From Sinorhizobium arboris LMG 14919 (GTDB lineage: Bacteria; Pseudomonadota; Alphaproteobacteria; Rhizobiales; Rhizobiaceae): a stretch of 64,000 nt of DNA. The stretch spans positions 2,658,058 to 2,722,057 of the forward strand of contig NZ_ATYB01000014.1 in the NCBI RefSeq assembly GCF_000427465.1, written 5' to 3'. A program made the translations under genes and the position numbers. A model generated the notes under the pieces. The model searched no databases. It was not told where the DNA came from and saw only the letters and a program-made list of their open reading frames with translations. This document shows, in pieces, positions 1 through 64,000 of this stretch. Each line of letters begins with the position of its first letter. Positions within the stretch are counted from its first letter, which is position 1.

Positions 1-174
1 CCGGCGGGCATTCCGGTCGGCACGCTTGCGATCGGCAAGGCGGGTGCCATCAATGCAGCGCTTCTGGCCGCGGCAGTTCTCGCGCTCGGTGACGAGGATC
101 TTGCCGATCGCCTCGATGACTGGCGCGAACAGCAGACCGTATCGGTCGCGGAATATCCGGTAGACGAGGCATGA
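1..174 (+). CDS. purE: N5-carboxyaminoimidazole ribonucleotide mutase, 3' end
   Basis: Only the last 57 codons are inside the window. The reading frame is open from base 1 and reads [20 protein letters not shown], which matches the conserved C-terminal part of PurE, where the Gly-Ile-Pro-Val-Gly-Thr stretch and the Ala-rich helix help build the octamer and active site. PurE converts N5-CAIR to CAIR in de novo purine synthesis. The stop codon overlaps the purK start by four bases (ATGA at 171-174), so the two genes are translationally coupled. The 5' part lies upstream of this window, so nothing can be said about its promoter. Confidence 0.9.
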
Positions 175-1220
175 AGTCGATCGGCATCATCGGCGGCGGT
201 CAGCTCGGCCGTATGCTGGCCATGGCCGCTGCCCGCCTGAACTTCCGCACCGTGGTGCTCGAGCCGCAGCCGGACTGTCCCGCGGCCCAGGTGGCGAACG
301 AGCAGATCGTTGCCGCCTATGACGACCCGCGGGCGCTGGATGAGCTTGCGCGGGCGTCGGACCTCATCACCTACGAATTCGAGAACGTTCCCGTCTCGGC
401 GGCCGAGCAGCTTGCCCGTTCGCGGCCGGTCTTCCCGCCGCCGAAGGCGCTGGAAGTGGCACAGGATCGTCTCGTCGAGAAGCGCTTCATCAACGACTGC
501 GGCATTGCCACCGCCGGATTCCGTCCCGTCGACAGTCAGGCCGACCTCGAGGCCGCCCTTGCTGACTTCGGTGGGGCCGGCGTGCTCAAGACCCGTCGGC
601 TCGGCTACGATGGCAAGGGCCAGCGAGTCTTCCGCTCCGCGGCCGACGATCCGGCCGGCGCCTACGTCGCGCTCGGACAGGTCCCGCTGATCCTCGAAAG
701 CTTCGTGCCGTTCGACCGCGAGATCTCGGTCATTGCCGCACGCGCACCCGACGGCACCACCGCGTGCTTCGATCCGGCCGAAAATGTGCATCGAAACGGA
801 ATTCTATACACATCGACCGTGCCGGCATCCGTCGGCCGCTCGACTGCGGAGGCCGCCCGTCAGGCGGCGACCGCCATTCTCGACGCGCTCGGCTATGTCG
901 GCGTGATCGGAGTCGAGTTCTTCGTTCTGGCCGATGGCAGCGTCGTCGCAAACGAAATCGCTCCGCGCGTACACAATTCCGGCCACTGGACGGAAGCCGC
1001 TTGCGTCGTTTCACAGTTCGAGCAGCATATCCGCGCGATTGCAGGCCTGCCGCTCGGCGATCCGTCGCGCCATTCCGACTGCGTGATGCAGAACCTGGTC
1101 GGCGACGACATCGCAGGCGTTCAGGATCTGCTTGCCGAGTCCAATGTACTGCTTCACCTCTACGGCAAGGCCGAGGCGCGGCCCGGGCGCAAGATGGGGC
1201 ACTTCACCCGCCTGCTCTGA
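171..1220 (+). CDS. purK: N5-carboxyaminoimidazole ribonucleotide synthase
   Basis: The 349-residue protein begins with [20 protein letters not shown], the characteristic PurK start, followed by an ATP-grasp fold. Recognisable blocks are the dinucleotide-like Gly-rich loop (residues 6-15), YEFENV near 69-74, [13 protein letters not shown] near 139-151 (the ATP-binding loop) and [14 protein letters not shown] near 264-277 (metal/ATP-binding Asn and Glu). PurK makes N5-CAIR from AIR, bicarbonate and ATP and hands it to PurE. The length is normal for the family. It overlaps purE by four bases, the usual purEK arrangement. No purine riboswitch is visible because the upstream region is outside the window. 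Confidence 0.96.
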
Positions 1221-1270
1221 CCGGGACGCCATGGAAGGCGGGGACAGGCGGCAAAATCCCCGTCACGCGG

Positions 1271-1299
1271 TTGACACGATAGAGGCGACACGGTATGTG
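1271..1299 (+). promoter_or_regulatory. Candidate sigma-70 type promoter for rpmJ
   Basis: A perfect TTGACA (1271-1276) is followed after 17 bases by TATGTG (1294-1299), about 95 bases before the rpmJ start codon. The -35 box is consensus and the spacing ideal; the -10 box is a partial match. It sits between the purK stop and rpmJ. The assignment rests on sequence match only. Confidence 0.5.
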
Positions 1300-1314
1300 C
1301 CTGCCTACTTGAAC

Positions 1315-1337
1315 AGCGCGCTGAACGGCGCGCTTTT
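1315..1337 (+). terminator. Hairpin with T run in the purK-rpmJ spacer
   Basis: AGCGCGC (1315-1321) and GCGCGCT (1328-1334) form a perfect 7-bp GC-rich stem with a TGAACG loop, followed by a short T run. It may terminate purEK transcription. It also lies just downstream of the candidate rpmJ promoter at 1271-1299, so it could act as an early attenuator in the rpmJ leader. The two readings cannot be separated from sequence. Confidence 0.5.
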
Positions 1338-1394
1338 GATTGTTGGAATTACCGGGCGAATTTTCGTTCCCCGAAACCCTGCGGATCAGGAAAA

Positions 1395-1520
1395 ATGAAG
1401 ATCAAGAATTCGCTCAAGTCCCTGAAGACCCGTCACCGCGAAAACCGTCTGGTTCGTCGCAAGGGCCGGGTCTACATTATCAACAAGCTGAACCCGCGCT
1501 TCAAGGCACGCCAGGGCTAA
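1395..1520 (+). CDS. rpmJ: 50S ribosomal protein L36 (bL36, zinc-independent type)
   Basis: A 41-residue, strongly basic protein starting [20 protein letters not shown] and ending [12 protein letters not shown]. This is the L36 form found in alphaproteobacteria and as the second copy (YkgO type) in other bacteria. It lacks the Cys/His zinc ribbon of classical L36, which places it in the C-minus class. L36 is a late-assembly protein of the large ribosomal subunit near the peptidyl transferase region. The gene stands alone, preceded by a candidate promoter and a hairpin in its leader, so it is probably transcribed independently of purEK. Confidence 0.95.
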
Positions 1521-1697
1521 TGCTTGTGGCGGCCCGTGCCTGCAACGCCGCGCATCTTGTCGGATGCGCAACGATGGCTGCAGCACTCGGGCTGCCCGTT
1601 TCCTGATCGGCGGCGATTCAGGAGATGATGCGGAGCACGGCGGGTGGCTCGCTGATTTCCCAAAATTGATTTTGATCTTGTTTCATGGCGGGCTACG

Positions 1698-2297
1698 ATG
1701 TCCGCCATGCGTGTTTTCGTGAACTTGATTCTGGCAGGCCTTGCCATGTCCGCCGCCACGCCGCTCCGGGCGGCGGAGCCCTCGCCTCAGGCGGAGGTCG
1801 CAGCACTCACCACTCCGGAAGAGCGTGTCGACGCCCTCTTCGCCGATCTCAAGAAGGAAGGCGATGAGGATAAGGCGCGGCAGGTGGCCGACCGCATCCG
1901 TCTCGAATGGCAGGACTCCGGTAGTGCGACCGTGAACCTGCTGATGCAATGGGCCAACAAGGCGATCTCCGGTGATAAGCACACTACGGCGCTCGATATT
2001 CTCGATCAGGTGATCGCTCTCAATCCCGGCTACGTCGAAGGCTGGAACCGGCGCGCCACACTGCACTACCAGATGGGCAACTTTCGCAAGTCGATGTCCG
2101 ACATAAACCGTGTGCTTGCACTGGAGCCCCGCCATTTCGGCGCGCTCGCCGGCATGGCCACCATGCTCGAGGCCGCCGGGAAGGATGAGCTTGCCATGCG
2201 CGCATGGCAGCAATTCCTCGACATCTACCCCTCCGACCGGAAAGCGCAGGAGCAGCTCGGCGAACTGGCGGAAAAGCTTGCCGGCAGCCGGACCTGA
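1698..2297 (+). CDS. Secreted TPR-repeat protein
   Basis: 199 residues. The N-terminus (MRVFVNLILAGLAMSAATPLRAAEP from the fourth residue) is a typical Sec signal peptide ending in an ALxA-like site, so the mature protein is probably periplasmic. The rest is helical with tetratricopeptide-repeat spacing; clear repeats run at about residues 92-160 (ALDILDQVIALNPGYVEGWN, then a second unit ending near ALEPRHFGALAG). Two ATGs nine bases apart (1698, 1707) could start it. Such small TPR proteins are common in Rhizobiales; a scaffold role is the only function that can be inferred. It is separated from rpmJ by 177 bases and from the convergent pyruvate kinase gene by 158 bases. Confidence 0.8.
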   Translation: MSAMRVFVNLILAGLAMSAATPLRAAEPSPQAEVAALTTPEERVDALFADLKKEGDEDKARQVADRIRLEWQDSGSATVNLLMQWANKAISGDKHTTALDILDQVIALNPGYVEGWNRRATLHYQMGNFRKSMSDINRVLALEPRHFGALAGMATMLEAAGKDELAMRAWQQFLDIYPSDRKAQEQLGELAEKLAGSRT

Positions 2298-2455
2298 CCG
2301 GTGCCTGCGGACACAATCAAATTTCCCTCATCCGGCCTGCCGTCTCCCCGCAGCCGGGGCGAAAGGCAGGCGGACAGAGGTTGTGCGAAATGAAATGAAC
2401 CCGATCCAGTGCGATTCACTGCAAGCGCATTAAAGCCCGCTTACGCGGCGGCAGC

Positions 2456-3898
2456 TCAAATGGCCGATTGCCCGTCCGAGCCGATATAGGCGATGCGCAG
2501 CATGTTGGTGGCGCCGGGCGTACCCAGCGGCACGCCGGCGGTAACGATGATGCGGTCTCCCGGTTTGCCGAAGCCTTCCGTCGAGACGATCCGGCAGGCG
2601 CGGTTGACCATATCGTCGAGATCGATCGCGTCCTCGGTGACGACGCAGTGCAGCCCCCACACCACGGAAAGGCGGCGGGCCGTTTGGACGATCGGCGAAA
2701 GCGCGATGACCGGTACCTGGGGCCGTTCGCGCGCCGCACGCAGCCCGGTGGTGCCGGAAGAGGTGTAGGTGACGATCGCGGAAAGCTTGAGCGTCTCGGC
2801 GATCTGGTGAGCGGCAAGCGAAATGGCGTCCGCGCCGGTTGCCTCCGGCGGCGTGCGCTGGGCGTAGATGATGCCCGGATAATGCGGATCGCGCTCGACG
2901 TTGCTGGCGATCGAGGCCATGGTCGAAACCGCCTCGACCGGGTATTCGCCGGAGGCGGATTCGGCCGAAAGCATGACCGCATCGGCCCCCTCGAAAACCG
3001 CCGTCGCCACATCCGACACTTCGGCGCGCGTCGGCACAGGCGAGGAGATCATCGATTCGAGCATCTGCGTCGCGACGACCACCGGCTTGCCGGCTCGCCG
3101 GCAGGCGCGCGTCAGTTGCTTCTGAAGCCCAGGCACGGACTCGAGCGGCATTTCGACACCGAGGTCGCCGCGAGCCACCATCAGCGCGTCCGAAAGCTCG
3201 ATGATCTCGTCGATCCGCTCGATCGCCTGCGGCTTTTCGATCTTCGACATCAACCCGACGCGGCCACGGGCGATCTTGCGAACCTCGGCAAGGTCCTCGG
3301 GGCGCTGGATGAAGGAAAGCGCCACCCAGTCGACCTGCCCTGTCGCCAGCACGGCGTCGAGGTCGACGCGGTCCTTGTCCGTCAACGCGCCGACGCCAAG
3401 CAGCGTATCGGGCAGGCTGACGCCCTTGCGGTCCGAAATCCGCGTGCCCGAGACGACCGTGGTGACGATACTCTTGCCATCGCTTTTTTCGGCGCGCAGA
3501 TGCAGCTTGCCATCATCGATGAGCAATCGATGGCCCGGCTTCACCGCTTCGAGGATCTCCGGATGCGGGAGATAGACGCGGCTGCTGTCGCCGGGCACAT
3601 CCCGGTTATCGAGCGTGAACGTCTGGCCGATCTTGAGCTCGACCTTGCCTTCTGCGAACTTTCCGACACGCAGCTTCGGCCCCTGAAGATCGGCCAGAAT
3701 GCCGATCGGACGGCCACAGCGCGCCTCGACCACACGGATCCGCTCTATCAGCGTGCGCATGACCTCATGGCTCGCATGGCTCATATTGATACGGAACAGA
3801 TCGGCCCCCGCCTCGTGCAGCCTCTGGATCATCTGCTCGTCGGCCGATGCCGGGCCGAGCGTAGCGAGGATTTTGACTTTCCGGTTCCGTCTCATCAA
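2456..3898 (-). CDS. pyk: Pyruvate kinase
   Basis: 480 residues, full length for pyruvate kinase. It opens MMRRNRKVKILATLGPASAD, and the hallmark active-site segment MVARGDLGVEMP is present near residues 240-251, followed by the substrate-loop region PVVVATQMLESMI. The B-domain is inserted at about 70-170 and the C-terminal allosteric domain begins near 345. The enzyme transfers phosphate from phosphoenolpyruvate to ADP at the end of glycolysis and Entner-Doudoroff flux. Its start overlaps the stop of the upstream DUF1036 gene by four bases (TCAT read on the plus strand at 3895-3898), so the two form a coupled minus-strand operon. Confidence 0.97.
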   Translation of the reverse strand: MMRRNRKVKILATLGPASADEQMIQRLHEAGADLFRINMSHASHEVMRTLIERIRVVEARCGRPIGILADLQGPKLRVGKFAEGKVELKIGQTFTLDNRDVPGDSSRVYLPHPEILEAVKPGHRLLIDDGKLHLRAEKSDGKSIVTTVVSGTRISDRKGVSLPDTLLGVGALTDKDRVDLDAVLATGQVDWVALSFIQRPEDLAEVRKIARGRVGLMSKIEKPQAIERIDEIIELSDALMVARGDLGVEMPLESVPGLQKQLTRACRRAGKPVVVATQMLESMISSPVPTRAEVSDVATAVFEGADAVMLSAESASGEYPVEAVSTMASIASNVERDPHYPGIIYAQRTPPEATGADAISLAAHQIAETLKLSAIVTYTSSGTTGLRAARERPQVPVIALSPIVQTARRLSVVWGLHCVVTEDAIDLDDMVNRACRIVSTEGFGKPGDRIIVTAGVPLGTPGATNMLRIAYIGSDGQSAI

Positions 3899-4371
3899 TT
3901 CTGGCTTTCCTGCGTGCCGGGCGTGTCGGAAAGCTGAACCATCCAGCTTCCCTGCCGCCCCGTGTCATATTCCTTGAATCCCATGCGCTGGAAGCCGCGG
4001 GCGAAGCAGTCCTGCACGCCGACGATCTTGAACTCGTTCTCGGCCACGCACATGTTGACGTCGCCGGTCCAACGGCCGCCCTTGGCCGCATCTTCCGCGT
4101 AGAGATAATAATATCGGGACTGAAGCTCGCCCTCGATCAGCGTGGCGCAGGTCGTCGCCGGCACCTGCCACCAGCCTTCCGTGACCCAGCCTTCCTTGGC
4201 CCGATACCCGATCGCCACGCCGACCAGAGTCTGCGTCCCGTTGCAAACGCGAAAATCGGCGCGGGCATCGCCGGCGAAGAGAAATGAAGTGGAAATTGCC
4301 AAGGAAAACAGGAGGATGGATCCAAACGTCATCGACCCCGGCTTCGCTCTGGAAAAACGATATCTAGACAC
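3895..4371 (-). CDS. DUF1036 family secreted protein
   Basis: 158 residues. A hydrophobic N-terminal segment (FGSILLFSLAISTSFLFAGDARA) looks like a signal peptide, followed by ADFRVCNGTQTLVGVAIGYR and a Trp-rich region with GWVTEGWWQVPATTC. This is the DUF1036 pattern, a small integral-membrane or periplasmic family of unknown function common in Rhizobiales. Three or four conserved cysteines (in VCNGT, TTCAT, MCVAE and DCFAR) could form disulfides outside the cytoplasm. The gene is immediately upstream of and overlaps pyruvate kinase, an arrangement that suggests co-expression rather than shared biochemistry. Confidence 0.85.
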   Translation of the reverse strand: MSRYRFSRAKPGSMTFGSILLFSLAISTSFLFAGDARADFRVCNGTQTLVGVAIGYRAKEGWVTEGWWQVPATTCATLIEGELQSRYYYLYAEDAAKGGRWTGDVNMCVAENEFKIVGVQDCFARGFQRMGFKEYDTGRQGSWMVQLSDTPGTQESQN

Positions 4372-4545
4372 GGCTTCCTACGGAACTCCGTTTTGATTTG
4401 CGTGGCACTTTCTTGCGACGGCCAGCCCCGAAAGTCAACGCAACTCTAATCGATTATAATCGTCATTCCTGTGACAGAACCGCATAAGAGCTTCGCGTTT
4501 TTCTTGCGAATGGTTGCTTTGCGTGCAATCAGGTAGGTACCTTCA

Positions 4546-4654
4546 GATCACGATGATTTCCGTCGGATTGATCTAAAATCATGAAGGTGATCGATTCTAA
4601 AAGTCAGGTCGGGACCCGGGCGGAAAACCGCACATACTTTCCTCGTCCCGCTCT
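4546..4654. repeat. Rhizobial palindromic intergenic element
   Basis: Two linked dyads: ATGATTT (4553-4559) facing AAATCAT (4576-4582), then a GGGCGGAAAACCGC core (from about 4618) and a distal CGTCCCGCTCT half. The composition and order (AAATCAT, TGATCGATTCTAAAAG, GGAAAACCGC, CCCGCTCT) match the dispersed palindromic elements of Sinorhizobium intergenic regions and resemble the elements at 16784 and 20468. It fills much of the 302-base spacer between the DUF1036 gene and the N-formylglutamate amidohydrolase gene. The rest of that spacer contains a CGATTATAATCG palindrome (4450-4461) and otherwise nothing recognisable. Confidence 0.6.
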
Positions 4655-4673
4655 GAAGCCTGGCAGGAGCGGA

Positions 4674-5468
4674 ATGCGGCACTACTCTCCTTACGAGGTC
4701 ATCGAAGGCAATCCGGCAAGGGGTCTCGTGCTCGTCGCCGACCATGCCATGAACCGGCTCCCGCCGGAATATGGCCGGCTTGGCCTCCCCGAAAGCGCTT
4801 TCGAGCGTCACATCGCTTACGATATCGGCATCGAACCGCTGACGCGGCAGTTGTCGGCCGCACTTGATGTGCCGGCCGTGCTCGGCTGCTTCTCGCGCCT
4901 CCTGATCGATCCGAACCGCGGCGAAGACGACCCGACCCTGATCATGAAGATCTCGGATGGCGCGGTCGTTCCGGGCAACCACCCCATAGCGGAGGAGGAG
5001 TGGCAGAACCGGATAAGGCGCTTTCACCGCCCCTATCACGAGGCCGTATCCGAGACCATCGCCCGTTCCGCCGCCGCCGGGGGGAGAGCCCCTCTCGTCA
5101 TTTCCCTGCACTCGTTCACGCCTTTCTGGAAGGGCGTGGCGCGCCCCTGGCATGCCTCGGTTCTCTGGGACAACGACCCGCGCGCCGTCTTTCCCCTGAT
5201 CGAGCGGCTGGAGGCGGCCGGCGACATCGTCGTCGGCAACAATGAGCCCTATGACGGGGCGCTGCGCGGCGATACCATGTATCGGCACTGCATGGGCCCC
5301 GGGATCGCGCATGCGCTGATAGAGGTCCGCCAGGACCTGATCGCAGATGCGGCGGGCGTCGCAGCCTGGGCGCAACGCCTCGCGCCCATACTTGCGGAGC
5401 TCAACGAGCTCCCGGAACTCCACGTCTATCAACGTCACCCGTCGCGCACGGGGGCTTACAGCGACTGA
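4674..5468 (+). CDS. N-formylglutamate amidohydrolase family protein
   Basis: 264 residues from the ATG at 4674. That start is preceded by AGGAG at 4665-4669. The longer frame back to 4581 would begin inside a palindromic repeat, so it is rejected. The sequence contains LVLVADHAMNRLPPEYG near the N-terminus, RLLIDPNRGEDDPTLI near residues 75-90 and LVISLHSFTP near 140, the conserved His/Asp/Glu-rich blocks of the FGase (HutG-like) family. Family members hydrolyse N-formylglutamate or related N-acyl amino acids. No hut genes are nearby, so the true substrate is uncertain. DUF1244 follows 19 bases downstream and is probably co-transcribed. Confidence 0.82.
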   Translation: MRHYSPYEVIEGNPARGLVLVADHAMNRLPPEYGRLGLPESAFERHIAYDIGIEPLTRQLSAALDVPAVLGCFSRLLIDPNRGEDDPTLIMKISDGAVVPGNHPIAEEEWQNRIRRFHRPYHEAVSETIARSAAAGGRAPLVISLHSFTPFWKGVARPWHASVLWDNDPRAVFPLIERLEAAGDIVVGNNEPYDGALRGDTMYRHCMGPGIAHALIEVRQDLIADAAGVAAWAQRLAPILAELNELPELHVYQRHPSRTGAYSD

Positions 5469-5487
5469 AGAAAGGAGGCCCGCTCCG

Positions 5488-5793
5488 ATGACCGAACTCA
5501 GCCCGGAACAGCGCACCGCTTTCGAGGCCGCGGCGTTTCGCCGGCTGCTCGAGCACCTGCGCGAACGCAGCGACGTCCAGAACATCGATCTGATGAACCT
5601 TGCCGGCTTCTGCCGCAATTGCCTGTCGAATTGGTATCGGGAAGCGGCTGAAGCCTCCGGCGTATCCATGAGCAAGGAGGAGTCCCGCGAGATCGTCTAC
5701 GGCATGCCCTATGAGGAATGGCGCGCACGAAATCAGCGGGAGGCTTCGCCCGAGCAGAAAGCCGCCTTCGAGCGCAATCGCCCGAAGGAGTAG
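5488..5793 (+). CDS. DUF1244 domain protein
   Basis: 101 residues starting MTELSPEQRTAFEAAAFRRL, with a ribosome-binding site AAAGGAGG ending 9 bases upstream of the ATG. The conserved core NIDLMNLAGFCRNCLSNWYR carries the Cys-x2-Cys pair typical of the DUF1244 family of alphaproteobacteria and gammaproteobacteria. Structural work on family members shows a small helical protein; no biochemical role is established. The two cysteines could bind a metal. The gene follows the N-formylglutamate amidohydrolase gene by 19 bases, so the two are likely one transcription unit. Confidence 0.85.
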   Translation: MTELSPEQRTAFEAAAFRRLLEHLRERSDVQNIDLMNLAGFCRNCLSNWYREAAEASGVSMSKEESREIVYGMPYEEWRARNQREASPEQKAAFERNRPKE

Positions 5794-5990
5794 CGCATTG
5801 CGCCCGAAGTGTGCAGCGGTTCGGGATGACGGCATGCTCAAGACGACGACCTTAAGCGGGTCGCATGGATTCAATTGAATGCCACGCATAGGCGGGAAAT
5901 GCCCGTGTTGTTGCGCAATCGCCCTTGACCTCGGCGGCCGTTCGCGGCAGGTCACAGCACCCGGAAAACTCACCCCATAAGGAGACGAAC

Positions 5991-6263
5991 ATGTCGGATG
6001 CTCACGGCATTGCCCGCGACCAGCTTCGCGCTTTCATCGAACGGATCGAAAGGCTGGAAGAAGAGAAGAAGACCATCGTCGACGACATCAAGGATGTCTA
6101 TGGCGAGGCAAAATCGATGGGCTTCGACGCCAAGATCCTGCGCAAGGTGATTTCGATCCGCAAGCAGGACGCCGACGAGCGCATGGAACAGGAAGCGATC
6201 CTCGACACCTACCTCCAGGCGCTGGGCATGATCCCTGCCGCCGAAGCCGAGGACGCGGCCTGA
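5991..6263 (+). CDS. gapR: GapR-family nucleoid-associated DNA-binding protein (DUF2312)
   Basis: 90 residues. The protein is a charged coiled coil: [20 protein letters not shown], then [20 protein letters not shown] and a C-terminal helix with [20 protein letters not shown]. This is the DUF2312 signature. In Caulobacter the family member GapR binds AT-rich, overtwisted DNA ahead of the replication fork and stimulates type II topoisomerases. Length and sequence are typical of the family. The start is preceded by AAGGAG six to seven bases upstream. The gene stands alone and is followed by a strong terminator at 6276-6299. Confidence 0.92.
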
Positions 6264-6275
6264 TTGGCAGCAAAA

Positions 6276-6299
6276 AGCCCGCCGGTGACCTGGCGGGCT
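6276..6299 (+). terminator. Intrinsic terminator after gapR
   Basis: AGCCCGCC (6276-6283) and GGCGGGCT (6292-6299) form a perfect 8-bp GC-rich stem with an 8-base loop. A run of A residues precedes it and CTTCC follows. The A run makes it potentially bidirectional, serving the convergent DUF882 gene that ends at 6328. Confidence 0.75.
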
Positions 6300-6327
6300 C
6301 TTCCTGTGTGCGAGCGGCAATCGAAGC

Positions 6328-8157
6328 TCAGTTGGTGCTGAACTTCTTGACTTCCATGAAATTGACGGCGCTGCCGCTGAAGCGCGCCGTATCGACTGCG
6401 CCTGTATCGCTGGTGAAGCCGGCCGCATAAACGGTCGTCGGAGCGACGCGGAGCGACTTGCTGACGAAGCGCGGCGCCTTGACCGGCTTCGACAGGGTAG
6501 CCACACGGCCCGCCGAGAGCGCCCACTCGGAAATGATCTTCTGCGTCAGCTTCGGCTCGGTGCGGACGGAAGACCGGCTCTTCGCCTCGGCGTCCTGCCT
6601 CTTGGGACGAGCACCCTTCGAGGGAGCATCGGCTTCGGTGGCGAAGACGCTGTCGAAGATCGCTTCACGCGAAGCGGACCCCGGTTGCGGCGCATAGGCG
6701 GCAACCTCGATCGCCGGAGAGAATGCAGGCGTCCGGTTCTCGCTGGTCGGCGCGGCAAGGGCCACCCGCGTTTCGGCTGCGCCGGCTGCCTTCGGCGGCT
6801 GGGCCGCGGAAGCAAGCGCGGGCCGATCCGCAAAAGCGGGAATAGTGACCTCTGCGTGAGCCACCGCGGCGAGCGCCTCTTCGCCCGCCGGGCGCATTCC
6901 CGGCACCGGTACGAAACCGAACTCCTGAGCCTGGCTGTCGGCGGAGGCGACGAGCGTCTCGTTGGCGATCAGAGTGTTCATGTCGCGCCGGTCGAGCATC
7001 TGCGGGACCGGAACCTTGAGGGTGCTGAGATCCGCAAATTCAGAAGGCACCGCTGTCTGCGGCATGGCCGCTGCCAGTGCCTCCTGGGCACTGTTCTTGT
7101 CCGGCGCGACGAGGGCAACCGCCACGCCGCTGTCAGAGGGAGATTCCTTGAGGGCCGGTCGCACGGCAGGCACGGGTGCGTTGATATCCTGCTGTTCCGC
7201 AGCCGCCGGAGCAGAACCTGCGACGCCCGGAAGGGCATCCTGGTCCGCAGGCGCGGATGCGGTCTGGACCTTGGCCGGAGCTTCCTCTTCGCCGCCGCCG
7301 GCTGCGATTGCCGCGGGTTCTTCATCCTCATCGCCGCCTCCGCCAAAGAGTGCAGCGAAGAGATTGCGGCGCTTGCCGGTGTCGCCCGGGCCCTTCGCGC
7401 CGCCGCCTGCCACCTCGATCGCAGACGCGCCAACGCGCCGCTTGTAATCGGCCACGGCTTGTTCATAGCCCGGCAACGGCTTGCCGTCGGAGGGAATATG
7501 CATGGTCTTGCCATCCGGGAACAGCCGCGCGAGTTCGTTGCGCGTCATGCGCGGCCAGGCGCGCACCCCGCCGACGTCCATATGGACGAAGGGCGAACCG
7601 GAGGTCGGGTAATAACCGACGCCGCCGACCTGGAACTTCATGCCGATCTCGCGCAGCGTCTTGAGCTTCACGTCCGGTATATAGAAGTCCATCGCCTTTC
7701 CGAGCATGTGCTGGCTCTTCTTGGCGACGCCTTTGGAGCGCGACCTCAGCATGCTGTTCGTGGCCGGCGAGCGATAGGCCGAAACGACATGAATATAGTC
7801 GCGCGAACCGCTCTTCTGGTAAACTTCCCAGACGAGATCGAGCAGGCGCGGATCCATTTTGGTCGGTTCGTTCCGCCGCCAGTCGCGCAGAAACCGGTTG
7901 ACCTGCTGCAGTCCCTTCTGATCGTAGCGACCGTTGCGCTTGAAGGTGATCTGCGCCTTTTCCTTGGTGTGGACGAAATAGAGCTTGAGGGTGCGTGTCT
8001 GGCCGGCGGCCTCGACCGGAGGCGCCATACCCGGTGTGACAAGGGAGCAAACCAGCGCGATGGACGCCAGCACCTGGGGCGCTTTTCGAGCAACCGCCGA
8101 GCAGAGTCTGCGCGCAAAGGAACCGACTGGTTCCTCCAAACCGAACAAATTTGGCAT
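6328..8157 (-). CDS. DUF882 / M15-like peptidase-fold envelope protein with long disordered tail
   Basis: 609 residues. After an N-terminal hydrophobic segment (about residues 28-52) comes a DUF882 domain (about 55-240), related to the zinc D-Ala-D-Ala peptidases of family M15. The expected metal-site motifs are visible: SAYRSPATN, SQHMLGKAMDFYI (His and Asp) and SPFVHMDVGGVR (His). It probably acts on peptidoglycan in the periplasm. Residues about 255-600 are low-complexity, rich in Ala, Pro, Glu and Ser, and not recognisable as a domain. Most family members are much shorter, so the long tail is unusual. The C-terminus ends with a short conserved-looking segment (SGSAVNFMEVKKFSTN). Confidence 0.85.
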   Translation of the reverse strand: MPNLFGLEEPVGSFARRLCSAVARKAPQVLASIALVCSLVTPGMAPPVEAAGQTRTLKLYFVHTKEKAQITFKRNGRYDQKGLQQVNRFLRDWRRNEPTKMDPRLLDLVWEVYQKSGSRDYIHVVSAYRSPATNSMLRSRSKGVAKKSQHMLGKAMDFYIPDVKLKTLREIGMKFQVGGVGYYPTSGSPFVHMDVGGVRAWPRMTRNELARLFPDGKTMHIPSDGKPLPGYEQAVADYKRRVGASAIEVAGGGAKGPGDTGKRRNLFAALFGGGGDEDEEPAAIAAGGGEEEAPAKVQTASAPADQDALPGVAGSAPAAAEQQDINAPVPAVRPALKESPSDSGVAVALVAPDKNSAQEALAAAMPQTAVPSEFADLSTLKVPVPQMLDRRDMNTLIANETLVASADSQAQEFGFVPVPGMRPAGEEALAAVAHAEVTIPAFADRPALASAAQPPKAAGAAETRVALAAPTSENRTPAFSPAIEVAAYAPQPGSASREAIFDSVFATEADAPSKGARPKRQDAEAKSRSSVRTEPKLTQKIISEWALSAGRVATLSKPVKAPRFVSKSLRVAPTTVYAAGFTSDTGAVDTARFSGSAVNFMEVKKFSTN

Positions 8158-8337
8158 TCAATCCCCGTCCGACGGACAACCGTGCTTCGCTGTCTCAGAT
8201 GACTGTCAAATAAGGTGACAGCATGGCAATTATGCCACAGTGCTCACCGCCCCTTATAATATAGTGAACAGTTTGCTAACAAGGTCTAAACGGCGGTGGC
8301 CTATCTGCACGGGAAATGAGGTGTGAATGCGCCGATT

Positions 8338-9876
8338 TTATGCCGCCTCACGCAAGGGGTTGTCGGGATCGATGCCGTAATCCTTGAGCTTGCGATAGAG
8401 GGTCGAGCGGCCGATTCCCAGTTTGCGCGCCACTTGGCTCATCTGGCCGCGGTAGAATTTCAGTGCAAACCGAATCAGTTCCTCCTCAACCTCGGCGAGC
8501 TTCCTGACCTCGCCGCCCTCGCTGAGGCTGGCGATCGCGTTCTCCGGGCGGCCTTCCGGGGCCTGCTCGGGAGGCGCCGCCTGTTCCCGGGCGGCGTCGA
8601 CCCGGGCGGCGGGAAGCTGTCCGGATGCGGGACGGCGCTCCGGACCGGCTTCGCCCCAGGTGAGACCGCTGCGGTCGGCAACGATGTAACCCGGTATCTG
8701 GGCTGCCACCTGCGGAAAATCCCTGACGGTGAGTTCACGGCCTTCGGCGAGGACGACGGCGCGGAAGATCGCGTTTTCGAGTTGGCGGATATTGCCCGGC
8801 CAGTCATAGGACGTCAGCAGCGCCATCGCGCCGTTCGAGACCGTCAGCCGCTGATCGAGTCGCTGCTCTGCGGCGAAGCGCTCGACGAAGGCCCGTACCA
8901 GGACGGGGATATCCTCCTTGCGCCGGCGCAGCGCTGGAATGGTGATGGGGAAGACGTTCAGCCGATAGTAGAGATCTTCGCGGAACCGGCCCTCGCGCAC
9001 CTCGGTGATGAGGTCCTTGTTGGTGGCCGAGATGAGCCGCACGTTCACCTTCTGCGGCTGGCGCGCTCCGATCGTCTCGATCTCGCCCTGCTGTACGGCG
9101 CGCAGCAGCTTGACCTGGACCTCGAGCGGAAGGTCGCCGATCTCGTCAAGGAAGAGCGTGCCGCCGTCGGCATCGACGAACTTTCCGCTGTGCTTTTCGC
9201 TGGCGCCCGTAAACGCTCCCTTCTCATGGCCGAAGAGAATGCTCTCGACGAGGTTGTGGGGGATGGCGCCGCAGTTGACAGTGACGAACGGCTTCGTCGC
9301 CCGGTCGCTCGCCGCCTGGATGGCGCGGGCCACCATTTCCTTGCCGACGCCCGACTCGCCCTCGAGCACGATCGGTATGTTCGACTGGGCGGCGCGCCGC
9401 GCGAGATCGATGACGCGGATCATCGCCGGACTTGCCGAGACGATATCGTCGAAGCCGACGGCCCCGCCGCGCGGACGCCGCGCGGTTTTGACCCTCCCGT
9501 CGCGGCTCGCCATCTTCAGCGCATTGCCCAAGGCGATCGACAGCCGCTCCGGCGAGACCGGCTTGACGAGAAAATCGAAGGCGCCGGCCTGCATCGCCTG
9601 GACCACAGTCTCGATGCCGCCCTGCCCTGTCTGGACGATGACCGGGGTGTCGATGCCGCGTTCGGCGAGCGCCTCGAGGAAACCGTGGCCGTTCATTTCC
9701 GGCATAAGAAGATCAAGCAGGATGACGTTGATGATGCCACCCTGGCGCTGCATGAGCTCGAGTCCGCTGCGCCCGTTATCGGCGAGATGCGCGACGTGGC
9801 CGAGCCGCTCGATCATGTTCGTCAGCAGCCGCCGCTGCACCGGATCGTCGTCGATGACAAGAATATGGGATGTCAC
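8338..9876 (-). CDS. Sigma-54-dependent response regulator (NtrC family), orphan
   Basis: 512 residues from a GTG at 9876 that is preceded by AGGAGG with a 5-base gap; the open frame continues further upstream but without a domain. Layout: receiver domain (2-120) with the phospho-acceptor Asp in NVILLDLLMPEMNG and the switch Lys in DFLVKP; AAA+ domain (about 140-375) with Walker A GESGVGKE, the sigma-54 contact loop GAFTGA and Walker B GGTLFLDEIGDL; a linker rich in Pro/Ala/Glu; and a C-terminal Fis-type helix-turn-helix (MSQVARKLGIGRSTLYRKLKDYG). No histidine kinase gene is adjacent, so its partner is not known. A symmetric site lies just upstream of the start (9909-9931). Confidence 0.93.
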   Translation of the reverse strand: MTSHILVIDDDPVQRRLLTNMIERLGHVAHLADNGRSGLELMQRQGGIINVILLDLLMPEMNGHGFLEALAERGIDTPVIVQTGQGGIETVVQAMQAGAFDFLVKPVSPERLSIALGNALKMASRDGRVKTARRPRGGAVGFDDIVSASPAMIRVIDLARRAAQSNIPIVLEGESGVGKEMVARAIQAASDRATKPFVTVNCGAIPHNLVESILFGHEKGAFTGASEKHSGKFVDADGGTLFLDEIGDLPLEVQVKLLRAVQQGEIETIGARQPQKVNVRLISATNKDLITEVREGRFREDLYYRLNVFPITIPALRRRKEDIPVLVRAFVERFAAEQRLDQRLTVSNGAMALLTSYDWPGNIRQLENAIFRAVVLAEGRELTVRDFPQVAAQIPGYIVADRSGLTWGEAGPERRPASGQLPAARVDAAREQAAPPEQAPEGRPENAIASLSEGGEVRKLAEVEEELIRFALKFYRGQMSQVARKLGIGRSTLYRKLKDYGIDPDNPLREAA

Positions 9877-9908
9877 GAAAGCCTCCTGCTTGGGACACGC
9901 GGGATACT

Positions 9909-9931
9909 TTTGGCAAGCATCATGTGCCAAA
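9909..9931. promoter_or_regulatory. Inverted repeat upstream of the response regulator gene
   Basis: TTTGGCA (9909-9915) and TGCCAAA (9925-9931) are perfect 7-base arms separated by 9 bases, 33 bases upstream of the GTG start of the response regulator. The position and symmetry fit an operator for a dimeric regulator, perhaps autoregulation. It lies in the divergent spacer shared with the M3 peptidase gene. Confidence 0.4.
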
Positions 9932-10086
9932 TCATACCGGCCATTCGTCCCACAAAGGGCTGAACATCCTGTTTTGAGAAATGCTTGCATTTTATCCATC
10001 GCGGGCGGTAGCAATGGGCCATGCCGTTGCCTCGCTTCAGGGCTAAGGCCTGAGGTCAGAACCCTTTCAAAACGAGAGAACCGACG

Positions 10087-11970
10087 ATGAATTTCGCTTC
10101 GCCCCGTCTCGCCGCCTCCGGGCAACCCCTCCTTCGTGCCTCACTGGCGAGCTCCAGGGCCGATCAGGCCGCCGCGGCGCCGGCCGAGCTCGGCGAGCTG
10201 CCGTCCTGGCGGCTCACGGACCTCTATCTCTCGCCCTCTTCCGAGGAGTTCCGCTCCGACCTCGCAAAGGCGCAAGCCGACGCGATCGCCTTCGAGGCAA
10301 AGTGGAAGGGCAGGCTCTCGGAGGCTGCCGGCCGGACCGGTGATCAGGGCATCGGCGCGGCCGTAAAGGAACTCGAGGCCCTGGACGACCTCATGGGCCG
10401 CATCGCCGCCTTTGCGGGCCTGACCTATTTCTCCGATACCTCCAATCCGGCGAACGGCAAGCTTTACGGGGATGTCCAGTCAAAGCTTACCGACGTATCG
10501 GCGCATCTCCTGTTTTTCTCGCTGGAGCTCAACCGCATCGACGATAAGGTGATCGATGCCGCCCTCGCAGCCGACAGCCTTGCCGCCCACTACAGGCCCT
10601 GGATCCTGGACCTGCGCAAGGACAAGCCCTATCAGCTCGACGACAGGCTGGAGCAGCTTTTCCTCGAAAAGTCGATGACCGGCGCAAACGCCTTCAACCG
10701 GCTCTTCGACGAGACGATCGCATCGCTGACCTTCTCGGTGGACGGCAAGGCGCAGCCGCTGGAAGTGACGCTCAACCTTCTGCAGGACCCCTCCGTCGAG
10801 GTGCGCAAGAAGGCCGCGCTCGCGCTCGCGGAAACCTTCAGGGCGAATATCCGCACCTTTACCCTCGTCACCAATACGCTCGCGAAGGACAAGGAAATCT
10901 CCGACCGGTGGCGCGGCTTCGAGGACATCGCCGACAGCCGTCATCTCGCCAACCGGGTGGAGCGCGAGGTCGTGGACGCCCTGGCTGCATCGGTGAAGGC
11001 CGCCTACCCCCGCCTCTCGCACCGCTATTATGCGATGAAAGCGAAGTGGCTCGGCATGGAGCAGATGGATTTCTGGGACCGAAATGCACCCTTGCCGGAG
11101 ACGCCGAATGCGCTCATCCCCTGGAACGAGGCCAGGGACACGGTCCTTTCCGCCTATCACGCCTTCGCACCGGAAATGGCTGATATCGCGCGCCGTTTCT
11201 TCGACGACAGCTGGATCGACGCGCCGGTCCGCCCCGGTAAGGCGCCGGGCGCCTTCGCTCACCCCACCGTCCCTTCCGTGCACCCCTATGTTCTTGTCAA
11301 TTACATGGGCAAGCCGCGCGACGTCATGACGCTCGCCCACGAGCTCGGGCACGGGGTGCATCAGGTCCTCGCCGGAGCGCAAGGCGCGCTGATGGCCTCG
11401 ACGCCGCTGACGCTTGCGGAAACCGCATCCGTGTTCGGCGAGATGCTGACCTTCCGCGCCCTTCTCGACCGAACGAAGGACAAGCGCGAGCGCAAGGCGA
11501 TGCTTGCACAGAAGGTCGAAGACATGATCAACACGGTCGTTCGGCAGATCGCCTTCTACGATTTCGAGCGAAAGGTCCACACGGCCCGCAAGGAAGGCGA
11601 GCTGACGGCCGAGGACCTGGGCCGGATCTGGCTGTCGGTGCAGAGCGAAAGCCTCGGCCCGGCGATCCGGCTTTCGGAGAGCTACGAGACCTACTGGGCC
11701 TATATCCCCCACTTCATCCATTCGCCCTTCTATGTCTATGCCTACGCCTTCGGCGACTGCCTGGTGAACTCCCTCTATGCCGTCTACCGGAACGCCGAGC
11801 GCGGCTTTCAGGAGAAGTATTTCGACATGCTGAAGGCCGGTGGAACGAAGCATCATTCCGAGCTTCTGGCGCCCTTTGGGCTCGACGCCACCGATCCGTC
11901 GTTCTGGGCACAGGGCCTGTCGATGATTGAAGGGCTTATCGACGAACTGGAGGCGCTTGATAAGGCGTGA
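10087..11970 (+). CDS. pepF: M3B family oligoendopeptidase F
   Basis: 627 residues. The zinc-binding motif HELGH lies in VMTLAHELGHGVHQVL near residue 420, and the third-ligand region follows in LAETASVFGEMLTF. The N-terminal helical cap (about 70-200) fits the M3B oligoendopeptidase F family, and the length is right. These cytoplasmic metallopeptidases cleave short peptides of roughly 6 to 20 residues. GAGAG-like purine-rich sequence precedes the ATG at 10087. The gene runs divergently from the response regulator and is followed 52 bases later by pabB; a functional link to folate synthesis is not evident. Confidence 0.93.
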   Translation: MNFASPRLAASGQPLLRASLASSRADQAAAAPAELGELPSWRLTDLYLSPSSEEFRSDLAKAQADAIAFEAKWKGRLSEAAGRTGDQGIGAAVKELEALDDLMGRIAAFAGLTYFSDTSNPANGKLYGDVQSKLTDVSAHLLFFSLELNRIDDKVIDAALAADSLAAHYRPWILDLRKDKPYQLDDRLEQLFLEKSMTGANAFNRLFDETIASLTFSVDGKAQPLEVTLNLLQDPSVEVRKKAALALAETFRANIRTFTLVTNTLAKDKEISDRWRGFEDIADSRHLANRVEREVVDALAASVKAAYPRLSHRYYAMKAKWLGMEQMDFWDRNAPLPETPNALIPWNEARDTVLSAYHAFAPEMADIARRFFDDSWIDAPVRPGKAPGAFAHPTVPSVHPYVLVNYMGKPRDVMTLAHELGHGVHQVLAGAQGALMASTPLTLAETASVFGEMLTFRALLDRTKDKRERKAMLAQKVEDMINTVVRQIAFYDFERKVHTARKEGELTAEDLGRIWLSVQSESLGPAIRLSESYETYWAYIPHFIHSPFYVYAYAFGDCLVNSLYAVYRNAERGFQEKYFDMLKAGGTKHHSELLAPFGLDATDPSFWAQGLSMIEGLIDELEALDKA

Positions 11971-12022
11971 CCCGCTCGGGCCTGTTGGCTCCGTCGGACC
12001 GAATTGACAGCGACCGACCTCG

Positions 12023-13180
12023 ATGATCGAACACGCGCCCTATGTCCTCTTCCGGGACGACAGCGAGAACCGCACGACGGTTTTCGCCGAGCCTTTGCGC
12101 GTCATCACGGCGCGCACGAAGGCTGAGTTTCACCGCGGCCTTGACGAGATCGAAGCGGCCCATCGCGCCGGCAAGTGGATCGCGGGCTTCATGGCCTATG
12201 AAGCGGGCCACCTTTTCGAGAAGAAGCTGACCCCCTTGGCGCCGGAGAACCGGGAAACGCCCCTTATGTCCTTCGGCGTCTTCGACGCGCCGGCGGAAGA
12301 CCACCCGCTCGCAATGCCGCAGCGGCGCATCGAAAACGAGCCCTTCCTCCTGGAGCCTCGCGCCGGCTGGGACTTTCCTGCTTACCGCCAGCGCTTCGAC
12401 AGGCTGCACCGGCACCTGCGCAAGGGCGATTGCTACCAGGCGAACCTGACCATGCCCGTTCGTGCGCGCTGGTCCGGCGATCCGGTTGCTGCGTTCTGGT
12501 CGCTGATCGAGCGTCAGCCGGTGAAATACGGCGCGCTCGTGGCCCTGGACGGTCCGGTCCTCCTGTCGCGTTCGCCCGAACTTTTCTTTCGGGTCGACGC
12601 CGACGGCTGGATCGAGACGCATCCGATGAAGGGCACGGCACGACGCGGCGCGAGCGCTGAGGAGGATGCAGCCATCATCGCGGCGATGCGGGCCGACGAG
12701 AAGACGCAAGCCGAGAATCGCATGATCGTCGACCTTCTGCGCAACGACATTTCCCGCGTCACCGAGGTCGGAACGCTCGACGTGCCGAAGCTCTTCGACA
12801 TCGAGACCTATCCGACGGTCCACCAGATGGTAAGCCACGTCAGGGCGAAGCTCCTGCCGGCTATCGGCATCGCCGACATTTTCGCCGCGCTCTTTCCCTG
12901 CGGCTCGGTTACCGGCGCGCCCAAGATGCGGGCGATGGAAATTCTTCACGACCTGGAGTCCGGTCCGCGCGACGCCTATTGCGGCGCGATCGGCTACATC
13001 GCACCCAACCGCGCGATGCGCTTCAACGTCGCGATCCGAACCATATCTCTCTTTGCCGGGGGCCGGGCGGTCTTCAATGTCGGCGGCGGCATCGTCTTCG
13101 ATTCCAAGGCCGAAGCAGAGTACGAGGAGTGCCTGTTGAAGGCCCGTTTTGCCGTCGGCGATGCCGAGATCGCCCGATGA
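12023..13180 (+). CDS. pabB: Aminodeoxychorismate synthase component I
   Basis: 385 residues, a chorismate-binding enzyme of the PabB/TrpE superfamily. Conserved blocks include the ATHPMKGTARRG-like segment (IETHPMKGTARRG near residues 198-210), AENRMIVDLLRNDI near 230-243 and PCGSVTGAPKMRAMEI near 292-307. The Pro-Ile-Lys-Gly variant is MKGT here, as in PabB rather than TrpE. It aminates chorismate to 4-amino-4-deoxychorismate on the route to p-aminobenzoate and folate. Its stop overlaps the start of the downstream class IV aminotransferase gene (ATGA at 13177-13180), which supplies the next step. No pabA (glutaminase) gene is in the window. Confidence 0.92.
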   Translation: MIEHAPYVLFRDDSENRTTVFAEPLRVITARTKAEFHRGLDEIEAAHRAGKWIAGFMAYEAGHLFEKKLTPLAPENRETPLMSFGVFDAPAEDHPLAMPQRRIENEPFLLEPRAGWDFPAYRQRFDRLHRHLRKGDCYQANLTMPVRARWSGDPVAAFWSLIERQPVKYGALVALDGPVLLSRSPELFFRVDADGWIETHPMKGTARRGASAEEDAAIIAAMRADEKTQAENRMIVDLLRNDISRVTEVGTLDVPKLFDIETYPTVHQMVSHVRAKLLPAIGIADIFAALFPCGSVTGAPKMRAMEILHDLESGPRDAYCGAIGYIAPNRAMRFNVAIRTISLFAGGRAVFNVGGGIVFDSKAEAEYEECLLKARFAVGDAEIAR

Positions 13181-13803
13181 CCGGTTTTTCCCTGATAGAG
13201 ACGCTGCGCTACGAACCGGAGCATGGCTTTACGCGGCTGCCGCTGCATCTGGCGCGACTGACGCGCTCCGCCAGACACCTCGGCTTTGCGGGTGCGGCCG
13301 CAGCCGAGCCGGCGCTGAGGCAAGCCGTTTCCGGTGCGCAAGCGCCGCTGCGCGTGCGCCTCACGCTCGACCGCGACGGCAGCATCGAGGTGACGACGGC
13401 GCCCTTGGTGCCGCTTGCCGGCAACGCGGTATGGCGGGTGCGGATCGCCTCGACGCGGATCGATTCGAACGACCGCCTGCTTCGTCTGAAGACGACGCGA
13501 CGGAGCCTCTACGAGGCGGCACGCAGCGAGTTCCCGACGGCCGAGGTCGACGAGGTGATCCTGCTCAACGAAAAGGGGGAGGTCTGCGAGGGCACGATAA
13601 CCTCGGTTTTTCTCGACGACGGCAGCGGGTACCTGAAGACGCCGCCGGTTGCCTGTGGCCTGCTTGCCGGGGTTCTGCGAACGGAGCTCATCTGCCAGCG
13701 GCGGGCACGGGTCGAGCGGCTGGCTCCCGCCGACCTCGCAAGCGGCCGCCTTTACCTCGGCAATTCCTTAAGGGGTCTGATCCGGGCTGAACTCACGGTC
13801 TGA
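13177..13803 (+). CDS. pabC: 4-amino-4-deoxychorismate lyase-like class IV aminotransferase
   Basis: 208 residues from the ATG that overlaps the pabB stop. The fold-type IV PLP signature is visible as LRLKTTRRSLYE near residues 100-111 (the Lys is the expected PLP Schiff-base residue), followed by VDEVILLNEKGEVCEGTITS near 124-143. It is shorter than typical 270-residue PabC proteins, but this compact form is usual for the pabB-linked gene in alphaproteobacteria. Translational coupling to pabB strongly supports conversion of aminodeoxychorismate to p-aminobenzoate plus pyruvate. Its last 36 bases overlap the end of the convergent diguanylate cyclase gene. Confidence 0.85.
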   Translation: MTGFSLIETLRYEPEHGFTRLPLHLARLTRSARHLGFAGAAAAEPALRQAVSGAQAPLRVRLTLDRDGSIEVTTAPLVPLAGNAVWRVRIASTRIDSNDRLLRLKTTRRSLYEAARSEFPTAEVDEVILLNEKGEVCEGTITSVFLDDGSGYLKTPPVACGLLAGVLRTELICQRRARVERLAPADLASGRLYLGNSLRGLIRAELTV

Positions 13804-14718
13804 TCCGGGCAGCGTATAGCGCTTCACGCGATCACGCCCTTCACGCTTGGCGATATAAAGCGCCTCGTCCGCTCGCGAATAGATGTCGCCGACGCTGTCG
13901 CCTTCGCGATACTCCGCAAGCCCTACCGAACAGGTGTAGAAGAACTCCGGTATGTTCGAAAGCGGCCGGGCATTGCGGATCTTGTCCAGCAGCCTGTCGA
14001 GGATGAGATTCGCTTCGCCGACGGTGGTGTCGGGCAGGATCAGCATGAACTCTTCGCCGCCGATACGTCCGAAGCAATCGGAGCGCCGGACGAACTCCTG
14101 CATCTGGCGGGCGAAATCGAGCAGCACTTCGTCGCCCCGGTGATGGCCGTAGCGATCGTTGATCGCCTTGAAATAGTCGATGTCGATGATCGCGACGCAT
14201 CCCCACATGTGCGGATTTTCGGCGCAGTTCCGGATGAACTCGTTCAGTCTCTCCATAGTGTAACGCCGGTTGGGCACGCTGGTGAGTTCGTCCACCTGCG
14301 AGGCCCGCAGGGCGAAATCGCGGTCCTGGCGAAGCTTGCGCTCGCCGGCCCGCACATCCGTGATGTCAACAGCGATGCAGAGCATCCAGCCTTTCTGGTC
14401 TACCGTCTCCGTCATCCAAAGCCAGCGGCCGTCGTGGAGATCGGTCTCGACCGTGCGGAAGGGCACCTTGCCGCGTCTGTGGACCGTGGCTGCGATCCAG
14501 CCTTCGAGGTCTTCGGTCTTGAGGACGGTGCCCCTGCCCGCAGCATGGTTGCGGCGCATGATCTCCGCCCAGGTCGGCGCCTCGTCCTCCCCGACGTGAT
14601 AGGCGGATCGAAAGGCCCTATTCGCATAGCGCAGCCGATCCTGCGGATCATAGAGCGCGATCAACACCGGTGTTGCGGCTTGCAGGCCCATCAGGGCCTT
14701 GAGGTGATCACCAGTCAC
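13768..14718 (-). CDS. PAS-GGDEF diguanylate cyclase
   Basis: 316 residues from a GTG at 14718 (MTGDHLKALMGLQAATPVLI). A GGAG lies ten bases upstream. The open frame extends to 14835, but that extension runs through a palindromic repeat and has no domain. A PAS-like sensor occupies about residues 5-120 and a GGDEF domain about 145-305. The active-site loop is GGEEF, preceded five residues earlier by RRSD, so the product-inhibition I-site (RxxD) is retained. It should make cyclic di-GMP. No transmembrane helix is seen, so it is probably cytoplasmic. It converges on and overlaps pabC by 36 bases. Confidence 0.9.
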   Translation of the reverse strand: MTGDHLKALMGLQAATPVLIALYDPQDRLRYANRAFRSAYHVGEDEAPTWAEIMRRNHAAGRGTVLKTEDLEGWIAATVHRRGKVPFRTVETDLHDGRWLWMTETVDQKGWMLCIAVDITDVRAGERKLRQDRDFALRASQVDELTSVPNRRYTMERLNEFIRNCAENPHMWGCVAIIDIDYFKAINDRYGHHRGDEVLLDFARQMQEFVRRSDCFGRIGGEEFMLILPDTTVGEANLILDRLLDKIRNARPLSNIPEFFYTCSVGLAEYREGDSVGDIYSRADEALYIAKREGRDRVKRYTLPGSDREFSPDQTP

Positions 14719-14790
14719 GGTAGGTCTGCTCCAGGAAATATCAATCGCCACGGGAACTATAGCACGAGGTGCTTGCGGCAAGCTGCCCGG

Positions 14791-14835
14791 ATCATGATGA
14801 TTTGTGATCGAATCAACTGAAATCATGACCATCAT
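14791..14835. repeat. Palindromic intergenic element, ATGATTT/AAATCAT type
   Basis: ATGATTT (14797-14803) faces AAATCAT (14820-14826), with TGATCGAATCAA between them and further ATCAT repeats flanking. The same ATGATTT...AAATCAT pairing with a TGATC core occurs in the element at 4546-4654, which suggests a shared dispersed family. Confidence 0.5.
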
Positions 14836-14931
14836 CGATACGGCATGGAGGGCCTTATCGGAGATAGCCGGTTAAGCAAAGTCTCAAGTACCGGTTGACG
14901 GGCCGGCCCTTTATTGTGACAGGAAACTGTG

Positions 14932-14980
14932 CTCTACAGCGCCGCGCGTCTATCCAGACGCGCAAAGGCCGCTGCAGCGC
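14932..14980. repeat. Rhizobial palindromic element in the hss leader
   Basis: CTACAGCG (14934-14941) and CGCTGCAG (14970-14977) form an imperfect outer stem. Inside, GCGCGTCT (14944-14951) and AGACGCGC (14956-14963) form a perfect 8-bp inner stem around a 4-base loop. The layout CTACAGCG-CGCGTCT-AGACGCG-CAAAGG-CGCTG is that of a repeat seen throughout Sinorhizobium intergenic DNA. It lies in the 377-base spacer 115 bases upstream of hss and would be transcribed in its leader if the promoter lies further upstream. Nothing else recognisable is in that spacer apart from the element at 14791. Confidence 0.65.
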
Positions 14981-15095
14981 TTCACGTTGCCTGCGTGATA
15001 TCGCCCGATCATGCAGGCCTCGCCGGAAATTCGAGGCTCGCTTTTGCGCGCATGCAAGCATCGCACAGGGACGTTTTCTCAGGAGAAAGACAAAA

Positions 15096-16547
15096 ATGCC
15101 AGACACCACCTACCCGGTCTACGGTGAGATCACCGGCCCGATCGTGATGATCGGCTTCGGTTCGATCGGTCACGGCACCTTGCCGCTGATCGAGCGCCAC
15201 TTCAAATACGACAAGAACCGGTTGATCGTGGTGGAGCCTCGCGAGGATGCCAGGGACACGGAAATCTTCGCGCGCCACGGCGTGCGGCACGTGCGGGCCG
15301 CCGTCACCAGGGACAACTACAAGGAACTGCTGAAACCGCTTTTGACCGAAGGCGGCGGCCAGGGGTTCTGTGTCAATCTCTCGGTCGACACCTCTTCGCT
15401 CGACCTGATCAAGCTCTGCCGCAAGCTGGACGTGCTTTACGTCGACACGGTCGTCGAGCCCTGGCTCGGCTTCTACTTCGACGCGGAGATGGACAACGCC
15501 GCGCGCACGAATTACGCGCTGCGCGAAACGGTTCGCCGCGAGAAGGAAAAGAACCCGGGCGGCACGACTGCCGTTTCGACCTGCGGCGCGAATCCGGGCA
15601 TGGTGTCCTGGTTCGTCAAGAAGGCTCTCCTCAACCTCGCCGACGATCTGGGCCTGAAATACGAAGAGCCGCACCAGGACGACCGTGAAGGCTGGGCGAA
15701 GCTGATGAAGAAGGCGGGCGTCAAGGGCATCCACATCGCCGAGCGCGATACCCAGCGCACGAAGCACCCGAAACCGCTCAACGTGTTCTGGAACACGTGG
15801 TCGGTGGAAGGCTTCATTTCCGAAGGCCTGCAGCCGGCCGAGCTCGGCTGGGGCACGCACGAGAACTGGATGCCGAAAAACGCCAAGAAGCACAAGAAGG
15901 GCTGCAAGGCGGCGATCTACCTGGAGCAGCCGGGTGCCAATACCCGCGTGCGCAGCTGGTGCCCGACGCCCGGCCCGCAATACGGTTTCCTCGTCACCCA
16001 CAACGAATCGATCTCGATCGCCGACTTCTTCACCGTCCGCGACAAGGACGGCGATGTCTCCTACCGCCCGACCTGCCATTATGCGTATCATCCGGCCAAC
16101 GACGCCGTTCTCTCGCTGCACGAAATGTTCGGCAACGGCGGCAAGGCGCAACCCGAACTGCACGTCCTGGACGAGCATGAGCTCGTAGACGGCGTCGACG
16201 AGCTCGGCGTGCTGCTCTACGGCCACGCGAAAAACGCCTACTGGTACGGCTCGCGCCTTTCGCTGGAAGAAACACGCCGCATCGCGCCCTACCAGAACGC
16301 CACCGGCCTGCAGGTCACGAGCGCCGTTCTTGCCGGCATGGTCTGGGCCCTGGAGAACCCCAACGCCGGCATCGTCGAGGCCGACGAGATGGACTACAGG
16401 CGCTGCCTCGAAGTGCAGCTGCCCTATCTCGGTCCGGTCGAGGGGCACTACACCGACTGGACGCCGCTTGACGGTCGCCCCGGCCTTTTCCCGGAAGACA
16501 TCGACACGAAGGATCCGTGGCAGTTCAGGAACATTCTCGTCCGCTGA
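15096..16547 (+). CDS. hss: Homospermidine synthase
   Basis: 483 residues from the ATG at 15096, preceded by AGGAG. The protein opens MPDTTYPVYGEITGPIVMIG and continues FGSIGHGTLPLI, the NAD-binding loop of bacterial homospermidine synthase. Length and sequence match the family. The enzyme condenses two putrescines (or putrescine with spermidine) into homospermidine using NAD+, in the cytoplasm. Homospermidine is the dominant polyamine of rhizobia. The gene stands alone, with a palindromic repeat in its leader and a strong terminator at 16573-16600, so it is monocistronic. Several long open frames on the other strand here are only codon-bias shadows. Confidence 0.95.
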   Translation: MPDTTYPVYGEITGPIVMIGFGSIGHGTLPLIERHFKYDKNRLIVVEPREDARDTEIFARHGVRHVRAAVTRDNYKELLKPLLTEGGGQGFCVNLSVDTSSLDLIKLCRKLDVLYVDTVVEPWLGFYFDAEMDNAARTNYALRETVRREKEKNPGGTTAVSTCGANPGMVSWFVKKALLNLADDLGLKYEEPHQDDREGWAKLMKKAGVKGIHIAERDTQRTKHPKPLNVFWNTWSVEGFISEGLQPAELGWGTHENWMPKNAKKHKKGCKAAIYLEQPGANTRVRSWCPTPGPQYGFLVTHNESISIADFFTVRDKDGDVSYRPTCHYAYHPANDAVLSLHEMFGNGGKAQPELHVLDEHELVDGVDELGVLLYGHAKNAYWYGSRLSLEETRRIAPYQNATGLQVTSAVLAGMVWALENPNAGIVEADEMDYRRCLEVQLPYLGPVEGHYTDWTPLDGRPGLFPEDIDTKDPWQFRNILVR

Positions 16548-16572
16548 CGATCACGCGACAAGCGCAGGGGCA

Positions 16573-16600
16573 AGGTCCGGAGCAATCCTGCTCCGGACCT
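16573..16600 (+). terminator. Intrinsic terminator after hss
   Basis: AGGTCCGGAGCA (16573-16584) and TGCTCCGGACCT (16589-16600) are perfect 12-bp arms with a 4-base loop (ATCC), followed by TTTCTCGTT. It lies 25 bases after the hss stop. Confidence 0.9.
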
Positions 16601-16783
16601 TTCTCGTTCGCGAATGCCGAGCGCGGCCCGCGCATGCCCGCTCTTGCTTTCAACTCATGATCGCGGCATGTTTCGCGCACTGCAGTGTCGCGTGTCTCAA
16701 AAGATGCACAACGGTCGCAGCAGTGCTTTGAGACGCTGCACAATTGTCCCTGGATCGGTTCCGATTCACGGAATTATGCGGTA

Positions 16784-16831
16784 GAGCGGGGACAGGAAAG
16801 CATGAAGCGGTTTTGCGTTCGCATCCCGCTC
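16784..16831. repeat. Palindromic intergenic element, GAGCGGG/CCCGCTC type
   Basis: GAGCGGG (16784-16790) and CCCGCTC (16825-16831) are the outer arms, with GGAAAG and a GCGGTTTTGCG core between them. It resembles the element at 20468-20513. It lies in the 310-base spacer between hss and the lipoprotein gene; apart from this element and the hss terminator, nothing else is recognisable there. Confidence 0.6.
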
Positions 16832-16857
16832 AAATTCGTGACGCGGGAGAAACGCCG

Positions 16858-17226
16858 ATGAAGCCATTCGCCATTCTCATCCTCGTGGCATCTGCCGCCG
16901 CGCTGGTGTCCTGTCAGTCCCAGCCCCGGGAAATGCGGCAAATGTCTTCGGCGCCGCAGGCGACGGGCGTCGAGGGCTCGTGGGTCGATCCGAACGGCAT
17001 CGTCTCCACTTTCGCGGGCGGCACCTTCTCGACGCGCACCACCGACACGAACCAGCTTCTCGCCTCCGGCAATTATGTGAACGTCAGCCCGACGCTGGTG
17101 GAAATCAACATGACGTCGCTGGTGCGCAATACCCAGTCCAAGGTCAACTGCGCGCTGGCAACGCCCTCTCAGCTGAACTGCACGACGGACTCGGGCGCGC
17201 AGTTCTCGCTGGCGCGCCGCGGCTGA
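16858..17226 (+). CDS. omp10: Omp10-like outer membrane lipoprotein
   Basis: 122 residues. The N-terminus [20 protein letters not shown] is a lipoprotein signal peptide with a lipobox ending at Cys-19 (LVSC). The mature part contains [34 protein letters not shown] and [16 protein letters not shown], which I recognise as the Brucella Omp10 pattern. Omp10 is a small outer membrane lipoprotein of Brucella and related Rhizobiales, where it is linked to envelope integrity. Two Cys in the C-terminal half could form a disulfide. It is followed by a perfect terminator at 17243-17264. Confidence 0.88.
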
Positions 17227-17242
17227 GGCCCAGGACCGGATC

Positions 17243-17264
17243 AAGGCCCCTTAAACGGGGCCTT
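17243..17264 (+). terminator. Intrinsic terminator after the omp10-like gene
   Basis: AAGGCCCC (17243-17250) and GGGGCCTT (17257-17264) are perfect arms with a TTAAAC loop, followed by CCTCTGTCT. It lies 17 bases after the stop codon. Confidence 0.8.
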
Positions 17265-17413
17265 CCTCTGTCTGCGCGGGCTTAACCTTATCTGAAAATC
17301 CGGCAGAAAAGGCATGCGTTTGCAGCTTGAAGTCGATCTCGACTGGTGAAAACATCCGCTACGGCGCGGCGGGTCCTATCCGGAACTCGGCCGGCAGCAC
17401 ACAGGAGCAAACC

Positions 17414-19306
17414 ATGATCAGACACATGCGGACCGGCCTCTTTGCCGCTTCCCTTCTCGCGCTCTCGTCGGGCGCAGCCTTCGCCGATTATGAATTGAAC
17501 ATCCTGCACATCAACGACCTGCATTCGCGCATCGAATCGATCAACAAGTTCGATTCGACCTGCTCGGCCGAGGAAGAGAGCAAGAACGAGTGCTTCGGCG
17601 GCGTCGCGCGCCTGAAGACGCTGATCGACCGGAAGCGCCAGGACCTCACGGGCAAGAACGTGCTTCTGCTCAACGCCGGCGACAATTTTCAGGGCTCGCT
17701 CTTCTTCACCACCTACAAGGGAACCGCCGAAGCGGAATTCCTCAATCTCATGAAGTTCGACGCAATGACCGTCGGCAACCACGAATTCGACGAAAGCGAG
17801 GACGGTCTCGCAAGCTTCCTCGACAAGATCACCTTCCCGGTCGTCACCGCCAATGTGCTGCCGAGTCACAAGTCGAAGATCGGCGACCGGATCAAGCCGT
17901 CGATCGTGCTCGATGTCGGCGGACAGAAGATCGGCATTGTCGGCGCGGTCGCCAACGATACGCCGGAATTGGCCTCGCCCGGCCCCGACATCCTCATCGG
18001 CGAGGACGTGGCGACGATCACCAGCGCCGTCGAGGAGCTGAAGAAGCAGGGCGTCAACAAGATCGTCGCGCTCACGCATGTCGGTTATCCGCGCGATCTC
18101 GCGGCAATCGCGAAGATTCCGGATGTAGACGTCGTGGTCGGCGGCCATTCGCACAGCCTGCTTTCCAACACCGACGAAAAGGCCGAGGGGCCCTATCCGA
18201 CGATGGTCGATAATCCCGGCGGCTACAAGGTGCCTGTGGTACAGGCCGGCTCCTACAGCAAATATCTCGGCGAAATCGTGGTGACGTTCGACGACAGCGG
18301 GGTGGTCAAGGCCGCCAAGGGCGATCCCATCCTGGTCGATTCCTCCGTGAAGCCGGATGAGGCCGTCGTCGCCCGCGTCAACGAGCTCGCCAAGCCCATC
18401 GAAGAGCTGAGGTCGAAAGTGATTGCCAGGACCGAGGCGCCGATCGATGGTTCGCGCGAGACCTGCCGCGCCAGGGAGTGCGAGATGGGCAGCCTCGTGG
18501 CCGACGCGATGCTCGATCGCGTCAAGGGCCAGGGCGTGACCGTCGCCATCACCAACGGCGGCGGCTTGCGCGCTTCGATCGACGGCGGCGACGTGACAAT
18601 GGGCGAAGTCATCACCGTCCTGCCCTTTCAGAACACGCTCTCCACCTTCCAGCTGAAGGGCGCCGATATCCGAACGGCACTGGAAAACGGCCTCAGTCAG
18701 ATCGAGGAAGGCGGCGGGCGCTTCCCGCAGGTCGCGGGCCTCAAATATTCCTTCGATCGCTCGAAGCCCGCCGGCAGCCGCCTCGTCGACGTCGAGGTCA
18801 AAGAGGGTGACACCTTCGCAGCACTCGATCCGGAAAAGACCTACTCGCTCGTCAGCAACAACTTCATGCGCGGCGGCGGCGACGGTTACGCGGTTTTCAA
18901 GGAAAAAGGCGAGAACGCCTATGACTACGGTCCGGGCCTCGAAACCGTGCTTGCGGACTATCTTGCCGCCAACCAGCCGTTCAAGCCCTACACCGACGGC
19001 CGCATAGCGGAAGTGGCTGCCGCGCCGGAAGCGTCGCCGAGCGCTGCACCGGAGCCGGAAGCCGCCGCAAAGCCGGCCGAAGGCGAAACGGCCGTCCCAG
19101 CTCCCGAGCCTTCGGCCGAGGCTGCGGCCGCGGCCGCGGCCGAAGGTCCGCGCAAGCACGTCATCGTCCGAGGCGACACGCTGTGGGATCTCGCCCGGTC
19201 CTTCTACGGCAACGGCACTGAATGGAAGCGGATATCGGCCGCCAATGGCGATCCCGCGCCGCGGGCGCTCGAAATTGGTCGCGAGCTGGAGATTCCTGCC
19301 GAGTAA
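17414..19306 (+). CDS. Periplasmic 5'-nucleotidase/UDP-sugar hydrolase with C-terminal LysM
   Basis: 630 residues from the ATG at 17414, preceded by AGGAG. A signal peptide (about 1-24, ending AAFA) is followed by a metallophosphatase domain with LNILHINDLHSRI, NAGDNFQGSLF, VGNHEFDE and GGHSHSL, the di-metal ligands of the UshA/5'-nucleotidase family. The C-terminal nucleotidase domain (about 330-520) has ITNGGGLRASIDGG. An Ala/Glu/Pro linker (about 535-575) leads to a LysM domain (HVIVRGDTLWDLARSFYG, about 580-630). The LysM tail should anchor the enzyme to peptidoglycan, which is not standard for UshA. The gene likely salvages nucleotides or UDP-sugars in the periplasm. It ends at a strong terminator. 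Confidence 0.92.
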   Translation: MIRHMRTGLFAASLLALSSGAAFADYELNILHINDLHSRIESINKFDSTCSAEEESKNECFGGVARLKTLIDRKRQDLTGKNVLLLNAGDNFQGSLFFTTYKGTAEAEFLNLMKFDAMTVGNHEFDESEDGLASFLDKITFPVVTANVLPSHKSKIGDRIKPSIVLDVGGQKIGIVGAVANDTPELASPGPDILIGEDVATITSAVEELKKQGVNKIVALTHVGYPRDLAAIAKIPDVDVVVGGHSHSLLSNTDEKAEGPYPTMVDNPGGYKVPVVQAGSYSKYLGEIVVTFDDSGVVKAAKGDPILVDSSVKPDEAVVARVNELAKPIEELRSKVIARTEAPIDGSRETCRARECEMGSLVADAMLDRVKGQGVTVAITNGGGLRASIDGGDVTMGEVITVLPFQNTLSTFQLKGADIRTALENGLSQIEEGGGRFPQVAGLKYSFDRSKPAGSRLVDVEVKEGDTFAALDPEKTYSLVSNNFMRGGGDGYAVFKEKGENAYDYGPGLETVLADYLAANQPFKPYTDGRIAEVAAAPEASPSAAPEPEAAAKPAEGETAVPAPEPSAEAAAAAAAEGPRKHVIVRGDTLWDLARSFYGNGTEWKRISAANGDPAPRALEIGRELEIPAE

Positions 19307-19328
19307 GACAATTTGCCTCGCCTCGGGC

Positions 19329-19365
19329 GCCGGCGCGGTCTTTCCCGCGCCGGCTTTTCTTTTTA
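19329..19365 (+). terminator. Intrinsic terminator after the 5'-nucleotidase gene
   Basis: GCCGGCGCG (19329-19337) and CGCGCCGGC (19346-19354) are perfect 9-bp arms, followed directly by TTTTCTTTTT (19355-19364). It is a canonical Rho-independent terminator. Confidence 0.92.
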
Positions 19366-19429
19366 GAAGGATTTGAAACTGTCGGCGCAGACACGATCTC
19401 AGAAACGCGCGCGCCTCGCGAGGACCGAA

Positions 19430-20464
19430 ATGACAACCGCAAACGCCGAGCCGAACACCGAACATCCTGCCGTCACCTACGGAAAGCTCGCCGTACTCCT
19501 GGTAAATCTCGGCACGCCTGACGGTACCGACTTCACGTCCATGCGCCGCTATCTCAAGGAGTTCCTCAGCGACAGACGTGTGATCGAATGGTCGCGTCTC
19601 TTCTGGTATCCGATCCTTTACGGCATCGTGCTCAACACCCGGCCGCGCAAGGTCGGCAAGGCCTACGAGCTCATCTGGAACAAGGAGCTGAACGAAAGCT
19701 GGCTCAGAACCTACACGCGCAACCAGGCGGCACTGATGGCCGAGGCCTTTGGCGGTCAGCCGCAAGTCGTCGTCGACTGGGCGATGCGCTATGGCCAGCC
19801 CTCGATCGCCTCGCGCATCGAGGCGCTGCAGAAGGCCGGATGCGATCGGATTCTCGTTTTCCCGCTCTATCCGCAATATGCCGCCGCCACCACCGCCACC
19901 GTCAACGACAAGGCCTTCGAGGCCCTGCTCAAGATGCGCTGGCAGCCGGCGCTCAGAACCGTGCCGCCCTATCACGACGACCCGGTCTATATCGATGCCC
20001 TGGCCACCTCGATCACCAAGCATCTCGCGACGCTCGATTGGGAACCGGAGCTGGTGCTCGCTTCCTTCCACGGCATCCCGAAGAGTTATTTCGAAAAGGG
20101 CGACCCTTATTATTGCCAGTGTCAGAAGACCGCGCGGCTGCTCCGCGAAAAGCTGGGCTGGCCGAAAGAAAAGCTGCAGGTCACCTTCCAGTCGCGCTTC
20201 GGCCCCGAGGAGTGGCTGCAGCCTTATACGGACGCCACGGTGGAAAGGCTGGCCAGGGAAGGCGTGAAGCGGATCGCGGTCATCAATCCGGGCTTCGTAT
20301 CCGACTGTCTGGAGACGCTCGAAGAGATTGCCGGCCAGGCGGCCGAGAGCTTCCACCATAACGGCGGCGAGAAATTCGCCCATATCCCCTGCCTGAACGA
20401 CAGTCCCGAAGGCATGGCAGTCCTCAACCACGTGGTGCGTCGCGAACTGGAAGGCTGGCTCTAG
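19430..20464 (+). CDS. hemH: Ferrochelatase
   Basis: 344 residues from the ATG at 19430, which is preceded by GAGG; an in-frame TTG-type extension to 19373 has no conserved sequence and starts just after a terminator. The protein contains LAVLLVNLGTPDGTDF near the start, the conserved ASFHGIPKSYFEKGDPYYCQ block (His as the metal/porphyrin ligand, near 210-230) and GPEEWLQPYTD. Ferrochelatase inserts Fe2+ into protoporphyrin IX as the last step of heme synthesis and is membrane-associated. The gene is monocistronic here and is followed by a palindromic element. Confidence 0.95.
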   Translation: MTTANAEPNTEHPAVTYGKLAVLLVNLGTPDGTDFTSMRRYLKEFLSDRRVIEWSRLFWYPILYGIVLNTRPRKVGKAYELIWNKELNESWLRTYTRNQAALMAEAFGGQPQVVVDWAMRYGQPSIASRIEALQKAGCDRILVFPLYPQYAAATTATVNDKAFEALLKMRWQPALRTVPPYHDDPVYIDALATSITKHLATLDWEPELVLASFHGIPKSYFEKGDPYYCQCQKTARLLREKLGWPKEKLQVTFQSRFGPEEWLQPYTDATVERLAREGVKRIAVINPGFVSDCLETLEEIAGQAAESFHHNGGEKFAHIPCLNDSPEGMAVLNHVVRRELEGWL

Positions 20465-20467
20465 CTA

Positions 20468-20513
20468 GAGCGGGATGAGGAAAACTGTGTGCGGTTTTCC
20501 GCCCGCATCCCTC
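20468..20513. repeat. Palindromic intergenic element after hemH
   Basis: GCGGGATG (about 20470-20477) pairs with CATCCC (20506-20511), and the nested GGAAAAC (20479-20485) pairs with GTTTTCC (20494-20500) around TGTGTGCG. It begins 4 bases after the hemH stop and could serve as a terminator-like barrier between the convergent hemH and the polyol operon. It resembles the elements at 4546 and 16784. Confidence 0.65.
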
Positions 20514-20527
20514 CCGGCCGTCATGAC

Positions 20528-21544
20528 CTAAATCCTGTCGAAGTCGAAGGCGAGCGTGCCGCCGTCCAGTATCGCGGTCGTGATTGCGCTTGCGAGGGGA
20601 AGAAGGGTGGCGGCATCGTCGATTTGCCGGAGCAGCGAGCCTACGATCCGTGCGGTGTCGATACCTTCGACCGTCTCGCCGCCGAGCTCGCCCGTCATCA
20701 CCTCCGAAACGGTGCGGCCAAGGCCGAGGCCGTGGCCAAGCCGGCTGTTGCGCCCGCCGCCGACCGTCACATGCAGATCGCCGATCCCGGCGAGATCGAA
20801 GGCGGTGTTACGGCTGCCGCCGATCCGTTCGCAGAGCAGCGCCATTTCCTGCGCTGCCTGGTTGAAGGCCGCCGCCGCCGGGTTCTTGGACTGGCCATCG
20901 GCGCGCAGCCGGTCCGGATAGCGCGTCTGCATGGCGCTGACGCCGATTGCGAAGAAGTTCTTCAGCGCCGCGCAGGCCTCGACGCCGGTCACATCGACGC
21001 CCGGTGTAAGCCGATAATAGGGTGTCCGCATCAGGTCTGCCGCGAAAGCCGCGGCCGTCCGATCGTGACTGGCATAGATGCTGGACGTCGGGTAACGATT
21101 GGCCAGTTCGCGCGCGATGCACGGGCCGCCGATGCCGATGAAGGTTTCCATGTTGGCGATCTGCGCCGGCACCGTCTCGGCATAGGTGGCGATTCGTTCG
21201 CCCTCGCGGTCGAGGCCCTTCGTTACGAAGGCGACCGGTTTTTTCGTGCGTAGCAGGCGGTTCAGCCGATCAACCGCCCAGGCAATGCCGGGGCTGCTGA
21301 CGCCGACGACGACGAGATCCGCCGCTTCGGCATGTTCCGGCCCGAGCTCTTCGTCGGCGAGGATCGTTACCGTTCCAGCAAGCTGCGCGTCGAGCTTCGG
21401 ATGGATTCCGCGCGATTTCATTCGGGCAACCGGCACCGTATCGAGCGGCGTGCCGGCAAGCAGCACCGTGTGGCCGTTGTCGCTTGCCGGCACGGCCAGG
21501 GCAGTCCCCATCACACCGGCCCCGAGAATGAGGATCGTTGCCAT
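20528..21544 (-). CDS. GpsA-family NAD(P)H-dependent glycerol-3-phosphate dehydrogenase-like protein
   Basis: 338 residues. The N-terminal Rossmann loop is ILGAGVMGTALA, followed by the family blocks GGPCIARELA, ACAALKNFFAIGVSAM (the catalytic Lys is in ALKN) and LAGIGDLHVTVGGGRNSRLG. This is the GpsA fold. It is probably not the housekeeping GpsA, because it is the last gene of a ten-gene catabolic operon and diverges from classical GpsA in several blocks (for example VTVGGGRNSR). It may act on a sugar- or polyol-phosphate made in this pathway. It starts 12 bases after the aldolase-SDR fusion gene. Confidence 0.82.
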   Translation of the reverse strand: MATILILGAGVMGTALAVPASDNGHTVLLAGTPLDTVPVARMKSRGIHPKLDAQLAGTVTILADEELGPEHAEAADLVVVGVSSPGIAWAVDRLNRLLRTKKPVAFVTKGLDREGERIATYAETVPAQIANMETFIGIGGPCIARELANRYPTSSIYASHDRTAAAFAADLMRTPYYRLTPGVDVTGVEACAALKNFFAIGVSAMQTRYPDRLRADGQSKNPAAAAFNQAAQEMALLCERIGGSRNTAFDLAGIGDLHVTVGGGRNSRLGHGLGLGRTVSEVMTGELGGETVEGIDTARIVGSLLRQIDDAATLLPLASAITTAILDGGTLAFDFDRI

Positions 21545-21556
21545 CTTTTTGCTCCC

Positions 21557-23605
21557 TCAGCGCATCATCGCGGCGACGTTGCCGCCGTCGACGGTGACGA
21601 CCGCTCCCGTGGAGGTGCGGGCCTTGGCGAGATGCACGAAGGCCGCTGCCACATCGGCGCCGGTCACTTCGCGGCGAAGCATATTGCCCCGCATATAGTC
21701 CTGCGGTGTCAGACCGCGGGCCCGCGAACGTTCCTCGACCATCTTGTCGGTCATCAGGCCGGTTCGGATACGGTCGGCATTGACGGCGTTCGAGGTGATG
21801 CCGGAACCGCCGTGTTCGATCGCATATTGCCGCATCAGCGCCATCAGTGCCGCCTTGGAGGTCCCATAGGGACCAAAGTCCGCGCCGGGATTCACCGCCT
21901 GTTTGGAGACGTTGAAGACCAGCGCGCCGCCCGTCTTCTGCTGTTCCATGACGCGTACTGCCGCGCGCGCCACATAATGATGGCTCCAGAAATTGAGATC
22001 GAACGCCCCTCGGAAGATCGCCTCGTCGACCTCGAGCAGCTTGCCTTGAAAGGCTGCGCCCGCATTCGAGATCAGGATATCGACGCCACCGTAATGCTGC
22101 GCGACTTTAGCGACCGCCGCATCGACTGCCGCCGGGCTGGTCACGTCGCAAAGCACAGGCAGCGCGCCGAGCTTCTTTGCGGCCGCATTCAAAGCGTCTT
22201 CGGAAATGTCGAAGAGTGCGAGTTCGGCACCTTCCGCTTTCAGTGCCTCGGCCACCGCAAGGCCGAGCCCGCTGGCCGCACCGGTAACGATTGCCACCTG
22301 CCGCGTCAAAGGCTTTTCCTGCACCTTTGTCAGCTTCGCCTGCTCGAGCGACCAGTATTCGATATCGAAGAGATCGGCCTCCGGGAGCGCCTCGAAAGTT
22401 TCGATGCCTTCCGCCTTGGTGACGACATCGATGGTCGCTTCCGCCACGTCGGCGCCGACCAGAGCGTTTTTTCGCGCCGCACCGGCTGCGAAAAGCCCGA
22501 TGCCGGCGACATAGAAAACGCGCGGCTTCGGGTCGAGCATATGCTTGCCGCCCCCGGCGCGGGCATTGTTGCGCTCAAAATAGGCCCTGTAGTCGGCCTC
22601 ATAGGCGGCGACCGCCTCCCTTGCCTTCTCCGCCCATGCGCCGAGCCTGCCCTTCTCCGGCGGGGGCAGTGCCACGCCGAAGCGCTTGATATGGATCACG
22701 TGCTCCGGCGTCGCATTGCCGCGGCGCACCAGGCTTTCGATATTTTCGGCATTGCAGAAGTCGAGTATCTTCTCGCTCCTACGGTGTTCGAGGATGAAGC
22801 GCTTCGGCGCGCCTTCGATACCGGTATCGATCGCCAGCGCCCCGCGCAGGATCGGCGCGACATCCGCGGCTGCGGCGAGGGCTCCGGAAACGGCGATGCC
22901 CTTGAATGGCCTCGCCCTGCCCTCCGAAAGGCGCCGCTCGGCCTTGTCGATTTTGGCGATCATGCCTTCATAGGCCTCGCGTGGGTCGTCCGACCAGGTA
23001 AAGATCCCGTGCTTCAGCAGGATCATCCCGTCGCCCTTCGGGTTTGCCTTGAAAGCGGCCTCGCAGGCTTTCGCCAGATCAAAGCCCGGCATCACATACG
23101 GAACAATGATCGATTCTGGAAAGAGCTCGCGGATCAGATCTTCGCCGTGCGGCTGATTGGTGAGCGAGACGATCGCGTTCGCATGGGTATGGTCGATGTG
23201 CTTGAAGGGCAGGATCGCATGCAGGATGGCCTCGACCGACGGGTTGGGCGCCCCCGGGTCGACAAGCAGGCGGCGTTGAAGCATCACCATGTCGTCGTCG
23301 GAGAGCGTCTCGAAATCGATCATGGCCTGCAGCGGCTGCAAGCGGACGGCCGGCAGCCCCTGCGGCTCGATGGTACCCATGTCCCATCCGCTGCCCTTGA
23401 CGCAGAGCACGTCCACCTCGGTGCCGTCCATCTCTTTGAACGTGGTCTTGACCGAGGTGTTTCCGCCGCCGTGCAGCACCAGCTCCGGATCGGAGCCCAG
23501 CAGACGGGTCGTATAGGTGCGGACGGCAAGGTCGCGATTGACGCCTTTGGCGACATAGGCCTCGACGATCGAGGTGAGTTCGGAGTTCGACCAGCGCGAT
23601 TTCAT
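21557..23605 (-). CDS. Bifunctional class II aldolase / short-chain dehydrogenase
   Basis: 682 residues from the ATG at 23605 (preceded by AAAGGAA). The N-terminal half (about 1-400) is a class II aldolase domain related to RhaD, with the HxH zinc ligands in HIDHTHANAIVSL and another His in ILLKHGIFTW. The C-terminal part (about 425-682) is an SDR with VAIVTGAASGLGLAVAEAL and the catalytic YGTSK. In rhizobia this fusion is known from L-rhamnose catabolism (rhamnulose-1-phosphate aldolase plus lactaldehyde dehydrogenase), but no other rhamnose genes are present here. The operon context suggests it cleaves or oxidises a phosphorylated ketose derived from a polyol. Confidence 0.88.
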   Translation of the reverse strand: MKSRWSNSELTSIVEAYVAKGVNRDLAVRTYTTRLLGSDPELVLHGGGNTSVKTTFKEMDGTEVDVLCVKGSGWDMGTIEPQGLPAVRLQPLQAMIDFETLSDDDMVMLQRRLLVDPGAPNPSVEAILHAILPFKHIDHTHANAIVSLTNQPHGEDLIRELFPESIIVPYVMPGFDLAKACEAAFKANPKGDGMILLKHGIFTWSDDPREAYEGMIAKIDKAERRLSEGRARPFKGIAVSGALAAAADVAPILRGALAIDTGIEGAPKRFILEHRRSEKILDFCNAENIESLVRRGNATPEHVIHIKRFGVALPPPEKGRLGAWAEKAREAVAAYEADYRAYFERNNARAGGGKHMLDPKPRVFYVAGIGLFAAGAARKNALVGADVAEATIDVVTKAEGIETFEALPEADLFDIEYWSLEQAKLTKVQEKPLTRQVAIVTGAASGLGLAVAEALKAEGAELALFDISEDALNAAAKKLGALPVLCDVTSPAAVDAAVAKVAQHYGGVDILISNAGAAFQGKLLEVDEAIFRGAFDLNFWSHHYVARAAVRVMEQQKTGGALVFNVSKQAVNPGADFGPYGTSKAALMALMRQYAIEHGGSGITSNAVNADRIRTGLMTDKMVEERSRARGLTPQDYMRGNMLRREVTGADVAAAFVHLAKARTSTGAVVTVDGGNVAAMMR

Positions 23606-23684
23606 GGTAGTTCCTTTCCTTGCCGGCACCGCACGCAGCGGCCGGCTCGAGTCGATCAGCAGAGTGAAAGACGATCCGCAGCAG

Positions 23685-24749
<1,065 letters not shown>

Positions 24750-24810
24750 CGGTCGCTACTCCATTGTTCGTTTCAGGCCGTCCGTACCGGCGGCCGGCAG
24801 TTCCGCTGTC

Positions 24811-25536
24811 TCAGTATTTCTGCCGGGTTGGCGTGATGACGATTTCCTGGACGATCGCGCGTTGCGGCAGCCGATAGGCGTCGAGGATGAGGTCCGCGAC
24901 GATGTCGGCCGAAATGCCGCCGCCGATCGCCGCTTTGTTTGCCTTGTAATTGGCAAGAGTCGTTTCGTCCTTCACGTGGTCCAGCACTTCCGTATCGATG
25001 ATACCGGGAGAGACGACGACGACGCGCACATCGTGCGGTGCCAGATATTCGCGCAAGCTTTCCGAAACCGCGTGGACGAAGAACTTTGTGCCGCAATAGA
25101 CCGTATGATCCGGATAGACCTTGCGTCCGGCGATCGAGCTCATCATCACCAGCGTTCCATGCTTCCGCCCGATCATGCCTGACAGCACCGCATGCACGCT
25201 GTTCATCACGCCCTTGGTATTGATGTCGATCATCTCGTCCCATTCTTCGGGTGCCTGGCGGGCGATGTCGCCGAGCCGCGCAATGCCGGCATTGGCAAAC
25301 ATCATATCGACCGGTCCGAACTTCGCCTCGGCTTCTCCGACGGCGTCGGCAAGTGCGGCACGGTCGCGCACATCGGCCTTCCTCAGCACGGCGTTCGGCA
25401 GGCCGAGCGCCTCGAGCCGGTCGAGCCTGCGGGCGATCAGCAGCAGCGGATGGCCGGCCCTGGAGAAGGCGCGCGCGACGGCCTCGCCGATGCCGGAGCT
25501 GGCGCCAGTGATCGCGATCAGCGGTCTGTCAGGCAT
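24811..25536 (-). CDS. Short-chain dehydrogenase/reductase
   Basis: 241 residues from the ATG at 25536, preceded by GAGGGGG; the longer open frame upstream runs back into the binding-protein gene and lacks homology. The cofactor loop is ITGASSGIGEAVARAF, NAG is present in MFANAGIARLG, and the catalytic Ser and Tyr-x3-Lys appear as MSSIAGRKVYPDHTVYCGTK. It belongs to the classical NAD(P)-dependent SDR family. Within the operon it is a good candidate for the first polyol oxidation, but its substrate cannot be read from sequence. Confidence 0.9.
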   Translation of the reverse strand: MPDRPLIAITGASSGIGEAVARAFSRAGHPLLLIARRLDRLEALGLPNAVLRKADVRDRAALADAVGEAEAKFGPVDMMFANAGIARLGDIARQAPEEWDEMIDINTKGVMNSVHAVLSGMIGRKHGTLVMMSSIAGRKVYPDHTVYCGTKFFVHAVSESLREYLAPHDVRVVVVSPGIIDTEVLDHVKDETTLANYKANKAAIGGGISADIVADLILDAYRLPQRAIVQEIVITPTRQKY

Positions 25537-25604
25537 GGTGGTCCCCCTCATTCCTCTTGTCCCGGTCGGAGGGGGATGCCCGTGCAGCCCCCTCCGTGTA
25601 TGGG

Positions 25605-27101
25605 TCAGCCCTTCAGCACCGCTTCGACCTGAGAGGCGATGTCGTCCATCGCTTCCTTGGAGGAGCCGTAGCTGCCGGCGAAATACTTGCCGAGGCCGAC
25701 GGGTATCGTGTCGCTCGATAGCTGCGCCCATTCCGGCAGATCCGGTTCCGAGCCCATGTACTTGTCGATCGTCTCGCGGACGACCGACAGGTGACGAGTC
25801 GTGCCGGCGCCGACGCGGGCATTGGCCTTGACGCGCGGGTCGTCATACACCGAGGCGCGGGTGGGGCCGGTGCCGCCGCCGAGTGTGGTGATGAGGGCCT
25901 GTGTGTCGGCGCAGGTCGCCCACTGCATGAAGATCCATGCCGCATCCGGGCTCTTCGAATATCTGGACACGGCCAGCGACGAGCCTCCCTGGTGCCCGGC
26001 GCCGGGAATTTCGCCATAGCCGCACTCCTCGGGCTTCCTGAGCGCGACGGGCTGCGGTGGAACGACTGCCTCGCAGAGACCGGACACCTTGGTCTGACTG
26101 GCATCGTCGAAATAGGGGAAGAACTCGCCCCAGGAGAGCATCGAAGCCGCCACGCCCTGAGCTATCGCCTGACCCTGCCCGTCCCACGTCCACTGGTCCA
26201 CGCCCGGCGGCATGGCTTCCTTGAGCTTGGTATAGTAATCGAGAGCGACGATGCCCCGCTCGTCATTGCCGACGAATTTCTTCTCGGCATTGAAGATCGA
26301 GCCGCCATTTCCCCACAGCATGGACGTCCATTCGCATTCCAGCGCATAGTGGCCGGACTTCATCTGACCGGCATAGCCGTAGAGGTTCGGCCCCATCTCC
26401 TTGGTGATGGCGACCGAATTGTTCAGCAGGTCCTCGAACGTTGCCGGCGCCTTGAGGCCGAGCTTCTCGTAGATGTCCTTGCGGTAGATCATGATGAAGA
26501 TCGGGATGTCGTAGGGCACACCCACCCAACGGTCCCCGTATTTGGCGATGCCGTCGACGAGCGCCGGCATGAAGTCGTCGATATTATAGTTCGGCATGGC
26601 GAGATCGGGCTTCTCCTGAAGCTGCTCGCGCGGATCGAAAACGTCTTCGCTGAAGGATGCCGACCAGCTCTGGTCGATGTAGTAGAGGTCGTAGGTGCCG
26701 AGCGACGAGGCAACGTCGAGCGTGAGCTTCTGTAGAACCTGTTCGAGAGGCAGCACCTCGATCTCGACCCTGATGCCGGTCGCTTCTTCGAAATACTTCT
26801 TCAGTTGGGAATTGATGGCATTCGACGGCGGGGTCGACTCCGTCGCGAGTTTCAGCGTCGTTCCAGCAAAGGGCTTGGCGACGTCCTTGAGCCAGGAGAT
26901 CACTTCTGCGGATGGCTGAAGTTGTTCCTGGGCGAACGCTCTGCTTACCCCAAAGGGCCGGCTGCCGAACCCCATCCCGAGTGCGGTTGCGCCGAGGCCG
27001 AGAGTGCCGGCCGTGCGCAGGAAGCTGCGGCGGTCCATCTGGCCGCGGACGAAGCGGTCGGTCACGGATGCGAGATAAAACTTTCTGTCTCTCTCTTTCA
27101 T
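25605..27101 (-). CDS. ABC transporter substrate-binding protein with Tat-type signal
   Basis: 498 residues. The N-terminus contains DRRSFLRTAGTLGLGATALG, a twin-arginine motif (RRSFL) followed by a hydrophobic stretch and an AFA cleavage site near residue 57, so export is probably by the Tat system. The mature protein is a family 1 extracellular solute-binding protein, somewhat larger than maltose-type members, with features such as PYDIPIFIMIYRKDIYEKLG. It should bind a sugar or polyol in the periplasm and deliver it to the permeases encoded just upstream. It sits 69 bases downstream of the second permease gene. Confidence 0.92.
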   Translation of the reverse strand: MKERDRKFYLASVTDRFVRGQMDRRSFLRTAGTLGLGATALGMGFGSRPFGVSRAFAQEQLQPSAEVISWLKDVAKPFAGTTLKLATESTPPSNAINSQLKKYFEEATGIRVEIEVLPLEQVLQKLTLDVASSLGTYDLYYIDQSWSASFSEDVFDPREQLQEKPDLAMPNYNIDDFMPALVDGIAKYGDRWVGVPYDIPIFIMIYRKDIYEKLGLKAPATFEDLLNNSVAITKEMGPNLYGYAGQMKSGHYALECEWTSMLWGNGGSIFNAEKKFVGNDERGIVALDYYTKLKEAMPPGVDQWTWDGQGQAIAQGVAASMLSWGEFFPYFDDASQTKVSGLCEAVVPPQPVALRKPEECGYGEIPGAGHQGGSSLAVSRYSKSPDAAWIFMQWATCADTQALITTLGGGTGPTRASVYDDPRVKANARVGAGTTRHLSVVRETIDKYMGSEPDLPEWAQLSSDTIPVGLGKYFAGSYGSSKEAMDDIASQVEAVLKG

Positions 27102-27170
27102 TTCTCTCCTCCTCTATCGGCGCCGGAGGTGGCCCCGATCTCTCCTGTTGTCGGCGCGGGCGCCGCATTC

Positions 27171-28052
27171 TCACTGCTTCAGCGAGCCCATCGTCAGACC
27201 ACGCACGAGATGGCGCTGAACGAGCAGGATCACGACGAAGGCGGGTACGATCGCCGCCGCCCCGAGGGCGGCCATATTGCCCCAGGCGGTTCCTATCGAT
27301 GTCACGAAGGTCGACGACACGACCGGCACGGTCTTCAGCCCCGTCTGCGTCAAGGTCAGGACGAAGAGGAACTCCGTCCATGAGAAGATAAAGCAGAGCA
27401 CGGCAGTAGCGGCGATGCCGCCCTTGGCCATCGGCAGCACGATGCGGCGGAAGATCGTCCAGCGCGACGCGCCGTCGAGCAACGCGCTCTCGTCGATTTC
27501 CGCAGGGATGTCGTCAAAGAAGCTCTTCAGGAGCAACACCGCCAGCGGCAGGTTCATGAGACCGTGCACCAGGATGACGCCTGTATAGGTATCGAGCAGG
27601 TTGAACTGCTTGAAGATGAAGAACATCGGGATCGCAACCGCAACGGGTGGCATCATACGCGTGGATAGCACCCAGTTGACGAATTCATGGCGGCCGCGGA
27701 AATGCATGCGCGACAGCGCATAAGAGGCAAGCGTCGCGACCACGATCGCCAGCACCGTCGAGAAAGTCGCGACCACGATGGAATCCCAAAGGCGGGGCCC
27801 CATGTAGAAGTTGCCGCCGCCTGGCGTCACGGTTTCCTGGCTTCCGAAGCCAAAGCCCAGCGAAATGCCGAAGACCTGTTCGAAGTTTCTCACGGTAGGC
27901 TGGAAGCCGAAGAAGATCGGCGGCCAGTTGAAGATGTCCTTGGCGTCGCGGAAGGCGACCGATGTCCAGAAATAGATCGGGAAAAAGAAGGCTCCGACGA
28001 CGAGCCAGCCGGCGATGGTGCGCAGTGTGCGGACGAAAGCGCTCCGATGCAT
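27171..28052 (-). CDS. ABC transporter permease, MalG type
   Basis: 293 residues with about six hydrophobic segments. The EAA loop that contacts the ATPase is visible as IPAEIDESALLDGASRWTIF near residues 190-209. The sequence is of the MalG/UgpE carbohydrate type. It starts one base after the stop of the partner permease gene, so the two are made together. It carries an unusual Gly-rich extracytoplasmic segment (SQETVTPGGGNFYMGPR, about 74-90). Confidence 0.93.
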   Translation of the reverse strand: MHRSAFVRTLRTIAGWLVVGAFFFPIYFWTSVAFRDAKDIFNWPPIFFGFQPTVRNFEQVFGISLGFGFGSQETVTPGGGNFYMGPRLWDSIVVATFSTVLAIVVATLASYALSRMHFRGRHEFVNWVLSTRMMPPVAVAIPMFFIFKQFNLLDTYTGVILVHGLMNLPLAVLLLKSFFDDIPAEIDESALLDGASRWTIFRRIVLPMAKGGIAATAVLCFIFSWTEFLFVLTLTQTGLKTVPVVSSTFVTSIGTAWGNMAALGAAAIVPAFVVILLVQRHLVRGLTMGSLKQ

Positions 28053-28053
28053 G

Positions 28054-28941
28054 TTACCACCTCACCTTCGCAACGCGGATGAACATGTTGGCCATGACCA
28101 TTACGATGATCAGGCTCGTCAGGCTCAGCGTGGCGCCGTAGCCCCATTTCAGGAACGAGAAGGTTTGCTGCCAGGCATAGAGGCTGACCGTATAGGTCGC
28201 GGTGCCGGGTCCGCCCGAAGTCATGACGAAGACGTAGTCGAAGACGCGGAAGAGATCGATGCCGCGCAAGAGCACCGCCACAGCGATGACGCGCGACATC
28301 ATCGGCAGCGTCAGCCGACGGAACATCTGCAAGGACGATGCGCCGTCGATCATCGCCGCCTCATAGGGTTCGGCCGGCAGCGAACGCAATCCGGCCAGGA
28401 AGATCAGCACCATGAACGGCGTCCATTGCCAGACTTCCGCGATCAGGACGCCGACCAGCGCCAGCGAGGACGTGGCAAGCATCGGGGTCGCCTTGTCGAG
28501 CAGGCCGACAAGGCCGAGCAGATAGGAGAGCGCCCCGAACTGCGAATCCTCCATCAGGAGAAACATCATGCCGGCAATGGCCGGCGGGATGACCAGCGTC
28601 ATCGAAAGCACCGCGCGCAGCATCCCGAAACCCGGCAGTTCCGCGTCGAGGAGAAGCGCGATCGCCATGCCGAGGACGATCTCGATGGTCAGGGCCACGG
28701 CGAAATAGAGGAAGGTGACCCCAAGTGCGCCCCAGAAGCGGCTGTCGTTCCAGAGCTGAATCCAGTTGTCGACGCCGACGAACTTGAGCCCGCGGCTCTT
28801 CGGTACGAATTCGTGAAAGCTCAGCCAGACATTGTAGATGAACGGATAGATGGTGAAGACGACCAGCAGCGCGATCAGCGGCAGGAGCCACGGCCACGGC
28901 GAGTCCGAGATCGCGATGCGTTTCACCTGAGCAATGGACAT
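28054..28941 (-). CDS. ABC transporter permease, MalF type
   Basis: 295 residues with about six transmembrane segments. The EAA loop is PAEPYEAAMIDGASSLQMFR near residues 195-214. The protein is of the MalF/UgpA carbohydrate permease type and pairs with the MalG-type permease that follows directly. It lies 101 bases downstream of the GlpD-like gene. That gap is the longest within the operon, but no clear promoter or terminator is visible in it. Confidence 0.93.
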   Translation of the reverse strand: MSIAQVKRIAISDSPWPWLLPLIALLVVFTIYPFIYNVWLSFHEFVPKSRGLKFVGVDNWIQLWNDSRFWGALGVTFLYFAVALTIEIVLGMAIALLLDAELPGFGMLRAVLSMTLVIPPAIAGMMFLLMEDSQFGALSYLLGLVGLLDKATPMLATSSLALVGVLIAEVWQWTPFMVLIFLAGLRSLPAEPYEAAMIDGASSLQMFRRLTLPMMSRVIAVAVLLRGIDLFRVFDYVFVMTSGGPGTATYTVSLYAWQQTFSFLKWGYGATLSLTSLIIVMVMANMFIRVAKVRW

Positions 28942-29042
28942 TGCCTTCTCCTCCCACGGACGTCGCCATCGGCGGTCTCCCGCCCGTGGCCCGTCCCCTC
29001 CGACGGTTCCGCAACGGCGCGGAGAGCGCCGTCGTCTCCTCC

Positions 29043-30596
29043 TTATGCGCCCGCCGCCTTTTTCAGGACGGCGCGCGCGGTCGCGCCGGCGACGCGCCGC
29101 TCCTGCATGTAGCGGTCCAGCGCCTCGATCTCCTCGTTCGTCATCCGCAATCCGGACTTCGTGCGCCGCCAGACCGCATCGGCCGCGGTCAGCGCAAATT
29201 CGCGCTCCATCAGGAAGGCGATTTCCGCCTCGGTCATCGAGCCTCCGAAATCGCGGCCGAGATCGGCGCGATCGCGGGCCTTGCCGAGGATGTCGCGTGC
29301 CTCCAGCCCGTAATGGCGCACGAGGCGGCGCACCTCCCGTCCCGTAAGGTAGGGGTGCTCGGCGAGAATGGCTCTTGCGAGATCATCGGCCGTCCCGGCC
29401 GGAAAGGCGCCGCCCGGCAGCGGCTGCGTCGCCGTCCAGCCTCGCTGCCTGTTCCAGTCCGGAAAAATCGTGGCGAGCTTGTCCAGAGCATCGTCCGCGA
29501 GGCAGCGATAGGTGGTGATCTTGCCGCCGAAGACGGAGAGCATCGGCGCCTGCGCTCCCGGCCGGTCGAGCTGCAGAACGTAGTCGCGCGTCGTCTCCTG
29601 GGCGTTGGCAGCGCCGTCGTCGAACAGGGCGCGTACGCCGGAATAGGTCCAGACGAGGTCGGCTGCCGAAAGCTCCGTGCGGAAATAGGACGATGCTGCG
29701 GCAAGCAGATAGTCGACCTCCTCAGCCGAGGCCGCGACCGCCTCGGGAGCGTCCTGGTAGTCCCGGTCCGTCGTGCCTATCAGGGTGAAGTCCTCTTCGT
29801 AGGGAATGGCGAAGAAGATGCGGCCGTCCGGATTCTGGAAGATGTAGCAGCGATCGTGGTCGTAGAGTTTTCTGACGACGATATGGCTGCCCTGCACGAG
29901 GCGCACGCGGCCCCGCGTGCCGATGCCGGCGACATCGGACACGACCTTGTCGGCCCAGGGGCCTGCGGCGTTGATCAGGGCGCGGGCCATCGCCTCGCTC
30001 TTCAGACCGGTTTCGGCATCCTCGAACTCCAGCCGCCAAAGGTCGCCTTCGCGGCGAGCGGCGATGCAGCGGGTGCGTACCCTGATATCCGCGCCTCGCA
30101 TCGCCGCGTCGCGCGCGCTAAGCACGACAAGCCGGTTGTCCTGCACCCAGCAATCGGAATACTCGAAACCTATCGCGGAGACGTCGCGCAACGGCTCGCC
30201 CGCGGGATCGCTTCTCAGCCGCAGCGTCTTCGTCCCCGGCAGAAGCTTGCGCCCCCCCAGATGATCGTAGAGGAACAGGGCGAGCCGCAGCAGCCAGGCG
30301 GGACGCAGCCCCCTGCGGTGCGGCAACACGAAGCGCAGCGGCCAGATGATATGCGGCGCGATCCTCCAGAGCTGTTCGCGCTCTTCAAGAGCGTGGCGCA
30401 CCAGCCGAAACTCGTAGTGTTCGAGATAGCGCAGGCCGCCATGAATAAGCTTCGTCGAGGCCGATGAGGTGGCGGAGCCGAGATCGGACTGTTCGGCAAG
30501 CAGCACTTTCAGGCCGCGGCCGGCCGCATCGCGGGCCACGCCTGCGCCATTGATGCCGCCGCCGATAATGGCGATGTCGTAGACCGCGCCGCTCAT
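29043..30596 (-). CDS. GlpD-like FAD-dependent glycerol-3-phosphate dehydrogenase family protein
   Basis: 517 residues. The FAD-binding loop YDIAIIGGGINGAGVARDAA is at the N-terminus, followed by SSASTKLIHGGLRYLEHYEF, which is diagnostic of the aerobic glycerol-3-phosphate dehydrogenase family (GlpD/GlpA). The C-terminal DAO_C-like domain (about 380-510) is present. Members are membrane-associated and pass electrons to quinone. Its start overlaps the stop of the HAD gene by four bases. In erythritol operons of rhizobia a GlpD homologue (EryB) oxidises a tetritol phosphate, so a substrate other than glycerol-3-phosphate is possible here. Confidence 0.9.
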   Translation of the reverse strand: MSGAVYDIAIIGGGINGAGVARDAAGRGLKVLLAEQSDLGSATSSASTKLIHGGLRYLEHYEFRLVRHALEEREQLWRIAPHIIWPLRFVLPHRRGLRPAWLLRLALFLYDHLGGRKLLPGTKTLRLRSDPAGEPLRDVSAIGFEYSDCWVQDNRLVVLSARDAAMRGADIRVRTRCIAARREGDLWRLEFEDAETGLKSEAMARALINAAGPWADKVVSDVAGIGTRGRVRLVQGSHIVVRKLYDHDRCYIFQNPDGRIFFAIPYEEDFTLIGTTDRDYQDAPEAVAASAEEVDYLLAAASSYFRTELSAADLVWTYSGVRALFDDGAANAQETTRDYVLQLDRPGAQAPMLSVFGGKITTYRCLADDALDKLATIFPDWNRQRGWTATQPLPGGAFPAGTADDLARAILAEHPYLTGREVRRLVRHYGLEARDILGKARDRADLGRDFGGSMTEAEIAFLMEREFALTAADAVWRRTKSGLRMTNEEIEALDRYMQERRVAGATARAVLKKAAGA

Positions 30597-31405
30597 GCCG
30601 CGTGCCTTCCCGAACGGGCGTCGAGGATGCGGTTGGCCACTTCGACGAAGCCGTGGCCGCCCTCGCGCGTGGCCACAAAGGCAGGCTCCGCATCGATGCG
30701 GCCCGTGAAGGCGAGAACGTTCGCGACGCCACAGGCATTGGGGAAGAAGCCGAACATCGGCGCGTCGTTCGGGCTGTCGCCCACGAAGACGATCCTGTCG
30801 CGCTCATCGTCGATGTCGACGCCGAGAATGTCGGCGGCGAAGCGGCGCGTCATGGTCAGCTTGTCATAGGCCCCGTACCAGCCGTTGACATGGATGGAGG
30901 AGACCTTGGCAACGGCGCCTTCTTCCTCGAAGATACGCTTGATCCGGTCGACCTCCGATGCCGGAAGCGCCGGCACATCCTCGCAGAAATCGATTGCGAG
31001 GTCGGCCTCGCGGTAGAGCTGATCGGCGGAGATCGCCGCTCCCTGCACCTCGGCGAGGATGCGGGCGCTCACCCGGTTTAGCTTCTCGCGGTTGGAGACG
31101 CGCTGGGCATCTGCGATGGCAAAGCTGCGGCGCATGCGGCGCTTCGTCCGGTCGTAGGCGAAATAAAATGCGCCGTTTTCGCCGACGACGCCCGCAACCG
31201 GCCACATGCGGGCGATCATGTCGCACCATCCCGCCGGCCGCCCGGTAATCGGGGCCACCCTGACCCCTCCTTCCGTCAGGCGCTCGATAGCGCCATAGGC
31301 TGCGGCCGGCAGCCGACCCTCATTGGTCAGCGTATCGTCGATGTCGGCGAAGAGCACCGTGACCTGAGCGGCGACATCGATCGGCATCTCGTCAACCGCG
31401 CGCAT
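30593..31405 (-). CDS. HAD-IIB family phosphatase
   Basis: 270 residues. HAD motif I is LFADIDDTLTNEG near residues 18-30 (nucleophile Asp and the second Asp), motif II lies in VAPITGRPAGW, and the motif III/IV region is IVFVGDSPNDAPMFGFFPNA near 217-236. The cap between about 90 and 190 places it in subclass IIB, which contains sugar phosphatases and mannosyl-3-phosphoglycerate phosphatases. It probably removes phosphate from a small polyol or sugar phosphate. It starts 4 bases after the dehydrogenase stop and overlaps the GlpD-like gene, so it is tightly coupled to both. Confidence 0.88.
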   Translation of the reverse strand: MRAVDEMPIDVAAQVTVLFADIDDTLTNEGRLPAAAYGAIERLTEGGVRVAPITGRPAGWCDMIARMWPVAGVVGENGAFYFAYDRTKRRMRRSFAIADAQRVSNREKLNRVSARILAEVQGAAISADQLYREADLAIDFCEDVPALPASEVDRIKRIFEEEGAVAKVSSIHVNGWYGAYDKLTMTRRFAADILGVDIDDERDRIVFVGDSPNDAPMFGFFPNACGVANVLAFTGRIDAEPAFVATREGGHGFVEVANRILDARSGRHAA

Positions 31406-31409
31406 CGCT

Positions 31410-32765
31410 TCAGACCTCTCCTGCGACGAAATCCTCGAGGAGGCCTGCGTCGGCGGCGATATCGAGAAAGGTGTAACGGTTGCGCATTTCGCGGCAGTGC
31501 AGCACGGCCTCGCGGTAGAAGTCGGCAGGCAGGCCGAGATCGGCCGCCGTCATTGGGCCGCCGGCCTCCCGCAAGAGCCGCTCCATCTCGGCCACCGGCA
31601 GCGCGAAGGCCTCCAGTTCCCGGCGGAGCGTCGGCCAGAGACCGGTGAGCCTTTCATTGATCTCAGCGGCGGACCGCTCATCGAAAATCTTCGGCTGGAT
31701 TTCGGCATAGCATTGCGGGGCGATGTCGCCGCCCATGCGTCGAGCCATGTCCGTCGGGTCGATCCTCGTGGGGCGGATGACCGGCGGCTTGTCGCTGTCG
31801 AGAAAGATGCGCTGCAGCCGCGCCATGGTGAGCGTAGCTACGCCCACCTGCTGTCCGTGCAGCGTGCCCGGATGGTTCTCGCCGGCAAAGCAGTCGATGT
31901 AGTGCGAGACCTGATGTTCGCCCATCGAGCCGTGATTCGACATGCCGGTGAAGGAGACGCCGAAGCCGCAAAGGGTAAGGACGCGGTGAAGATAGCCGTT
32001 CGCGCTGATGCTACCCTGAGCGATACCGGCCGCACGCGCGTTCAGCGCGCGCTCGTCGGCATCCTGAATGATGTAGGGTACGCCCGAATAGAGGCTGCCG
32101 ATCAGCCGGTGCGACATCCACCAGTCGATCTGAGCGACAGAGCGCACGAGGCAATCGGCAAAACCCGCTGCCGAAAGATGGCGAGGTGCCGCGGCGGTCA
32201 CCGCGAGATCGACGAAGAAACCGGCTGGCGCATGCGACGGCAGCGAAACCTTGAGGCCGTTTTCCAATGTGATTGAGGCCGTCGTGGACGTGTAGCCGTT
32301 CATCGAGGCGGCCGTCGCGAAAATGGCATAGCGGCGATGGGTGCGCCCGGTGACGAACTTGCAGAGGTCGTTGATCGTGCCGGAACCGACCGCGACCACG
32401 GCGTCCGCTTTCGCAAGCCTCTCGGTCAGGTCGTTCACGGTGCCCATGTCTGCATGCGGATGGTCGAGGATGACGGTATCGATCGGACCGAGGCTCTTCA
32501 GTGCGGTTGCGACGCGCCCGCCCATCGCGTCCCAGGTAGCCTCGTCCGCGACCACCGCATAGCGCTCGCCGAGCCCGAGACCGGCGAGGAGATCGGCCTC
32601 CGCGCCATCGAGGCTCTCTTTGATGACGATCTTCTCGTAGGGAACGGTCGCCCGGCTGCCCGTCTCAGGGTTGATCCAGTTGCCGTCAACGATGTCGTCG
32701 ATGAGCGCCGTCCAGCCTCCTTCGGGCGCATCTGCGGCGATATTCCGCTGGCTTGCCGTTTCCAT
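31410..32765 (-). CDS. sn-glycerol-1-phosphate dehydrogenase-like enzyme (AraM/EgsA type)
   Basis: 451 residues if it starts at METASQRNIA (32765); an alternative start lies at 32816. The NAD(P) loop is VVAVGSGTINDLCKFVTG near residues 122-139, and the metal site lies in the SNHGSMGEHQVSHYID and NHPGTLHGQQVG segments. This is the iron/zinc alcohol-dehydrogenase-like fold of sn-glycerol-1-phosphate dehydrogenases. In bacteria such enzymes make or oxidise glycerol-1-phosphate, and AraM in Bacillus is associated with arabinan use. It is the first gene of the operon, divergent from the SorC-type regulator. Confidence 0.87.
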   Translation of the reverse strand: METASQRNIAADAPEGGWTALIDDIVDGNWINPETGSRATVPYEKIVIKESLDGAEADLLAGLGLGERYAVVADEATWDAMGGRVATALKSLGPIDTVILDHPHADMGTVNDLTERLAKADAVVAVGSGTINDLCKFVTGRTHRRYAIFATAASMNGYTSTTASITLENGLKVSLPSHAPAGFFVDLAVTAAAPRHLSAAGFADCLVRSVAQIDWWMSHRLIGSLYSGVPYIIQDADERALNARAAGIAQGSISANGYLHRVLTLCGFGVSFTGMSNHGSMGEHQVSHYIDCFAGENHPGTLHGQQVGVATLTMARLQRIFLDSDKPPVIRPTRIDPTDMARRMGGDIAPQCYAEIQPKIFDERSAAEINERLTGLWPTLRRELEAFALPVAEMERLLREAGGPMTAADLGLPADFYREAVLHCREMRNRYTFLDIAADAGLLEDFVAGEV

Positions 32766-32797
32766 TCCCTCGGTCCGCTCTCCAATTTCGTAGCATG

Positions 32798-32847
32798 TGA
32801 CAACACGCGTTGGCATATGTCAATACACATGACAGACATGATTGACA
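32798..32847. promoter_or_regulatory. Repeated TGACA/TGTCA half sites in the divergent spacer
   Basis: TGACA occurs at 32798-32802, 32830-32834 and 32843-32847, and TGTCA at 32818-32822. The pair at 32818-32834 forms a dyad, TGTCA-N7-TGACA. The spacer separates the ten-gene operon from the SorC-type regulator, which is where such a regulator would be expected to bind. If the regulator starts at 32829 the last sites would lie inside its coding sequence; the start at 32877 avoids this. Confidence 0.5.
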
Positions 32848-32876
32848 AATGCCACCGCCCTCTGCCAGATAACGGC

Positions 32877-33863
32877 ATGGCAAGGGACAAGACTTCAGGC
32901 AGAACCGGCGAGGAATTGCCGGCAGGCGTGCCAACCGAATTCGACGATGCCGTCATGTGGGCCGCGTGGCTCTACTATGCGGACCAGATGACGCAGAGCG
33001 AGATCGCCAAGCAGCTCAACGTGTCACGCGCGACCATCGTCAATTACCTGCAAGAGGCGCGAGAGCGAGGCATCGTCTCCGTTAATATCAATCCCAAGGC
33101 CGGTGGTCGCACCAGCATCGCCCGCGCCCTGATGCAGAAGTTCGCCCTCCAGGGCGCCTTCGTCATTCCGAGCGGCGACGAGGAAGGCCTTTCGCAGCGG
33201 CTCGGTGATGCCGGCGCACGCGTGCTGGCCGATCAGATCGAGGATGGCGATACGATCGGCGTCGCGTGGGGCCGCACCGTTCTCGCCGTCGCCGACCGCA
33301 TTTCGCTGACGCGCCCGGTCGGCAACCTGACTGTGGTGCAGGTCTCCGGCAGCTCGACCGGCGAGCCGAACTTCTCGCCCGAGCTTTGCACTTCTCTGCT
33401 TTCGAACCGCATCCACGCGCGCTGCGTCAACCTGCTGGCGCCGGCCGTGCTGTCGACGCGCGAACTGAAGGCGGCGCTGCTCAACGAGCCGGTGCTCCGG
33501 AAGCAGATGGACCTGGTGCATTCGACCAACCGCATTCTGTTCGGCGTCGGCGACATCGGGCCGAAGAGCACGGTGCGGGCCTCCGGCATTGCCAGCAAGG
33601 AGGAGATCGACGACTACGTGGCGCGCGGCGCCGCGGCTGTGATTATCGGACGCTTCATCGATGCGCATGGTGCTGCGATCGGCGGCGACCATGACGAACG
33701 GATGGTCGGCATCTCACTCGACGAGCTGAAGCAGGTGGCGAGCCGTATCTGCGTGGCCGGCGGCGCGGTCAAGATCGCCGCGATCACCGCCACGCTCGAA
33801 GCCGGCTACGCCACCCACTTCGTTACCGACATCGCCACGGGGGAGGCGTTGCTGGCGGAATGA
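32877..33863 (+). CDS. SorC/DeoR-type sugar-binding transcriptional regulator
   Basis: 328 residues from the ATG at 32877; a second in-frame ATG at 32829 would add 16 residues. Neither has a strong ribosome-binding site. A helix-turn-helix (MTQSEIAKQLNVSRATIVNY, about residues 40-60) is followed by a large effector-binding domain (about 75-325) with DGDTIGVAWGRTVLAVADRI, characteristic of SorC-family regulators that sense phosphorylated sugars. The erythritol regulator EryD of rhizobia belongs to this family. It diverges from the polyol operon across a spacer with repeated TGACA half sites and is followed by the kinase gene, so it probably controls both. Confidence 0.9.
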   Translation: MARDKTSGRTGEELPAGVPTEFDDAVMWAAWLYYADQMTQSEIAKQLNVSRATIVNYLQEARERGIVSVNINPKAGGRTSIARALMQKFALQGAFVIPSGDEEGLSQRLGDAGARVLADQIEDGDTIGVAWGRTVLAVADRISLTRPVGNLTVVQVSGSSTGEPNFSPELCTSLLSNRIHARCVNLLAPAVLSTRELKAALLNEPVLRKQMDLVHSTNRILFGVGDIGPKSTVRASGIASKEEIDDYVARGAAAVIIGRFIDAHGAAIGGDHDERMVGISLDELKQVASRICVAGGAVKIAAITATLEAGYATHFVTDIATGEALLAE

Positions 33864-33976
33864 ACGGGCTGCCCGACCGGTAGTCAGGCGGACAGGGAGG
33901 AAAGGCCGCCGCATCGGCTGCGGCCTGAGGAGGACGGAAGGGACCCGCGTGGTCTTGCGTCGCGGAGGAGGTGCGC

Positions 33977-35482
33977 ATGCAGCCGGACGAACGCTATGTC
34001 ATCGGCATGGATTCATCGACTCAGTCCGTCAAGGCGGTCGCCTGGACGGCCGACGGCACACCGCGGGCCGAGGGCCGCGCACTGCACCGCATTTCGACAC
34101 CGCATCCGTTCAAGGCGGAGCAGGACGCCGACGACTGGTGGTCGGCCGCCTGCCAGGCGCTGTCAGCGCTCATGCACGAGATCGATCCCGCCCGCGTCGA
34201 TGGCATCGCGATTTCGAACCAGCGCGAAACGATGGTTCTGCTCGGCGAGGACCGAAAGCCGCTAGGCCCGGCGACTCTCTGGCTCGACCGCCGCGCGCAG
34301 GATGTGGTGCAGCCGCTCGCCGACGAATTCGGCGGCGAGCGGCTGCATGCGATCTCGGGCAAGCCGGTCGATGTCATTCCCTGCGTTTATCGCCTTCGAT
34401 ATTATCGCCAGCACGAGCCGGAATTGCTGGACCGCGCAGCGCATATTCTGAGCGCACACGATTTCCTGACTCAGAAGTTGACGGGTGAAGCCGCGGCAAG
34501 CTGGACCAGCGGCGATCCCTTCGGCCTCATGGATATCGAGACGAAGCAATGGTCGCGCGAAATTCTCGACTATCTCGGCATTCCGCTCGCCAAGCTGCCG
34601 CCGCTTTACCGCCCGGGCACCCTGATCGGCCGTGTGACCGCGGATGCCGCGAGGACGACGGGCCTGGCGGCGGGGATGCCGGTTTATGCCGGCGGCGGCG
34701 ATGGCCATTGCGCCGGCCTCGGGGTCAATGTGATCAAGCCCGGCGTCGTCTATCTCAATCTCGGCACGGCCGTCGTCGGCGGCTGCTGGTCGCCGACGCG
34801 CAGGCTCAGCCGCCACTGGCGCACCTTGGTCTCGCCAAGTGGCGAAGGCTATCTGCTAGAAAGCTGCCAGCGCGCCGGCGCCTATTTCGTAAACTGGCTG
34901 CTGGACACCTTTGCCGGCGGCCGTTCGGACCCGGCCATTTTCGATCGGCTCGAAGCGGAGGCGGGCAGTCTGAACATCGGTTCGGGCGGCGTTACCGTCT
35001 GCTCCTATCTCATGGGCTGCATGGATCCGCACTGGGACGCCGATGCCCGCGCCACCTTCACGGGCATGGGTCCGGAGACAGGCATGGGCCATCTCTATCG
35101 TGCCTCGATGGAAGCCATCACGCTGGAATTCGTCCGTTCCCTTTCCGAGATGAAATCGATGGGAGTAGCCGCCGACCGCATCTTCGTCATCGGCGGCGGC
35201 GCCGGCAGCCCGCTTTGGAGGCAGATGATCGCCGACGCCAGCGGTTTGCCCGTCATTCGCAGCCTTTCCAACGAAGCCTCCGCGCTCGGCGCCGGCATGT
35301 CCGCTGCCGTCGGCGCCGGCTGGTACCGGCATTTCGGCGAGGCCGCCGACGCCATGTCGCGCCTTGCCGAACAGGTCGAACCGCGCCCTGCGACCGCGGA
35401 TGCGTGGGCGGCGCTATCCCGCCGGCAGGTGAAGCTCTACCACGCAATCCGCCACCTCGATGATGCCGATAATGGGACCTGA
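33977..35482 (+). CDS. FGGY-family carbohydrate kinase
   Basis: 501 residues from the ATG at 33977, with GGAGGAGG upstream. It begins MQPDERYVIGMDSSTQSVKA, with the N-terminal FGGY phosphate-binding signature, and shows AISNQRETMVLL, GGGDGHCAGLGVNV near 240-253 and the C-terminal ATPase motif IFVIGGGAGSPLWRQMIADA near 402-421. The closest feel is xylulokinase or EryA-like polyol kinase. It probably phosphorylates the imported polyol or the ketose made from it. It is 113 bases downstream of the regulator gene and likely in its transcript. Confidence 0.9.
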   Translation: MQPDERYVIGMDSSTQSVKAVAWTADGTPRAEGRALHRISTPHPFKAEQDADDWWSAACQALSALMHEIDPARVDGIAISNQRETMVLLGEDRKPLGPATLWLDRRAQDVVQPLADEFGGERLHAISGKPVDVIPCVYRLRYYRQHEPELLDRAAHILSAHDFLTQKLTGEAAASWTSGDPFGLMDIETKQWSREILDYLGIPLAKLPPLYRPGTLIGRVTADAARTTGLAAGMPVYAGGGDGHCAGLGVNVIKPGVVYLNLGTAVVGGCWSPTRRLSRHWRTLVSPSGEGYLLESCQRAGAYFVNWLLDTFAGGRSDPAIFDRLEAEAGSLNIGSGGVTVCSYLMGCMDPHWDADARATFTGMGPETGMGHLYRASMEAITLEFVRSLSEMKSMGVAADRIFVIGGGAGSPLWRQMIADASGLPVIRSLSNEASALGAGMSAAVGAGWYRHFGEAADAMSRLAEQVEPRPATADAWAALSRRQVKLYHAIRHLDDADNGT

Positions 35483-35647
35483 CGCGACGACATCTGCCGC
35501 GCGCAAGGCGTCGCAGAAACGCCATGCGATCGAACGAGGTGGAGTGCGGGCGGACATTGCAGTCACGCTTGAATTATCCGGGCGAATCGCCACCTGATGA
35601 TTCGGGCGCGACTCCGAGCCTTGGAGTTGCAAAAGGAAGGGGCTGTC

Positions 35648-36634
35648 ATGGGCGGTATGGATATCGCAGTCGTCGCGTTCGTCGTTGTCGTGATCCTCGT
35701 GCTCTTTGCCGGGATCAAGACCGTGCCGCAGGGCCATCGCTATACGGTCGAACGCTTCGGCCGCTACACGAGGACGATGGAGCCGGGGCTCAACCTCATC
35801 GTCCCCTTCATCGATCGCATCGGGTCGAAGCTGAGTGTGATGGAGCAGGTGCTCGACGTTCCGACGCAGGAGGTCATCACCAGGGACAATGCGAGCGTCT
35901 CGGCGGATGCGGTCGCCTTTTACCAGGTCTTGAATGCAGCACAGGCAGCCTATCAGGTGGCCGATCTGGAAAACGCGCTCCTCAACCTGACCATGACCAA
36001 TATCCGCTCCGTCATGGGTTCAATGGACCTCGACGAACTCCTTTCGAACCGCGACACGATCAATGATCGGCTGCTTCACGTCGTAGACGAGGCCGCCAAC
36101 CCCTGGGGCATCAAGATCACCCGCATCGAGATCAAGGACATCGCACCGCCGAAAGACCTGGTCGACGCCATGGCCCGGCAAATGAAGGCGGAACGCGAGA
36201 AGCGCGCGCAGGTGCTTGAAGCGGAGGGCTCCAGAAATGCGCAGATCCTGCGTGCCGAAGGCGCGAAGCAATCGGCGATCCTCCAGGCCGAGGGCCAGCG
36301 CGAGGCCGCCTATCGCGAGGCGGAGGCGCGCGAGCGCCTGGCGGAGGCGGAAGCAAAGGCGACCCGGATGGTCTCCGAAGCGATCGCCGCCGGCGACGTG
36401 CAGGCGATCAACTATTTCGTCGCGCAGAAATATACCGAGGCCCTTGCCTCGATCGGAACGGCGAACAATCAGAAGATCGTCCTGATGCCTATGGAAGCCG
36501 CCTCGCTCATCGGTTCTCTCGGCGGCATAGGCGCGATCGCGAAGGAAGTCTTCGGCGACGGCGCGGCGTCCTCCCCGCGCCAGCGCCAGTCCACGCCCCG
36601 AACAGGGCCGTCCGTTCCTTCGGAAACGCCCTGA
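35648..36634 (+). CDS. SPFH/band-7 (stomatin-like, QmcA type) membrane protein
   Basis: 328 residues from the ATG at 35648 (AAGGAAGGGG upstream; the longer frame to 35597 is not supported). An N-terminal transmembrane helix (about 4-24) is followed by the SPFH domain (TVPQGHRYTVERFGRYTRTM to about residue 190) and an Ala/Glu-rich coiled coil (about 190-260). The protein family (stomatin, paraslipin, QmcA) forms large membrane-anchored rings and modulates membrane proteases. It is immediately followed by an nfeD-type gene, the classic partner. Confidence 0.93.
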   Translation: MGGMDIAVVAFVVVVILVLFAGIKTVPQGHRYTVERFGRYTRTMEPGLNLIVPFIDRIGSKLSVMEQVLDVPTQEVITRDNASVSADAVAFYQVLNAAQAAYQVADLENALLNLTMTNIRSVMGSMDLDELLSNRDTINDRLLHVVDEAANPWGIKITRIEIKDIAPPKDLVDAMARQMKAEREKRAQVLEAEGSRNAQILRAEGAKQSAILQAEGQREAAYREAEARERLAEAEAKATRMVSEAIAAGDVQAINYFVAQKYTEALASIGTANNQKIVLMPMEAASLIGSLGGIGAIAKEVFGDGAASSPRQRQSTPRTGPSVPSETP

Positions 36635-36643
36635 GGATCGCCG

Positions 36644-37099
36644 ATGATTGCACGCATCATCCTCGAACTCGGCCCCTGGAGCTGGTGGGTCCTGGGCCTC
36701 CTGCTGCTGGCGGCGGAGCTGATCCTGCCTGGCGTCTTCCTCGTGTGGATTGCGCTCGCCGCGCTCGTCACCGGGGCTCTCTCGCTGTTCTTGTGGGAGG
36801 CGTCATTCTGGAGCTGGCAGGTACAGCTCGTTGCCTTCGCCTTGCTTTCGGTCGCCTCTGTCCTCCTCGGGCGGCGCTTCGTCTCGTCTTCCGCCGAGAG
36901 CGACGAGCCGCTGCTCAACAAGCGCGGCGAAAGCCTCGTCGGACGGACGGCGGTGCTCGAGCAGCCGATCGCGGAAGGCCGCGGACGCGTCCGGCTCGAC
37001 GACACGACCTGGTCCGTCGAAGGCCCCGATCTTCCGGCCGGGACGCGCGTGCGCATCGTTGCAGGCAGCGGCCGGCACCTGACGGTCGAGCAGGCCTGA
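36644..37099 (+). CDS. NfeD-family membrane protein
   Basis: 151 residues. Hydrophobic segments occupy about residues 10-45 and 50-78, followed by a soluble C-terminal beta-barrel (OB-like) domain from about 90, with LLNKRGESLVGRTAVLEQPI. This short form without the ClpP-like protease domain is NfeD1b type. It lies 9 bases downstream of the SPFH gene, and the pair is conserved across bacteria as a membrane-organising or protease-regulating unit. Confidence 0.92.
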   Translation: MIARIILELGPWSWWVLGLLLLAAELILPGVFLVWIALAALVTGALSLFLWEASFWSWQVQLVAFALLSVASVLLGRRFVSSSAESDEPLLNKRGESLVGRTAVLEQPIAEGRGRVRLDDTTWSVEGPDLPAGTRVRIVAGSGRHLTVEQA

Positions 37100-37207
37100 G
37101 CACGTTGGAAAACCGCGATCTGAACGTGCCGTACGGAAACGATTGATTAACCACGCGCCTTTACGATTGCGAAACGATTGCAATCAGGTTTCGCGGACAC
37201 ACGGCGC

Positions 37208-38644
37208 ATGGTGCCCAATATCTCACGCTCGATCATGACGGGCGCCTTGCGCTTGAAACCGCCGGCGTGGCTCGTTGCGGGCTGTGCTTTTCTGGCCTGT
37301 TCGCCTGCGAGCGCGCAAAGCCTCGACAAGCCGCCGCTGGCGGGCGCCTCTGTCGCCGCTCCGGCGGGCTTGCCGGTTCCCGCCACCGTCGACCCGCAGG
37401 CGACCGGCGCCGTTGCCGGCACCGACCTTCCGCCGGCCCTCGACGAGGACTTCAATCGCCTGAACCGGCGCGAGGAGACGATCGACGGGCTGCGCAGGCG
37501 GATCGACCCCGATGACGGTCAGGCACCCGGCATACGCATCGGCACTTTCGTCCTGAAGCCGGCGCTCAGCGAAACATTCAACCATGAGCGGCAGAAGAAT
37601 GGCGGCAGCAGCCAGAGCCGGAGCTTCATGGAAACCGGGCTCAAGGGGTCGCTCACTTCCGACTGGTCCCGCCACCAGCTGAGCATCACCGGCGAAGGCG
37701 TGGTCCAGGACAACATATCCGGTGAGGGCAGAGAAGAGCCGCGCGCAGACATCGACGCCGAACTGCGCCTCGACCTCGGCGCGCAGACCATCGCAAGGCT
37801 GAGGGCGGGCTATAGCTTCGAACGCGAGGACGCGAACGATCCGAACGCCATCGCCAATGCCGACACCCAATCCGGCGTCGACACCTATCGCCTCGGCGCC
37901 GCGGTCGAGCGCGACCTCGGTCTCATTCGGGGCTCGCTCGGCGTGGATTTCGAGCGCCGTACCTATGGCGATGTCGAGCTCGACGACGGCACGACGCTTT
38001 CGCAGGAGGACCGCGACCGCAATCTGGGAACGCTCACCGGGCGGATAGGCTACGAGCTCTCGCCGGCGCTCATCCCGTTTCTCGAGGCCTCCGTCGGCAA
38101 GTCGATCTACGATCTGCGCCGCGATACTTTCGGCTTCGAGCGCTCCTATGAGAGCTATGCGGGACGCGCCGGCATGGAAGTCGATCTCGGCGAGAAGCTC
38201 AATGGAGAACTGGCGCTCGGTTACGAGACCTTCCGCTTCGACGACGCACGGCTCGGAGACCTGCGCGGATTGTCGCTCGACGGCCGCGTCAACTGGTCGC
38301 CTCAGCGCGGCACCGACGTCCTGTTCGGCATGCTGACCTATGTCGATCCGTCGACCACCCCCGGCGAGGCGGGATCGATTAACTACGAGCTGACGAACGT
38401 GGTCACGCATCAGCTGCGCTCGACTCTCGTCGGCCGGCTTTCGAACAGCGTCACTCTGCGCGATTTTCCTTCGGATGCCACCGCCTCCGACGAGACAACC
38501 TGGCGAACCGGCGCGGGGCTCACCTGGGACATGAGCCGCTATCTCGCTCTTACCGGAGACGTCAGCTACGAGCGCACGGAAAGGGATCAGGGCGCCTCCA
38601 GCGACACCGCGCGCGTGGGCGTCGGCCTGACGTTGCGGCGCTGA
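37208..38644 (+). CDS. Outer membrane beta-barrel protein (putative porin, BBP2-like)
   Basis: 478 residues from the ATG at 37208; the start is uncertain, and ATG at 37235 is also possible. A signal peptide (WLVAGCAFLACSPASAQS) is followed by a Pro/Ala-rich stretch, then from about residue 110 alternating beta-strand patterns such as RLRAGYSFEREDANDPNA and GRVNWSPQRGTDVLFGMLTY, each separated by Asp/Gly-rich turns. The barrel covers most of the protein and ends in an Arg-Arg rather than an aromatic residue. This fits a rhizobial putative beta-barrel porin family. No partner gene for export is adjacent, so the substrate is unknown. Confidence 0.78.
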   Translation: MVPNISRSIMTGALRLKPPAWLVAGCAFLACSPASAQSLDKPPLAGASVAAPAGLPVPATVDPQATGAVAGTDLPPALDEDFNRLNRREETIDGLRRRIDPDDGQAPGIRIGTFVLKPALSETFNHERQKNGGSSQSRSFMETGLKGSLTSDWSRHQLSITGEGVVQDNISGEGREEPRADIDAELRLDLGAQTIARLRAGYSFEREDANDPNAIANADTQSGVDTYRLGAAVERDLGLIRGSLGVDFERRTYGDVELDDGTTLSQEDRDRNLGTLTGRIGYELSPALIPFLEASVGKSIYDLRRDTFGFERSYESYAGRAGMEVDLGEKLNGELALGYETFRFDDARLGDLRGLSLDGRVNWSPQRGTDVLFGMLTYVDPSTTPGEAGSINYELTNVVTHQLRSTLVGRLSNSVTLRDFPSDATASDETTWRTGAGLTWDMSRYLALTGDVSYERTERDQGASSDTARVGVGLTLRR

Positions 38645-38731
38645 TCGGAAGGCCGCGCCCGTTACATGTCTTGGTCCTTTAATCGGCGAGACACGCAGTG
38701 GCGCGGCGCACTCCTTGTTATCTGAGCGGGA

Positions 38732-39619
38732 TCATTTCAGCCCTTGCAGGAGCGTCTTGAGCGGTCCCTCGACCGTGGGGCGAATGTCGCCGCGCTCGAG
38801 AGCGAAGGCGACGTTCGCCAGGATGAAGCCGTCCTTGGCACCGCAGTCATAGGTATCGCCGCGGAAGTGATAGGCGGCGAAGGCCTGCGTCTCGGCAAGC
38901 TTCACCATGCCGTCGGTCAACTGGATCTCGTTGCCGGCGCCGCGTTCCTGCGTCTCCAGAATCGGGAAAATCTCCGGCTGCAGAATGTAGCGGCCATTGA
39001 TGAAGAAGTTCGACGGAGCCGTCCCCCGGGCCGGCTTCTCGACCATCCTGGTGATTCTGAAACCGTCGCCGACCGTCTCGCCCACTCCGACGATCCCGTA
39101 TTTATGCGCCTGGTCGGGCGCGCACTCCTCGACCGCCACGACGTTGCCGCCGGTCTTCTCGTAAAGCTCGACCATACCCTTGAGGCAACCCTTTTCACCC
39201 TTCATGATCATGTCCGGCAGGAGCAGAGCGAAGGGCTCGCCGCCGACGAGATCGCGGGCGCACCAGACGGCGTGGCCGAGGCCCAGCGGCGCCTGCTGGC
39301 GGGTGAAGCTCGTGGTGCCGGCTTTCGGCAGCATGGCTTCGAGGAGCTCTATCTCCGCCTTCTTGTTGCGCTCGCGCAGCGTCTGGTCCAATTCGACCTG
39401 GATGTCGAAATAGTCCTCGATGACCGCCTTGCTGCGGCCGGTCACGAAAATCAGATGCTCGATACCGGCTTCGAGCGCCTCATCGACGACGTATTGGATG
39501 ACCGGCTTGTCCACCACCGTCAGCATCTCCTTCGGAACCGCCTTGGTCGCGGGAAGGAAACGGGTCCCGAGACCTGCGACGGGGAAAACGGCTTTGCGGA
39601 CTTTACGCTTGTCGGTCAT
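38732..39619 (-). CDS. galU: UTP-glucose-1-phosphate uridylyltransferase
   Basis: 295 residues from the ATG at 39619, preceded by AAGGAGGTG. The nucleotidyltransferase signature [20 protein letters not shown] lies at the start, [15 protein letters not shown] follows, and LLPDMIM carries the metal-binding Asp. The enzyme makes UDP-glucose for exopolysaccharide, lipopolysaccharide and cyclic glucans; rhizobial homologues include ExoN. No exo genes are adjacent. The gene stands alone on the minus strand between the barrel protein and the transglycosylase. The spacer to the transglycosylase (299 bases) shows nothing recognisable. Confidence 0.95.
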
Positions 39620-39918
39620 TGGCACCTCCTTGCAGTGCTTCTCAGTCTAGTTTGAGACAGGAAATTGAATGGGGTTTAGTCGCCGATTGCCAATTTTTTG
39701 CGAAGGAAGACGACTCGGATTTTTCATGGTAAAGACTTTGTTGACTTCGTTTCTGTAGGCTTCTCCATGACCGCATGCGGCTAGCGCCGTCCGGTCCCTG
39801 GAAGAGCCGCATACCGCCCTTTCCGGTGGCCTGGTGCGGGCAAATTGCGAACTTCGGAGTAGTCGCTCCGGCATGAACGCCGGCTGAACGCTCCACCGAG
39901 AAACGGAACCGACAGCAG

Positions 39919-41136
39919 ATGATGAGAAACCGCAGGACGTTCTTCCGACATATCGCCGCCGCTCTCGTTGTTGCCGCCGCTTTTGGGTCGTCGCCTGTGC
40001 GTGCGGATCAAGGTTTTCAGAACTGGATCAATAACTTCTATGCAACGGCTGCCAAAAGCGGCATCACTCAGGCGACCTATCGCAAGGCCTTTGCCGGTGT
40101 TAGGACGCCCGACCCTGCCGTGCTTGAAAAGGCCGCCTATCAGCCCGAATTCAAGCACAAGATCTGGGAGTATATCGACGCGCGTGTCAATCCGTACACC
40201 AAGCGGATAGGACAGGAAATGGCGGCGAAGCATGCGCGCACGCTCAACGCCCTCGAACGACACTACGGCGTCGACAAATCCATCCTGCTCGCCATCTGGT
40301 CGATGGAATCGAACTACGGCGCGATTCTCCAGAAGGACGACCGGCTGCACTATGTGCCGCGAGCGCTGGCGACTCTTGCCTATGCCGATTCGAGGCGGTC
40401 GAAATATGCCAAGACCCAGCTCATCGCGGCACTGAAGATCCTGCAGAGCGGCGACATCACCCCGCGGGAACTGACGGGTTCCTGGGCGGGTGCGATGGGG
40501 CACACCCAGTTCATTCCCACGAGTTATCTGCTCTATGCCGTCGATGCCGACGGAAACGGTCATCGCGACATCTGGAACTCGGTGCCGGACGCGCTGGCGA
40601 CCGCCGCCAACCTCTTGCGGAAGAACGGCTGGCGCCCCGGCGAAACATGGGGCTACGAAGTCGTCCCGCCAGCCAATGCGGCGAAATATTCGGGCCAGAC
40701 GAAGACGCTCGCCCAGTGGGCGGCCCTCGGTTTCGCCCGCCCCGGCGGCAAGGGTTTCAGCAATCCGCAGATGCGGGCCGAGTTGAAGCTGCCCGGCGGC
40801 GGCAACGGTCCCGGCTTTCTGATGACCAAGAACTTCTTCGTCATCAAGCGCTACAACGCCTCGGACTCCTATGCGCTCGGGGTCGGGCTTCTCGCCGATC
40901 AGATCGCAGGCTATGCCGGCATGCAGCAGCGCTGGCCGCGTCCGGACGGTTCCCTCGACATCAGCGAGAAATTCGAGCTCCAGAGCCGCCTGAAGGAACT
41001 CGGCTATTACGACGGAGAGGTGGATGGCAATTTCGGCTCAGGCTCGAAAGCGGCAATTCAGGCGTTTCAGACGCAGAACGGCCTGACGCCGGACGGCGAG
41101 CCGACACAGCGTCTCTTGCGCGCGCTGCGCAGGTGA
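39919..41136 (+). CDS. Lytic murein transglycosylase, MltB type, with peptidoglycan-binding domain
   Basis: 405 residues. A signal peptide (about 1-30) precedes an SLT_2/MltB catalytic domain with the catalytic Glu in ILLAIWSMESNYGA (about 118-131) and TGSWAGAMGHTQFIPTSY near 185-202. A C-terminal PG_binding_1 domain (about 345-405) contains LKELGYYDGEVDGNFGSGSK. It cleaves glycan strands with 1,6-anhydro ring formation in the periplasm. No lipobox Cys is visible, so it is probably soluble rather than a lipoprotein, in contrast to E. coli MltB. Confidence 0.93.
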   Translation: MMRNRRTFFRHIAAALVVAAAFGSSPVRADQGFQNWINNFYATAAKSGITQATYRKAFAGVRTPDPAVLEKAAYQPEFKHKIWEYIDARVNPYTKRIGQEMAAKHARTLNALERHYGVDKSILLAIWSMESNYGAILQKDDRLHYVPRALATLAYADSRRSKYAKTQLIAALKILQSGDITPRELTGSWAGAMGHTQFIPTSYLLYAVDADGNGHRDIWNSVPDALATAANLLRKNGWRPGETWGYEVVPPANAAKYSGQTKTLAQWAALGFARPGGKGFSNPQMRAELKLPGGGNGPGFLMTKNFFVIKRYNASDSYALGVGLLADQIAGYAGMQQRWPRPDGSLDISEKFELQSRLKELGYYDGEVDGNFGSGSKAAIQAFQTQNGLTPDGEPTQRLLRALRR

Positions 41137-41239
41137 CCGCAGCCCTGGCTCTCTCCGGTCACGGCGATTCCCGATCAAACGGTGCCAATCGCCGTGATTT
41201 GGCGTATGCTTCCGGGAATGTCTGCCATTCGACGGTGAA

Positions 41240-42502
41240 ATGACCATGCTGACGATCCGATACCGGGGAAAGGCGCTGCTTTCGCGTTTGCTTCGACTGG
41301 CCCCTGTCGGGGTGGGCGCGGCAGCCATGGTCATCGCCGGCTTCTTTGCCACTATGGCCGAGGCGCAGGAGCGCGTGCCCCGACGCAACGTGCTGCAGAG
41401 ACTCTTCGGCGTCTTCACGCCGCAAAGACGCGTCTACTATGAGGATCAGTACGATTTTCGCCGGCAGCCGCAGCCGCAGCGCATACAGAGGCGCCGGGCG
41501 CAGCCGTCGGAAGCAAGGCAGCCCCGCCCGAGCCGGGCCAAGCCGCAGCCCGCAGCGGCGCCGCCGCAGGCGCCGGTCGTCGTCGAGAAATCTCCGGACG
41601 CCAAAAAGGTCCTGGTTGTCGGAGACTTCGTTGCGGGCAGCCTTGGCGACGGTTTGAAGGTTGCTTTCGAAACGACGCCGGGCATCGTGATCGAGACGCG
41701 GGCCAACGGCTCCTCGGGCATCGTCCGCAACGACTATTTCGACTGGCCGAAGGCGCTGCCCGACTACATCAGGGAGTTCAAACCCTCCGTCATCGTCGTA
41801 AGCCTCGGCGCCAATGATCGCCAGATGATGCGGATCGGGGACGCGCAGGAAAAGTTCCGGACCGACGCCTGGACGGAGGAATACCGAAAGCGCGTCAGTG
41901 CGCTGGCGACGCTTGCGCGCAAGGACAATCTTCCGGTGCTCTGGGTGGGCATGCCGCCCTTCCAGTCGACATCCATGACCGCAGACATGGTCACGTTCAA
42001 CGGCATCTACCGCGAAGAGGTGGAGAAGATTGGCGGTCAGTTCATCGACATCTGGGACGGCTTCGTCGATGAGGAAGGCAAATTCGTTCTGACCGGCTCT
42101 GACATCAACGGTCAGCAGGTCCGCCTCAGGGGGTCGGACGGCATCAATCTGACGAAGGCCGGCAAGCGCAAACTGGCCTTCTATGTCGAGAAGGACATCC
42201 GCAAGCTGTTGGGCGAAGCGGCCGCGACCACGGACGTTCCTGGCGCGGAAGGTCTGAAGGACCTGGTCGTCAGCAAACCGCTTGCCAACGAGGATATCGT
42301 GAAGACGCAGCCGATCAGCCTTATCGACCCGGAACTGGACGGAGCGACCGCACTTCTCGGCGGCGATATGCCCCTCAAGAGTACGGGCAAGAGCCCGCGC
42401 GACCGGCTCATCGAAAAGGGAGAGGTTGTGGCCGCGCCGCCCGGACGCATCGACGATTTCCGGCTGACGAAGCAGGGGCCGGCGGGCAGGAATACCCGCT
42501 GA
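41240..42502 (+). CDS. DUF459 / SGNH-hydrolase fold envelope protein
   Basis: 420 residues. A hydrophobic N-terminal segment (about 15-38, ending MAEAQ) is followed by an Arg/Gln/Pro-rich linker (about 60-110) and a DUF459 domain from about 115: KVLVVGDFVAGSLGDGLKVA, the Gly-containing block SSGIVRNDYFDWP, and VIVVSLGANDRQMMRIGD. This is the SGNH fold, although the first-block Ser of true hydrolases is replaced by Asp/Phe-type residues, so enzymatic activity is uncertain. Its last 293 bases have a second, diverged copy at 55063-55355 on the far side of an accessory island. Confidence 0.85.
   Translation: MTMLTIRYRGKALLSRLLRLAPVGVGAAAMVIAGFFATMAEAQERVPRRNVLQRLFGVFTPQRRVYYEDQYDFRRQPQPQRIQRRRAQPSEARQPRPSRAKPQPAAAPPQAPVVVEKSPDAKKVLVVGDFVAGSLGDGLKVAFETTPGIVIETRANGSSGIVRNDYFDWPKALPDYIREFKPSVIVVSLGANDRQMMRIGDAQEKFRTDAWTEEYRKRVSALATLARKDNLPVLWVGMPPFQSTSMTADMVTFNGIYREEVEKIGGQFIDIWDGFVDEEGKFVLTGSDINGQQVRLRGSDGINLTKAGKRKLAFYVEKDIRKLLGEAAATTDVPGAEGLKDLVVSKPLANEDIVKTQPISLIDPELDGATALLGGDMPLKSTGKSPRDRLIEKGEVVAAPPGRIDDFRLTKQGPAGRNTR
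42210..42502 (+). repeat. Left copy of the DUF459 3'-end repeat flanking the island
   Basis: This block and 55063-55355 align without gaps over 293 bases, from TGGGCGAAG to the TGA stop. I count 15 substitutions: six scattered over the first 260 bases, of which five are synonymous, and nine in the last ten codons. Weak similarity continues about 25 bases beyond the stop. Here the repeat is the intact 3' end of the DUF459 gene. Confidence 0.95.
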
Positions 42503-42818
42503 TTGCGGAGTTGACGCCCGGAAAACCTAGCTGATTTCCGTCCATAAACGGTAGCCTTTCGGCAGAACTCGGACTTGGAAACCATGAGCTTGAGAAGGAA
42601 ATGGGCGACCCCCATATTGTGAGCGCGCAGGGCTCAAGCCCAACGTGCTTGCGCTTCGCCAACTTCCGGAAAAGCCCGAACCAGAAACGGTACTCTGGCG
42701 TGTCCACGCCGCGGTACGCCTCAAGAGCGCAGTAGGCGACCGCTGGCGGCGTCTTTGCCGTGCTCGTCCACCGCTGCGTCGATAGCAGCTTCTTCGGTAG
42801 GTCTCGCCAGTCGACCAT
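42408..42818 (-). CDS. Hypothetical protein at the island's left edge
   Basis: 136 residues from the ATG at 42818, which has a good ribosome-binding site (AAGGAGAG three bases upstream). It starts MVDWRDLPKKLLSTQRWTST and contains RKLAKRKHVGLEPCALTIWG and a Ser/Pro-rich stretch SFSSSWFPSPSSAE. I do not recognise a family. The last 32 codons run antisense through the 3' end of the DUF459 gene, so the natural C-terminus was probably lost or replaced at the island junction. The MucR remnant lies 70 bases upstream on the same strand. It may be a degraded gene. Confidence 0.35.
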   Translation of the reverse strand: MVDWRDLPKKLLSTQRWTSTAKTPPAVAYCALEAYRGVDTPEYRFWFGLFRKLAKRKHVGLEPCALTIWGSPISFSSSWFPSPSSAERLPFMDGNQLGFPGVNSAISGYSCPPAPASSAGNRRCVRAARPQPLPFR

Positions 42819-42887
42819 TTGCTCTCCTTTCTTCGCCGACATGCTCGCTTGCGATGACCACTCTCTGGCCGCGGCATCAGCCGAATT

Positions 42888-43217
42888 TCAGGCTGATCTT
42901 CTTGCGAGCAGGAGTGGGGCTTCAGCGGGCACTGATGCCGGTTTCTTTCCCAGCCCCGTCGCGCGTGCGAGTTCCGAGCGCTGTCGGGCATAGTTCGGAG
43001 CTGTCATCGGGTAGTCGGCTGGAAGCTTCCACTTTTCGCGATACTGCTCCGGCGTCAGACCGAACTTTGCCATGAGGTGGCGCTTGAGAGATGTGAACTT
43101 CTTGCCGTCGTCCAGGCAGAAGTCGTCTGCCACGGGTTTCTTGATCGGGACCGCGGGGCGTTGCTCCTCGGGCGCGGGCTCGGCTTTCGCCGGCCGAGCA
43201 TTTGATGGAATGCTCAA
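42888..43217 (-). pseudogene. MucR/Ros-family regulator remnant, N-terminally truncated
   Basis: The 109-codon frame contains KKFTSLKRHLMAKFGLTPEQ and YREKWKLPADYPMTAPNYA, unmistakably the C-terminal DNA-binding half of MucR/Ros proteins. The usual N-terminal 50 residues are missing, the only in-frame start is a TTG (43217), and a stop lies just upstream. The zinc-finger ligands are also altered: the second Cys is Asp (CLDD instead of CxxC) and the last His position is Phe (HLMAKF). MucR proteins repress exopolysaccharide and motility genes in rhizobia. This copy is probably not a normal regulator, although some Mesorhizobium homologues work with altered ligands. Confidence 0.65.
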
Positions 43218-43308
43218 GCATCGGCGCGGCTGTGGCAGATGGGTGGTTACCGTCCTCCCCTATCAGCCCCCCCTTGCGCCAGGGCCAAGCGACACCTGCG
43301 GAAATAGT

Positions 43309-46300
43309 CTATATCTCTCGAGTGGAAGTTCGCCTTGATTTTGTATTAGCGAGAACTTGGCGCCGCCTGTCCGAATGTGCGGCGAAATTGACTTCAGGCG
43401 CTTTTGATTCTCCCACCGAATGCCCGTACATCAATGCCTCGATGTGAGCAGCTTGCGAGGTCACCGTTGTATGGACGAAGAGATCCACGAGAGGAATTTT
43501 CACTTCGAAGAGGTCGGACAGTTGTCGTGCAAGTTCAGCGACCAAGATCGAGGAGCCACCTGCTGAAAAGAATGATTGCTGCAACGGCAGGTCGGCAATG
43601 TTCAGAATCGAAGACCAGACATCGGCTACCTGGTCGCGCACACTGCTATTTGCCGCCTTCCTTATCTTTATCGCCGCCGGTGGCCGCCGAGCCGCGATAG
43701 CCGGCAGAGCTGAGTAGTCGACCTTGCCGTTATATGTGAGCGGCATTCGTGAGAGATAGACGAACTCAGACGGGATCATGTAGTGCGGGAGAATGTTGCT
43801 GAGTGCCTTCCGAAAATGTTCATCGCGCACCCGGTCGGCAGCCCAGGTCAATGGCGCGGCGATTCTACCGCCACTTGGAATCGACTGGTGTGATCGCTCA
43901 AAAGCTGGCGAGAAGCTTCCAAGCGGAGTAACGGCTATGTCGATGTCGGCGCCCATGACCGGCTCGCTCCATCTAATGCAAACAGAGCGATGTTTGTTTT
44001 TTGCCCACATCCGGATCTCGTGGGGACCTAAATCGGCGAGCGCGTCCACGCCGGATCTTTCATCTCTGCCGTCGTAGTTCAAAGCCGGAGCATCCTCCAG
44101 AATTCGGCGGTTCGGTATCTTTCTCAGGATGAACGCACTCGGGGCGGAATCCAGCCACTGCGATAGGCGGTGGCCTTTTGAGGCAATGTCAATGAAGTCA
44201 AATACTTCGTTTACGTCGTGGTGTTGGCGGTCGTCTGAATCAAGATGCAAGACAGTATCGTAGCGAAATCGCGTCATCTCATCATTGCCGTCGCCGAGCC
44301 GCAAATCGATTTCAACGGCCGCAACACGCTTCAACCCTCTCGCTATCGTGTCAAATTCAGCAGGATCGAGCCACAGTTCGCCACGGCCAATCTCTTTTGC
44401 TCGGTTGCCAAGAACGGTATCCGAGAGCACGGCATTGGCCGAACGTATCTCAGCCGCCATGATGGATTTGAGGGAAGTGGCCGGAATATCGCCGATGATG
44501 ACCTTCCCGCCGTTTCTGCACGCCGCGATGGCTTCTCGCAAAACGAGGGACAGATAGTCCTTGTCCGGAAAATATTGCACGACCGAATTCAGCAACACCA
44601 CGTCGAACGGTTCGGAGACGCGCGCGCGCAGATCATGTGCAGCCGCGCAACTCAGTGACCACTGCGGCGACGATCCGACGCGATCCATCAAGCGGTTGCG
44701 AGCTGACTCTATGGCTGTGCTAGACAAATCGCATCCATGATACTTTGACAAACCCGCCAAAAGCAGGTGTTCCCCGAGCAAACCCACCCCGCATCCGACG
44801 TCGAGGACACTTTCCGGAGAAGATCGAAGAACGCGATCGGCGGTTGCGCGCGCCCAAGTTCTTACGGCTTGCTCTTCGATAGGGCTTCCGGTGAAGGTGG
44901 ACGTATATCCCGTTCCTTCCGACATCTCAGAAGCTTCTTGCAATCGATATGTGGCGTCCCAGACGGAGCCCCAACTCTCTATGGCCTGCGCACGACTTTG
45001 CTCGTCAGCGACAATGTACGCCACCAGATGCTTTAAACCTCCGTCGCCTTCGACGATTTTTACCGCAGACTGCATGACACCTGGCAAACGTTCGAGAACG
45101 TGCTCGATCTCACCGGGCTCGATGCGGAAGCCGTTCAGTTTGAGCTGGCGGTCTTTCCTCCCCACATATGCCAAGCATCCGCCGGAGCGCTCTTCAACGA
45201 TGTCGCCCGTCCGATATTCAAGCGCATCGCCATCGTCAGCCACGACGAACTTTCCCGCATTGAGGTCGGGTCGGCGGAAGTAACCGGCGGCGACACCAGG
45301 GCCAGTGATGCGGAGCTCTCCGGAGTTGTCACCTTCGGAAGCCGCTTCGATGGTGTAACCGGTTCCCGAGAGGGGACGGCCAATCGGTACGGACTTGGTG
45401 GGATCGACAAAGTCTTCGGCTGCAAGACGGTGGCCAAACGACCAGATCGTCGTTTCCGTTGGCCCATAAAGATTCCACGCAGCCCTCGAGCGATCGTGGA
45501 GAGTACGGGCCAGATCGAAAGGAAGGGCTTCGCCCCCGCAAAGAACGCCGACTTCGCAATCCTCAAACCAGCCGGACGAAACGATCATGCGCCACATCGC
45601 GGGTGTGGCCTGGACTAGGCATCGGTCTTGTCCTGCAACAAGGCGGATCAATTCCTCGCTGCTTTTCGACTCGTGGTCGTCGGCGAGAAGAATCGTTCCA
45701 CCGCGGGCTAGCGGGAGAAGCAGCTCAAGAACGGATATGTCGAAGCCAAATGTCGTAGCCGCAACCATTTTGCCCCAATCGCGAAAGTTAATGAGTTGAT
45801 CCACGGCGTCAACGAAGTAGGCGATGTTCCGGCGATGGACCATTACGCCTTTGGGACGACCCGTCGATCCGGACGTAAACATGATATAGGCCAGCGTTTC
45901 GTCATCGATCGCCGCTATTGGTAGAGCATAAACATCCTGTGCGGCGATCGAGCGGAGCGTAACCCGTGCGGGAGCTGGAAAGCTTTCCGAATCGTCGTCA
46001 TCCACAACCAGGAAATCGAGATCCGCCATTTCGGCTATGAGTTTGTTTCGTGCAGCTGGCGAGTCGACAGGCAAGGGAACAAAGGTGGCCCCAAGGGTGA
46101 GAACGGACAGCAGAGTGGCAACCAAGTCGGGCGAGCGCCTGAGATGAAGTCCCACACGTGATCCGTGCGAGACGCCAGCCGCGAGGAAGGTCGCCGAGAG
46201 TGCCGCTATGCGCTCGGCGAGGGCACCGTAACTGATGGTTTCACCATGAAACTCGATGGCGATTGCACGGGGGTCTTGCAGACCAGCCTCGTGGATTCTG

Positions 46301-46323
46301 TGCAGGAAGCTCAAGTCGCTCAT
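43309..46323 (-). CDS. Non-ribosomal peptide synthetase: adenylation (glycine)-methyltransferase-carrier protein
   Basis: 1004 residues, with GAGAGGGAAAG just upstream of the start. Adenylation core: A3 AYIMFTSGSTGRPKG (145-159), A5 NLYGPTETT (284-292), A7 YRTGDIV, A8 GRKDRQLKLNGFRIEPGE. A methyltransferase is inserted between A8 and A10 (about 440-840) with SAM loop VLDVGCGVGLLG (506-517). A10 is PLTYNGKVDY (861-870). A carrier domain follows, with its phosphopantetheine Ser in FFSAGGSSI (about 924). No condensation or thioesterase domain is present. The ten binding-pocket residues (195, 196, 199, 238, 261, 263, 285, 293, 294, 867) read D-I-L-Q-L-G-L-I-W-K, the known glycine code. It should load and methylate glycine as the starter for the PKS encoded upstream in the same operon. 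Confidence 0.93.
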   Translation of the reverse strand: MSDLSFLHRIHEAGLQDPRAIAIEFHGETISYGALAERIAALSATFLAAGVSHGSRVGLHLRRSPDLVATLLSVLTLGATFVPLPVDSPAARNKLIAEMADLDFLVVDDDDSESFPAPARVTLRSIAAQDVYALPIAAIDDETLAYIMFTSGSTGRPKGVMVHRRNIAYFVDAVDQLINFRDWGKMVAATTFGFDISVLELLLPLARGGTILLADDHESKSSEELIRLVAGQDRCLVQATPAMWRMIVSSGWFEDCEVGVLCGGEALPFDLARTLHDRSRAAWNLYGPTETTIWSFGHRLAAEDFVDPTKSVPIGRPLSGTGYTIEAASEGDNSGELRITGPGVAAGYFRRPDLNAGKFVVADDGDALEYRTGDIVEERSGGCLAYVGRKDRQLKLNGFRIEPGEIEHVLERLPGVMQSAVKIVEGDGGLKHLVAYIVADEQSRAQAIESWGSVWDATYRLQEASEMSEGTGYTSTFTGSPIEEQAVRTWARATADRVLRSSPESVLDVGCGVGLLGEHLLLAGLSKYHGCDLSSTAIESARNRLMDRVGSSPQWSLSCAAAHDLRARVSEPFDVVLLNSVVQYFPDKDYLSLVLREAIAACRNGGKVIIGDIPATSLKSIMAAEIRSANAVLSDTVLGNRAKEIGRGELWLDPAEFDTIARGLKRVAAVEIDLRLGDGNDEMTRFRYDTVLHLDSDDRQHHDVNEVFDFIDIASKGHRLSQWLDSAPSAFILRKIPNRRILEDAPALNYDGRDERSGVDALADLGPHEIRMWAKNKHRSVCIRWSEPVMGADIDIAVTPLGSFSPAFERSHQSIPSGGRIAAPLTWAADRVRDEHFRKALSNILPHYMIPSEFVYLSRMPLTYNGKVDYSALPAIAARRPPAAIKIRKAANSSVRDQVADVWSSILNIADLPLQQSFFSAGGSSILVAELARQLSDLFEVKIPLVDLFVHTTVTSQAAHIEALMYGHSVGESKAPEVNFAAHSDRRRQVLANTKSRRTSTREI

Positions 46324-46357
46324 ATCTTTCCCTCTCCGAGGTCGGCGTCGCAGCGAA

Positions 46358-47413
46358 CTATTGAGTCAATGCTTTCGAAACCCGAGTTTCGACCGAATCG
46401 GGCACCCATTTTTCCCAGTTGCTCCGGTAGTTTTTCAGGAAGTGGAGCGCCGTTTCTTCGGGGCTGGCCCTTTCTCGATGCATATAGGCAGCGAGTTCAC
46501 CCATGGTTTGCGTGCCAATGAACATCGAACGCAGGAAGCTGACGATGTCGGGATTATCCTCGACCATTTTCCGCGTGGCATATTTCAGGATTGGTATCGT
46601 CTCGTAGGCACATGCGCGCTCCGCCGGCACTCCGGGCTGGAACGGCGTCAGCACTTTTTCGATCGAGGCCCAGCAAGCTAATTCGTAAGGCGGCTCCTCC
46701 AGCAGCGTGAGATCGATCATGCTCGGAATGGCGCTGGGCGCCCAATAGTAGGTGACGAAAGGACGTCCGGCTTCGTATTCCTTGAGAACGATCTTGTTCA
46801 GTTCATTCTCGGTCGCTGGCTCGATCGAATTTAGCTCCTTATCCAAGCCATAAGTTGCAAGCTTGATGAGATTTATTTCCCTGCAGGCCCATCCGGGAAT
46901 GCAATTTACAAGCATCGCTTCTTTATCCGGATTGCTTTGTCGGAACGCCTCGGCATAGCGGGCGAGATCGGCAACACCTTTGAGGTCTGGCGCTATTGCC
47001 TTGATGCCGCGCGCGGAATCGCCCTTGATGACGTAGGTGGGAACATAGAACCCTTGGGAGGCGCTTTCATAGGTTTGCCCGAGTTCGACAATAGCGCCAG
47101 CGTCGACCTGTGCATTAACCCATTCGGCCATGAGGTTGTTGTACATTTCGAGGTTGACGTCCATGGTCCCGTTCTCCATCGCTGCCTGCATTTTTGGGAC
47201 ATTGGATTCGACATTGACAGCGTCGCGCTCAAAACCTTTGCTGATGATGTAGATGGCTATCGCATTGCTGATCTGTATGTTTTCCCAACCACCGTCGTAG
47301 AAGGTGATGGGTTTACGCCCATCATGCGCCCAGGCTGCCTGAGAATGCAGGATGCAACTCATCCCGATTGCGAAGAGGGTCGCGTGAATACGGGCCTTCA
47401 TCGTCGAATGCAT
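46358..47413 (-). CDS. Glycine betaine/carnitine-type ABC substrate-binding protein, orphan
   Basis: 351 residues. A signal peptide (about 5-29, ending AAWA) is followed by an OpuAC/ProX-type domain. Aromatic residues likely to build a quaternary-ammonium cage are present: Trp-43 in YDGGWENIQISNA, Trp-175 in CIPGWACREI and Tyr-Tyr-Trp 222-224 in TYYWAPSAIP. The family binds glycine betaine, proline betaine, choline or carnitine in the periplasm. No permease or ATPase gene is adjacent. The gene lies 21 bases after the PKS and 34 bases before the NRPS on the same strand, so it is co-transcribed with the biosynthetic genes, which points to a link between the pathway and a betaine-like compound. 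Confidence 0.88.
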   Translation of the reverse strand: MHSTMKARIHATLFAIGMSCILHSQAAWAHDGRKPITFYDGGWENIQISNAIAIYIISKGFERDAVNVESNVPKMQAAMENGTMDVNLEMYNNLMAEWVNAQVDAGAIVELGQTYESASQGFYVPTYVIKGDSARGIKAIAPDLKGVADLARYAEAFRQSNPDKEAMLVNCIPGWACREINLIKLATYGLDKELNSIEPATENELNKIVLKEYEAGRPFVTYYWAPSAIPSMIDLTLLEEPPYELACWASIEKVLTPFQPGVPAERACAYETIPILKYATRKMVEDNPDIVSFLRSMFIGTQTMGELAAYMHRERASPEETALHFLKNYRSNWEKWVPDSVETRVSKALTQ

Positions 47414-47434
47414 GGCAATCTCCGTTATAGACTC

Positions 47435-50400
47435 TCAGATGGAAGAAGAGACCTTGAATTCCGTTCTGCGGGCCTCATTGAGATGCTTCGCAAGCGTGCG
47501 CGAGGCGATCTCGATGAGGAATTGACTTTGGGTTTCCATAAAATAGTGGTCGCCCGGGCAAAAATGAGTGGTGAGGTGCGTGGTTGAGTGCGCCTGCCAT
47601 GCGAGAATGTGCTGACCGGTTGTATAGGGATCGGCCCGCCCCCCCAGTGCAGTAATGGGTACGGCGAGGGGTAACTTGGGCTGGTAAACGTATGTGTTGT
47701 TCAGCTGGTAGTCGGCTTTTATCACCGGCAGCATCAGGGAAAGAAGCTCGGGATCCCTGAACAGCGCCTTGTTATTCGCGAAGTTTACATCCTGAAGCAT
47801 GTCGATGAAGTCCTGATCGGTCGCTAGGCCGGAACGTGCGGCCGTGGCACCGAACTGAACGGCATCGATCGCAGCCTGGGCTTCAGTGTAGATTTGCGGG
47901 GCTCTCGAGCCTGCCACGAAGAGGTGTAGGGGCAGCAGGCCACATGCACGATGTAAATGATGGGTCAGTTCGAAGGCCTGCACCCCTCCGATGCAATGTC
48001 CAAAGAAGGCAAATGGCCTGTCGAGGTAGTCCGCCAGTACCGGCACCATCTCATCAACAAGCTCCTCCATCGTTTTGTGTGGAGATTCCCCGAGCCGAGA
48101 TCCTCGCCCTGGAAGCTGAACGATCGCGACTTCGATGTCTGAACCGAATCCGTCAGCCCACCCGTTGAAGACCGCAGGGCCACCGCCAGCATAGGCAAAG
48201 CAGACCAGTTTGAGCCGCGGATCGACGCCTTTCTTCGTGACGACAAGAGGTTCCCGCGTGGCAGGCACTGCCGCGACTCTTTGTGTCTTCAAGGACGTAT
48301 CGGCTTGGATTTTGTCCAGAACGAACTGTGCAATATCGCTGACGGAGGCTCCCGCGAACAGCGGCCCAAGGGGAAGGGTCACATCCAGTGATTTCAAGGC
48401 ATTTCGCAGTTCCAGTGTGGTGAGCGAATCGAAACCCATGCGATTAATTGGTACGTCTGTCGCAATGGTTTCCTGCGCTGCTCCGATTGTTTTTGCAACG
48501 ACCAAGGACACGGCGGCGGTGACGAACTTCTCCCGCTCTCCGTTCTGAAGCGCAGCCGCCTCTTCCTTGAAATGTCGCTTCATCTGCCGCGGCGTCTCGT
48601 GGACCTTCCCGTCGACCGCTACCTGCGATAGCAGCGGTGGCATCCGTCCACCGAACTGAGCGAGATAGTTGGTCCAATCGATCGGAAATGCGCCGTACAC
48701 ACCCGAGCGGCCGAGGAGCGAACCCAGTCTCGCCAGGCCCTCTTCCGGGGAGAAGGATCGAACCCCCATCGCCGACAATCGCGCTCTTTGTGGTCCGCTG
48801 AGCGTTGAGGACATTCCTTCGCCTTCCCAGGGACCCCAGCATATGGCAAGGCCGGGGAGACCTTCTCGAACCCGCCTTGTCACTATGCCTTCCATGGCCG
48901 CATTGGCGGCGACATAGGCAGATTGGCCCTTGAAACCCAGCATCGACGAGAGGGACGAAAAGCATACGAAGAAATCGAGATCGCGCCCTCGCGTATGTCG
49001 GTCGAGCGTGATCGTGCCTTGGAATTTCGGCCTCAGAGCCCTGCCGAGAGAATCATCCGAAACGTCGGGGAACATGCTGCTCTCGTTGACGCCCGCAGCA
49101 TGGAAGATTCCCTTCAGAGGAAAGCCGGAGGCGTCGATCCTCTCGAAGAGTAGCGCAATGTCCGTATCAGACGCCACATCGGCAGGCTCGAATCGGAGAT
49201 TTGGTGCTGCCATTTGCAGCGATGCAAGCTCGCGCCGCTTCACATCGTGGTCCACCGATCGACCGACGAGCACAATGTTTTTGGCTCCTTCATTCGCGAG
49301 CCATCGCGCGACCGACTTTCCTATGCCGCCAAGTCCGCCTGTGATCACGTAGGTCGCGTCGCCGTCAATCGCGATCGGCGACGTCTCCGCGAGTTCAATA
49401 TCTTGTAGTCTCGCCGCGAAGCTGCGGCCTGCGCGAAATGCGCTCTGGTCTCCGACTTCGCCTTTCAACAGACGGTTTACCGCCGTTTTGGTCGAGACAT
49501 CGTCTAAATCGACGAGGGAGCCCCAGATGTCGGGATGCTCGTTTGCGAACACCGTGCCTAGGGACCAGATGGCTGCCTGCGCAGCGTCGGTGGAGACGTC
49601 CTGTTCGCCGACGCTGACGGCGTTTCGAGTGACGAGATGCACACGGAAATCGAGCGAGCCATCCCATCTAGACATCTCGCGAAGAAACTCTGCCGTCTCA
49701 AAGATCGATTCCAGGGCGGCGTTTTCGTCCGCGGCTTCGGCAATCTCGCGCGGACAGGCCACATATATTACCTCGCACTTGGGAGGCGTTTCGCCTTCCG
49801 TGGCGTTGCGGATTAGGTATTGTACGTGCTCGACCTTCATCTCATCGACATACATGACGATCGGCCGTCGATCTCGCCATCTCCTTTCCGTTGTCCGGCC
49901 GATCTGCTGCTCAATGACCGTTGTTAACTCAGTTGCGGAGCTTCGGCGGGTGCCGCACAGCAGCAAGACATCCGGCGCAAATTGTCGTGGTGGTGGGATG
50001 TTTTCTTCCGTGACCCAGACGGTGCTGTGGAACCACGGTTCCGCCGGAGTATCGGGCGCCGGCCAGAACCGACGACGTTGAAAAGGATAGGTCGGAAGCG
50101 GAACGCGTCTCCGCTTCTTCTCCTTATATACTTCCCGCCACGCTAGATTGGCGCCGCCCTTGTACAGCTCCGCCAATGCGACGGCGTCATGCTCGCGATC
50201 ATCGACCGTATCGTTCAGTGCAGAGACCCAGGTGGTTTCTTCGCCTTCTGAATGGTCGCTAAGGCAGAGCTTCCCAAGGTTTGAGAGAATCGGACGGGGG
50301 CCGATTTCGAGGAAAATTTCCACCCCCCTCTGCAGTGCTGCTTCTACGCTTTGCGCAAATAATACCGGCTTGCGGAGATGATCGCACCAATATGCCGGGC

Positions 50401-52741
50401 TTGATATTTCCTGTGGCGAGATCGTGCCGGTTACATTCGTGATTATGGGCACCTTCGCGGGCGAGAATATCACGGTTTCTGCTACACCGGCGAATGCTGG
50501 AAGGATCGGCTCCATTAATGGGCAATGAGAAGCAACGGAAGCATTCACGATGGTGTTGGTAATCTCTCGGGCGCTTAAATCTTCCCGCAAGGCAATGATC
50601 TCGCCGGCAGCCCCGGAAACGACGACGCTGTTCGGCGCGTTGATTGCCGCAATCCATAGCTTGCCACCGCGCTCTGCGATGAGACGTGTGGCCTCCTCGG
50701 CGTTAAGCGCGACCGCCAACATGGATCCGGCGGGTTGAGCCTCCTGCATGAGCCGGCTGCGAGTTGCGACCAGGCGCAGTGCATCGCGAAAATCGACAAG
50801 CCCTGAAAGACACGCGGCGGTGTATTCCCCGAGACTGTGTCCAATCAGAACATCGGGTTTGATGCCGCGGCTCACCCAGAGTTGGGCAAGCGCATATTCA
50901 AAGGCCAGCAGCGCTGGTTGCGCGTAGCGCGCCTGATCAATCAGTGTAGTGGCGGAAGCAGCTGGAGAGATGATGTCGAAGAGATTTGTGCCGCAGGCTT
51001 GCTCCACAAGCGGGGCAGCGGTCTGAATCCAATGACGGAAGACGGGTTCGCAGTCGTAAAGCACCCGCCCCATTCCGACATACTGAGCACCTTGCCCTGG
51101 AAACAGGAATGCGATCTTGCCGGTACCGGTCTTCGCTACGCTGCTAACTGTCTTCGACAGGTGGTCGAAATGCTCAGCCATCTTTGAGCGATCTGACGCA
51201 ACAACAGCGAGACGATGTGGCAATGCCGCAAGCCCTGTGTTTGCGCTGTAAGCGATGTCCGGCAGCTTGGCGGTTCCGGAAGAGAGCAGGAAATCACGGT
51301 ATCTGGACGCCAAATCGCGCAGCGCCTGTTCCGAATGCGCTGATAGGGCGAGAACTTCTGGTTTCGAAGCTTCGGCAAGTTCGCCGGATGCCTTTCGCGG
51401 CGGGGCCTCCTCAAGAATGACGTGGACGTTGGTCCCGCCAACTCCCAACGAGGTCACGCCAGCGCGACGAGGCCCATCACTTATCCAGTCCAACGGCTCC
51501 GTATTGATGAAAAACGGTGTTCCTTCAAAGCTGATCTCGGGATTAAGCCCGTCGAAGTGGAGGGTGGGGGGAATCGTTCGATGTTGCAGGCTGAGGACGG
51601 CCTTGATCAGCCCGGCAATTCCGGCGGCTGCCGAAAGGTGGCCGATGTTCGTCTTGACCGCGCCCAAGACGCAGGTCGCCGGCTTTACGCGCGGACCTGC
51701 GAAGACTTCGGACAGAGCCCGCGCCTCGATCGGATCTCCCAAAGGTGTCCCGGTACCGTGAGTTTCGACATACGTTATGCTGTCGGGCGCGACACCCGCA
51801 TTTGAAAGGGCTTGCCTGATAACGTCGGCCTGCCCGCGTACGCTCGGCGCTCCAAAACTGGCCTTGTCCGCTCCATCGTTGTTGGCTGCGGAACCTCTGA
51901 TAACCGCATGGATGAAATCACCATCGGCGATGGCATCCTCGAGGCGCTTCAACGCGACCACACCAACACCGCTTGCAAATACGGTGCCGTCCGCCGATGC
52001 ATCAAAAGCGCGGCAATGCCCGTCGCTCGACACTATTCCGCCCGGTTGGTGGAGATATCCGATACCGTGAGGTACGAGAACCGATGATGCGCCCGCAAGC
52101 GCGATGTCGCACTCTCCCAATTGGAGACCCTGGCAGGCAAGATGAACCGCCAGAAGTCCCGTCGAGCAGGCGCTCTGGACATTGATGCTCGGTCCGCGCA
52201 GGTCGAGTTTAAAAGATGTCCTCGTGCAGACATAGTCCTTGTCGTTGCCCAGCATCGTGAGGAAACCGGACGCGGTGTCGAGATAACGATTGGTTTCGCC
52301 GTCCGCATTCTCCTGGGCATGATAATGGAGCAGATAGGTATTCGGACCTGCTCCCCCGTAAACGCCGACCAAAAGATCGTCGCGCCTTTGTAGTCCGCCG
52401 GCCGCTTCGAGTGCCTCCCATGCGCATTCCAAGAATAGACGGTGCTGGGGATCGGTTGTCTCCGCTTCCTTTGCTGTCATCTTGAAGAGGTCTGCATCGA
52501 ACTTGTCGAAATTCTCCAAGGCGGCTCCGGCCGGAATATAATCGGCGCCTTTTAGCGTGGCGTCTGGCACGCTATGTTGCCGCAGTCGTTCCTGGGATAT
52601 GCGGACGATGCTTTCGCGCTTTGCGATCAGATTTTCCCAGAAGGCATGCGTTGTGTCGGCGTCCGGAAACCGGCATGCAATACCCACAACCGCTACTTCG
52701 TTGCCTTGAAAATCATGTTTCATGACGTCGCTCATTTTCAT
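47435..52741 (-). CDS. Type I polyketide synthase KS-AT-KR-ACP-TE
   Basis: 1768 residues; the exact start is uncertain (ATGs at 52741, 52735 and 52723). KS (about 12-445): catalytic Cys-192 in VQSACSTGLL, His-328 in VETHGTGTPLGDP, His-368 in KTNIGHLSAAAG. AT (about 543-840): FPGQGAQYVGMG, GHSLGE with Ser-636, and VASH (736-739) at the specificity site, which is neither the malonyl HAFH nor the methylmalonyl YASH. KR (about 905-1365): structural half, then VITGGLGGIG and Tyr-1276 in GQSAYVAAN. ACP: Ser-1439 in GFDSLTTLEL. TE (about 1510-1755): GHCIGG with Cys-1583 instead of Ser, Asp-1704, and His-1732 in GDHYF. No DH or ER, so one extension with reduction to a beta-hydroxyl. It heads the operon with the binding protein and NRPS. 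Confidence 0.94.
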   Translation of the reverse strand: MKMSDVMKHDFQGNEVAVVGIACRFPDADTTHAFWENLIAKRESIVRISQERLRQHSVPDATLKGADYIPAGAALENFDKFDADLFKMTAKEAETTDPQHRLFLECAWEALEAAGGLQRRDDLLVGVYGGAGPNTYLLHYHAQENADGETNRYLDTASGFLTMLGNDKDYVCTRTSFKLDLRGPSINVQSACSTGLLAVHLACQGLQLGECDIALAGASSVLVPHGIGYLHQPGGIVSSDGHCRAFDASADGTVFASGVGVVALKRLEDAIADGDFIHAVIRGSAANNDGADKASFGAPSVRGQADVIRQALSNAGVAPDSITYVETHGTGTPLGDPIEARALSEVFAGPRVKPATCVLGAVKTNIGHLSAAAGIAGLIKAVLSLQHRTIPPTLHFDGLNPEISFEGTPFFINTEPLDWISDGPRRAGVTSLGVGGTNVHVILEEAPPRKASGELAEASKPEVLALSAHSEQALRDLASRYRDFLLSSGTAKLPDIAYSANTGLAALPHRLAVVASDRSKMAEHFDHLSKTVSSVAKTGTGKIAFLFPGQGAQYVGMGRVLYDCEPVFRHWIQTAAPLVEQACGTNLFDIISPAASATTLIDQARYAQPALLAFEYALAQLWVSRGIKPDVLIGHSLGEYTAACLSGLVDFRDALRLVATRSRLMQEAQPAGSMLAVALNAEEATRLIAERGGKLWIAAINAPNSVVVSGAAGEIIALREDLSAREITNTIVNASVASHCPLMEPILPAFAGVAETVIFSPAKVPIITNVTGTISPQEISSPAYWCDHLRKPVLFAQSVEAALQRGVEIFLEIGPRPILSNLGKLCLSDHSEGEETTWVSALNDTVDDREHDAVALAELYKGGANLAWREVYKEKKRRRVPLPTYPFQRRRFWPAPDTPAEPWFHSTVWVTEENIPPPRQFAPDVLLLCGTRRSSATELTTVIEQQIGRTTERRWRDRRPIVMYVDEMKVEHVQYLIRNATEGETPPKCEVIYVACPREIAEAADENAALESIFETAEFLREMSRWDGSLDFRVHLVTRNAVSVGEQDVSTDAAQAAIWSLGTVFANEHPDIWGSLVDLDDVSTKTAVNRLLKGEVGDQSAFRAGRSFAARLQDIELAETSPIAIDGDATYVITGGLGGIGKSVARWLANEGAKNIVLVGRSVDHDVKRRELASLQMAAPNLRFEPADVASDTDIALLFERIDASGFPLKGIFHAAGVNESSMFPDVSDDSLGRALRPKFQGTITLDRHTRGRDLDFFVCFSSLSSMLGFKGQSAYVAANAAMEGIVTRRVREGLPGLAICWGPWEGEGMSSTLSGPQRARLSAMGVRSFSPEEGLARLGSLLGRSGVYGAFPIDWTNYLAQFGGRMPPLLSQVAVDGKVHETPRQMKRHFKEEAAALQNGEREKFVTAAVSLVVAKTIGAAQETIATDVPINRMGFDSLTTLELRNALKSLDVTLPLGPLFAGASVSDIAQFVLDKIQADTSLKTQRVAAVPATREPLVVTKKGVDPRLKLVCFAYAGGGPAVFNGWADGFGSDIEVAIVQLPGRGSRLGESPHKTMEELVDEMVPVLADYLDRPFAFFGHCIGGVQAFELTHHLHRACGLLPLHLFVAGSRAPQIYTEAQAAIDAVQFGATAARSGLATDQDFIDMLQDVNFANNKALFRDPELLSLMLPVIKADYQLNNTYVYQPKLPLAVPITALGGRADPYTTGQHILAWQAHSTTHLTTHFCPGDHYFMETQSQFLIEIASRTLAKHLNEARRTEFKVSSSI

Positions 52742-52840
52742 CAAGTGAGAGTTCGTTTAGCTTCAGGAGATGTAACGGCAGGCTTTTCCCGCGGCTCAAG
52801 TCGCAAGAAGTGTGCTCAGCAGACGCTTTTTGGAGAGAAG

Positions 52841-53494
52841 ATGCTCCCGTTGAAAAAGGGTGTTGTTGGAGATGAGTGTGTTTATAGTTTCTATGACATC
52901 GGAAGTTTCGTATCCGGCAAGGAGCCAATCCCTGAAAGACTGCGGGTCCGTTTGCCGGCCGATGAGCTTCGCGAGACGAGCTTGGTGGTCGATGCCGCCG
53001 AACGAACGAGGCGGTTGGTGGCCAAAGCGATCTTGAGGGGGAACCTTGCCAACATTCTCGACGTTGAGCCGTCTTCGCTTGTCTTCGGCCGGGGGCCAAC
53101 GGGCAAGCCATTTCTCTCCACCCAGCGCTTTCAGTGGCTTCGATTTAACCTTTCGCACTCCGGTGATTTTGTAGCGACCGCAACGGGCCGCACTGAGCTT
53201 GGCATCGACATCGAGAGGCATCGTCTCGTAAGTGACGCCGGCGACTTGATGCACAGATATTTTTGTGAAGACGAGCATCAGTTGTTCCTCGGAACCGACG
53301 TCAGCAGCCAAATGGAAACGTTCTTTTCGCTGTGGACCCGTAAGGAGGCGCTTTTGAAGGCTATGGGAACCGGGTTCAGTCGCCTCCTCGACAGCGTTTC
53401 GGTGGTTCGAGATGACGTCATCGAAGGCAGTTGGAGAGTATGTTCCATCGTTGCACCCATCGGTTACTCCGCTGCAATTTCGTGGCACCTCTGA
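52841..53494 (+). CDS. Sfp-type 4'-phosphopantetheinyl transferase
   Basis: 217 residues from the ATG at 52841, preceded by GGAGAG. Signature motifs are FGRGPTGKPFL (about 86-96), LRFNLSHSGDF (104-114), ELGIDIERHR (about 125-134) with the Mg-binding Asp and Glu, and FFSLWTRKEALLKAMGTG (about 164-181). The enzyme would convert the apo carrier domains of the neighbouring NRPS and PKS to the holo form, which makes the locus self-sufficient. It is transcribed divergently from the PKS with a 99-base spacer and converges on the EamA transporter gene. Confidence 0.93.
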   Translation: MLPLKKGVVGDECVYSFYDIGSFVSGKEPIPERLRVRLPADELRETSLVVDAAERTRRLVAKAILRGNLANILDVEPSSLVFGRGPTGKPFLSTQRFQWLRFNLSHSGDFVATATGRTELGIDIERHRLVSDAGDLMHRYFCEDEHQLFLGTDVSSQMETFFSLWTRKEALLKAMGTGFSRLLDSVSVVRDDVIEGSWRVCSIVAPIGYSAAISWHL

Positions 53495-53520
53495 CGTAGA
53501 TCGGCTCAGCTTGTGTTTCG

Positions 53521-54447
53521 TCACTCCAAAGCAGGGGGTTGTGCTGCGATAGGGTGGCGACGAAGGCGCGGTCGCCACCCCAACTGAACTCCTAAGGTTC
53601 CCAACATAATCAAGGCCAACCCAGCCCATTGTGCCGGCTGAAGCGCTTTTCCGTACGCGAGCCAATCAACGAGGATCGAGACGAGGGGAAAAAGAAATGC
53701 GAGAACGCCAATGACCGGCGTCCGAAGGTGTGGGTACGCCGAAAACATCAGCACATACGCAATTCCCGTGTGCAAGACACCGAGGCATACGAGCCATTTC
53801 CAGGACGCACTTGGGACAGGCTGAAGAAGCTCTGCAAAAGGGGAGAGTATCAACGCGCCGACCAACGTCTGCATGAGCGTCGTGACCTCAGGCCGCTGTT
53901 CGCCCAAGCCTTTGCCAATGACCGTTCCGACCGAATACAAAAAGGCAGCGATGAGCGACAGCCCGACGCCGAGATACCAGGAATTTTCTTCCGGTACTGA
54001 AGTGCCAACGAAGCCGGTCGAGAGAACCAGTCCTGCGAATGCGAGGCCGATCCAGCATATCTCCGTGGGTTTTATTGTTTCCCTGAAGAGAGCAGTGCCA
54101 ATGAGGACGACGAAAAACGGTTGAATGTGATATATGATCGTCGCTGTACCGATCGTCGTATAGCCGTAGGCGCTGAAGAGAGCGACCGAGCTGCCGATGT
54201 TTCCGATACCTCCGACGGCGGCCAACAGCAGCAACTTGGCGGACAGTTTGGCCGGCTTCAGGTAGCCAAAGGTCGCGCACCAAGCCAGGAGGAACAGGGT
54301 TGCAAAGACGCACCGCCAGAAGACGGTCACAAAGGGCGGCAGAGCGCCTTGCACAGCGAAAAGACCGATAGTGCCAAAAATGACATTGGACAAAGCGAGA
54401 TTGAATGCAGGCAAATTCGCAATCTTCGCCATTCGCTCAAAATCCAC
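53521..54447 (-). CDS. EamA/DMT-family membrane transporter
   Basis: 308 residues with about ten hydrophobic segments arranged as two repeats of five, the EamA (DUF6) layout. Examples are NVIFGTIGLFAVQGALPPFV near the N-terminus and a second repeat beginning at NSWYLGVGLSLIAAFLYSVG. The family exports amino acids and other small metabolites. Adjacent position to the biosynthetic genes suggests export of the product, but that is inference. An in-frame ATG five codons downstream (54432) is an alternative start. It ends 27 bases from the phosphopantetheinyl transferase gene, convergently. Confidence 0.9.
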   Translation of the reverse strand: MDFERMAKIANLPAFNLALSNVIFGTIGLFAVQGALPPFVTVFWRCVFATLFLLAWCATFGYLKPAKLSAKLLLLAAVGGIGNIGSSVALFSAYGYTTIGTATIIYHIQPFFVVLIGTALFRETIKPTEICWIGLAFAGLVLSTGFVGTSVPEENSWYLGVGLSLIAAFLYSVGTVIGKGLGEQRPEVTTLMQTLVGALILSPFAELLQPVPSASWKWLVCLGVLHTGIAYVLMFSAYPHLRTPVIGVLAFLFPLVSILVDWLAYGKALQPAQWAGLALIMLGTLGVQLGWRPRLRRHPIAAQPPALE

Positions 54448-54617
54448 ATATCATCACAAAGTGATATGTGACACCTCTACGTAGGCGATGTCAATGACTG
54501 GATAACTAGAAGTAGCAGAAGCTATCGCTGGCATGCGGGCAGATCCCCGCAGATTGCAAATGCTCCAATATCTTACCTGGTACCCCCAGCCAAAAAAGCT
54601 ACAGGCTCCGAGGCTGA

Positions 54618-54887
54618 CGAGGGCCTTGCTCTGTCGCTGAACTGGTGGAGTTGACAGGTGCTTCCCAACCAAATGTCTCAAATCACCTGCGCAAGCGGAA
54701 TCACGACCTTGTAGAGTCTGAGAAGCGCGGACGTCTTGTCATATACCGGGTTGCCTCTCCAGCCGTTGCCGAAGTCATTGCCTCCTGTCTTAGGCGGCGA
54801 CGGGAGCTCAGGCCAGTACAACCATGCCCACGCCGGAGCCGTTGCGGAGGGCGAGAGCTTGCTACGATCATCTTGCAGGTAGCATAG
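54618..54887 (+). pseudogene. ArsR-type regulator remnant
   Basis: The frame after a stop at 54615 reads SVAELVELTGASQPNVSNHL then DLVESEKRGRLVIYRVASPA, the recognition-helix and wing region of ArsR-family winged-helix regulators. There is no start codon with a ribosome-binding site, the first 35 residues or so of a normal ArsR are absent, and the expected preceding residues (ADEG) appear in another frame, so a frameshift near 54620 is likely. It lies in the island's right part. The rest of 54448-55062 holds no gene I can support; an inverted repeat TGGGTC-N5-GACCCA is at 54964-54980. Confidence 0.55.
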
Positions 54888-55062
54888 GGGTTCGTGTGTT
54901 CAGGGGATTAGTCTAATCCACGATTTCCAAACCCTGTTTTCGCTGGGAAAATCTGTCAATCCATGGGTCAAATGGACCCAAAGTTTGCCAAACGGAAGCG
55001 TGGACGGCAGGCCGGGGGATCGGAAAAAGGTATTCCCGCTGAGTGGGGACGGCAGGTCGAAC

Positions 55063-55355
55063 TGGGCGAAGCGGCCGCGACCACGGACGTTCCTGGCGCG
55101 GAAGGTCTGAAGGACCTGGTCGTCAGCAAGCCGCTTGCCAACGAGGATATCGTGAAGACGCAGCCGATCAGCCTTATCGACCCGGAACTGGACGGAGCGA
55201 CCGCCCTTCTCGGCGGCGATACGCCCCTCAAAAGCACGGGCAAGAGCCCGCGCGACCGGCTCATCGAAAAGGGCGAGGTTGTGGCCGCGCCGCCCGGACG
55301 CATCGACGATTTCCGGCTGACGAAGCAGGGCCAACCCGGCAGCACCACACGCTGA
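55063..55355 (+). repeat. Right copy of the DUF459 3'-end repeat flanking the island
   Basis: This is a coding fragment for the last 96 residues of the DUF459 protein with its own TGA stop, about 95% identical to 42210-42502. It is not preceded by the rest of the gene: similarity stops abruptly at 55063, and upstream is unrelated sequence that happens to stay open in frame to 54963. It sits 98 bases from the end of gltD and faces it. Confidence 0.92.
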
Positions 55356-55453
55356 TGCGGAAATGAGGCTCGCCGGGAAACCGCCTCGCCCCACACATCC
55401 GGCCGCCCTTGCGACGGGATTCCTCCCGGAGGCGAGGGCTGTGCCGCAGCGAA

Positions 55454-56911
55454 CTACCGCGGCAGCACCGTCGAGCCCATCAGCGCCTCGTCGATCGCGC
55501 GCGCCGCCTGCCGGCCTTCGCGGATCGCCCATACGACCAGCGACTGGCCGCGGCGAATGTCGCCGGCCGCCCAGAGCTTGTCGACCGAAGTCCTGTAGTC
55601 GCGCTCGTTGGCGACGACATTGGTCGAGCCGCGGCGATCCGTATTGAGCGTCAGCTTGTCGCCGAGGTCCTTGAGAACGCTGTCGGTGAAGGGGCCGCGG
55701 AAACCGATGGCGATGAAGGCCAGATCGGCCTTGATGATGAACTCGGTGCCGGCAATCGGCTTGCGGCGATCGTCGACCTGACAGCATTTGACGCCGATGA
55801 GATTGCCGTCCTCGTCGCCGATGAATTCGAGCGTCGCGACCTGGAATTCGCGTACCGCGCCCTCGGCCTGGCTGGAGGAGGTACGCATCTTCGTCGCCCA
55901 GAAAGGCCAGACGGCAAGCTTGTCTTCCTTCTCGGGCGGCTGCGGGCGAATGTCGAGCTGCGTCACCTTGACGGCGCCCTGGCGGAAGGCGGTTCCGACG
56001 CAGTCGGATGCCGTGTCGCCGCCGCCGACGACCACGACGTGCCTGCCGCCGGCCAGGATCGGCTCGGACGGCCAACCCACGCTGTCGATGTTTTCGCGGC
56101 CGACGCGGCGGTTCTGCTGTACCAGATATGGCATGGCGTCGTGCACGCCGACGAGCTCCACGCCCGGAATGCCGGCGTCGCGCGGCGTCTCGGAGCCGCC
56201 GCAATAGAGCACGGCGTCGTTCTCATCGGCAAGCTTTTGCACGGCGACATCGACACCGACATTGACGCCGCAATGGAAGGTCACGCCCTCGCCCCGCATC
56301 TGCTCGACGCGGCGGTCGATGAAGTTCTTCTCCATCTTGAAATCCGGGATACCGTAACGCAGCAGACCGCCGGGCTTGGACTCGCGTTCGTAGACATGCA
56401 CCTCGTGGCCGGCGCGCGCCAACTGCTGGGCAGCTGCCATGCCGGCCGGCCCGGACCCGATCACCGCAACCTTCTTGCCGGTCTTGGTCACGGCCGGCTG
56501 CGGCACGATATAGCCCATCTCATAGGCCTTGTCGGCAATCGCCTGCTCGACCGTCTTGATGGCGACCGGGACGTCTTCGAGGTTCAGCGTGCAGGCTTCC
56601 TCGCAGGGCGCCGGGCAGACGCGGCCGGTGAATTCCGGGAAGTTGTTGGTCGAATGCAGATTGCGGATCGCCTCGTCCCAATTGCCGTTATAGACGAGAT
56701 CGTTCCAGTCCGGAATCTGGTTGTGCACCGGGCATCCGGTCGGCCCGTGGCAATAGGGAATGCCGCAGTCCATGCAGCGAGCGGACTGCTTCTGCACTTC
56801 CTGATCGGACATCGGAATGGTGAATTCGCGGAAATGGCGGATGCGGTCGGATGCCGGCTGGTACTTCGCCACCTGCCGGTCGATCTCCAAAAACCCAGTA
56901 ACCTTGCCCAT
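55454..56911 (-). CDS. gltD: Glutamate synthase small subunit
   Basis: 485 residues. The Cys-rich N-terminus binds iron-sulfur clusters: [20 protein letters not shown] near 40-59 and [15 protein letters not shown] near 94-108. The first Rossmann loop is [20 protein letters not shown] (about 148-167) for FAD, and the second is [18 protein letters not shown] (about 287-304) for NADPH. It passes electrons from NADPH to the large subunit in the GS-GOGAT ammonium assimilation pathway. It lies 100 bases downstream of gltB on the same strand. Its 3' end faces the island's right boundary. Confidence 0.97.
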
Positions 56912-57011
56912 CTTATGATCCTGATATCTTCAATCTCAACAGGCGCGCCTCAAGCGCGCGTGATGGCTCCCGAATCCGGTACCGGGCGGGAGCCGTTTTC
57001 ACGAGGGCCGG

Positions 57012-61736
<4,725 letters not shown>

Positions 61737-62311
61737 CTTTTCCCTCCTGTTGAACCCGGGAACTCCGGGCGTAACGCGGCCCGCACGCAATTGCCGCATG
61801 GCGCTCTTCGCACTGCGGCAAGCCGGGGTATTATCGTCGCATGATCCTGATCAGGTCGCAAATGAAGCGCGGCTGCGTCAGGCACTGATGTCCGCGACCA
61901 TCCTGTTCGCAGGGAATAACAACCGGATGAAATCCGGCGAAACCCCTCGCGCTCCACGCCGGCTGTCGCATTTCACTACGCTTCCGGCGATTGTTCCGGC
62001 CCCTAGACCGAAATAGGACAGCAAACCTGTCCTATTTCATGCGCTCTATGCCAGAAAGCGCCCCCCTTCGCAAGGGCCTTCACCGCAAATAATGGCAGAG
62101 ATTTTGCCGAACATTGCCGGAAATTTCGCGGTTTTGAAATTTAATTACCCGCATTCGGCGCTTTCTTCGCTTTGGTTTCAAACTGGTCTCCGGTTGGCTC
62201 TACGGCGCCCGCATCGTTGGGGCACCGCTTGCCTGCCGGCGCGACTCCGCTATGGTCGCGCCGACGCGCCTGTCCCGGCGCTTGGCTCGACACGAACAGG
62301 GTAGCTTCACG
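61737..62311. other. Divergent spacer between gltB and the threonine aldolase gene
   Basis: 575 bases without a supportable gene; the short open frames inside lack start signals and recognisable sequence. It holds the promoters of gltBD and, on the other strand, of the aldolase gene, though no clear -35/-10 pair was found. It contains a CCTGATCAGG palindrome near 61845 and the long perfect palindrome at 62011-62037. Confidence 0.6.
62011..62037. promoter_or_regulatory. Perfect 11-bp-arm palindrome in the gltB upstream region
   Basis: AAATAGGACAG (62011-62021) and CTGTCCTATTT (62027-62037) are perfect inverted arms around CAAAC. It lies midway, 274 bases from each divergent start. The T-rich right end could allow a terminator role, but no gene ends nearby on either strand, so an operator for a dimeric regulator is more likely. 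I do not recognise the regulator. Confidence 0.55.
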
Positions 62312-63358
62312 ATGATCTTCTCCTCCGATAATTGGGCCGGCGCCCATCAGGCGATCGCCGAAAGTCTGGTCACGCATGCCAAAGGCTATGCTTCCGCCTA
62401 CGGCACGAGCGAGCTCGACCGGAAGGTGGAAGAGAGATTTTCGGAGGTGTTCGAAAGGGACGTCGCCGTATTCTTCGTCGGCACCGGAACCGCCGCGAAT
62501 TCTCTTGCGCTTTCCATCGCCAATCGGGCGGGCGGTATCGCTTTCTGCCATCGCGAAGCGCATGTGAACGTCGACGAGTGCGGTGCCCCGCAGTTCTTTT
62601 CGCACGGCGCGAGATTGTCCGCCGTCGGTGGCGCGCGCGGCAAGATGGATCCGGCGAAGCTCGAGGCGGAAATTCGCCGTTTCCCAAAGGAGAACGTCCA
62701 TGGCGGTCAGCCGATGGCGGTGACGCTGACGCAGGCGACCGAGAGCGGCACTGTCTATTCGCTCGGCGAGATCGAAGCGATCGCCTCGATCGCCCGATCC
62801 CAGACACTGCCGCTGCACATGGATGGCGCCCGCTTCGCCAATGCCCTGGTAAGTCTCGGGACGACACCGGCGGAGATGACCTGGAAGCGCGGCATCGATC
62901 TCCTCTCCTTCGGCGGAACCAAAAACGGCTGCTGGTGCGCCGAGGCGCTGGTGCTCTTCGATCCCTCCAGGGCGCAGGAGATGCATTTCCTGCGTAAGCG
63001 TTCGGCCCAGCTCTTCTCCAAATCGCGCTTCGTCGCCGCCCAGTTCGACGCCTATCTCGCCGGAGACCTCTGGCTCGACCTCGCCCGCCACGCCAACGCC
63101 ATGGCGCGCCGTCTCGCTGACGGGATCACCGCTTCGGCCGAGAGTCGGCTGGCCTGGGCGCCCGACGCCAACGAGGTTTTCGTCGTGCTGAAACGGGAGG
63201 CCGCCAGCCGGCTGCGGCAGCAGGGCGCGCTCTTCTACGATTGGGAAGTTCCGCACGATCTCGAAGGCAGCCTCGCAGAAGACGAAGGGCTCTTTCGTCT
63301 GGTCACCAGCTTCGCCACACGCGCCGAGGACGTCGATCGCTTCGTCGCCGCGTGCTGA
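62312..63358 (+). CDS. ltaE: Low-specificity L-threonine aldolase family protein
   Basis: 348 residues from the ATG at 62312 (MIFSSDNWAGAHQAIAESLV); the longer frame to 62252 has no homology. PLP-dependent fold-type I features include VFFVGTGTAANSLAL (about 52-66), HREAHVNVDECGAPQFF, LPLHMDGARFANALVSLG (about 168-185, with the PLP-binding Asp) and the Schiff-base Lys in LLSFGGTKNGCWCAEAL (about 196-212). The family cleaves threonine and allo-threonine to glycine and acetaldehyde. It is transcribed away from gltB. Confidence 0.92.
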   Translation: MIFSSDNWAGAHQAIAESLVTHAKGYASAYGTSELDRKVEERFSEVFERDVAVFFVGTGTAANSLALSIANRAGGIAFCHREAHVNVDECGAPQFFSHGARLSAVGGARGKMDPAKLEAEIRRFPKENVHGGQPMAVTLTQATESGTVYSLGEIEAIASIARSQTLPLHMDGARFANALVSLGTTPAEMTWKRGIDLLSFGGTKNGCWCAEALVLFDPSRAQEMHFLRKRSAQLFSKSRFVAAQFDAYLAGDLWLDLARHANAMARRLADGITASAESRLAWAPDANEVFVVLKREAASRLRQQGALFYDWEVPHDLEGSLAEDEGLFRLVTSFATRAEDVDRFVAAC

Positions 63359-63512
63359 AACGGGCGGGCACGGCCTCCAGGAAAAGTGTGTTTTGCGTGC
63401 GGAAGTGCGTGGCTTCGAAGCGTTGGCGCGTCGCATGAAATCGCTTGAATGCGACGCGCGCCGCGGCCGATAACGCTTGCATCCGGCTTCCGGATGGGCT
63501 TACACGGCAATC

Positions 63513-64000
63513 ATGCGCCGTTTCCTCCCCGACACCTTTACCATCCTCCTGCTGCTGGCAGTCGCTCTCGCAGCAGTCATGCCCATCGAGGGTGCCGCCG
63601 CAGCCTGGTTCGCCCTCGCGACGAAGCTGGGGGTCGGCCTGATCTTCTTCCTTCACGGCGCAAGGCTTTCGCGCGAGGTCGTCGTTGCCGGTTTCCTGCA
63701 TTGGCGGCTGCACCTGGCGATCCTGTTTTCGACCTTCGCCCTTTTCCCGCTCCTCGGACTGCTCGTCGGCTTCGTCCCGCCCTGGATCCTGCCGCCGTCG
63801 CTCTATACCGGCATCCTCTTTCTCTGCGTTCTGCCCTCGACGATACAATCGTCGATCGCATTCACGTCGATGGCCGGCGGCAATGTACCGGCAGCCGTCT
63901 GCGCGGCATCGGCATCCAACATCATCGGCGTGTTCCTGACACCGCTTCTCGTCGGCGTCATCTTCTCGGCCGGCGGACACGGAGGCGTATCGCTCGACGC
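63513..64000 (+). CDS. Bile acid:sodium symporter family (YfeH-like) transporter, 5' part
   Basis: 162 complete codons are in the window; the gene runs off the right end. The protein begins MRRFLPDTFTILLLLAVALA, and five or more hydrophobic segments follow. LGVGLIFFLHGARLSREVVV and FLCVLPSTIQSSIAFTSMAG are typical of the SBF/YfeH family of ten-TM transporters related to bile-acid and arsenite carriers. Substrate cannot be told. The 154-base spacer upstream contains GTGTGTTTTGCGTGCGG and GCGTCGCATGAAATCGCTTGAATGCGACGC-like dyad sequence of the rhizobial intergenic type, but no clear promoter. Confidence 0.85.
   Translation, partial: MRRFLPDTFTILLLLAVALAAVMPIEGAAAAWFALATKLGVGLIFFLHGARLSREVVVAGFLHWRLHLAILFSTFALFPLLGLLVGFVPPWILPPSLYTGILFLCVLPSTIQSSIAFTSMAGGNVPAAVCAASASNIIGVFLTPLLVGVIFSAGGHGGVSLD

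Follow-up and report, generated by a model that had tools for sequence, protein, structure and literature searches.

A described system with closely related domain logic is SwnK of the fungal swainsonine pathway, whose starter is the proline analogue pipecolate (PMC5473758). As described there, SwnK is a single protein in which one A-T loading unit, a KS-AT and a ketoreductase join an amino acid starter to a polyketide unit; a terminal thioester reductase releases the chain, and the SwnH, SwnN and SwnR enzymes follow. In 2015, an unassigned type I PKS cluster was reported in Pseudomonas corrugata and P. mediterranea, approximately 40% similar to sequences of R. sullae WSM1592 and M. loti MAFF303099 pMLa (PMC4528175). 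Loci L086 and L128 of the present comparison come from these two rhizobial sources. The passages of that paper on the cluster give no domain reading, binding protein or product. Two PKS-NRPS hybrid clusters have also been described in P. mediterranea EDOX, with best MIBiG matches of 13% and 17% of genes and no product detected for either (PMC8477016). It may be guessed that one of the two is the cassette treated here. We know of no product for this cassette family.

The window is a stretch of 64,000 nucleotides from Sinorhizobium arboris LMG 14919. All five cassette genes were located between 43309 and 54447, with domains that clear the Pfam cut-offs (Table 1), and the layout of KS-AT-KR-ACP-TE, OpuAC protein and A-MT-PCP flanked by PPTase and EamA genes, as given in the preliminary description, was borne out. 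The PKS, binding protein and NRPS genes form one co-directional run on the minus strand, and their separation by only 21 and 34 bp predicts an operon. The PPTase open reading frame spans 52574-53494 (+), but its homologues (194-216 aa aligned) start within it, so the shorter stretch in Table 1 is the likely gene. The A-T-KS-AT-KR-T logic of SwnK is present, divided between two proteins, with an N-methyltransferase, a Cys thioesterase and a periplasmic binding protein that SwnK lacks. By Pfam, no terminal thioester reductase occurs in the synthase, and the thioesterase domain stands in its place. Chance or mis-called domains were rejected as an explanation, as the cut-offs are passed and the genes are conserved across other loci.

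Table 1. Features of the cassette and its island (window positions).
Feature	Position	Strand	Basis or remark
Genomic island with cassette, approximate limits	42504..55062	.	contiguous empty site in relatives; GC
Left direct repeat copy, 3' end of DUF459 gene	42210..42527	+	93% over 321 columns to right copy
Right direct repeat copy	55063..55382	+	pairs with 42210-42527; repeat ~320 bp
NRPS loading protein A-MT-A'-PCP, 1004 aa	43309..46323	-	Pfam; orthologues in 6 loci
Peptidyl carrier domain	43441..43635	-	PF00550 1.5e-12
N-methyltransferase domain between A motifs A8 and A9	43810..44976	-	5wmm 4.5e-27
Adenylation domain, main part	44983..46281	-	pocket letters DILQLGLIW
OpuAC-type periplasmic binding protein	46358..47413	-	PF04069 OpuAC, 1.8e-35
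PKS KS-AT-KR-ACP-TE, ORF 1769 aa	47435..52744	-	Pfam; likely ATG start 52723, giving 1762 aa
TEII-like thioesterase domain	47510..48211	-	3qmw 1.6e-37, RifR 1.2e-34, ObiF1 6.8e-07
TE nucleophile Cys1584 codon	47993..47995	-	Cys in 13/13 aligned synthases
Acyl carrier domain	48320..48502	-	PF00550 3.2e-06
Ketoreductase	48824..49357	-	no LDD, no Trp fingerprint
Acyltransferase	50198..51109	-	GHSLGE; VASH
Ketosynthase	51410..52702	-	active Cys + both His present
Sfp-type phosphopantetheinyl transferase (PPTase)	52841..53494	+	PF01648 8.6e-17; start by homologues
EamA/DMT transporter, putative exporter	53521..54447	-	PF00892 2.2e-32
ArsR-type regulator gene, decayed by stops and frame breaks	54488..54913	+	tblastn with A. 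vitis regulator, 9e-24

The cassette genes all lie within one island of approximately 12.5 kb (about 42.5-55.1 kb), which has a copy of the 320-bp direct repeat at either boundary and whose GC content is 56.9% versus 64.2% and 63.7% on the flanks. The site is empty and contiguous in all three relatives compared (L125-L127). The best explanation of these sequence features is that the cassette has been moved horizontally on a mobile island. To our knowledge, a hybrid line with one amino acid and one extension rarely forms a complete unit that is both mobile and plant-associated.

The cassette core also occurs in Agrobacterium vitis, on three plasmids of Rhizobium and in a pair of Pseudomonas genomes. 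Four rhizobial or agrobacterial loci besides the window keep the full set of five genes, and the Pseudomonas genomes keep three of the five (41.5-47.9% identity), while NRPS orthologues are 41.5-66.7% identical in six loci. A one-off layout was therefore rejected. The earlier remark that no characterised rhizobial locus has such a layout needs qualification, since the layout recurs in rhizobia and the 2015 paper mentions the family in one sentence. At 1e-150, the NRPS query matched 1 of 394 genomes sampled from the window's family, its own; the binding-protein query at 1e-60 likewise found only the own genome in samples of the order (1/397) and class (1/385). Samples around other loci gave 2/398 for the genus of a Pseudomonas locus and 1/87 for the family of a Pseudovibrio locus. 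A first search of 60 relatives gave six matches, with full-protein coverage only in the window's own genome and the A domain alone (37-40%) in the others. When genome contigs were profiled, only A. vitis exceeded 41% identity among the best 80 of 267 candidates.

In R. sullae the cassette is plasmid-borne, with nodC, nodB and a nodA-family gene a few kb away, and the Pseudomonas lineages with the cassette include plant pathogens. This nod-adjacent plasmid, the Sinorhizobium-like island and the occurrence in A. vitis and Pseudomonas suggest a possible role of the product at the interface with plants. The relatives in rhizobia and plant-associated Pseudomonas point to a small-molecule family that is uncharacterised and may be carnitine-like. 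Next to the cassettes of Pseudomonas and Breoghania, no PPTase was recognised; tblastn is weak evidence on this point, since it also missed annotated Mesorhizobium PPTases.

In the NRPS, the methyltransferase occupies residues 450-838, with the AMP-binding portion before it and LPHYMIPS and NGKVD motifs after it. The domains of the A-MT-PCP order proposed earlier are present, but the methyltransferase interrupts the A domain, part of which follows it. It aligns over approximately 340 residues with 5wmm (4.5e-27; second-best match 4.8e-05), which we take to be the N-methylating interrupted A domain of TioS; Pfam assigns it to general methyltransferase families only. This homology supports its membership of the NRPS N-methyltransferase family and, with it, the predicted N-methylation of the starter. 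The likeness to TioS-type domains lies in the homologous insert between A8 and A9, whereas here a free-standing module that lacks a C domain delivers to a PKS. The pocket letters are identical to those of 5u89 in the alignment, and we take them to be a glycine code, with 5u89 and 4zxh both presumed to activate glycine. Glycine is thus supported as the predicted substrate, as is the single amino acid starter of the preliminary description. A text search of the literature for the pocket code found no paper.

The acyltransferase motif is VASH or FASH in the aligned rhizobial and agrobacterial clade and HAFH in the Pseudomonas, Breoghania, Mesorhizobium and BT03 relatives. As VASH and FASH are presumably FabD-like, and other relatives have HAFH, the single malonyl-type extension suggested before is preferred; methylmalonyl extension, considered because of VASH, is less likely. 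At the LDD position of the ketoreductase, NES, TES or NEN is found in the rhizobial and agrobacterial sequences and VED or VQD in the others. With neither LDD nor the Trp fingerprint, the configuration of the hydroxyl is not called. The domain set supports the predicted ketoreduction and small product.

The binding protein has an onium-binder fold together with the 3-4 aromatic cage residues sought. Fold comparison and alignment place the cage at W43, Y91, W175, Y222 and W224, as retained from DMSP and betaine binders, which supports the betaine-type character predicted earlier. Of 120 binding proteins listed, 34 entered the alignment; P0136, a fragment, was among those excluded. Its "cassette-type" group numbered 12, five of them with no PKS/NRPS link seen; the link came from locus DNA in four others and from equal-sized contigs in three. 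The cage is nearly as well kept in the 22 less similar relatives (W43 in 20, W175 and Y222 in 22, W224 in 21) and so marks the family rather than a special tie to the product. The onium binders DmpX, ChoX, ProX and TmoX, as compared, are alike in fold and cage; CaiX, of the same group, resembles the present case in its separation from the permease, CbcWV, with which it works. These binders are encoded next to catabolic or permease genes, whereas the gene here is part of an operon for an assembly line. Neither the cassette genes nor those of their neighbours in the window that were tested include an ABC permease or ATPase, and the regulator adjoining EamA has decayed into a pseudogene, so that "self-contained" was too strong a term for the locus. 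Near the A. vitis cassette, and outside it, lies an ABC ATPase gene (L008:107-868). Breoghania likewise has ABC genes and a family 3 binding protein close to its cassette, on the opposite strand.

Taken jointly, these features point to the following pathway, to which about even credence is given. The NRPS would load glycine on its own PCP, and the inserted methyltransferase would add one, two or three methyl groups to the amine. The free-standing PKS would condense this aminoacyl unit once with malonyl, the ketoreductase would supply the beta-hydroxyl, and the Cys thioesterase would release the product as an acid or ring. The core would be an N-methylated 4-amino-3-hydroxybutanoyl unit, a small zwitterionic metabolite. 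EamA would export the product and the periplasmic protein would bind it for recapture or retention, its cage being suited to alkylated ammonium, with any uptake through a permease encoded elsewhere. The sequence itself shows the genes with their domains and active-site residues, their conservation and the island, whereas substrate, number of methyls, chemistry of release, ligand and direction of transport are inferred. The binding protein is an independent hint at product chemistry, and both synthases are of a size that allows direct testing.

A somewhat unlikely outcome is that the thioesterase closes a ring on the hydroxyl supplied by the ketoreductase, giving a beta-lactone as in ObiF or, from a secondary amine, a gamma-lactam such as 4-hydroxy-1-methylpyrrolidin-2-one; the Breoghania and Mesorhizobium relatives would then make hydroxypyrrolizidinone-like or lactone products. 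The domain is much nearer to the type II thioesterases 3qmw (presumably RedJ) and RifR than to ObiF1 and, unlike ObiF1 and SulM, with which overall similarity is low, is fused to a PKS. Its nucleophile is nevertheless Cys in all 13 synthases aligned (without M. huakuii, whose PKS is split, and Mesorhizobium sp. 131-2-5), and the Asp of its GGRADP motif aligns with that of RifR. As described, this pairing of Cys with the RifR-type Asp position is tied to the closing of a four-membered ring by ObiF and SulM (PMC6668435, PMC11298585), while AB3403 is given as a Cys thioesterase in which Asp keeps its usual position and for which ring chemistry is not known (PMC11298585). A neutral lactam would have no need of an onium cage. 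Since Cys in place of Ser in a RifR-like frame leaves hydrolysis unassured, the free acid envisaged in the preliminary description is one option only.

It is quite unlikely that the binding protein imports a host-plant betaine and is merely carried along. Its fold and cage are those of general betaine, DMSP and choline binders, and annotation and tblastn found no binding protein in the 24-25 kb of DNA examined around the sister synthases of Mesorhizobium and Rhizobium sp. BT03. However, its gene lies in the operon in all seven N-methyltransferase cassettes compared, in two gene orders. It recurs in Breoghania, where the synthase and EamA gene are kept and the loading module has no methyltransferase, so the partnership does not depend on N-methylation. 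A further metagenome lineage has PKS and binding protein on contigs both 32453 long. The pockets of Breoghania, Mesorhizobium and BT03 read D-V-Q-x-H-A-Q-V-V (fourth letter alignment-dependent), which we take to resemble proline codes without being identical. These relatives and the partly plant-associated hosts add to the likeness with SwnK as described.

Within the N-methylated hydroxybutanoyl reading, the boldest form is a de novo carnitine synthase, which is distinctly unlikely: glycine would be trimethylated to a betaine thioester, malonate-extended and ketoreduced to carnitine or its beta-lactone, with a dedicated carnitine/betaine-type binder. Carnitine is 3-hydroxy-4-trimethylammoniobutyrate, with a trimethylated amine and an (R)-3-hydroxyl. 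Among the papers listed, no title or opening of an abstract indicated an assembly-line route to carnitine or N-methylated 4-amino-3-hydroxybutyrate, most subscription journals lying outside the search. Were the product carnitine or a mimic, assembly lines would connect with osmoprotection, acyl-carrier or signalling metabolism. Carnitine itself would mean an assembly-line route to a central metabolite in plant-associated bacteria, and a family of mobile one-plus-one lines in which a swappable loading module sets the amine.

A degenerate or silent cassette in this strain is very unlikely: the ArsR-type regulator, an open gene in A. vitis with annotated counterparts in R. sullae and R. etli, is disrupted in the window and its decay may mean silence, but since ArsR proteins usually repress, expression could instead rise with its loss, and the other five genes are open at full length with catalytic residues intact.

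In kind, the cassette is a hybrid assembly line. The five genes that the preliminary description had placed at 43309-54447, encoding an EamA transporter, a phosphopantetheinyl transferase (PPTase), a PKS, an OpuAC-type binding protein and an NRPS, are all found there, on a 3.68-Mb contig of the 6.85-Mb genome. The gltB gene in the window shares 94.4% identity with a Sinorhizobium meliloti record. The NRPS protein has the architecture A-MT-A'-PCP, in which the adenylation (A) domain is split by a methyltransferase (MT) inserted between motifs A8 and A9. The PKS is arranged as KS-AT-KR-ACP-TE, with the catalytic signatures present. A second NRPS adenylation domain lies elsewhere in this genome (G000), on a small 4.6-kb contig (G000:C7 3191-4540, locus L007).

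Coordinates of features in and around the cassette (window positions)
Feature	Position	Remarks
Direct repeat, left copy	42210-42527	3′ end of upstream DUF459 gene; ~320 bp
PKS start	52723	most likely start
PPTase start	52841	most likely start
Broken ArsR-type regulator copy	54488-54913	between EamA and right repeat, adjoining EamA
Direct repeat, right copy	55063-55382	93% identical to left copy
tRNA-Leu call (ARAGORN)	61545-61626	on the opposite strand to gltB; likely spurious

In the alignment, the A-domain pocket letters are DILQLGLIW in 6/7 loci and DILQIGLIW in 1/7. When the pocket region alone is searched against the PDB, the top two entries are 4zxh and 5u89, whose A domains we take to activate glycine; the nine pocket letters of 5u89 are identical to DILQLGLIW, presumably the standard glycine code. 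A text search of the literature for this code gave no match. The closest matches to the whole A domain are LgrA entries, with pocket letters that differ from those of the cassette. By homology, the MT is an NRPS N-methyltransferase, and on glycine the amine is the usual target of methylation.

It is proposed that the NRPS would load glycine, which would be N-methylated while on the carrier, condensed once with malonate, reduced and released. The product would then leave through the exporter and be retained or recovered by the binding protein. The domain content, read by the established logic of assembly lines, gives the steps through the beta-hydroxyacyl stage; beyond this stage, we infer release, export and recapture. 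The AT motifs point to a malonyl extender. The window's KR is intact, but the rhizobial clade lacks both KR stereochemical fingerprints.

The TE has its nearest matches in two type II enzymes, 3qmw and RifR, and its nucleophile is Cys in 13/13 synthases aligned. In the ObiF report, a TE whose catalytic residue is Cys and whose triad is RifR-like yields a beta-lactone (PMC6668435); the report on SulM groups Cys and a moved Asp with closure of a four-membered ring (PMC11298585). The cassette TE has this Cys as well as the moved Asp, which makes ring closure an alternative to hydrolysis that must be taken seriously.

The Breoghania branch offers a domain swap made by nature: a loading module with a proline-like pocket and no MT precedes the same synthase and binding protein and the same type of transporter. 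The Breoghania genome (G1576) encodes an A-PCP protein and, after it, a PKS with 41% identity, a binding protein with 48% and an EamA transporter. Provided that the pocket is read correctly, the two loading modules have an N-alkylated amine in common, which could be what the cage of the binding protein recognises. Proline gives a secondary amine. Glycine with a single methyl group would be the simplest parallel, and this speaks against a carnitine reading. The product amine may still be quaternised, since the binding-protein family serves mainly quaternary and tertiary onium compounds. The KR domain of the Breoghania PKS (L098 3561-8978) carries GASGALA in place of the window's GGLGGIG, and its nucleotide-binding loop may be weakened.

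The order EamA-PPTase-PKS-binding protein-NRPS is complete, at 48-81% protein identity, in A. vitis CG118 (L008), R. sullae pWSM1592_2 (L086), R. etli 8C-3 pRsp8C3a (L087) and R. gallicum R602 (L088). In R. sullae, nodC, nodB and a nodA-family gene are found a few kb away from the cassette (L086 19000-27500); the plasmid that carries it is typed as conjugative. Among the best 30 of 99 matches listed from an NRPS search of the plasmid collection, these three Rhizobium records (L086, L087, L088) rank highest (55-56% identity) and the fourth reaches only 31.9%. Two Pseudomonas genomes (G454 and G568) have EamA-NRPS-PKS-binding protein, an order unlike the rhizobial one, with 41.5-47.9% identity for the last three proteins; close NRPS homologues carry species names such as P. 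corrugata, P. mediterranea, P. cichorii and P. capsici. The cassette is rare, being found in 1/394 genomes sampled from the window's family and 2/398 from the genus of one Pseudomonas locus.

Mesorhizobium japonicum pMLa, M. huakuii and Rhizobium sp. BT03 form a sister branch with a GntR regulator, A-PCP and PKS; the 24-25 kb fetched around these pairs contain no binding protein. The pairs (L128, L129, L130) are plasmid-borne and read A-PCP plus KS-AT-KR-ACP-TE; the M. huakuii PKS is divided between two overlapping frames. Near the BT03 pair (L129 15806-20662) are a KamA-family radical SAM gene and aminotransferase genes.

In 2015, a comparative study of P. corrugata and P. mediterranea likened a Pseudomonas PKS cluster to R. 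sullae WSM1592 and M. loti MAFF303099 pMLa, from which L086 and L128 come; the portion of that paper available gives no domain reading or product for the cluster (PMC4528175). The nearest characterised logic known to us is that of SwnK (PMC5473758). To our knowledge, the combination of an N-methylating loading module, a Cys TE and an onium-type binding protein is new.

The cassette lies on a mobile island bounded by the pair of 320-bp direct repeats. In 3/3 relatives fetched (G006, G003, G002) the site is empty, the DUF459 gene being continuous with the gltD side and the repeat single-copy. The GC content of the inserted 12.5 kb is 56.9%, with flanks at 64.2% and 63.7%. The neighbouring genes tested in the window include no recognisable integrase or transposase. 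The ArsR-type regulator is intact in A. vitis, as an open gene with an ArsR HTH, and is annotated also in R. sullae and R. etli 8C-3.
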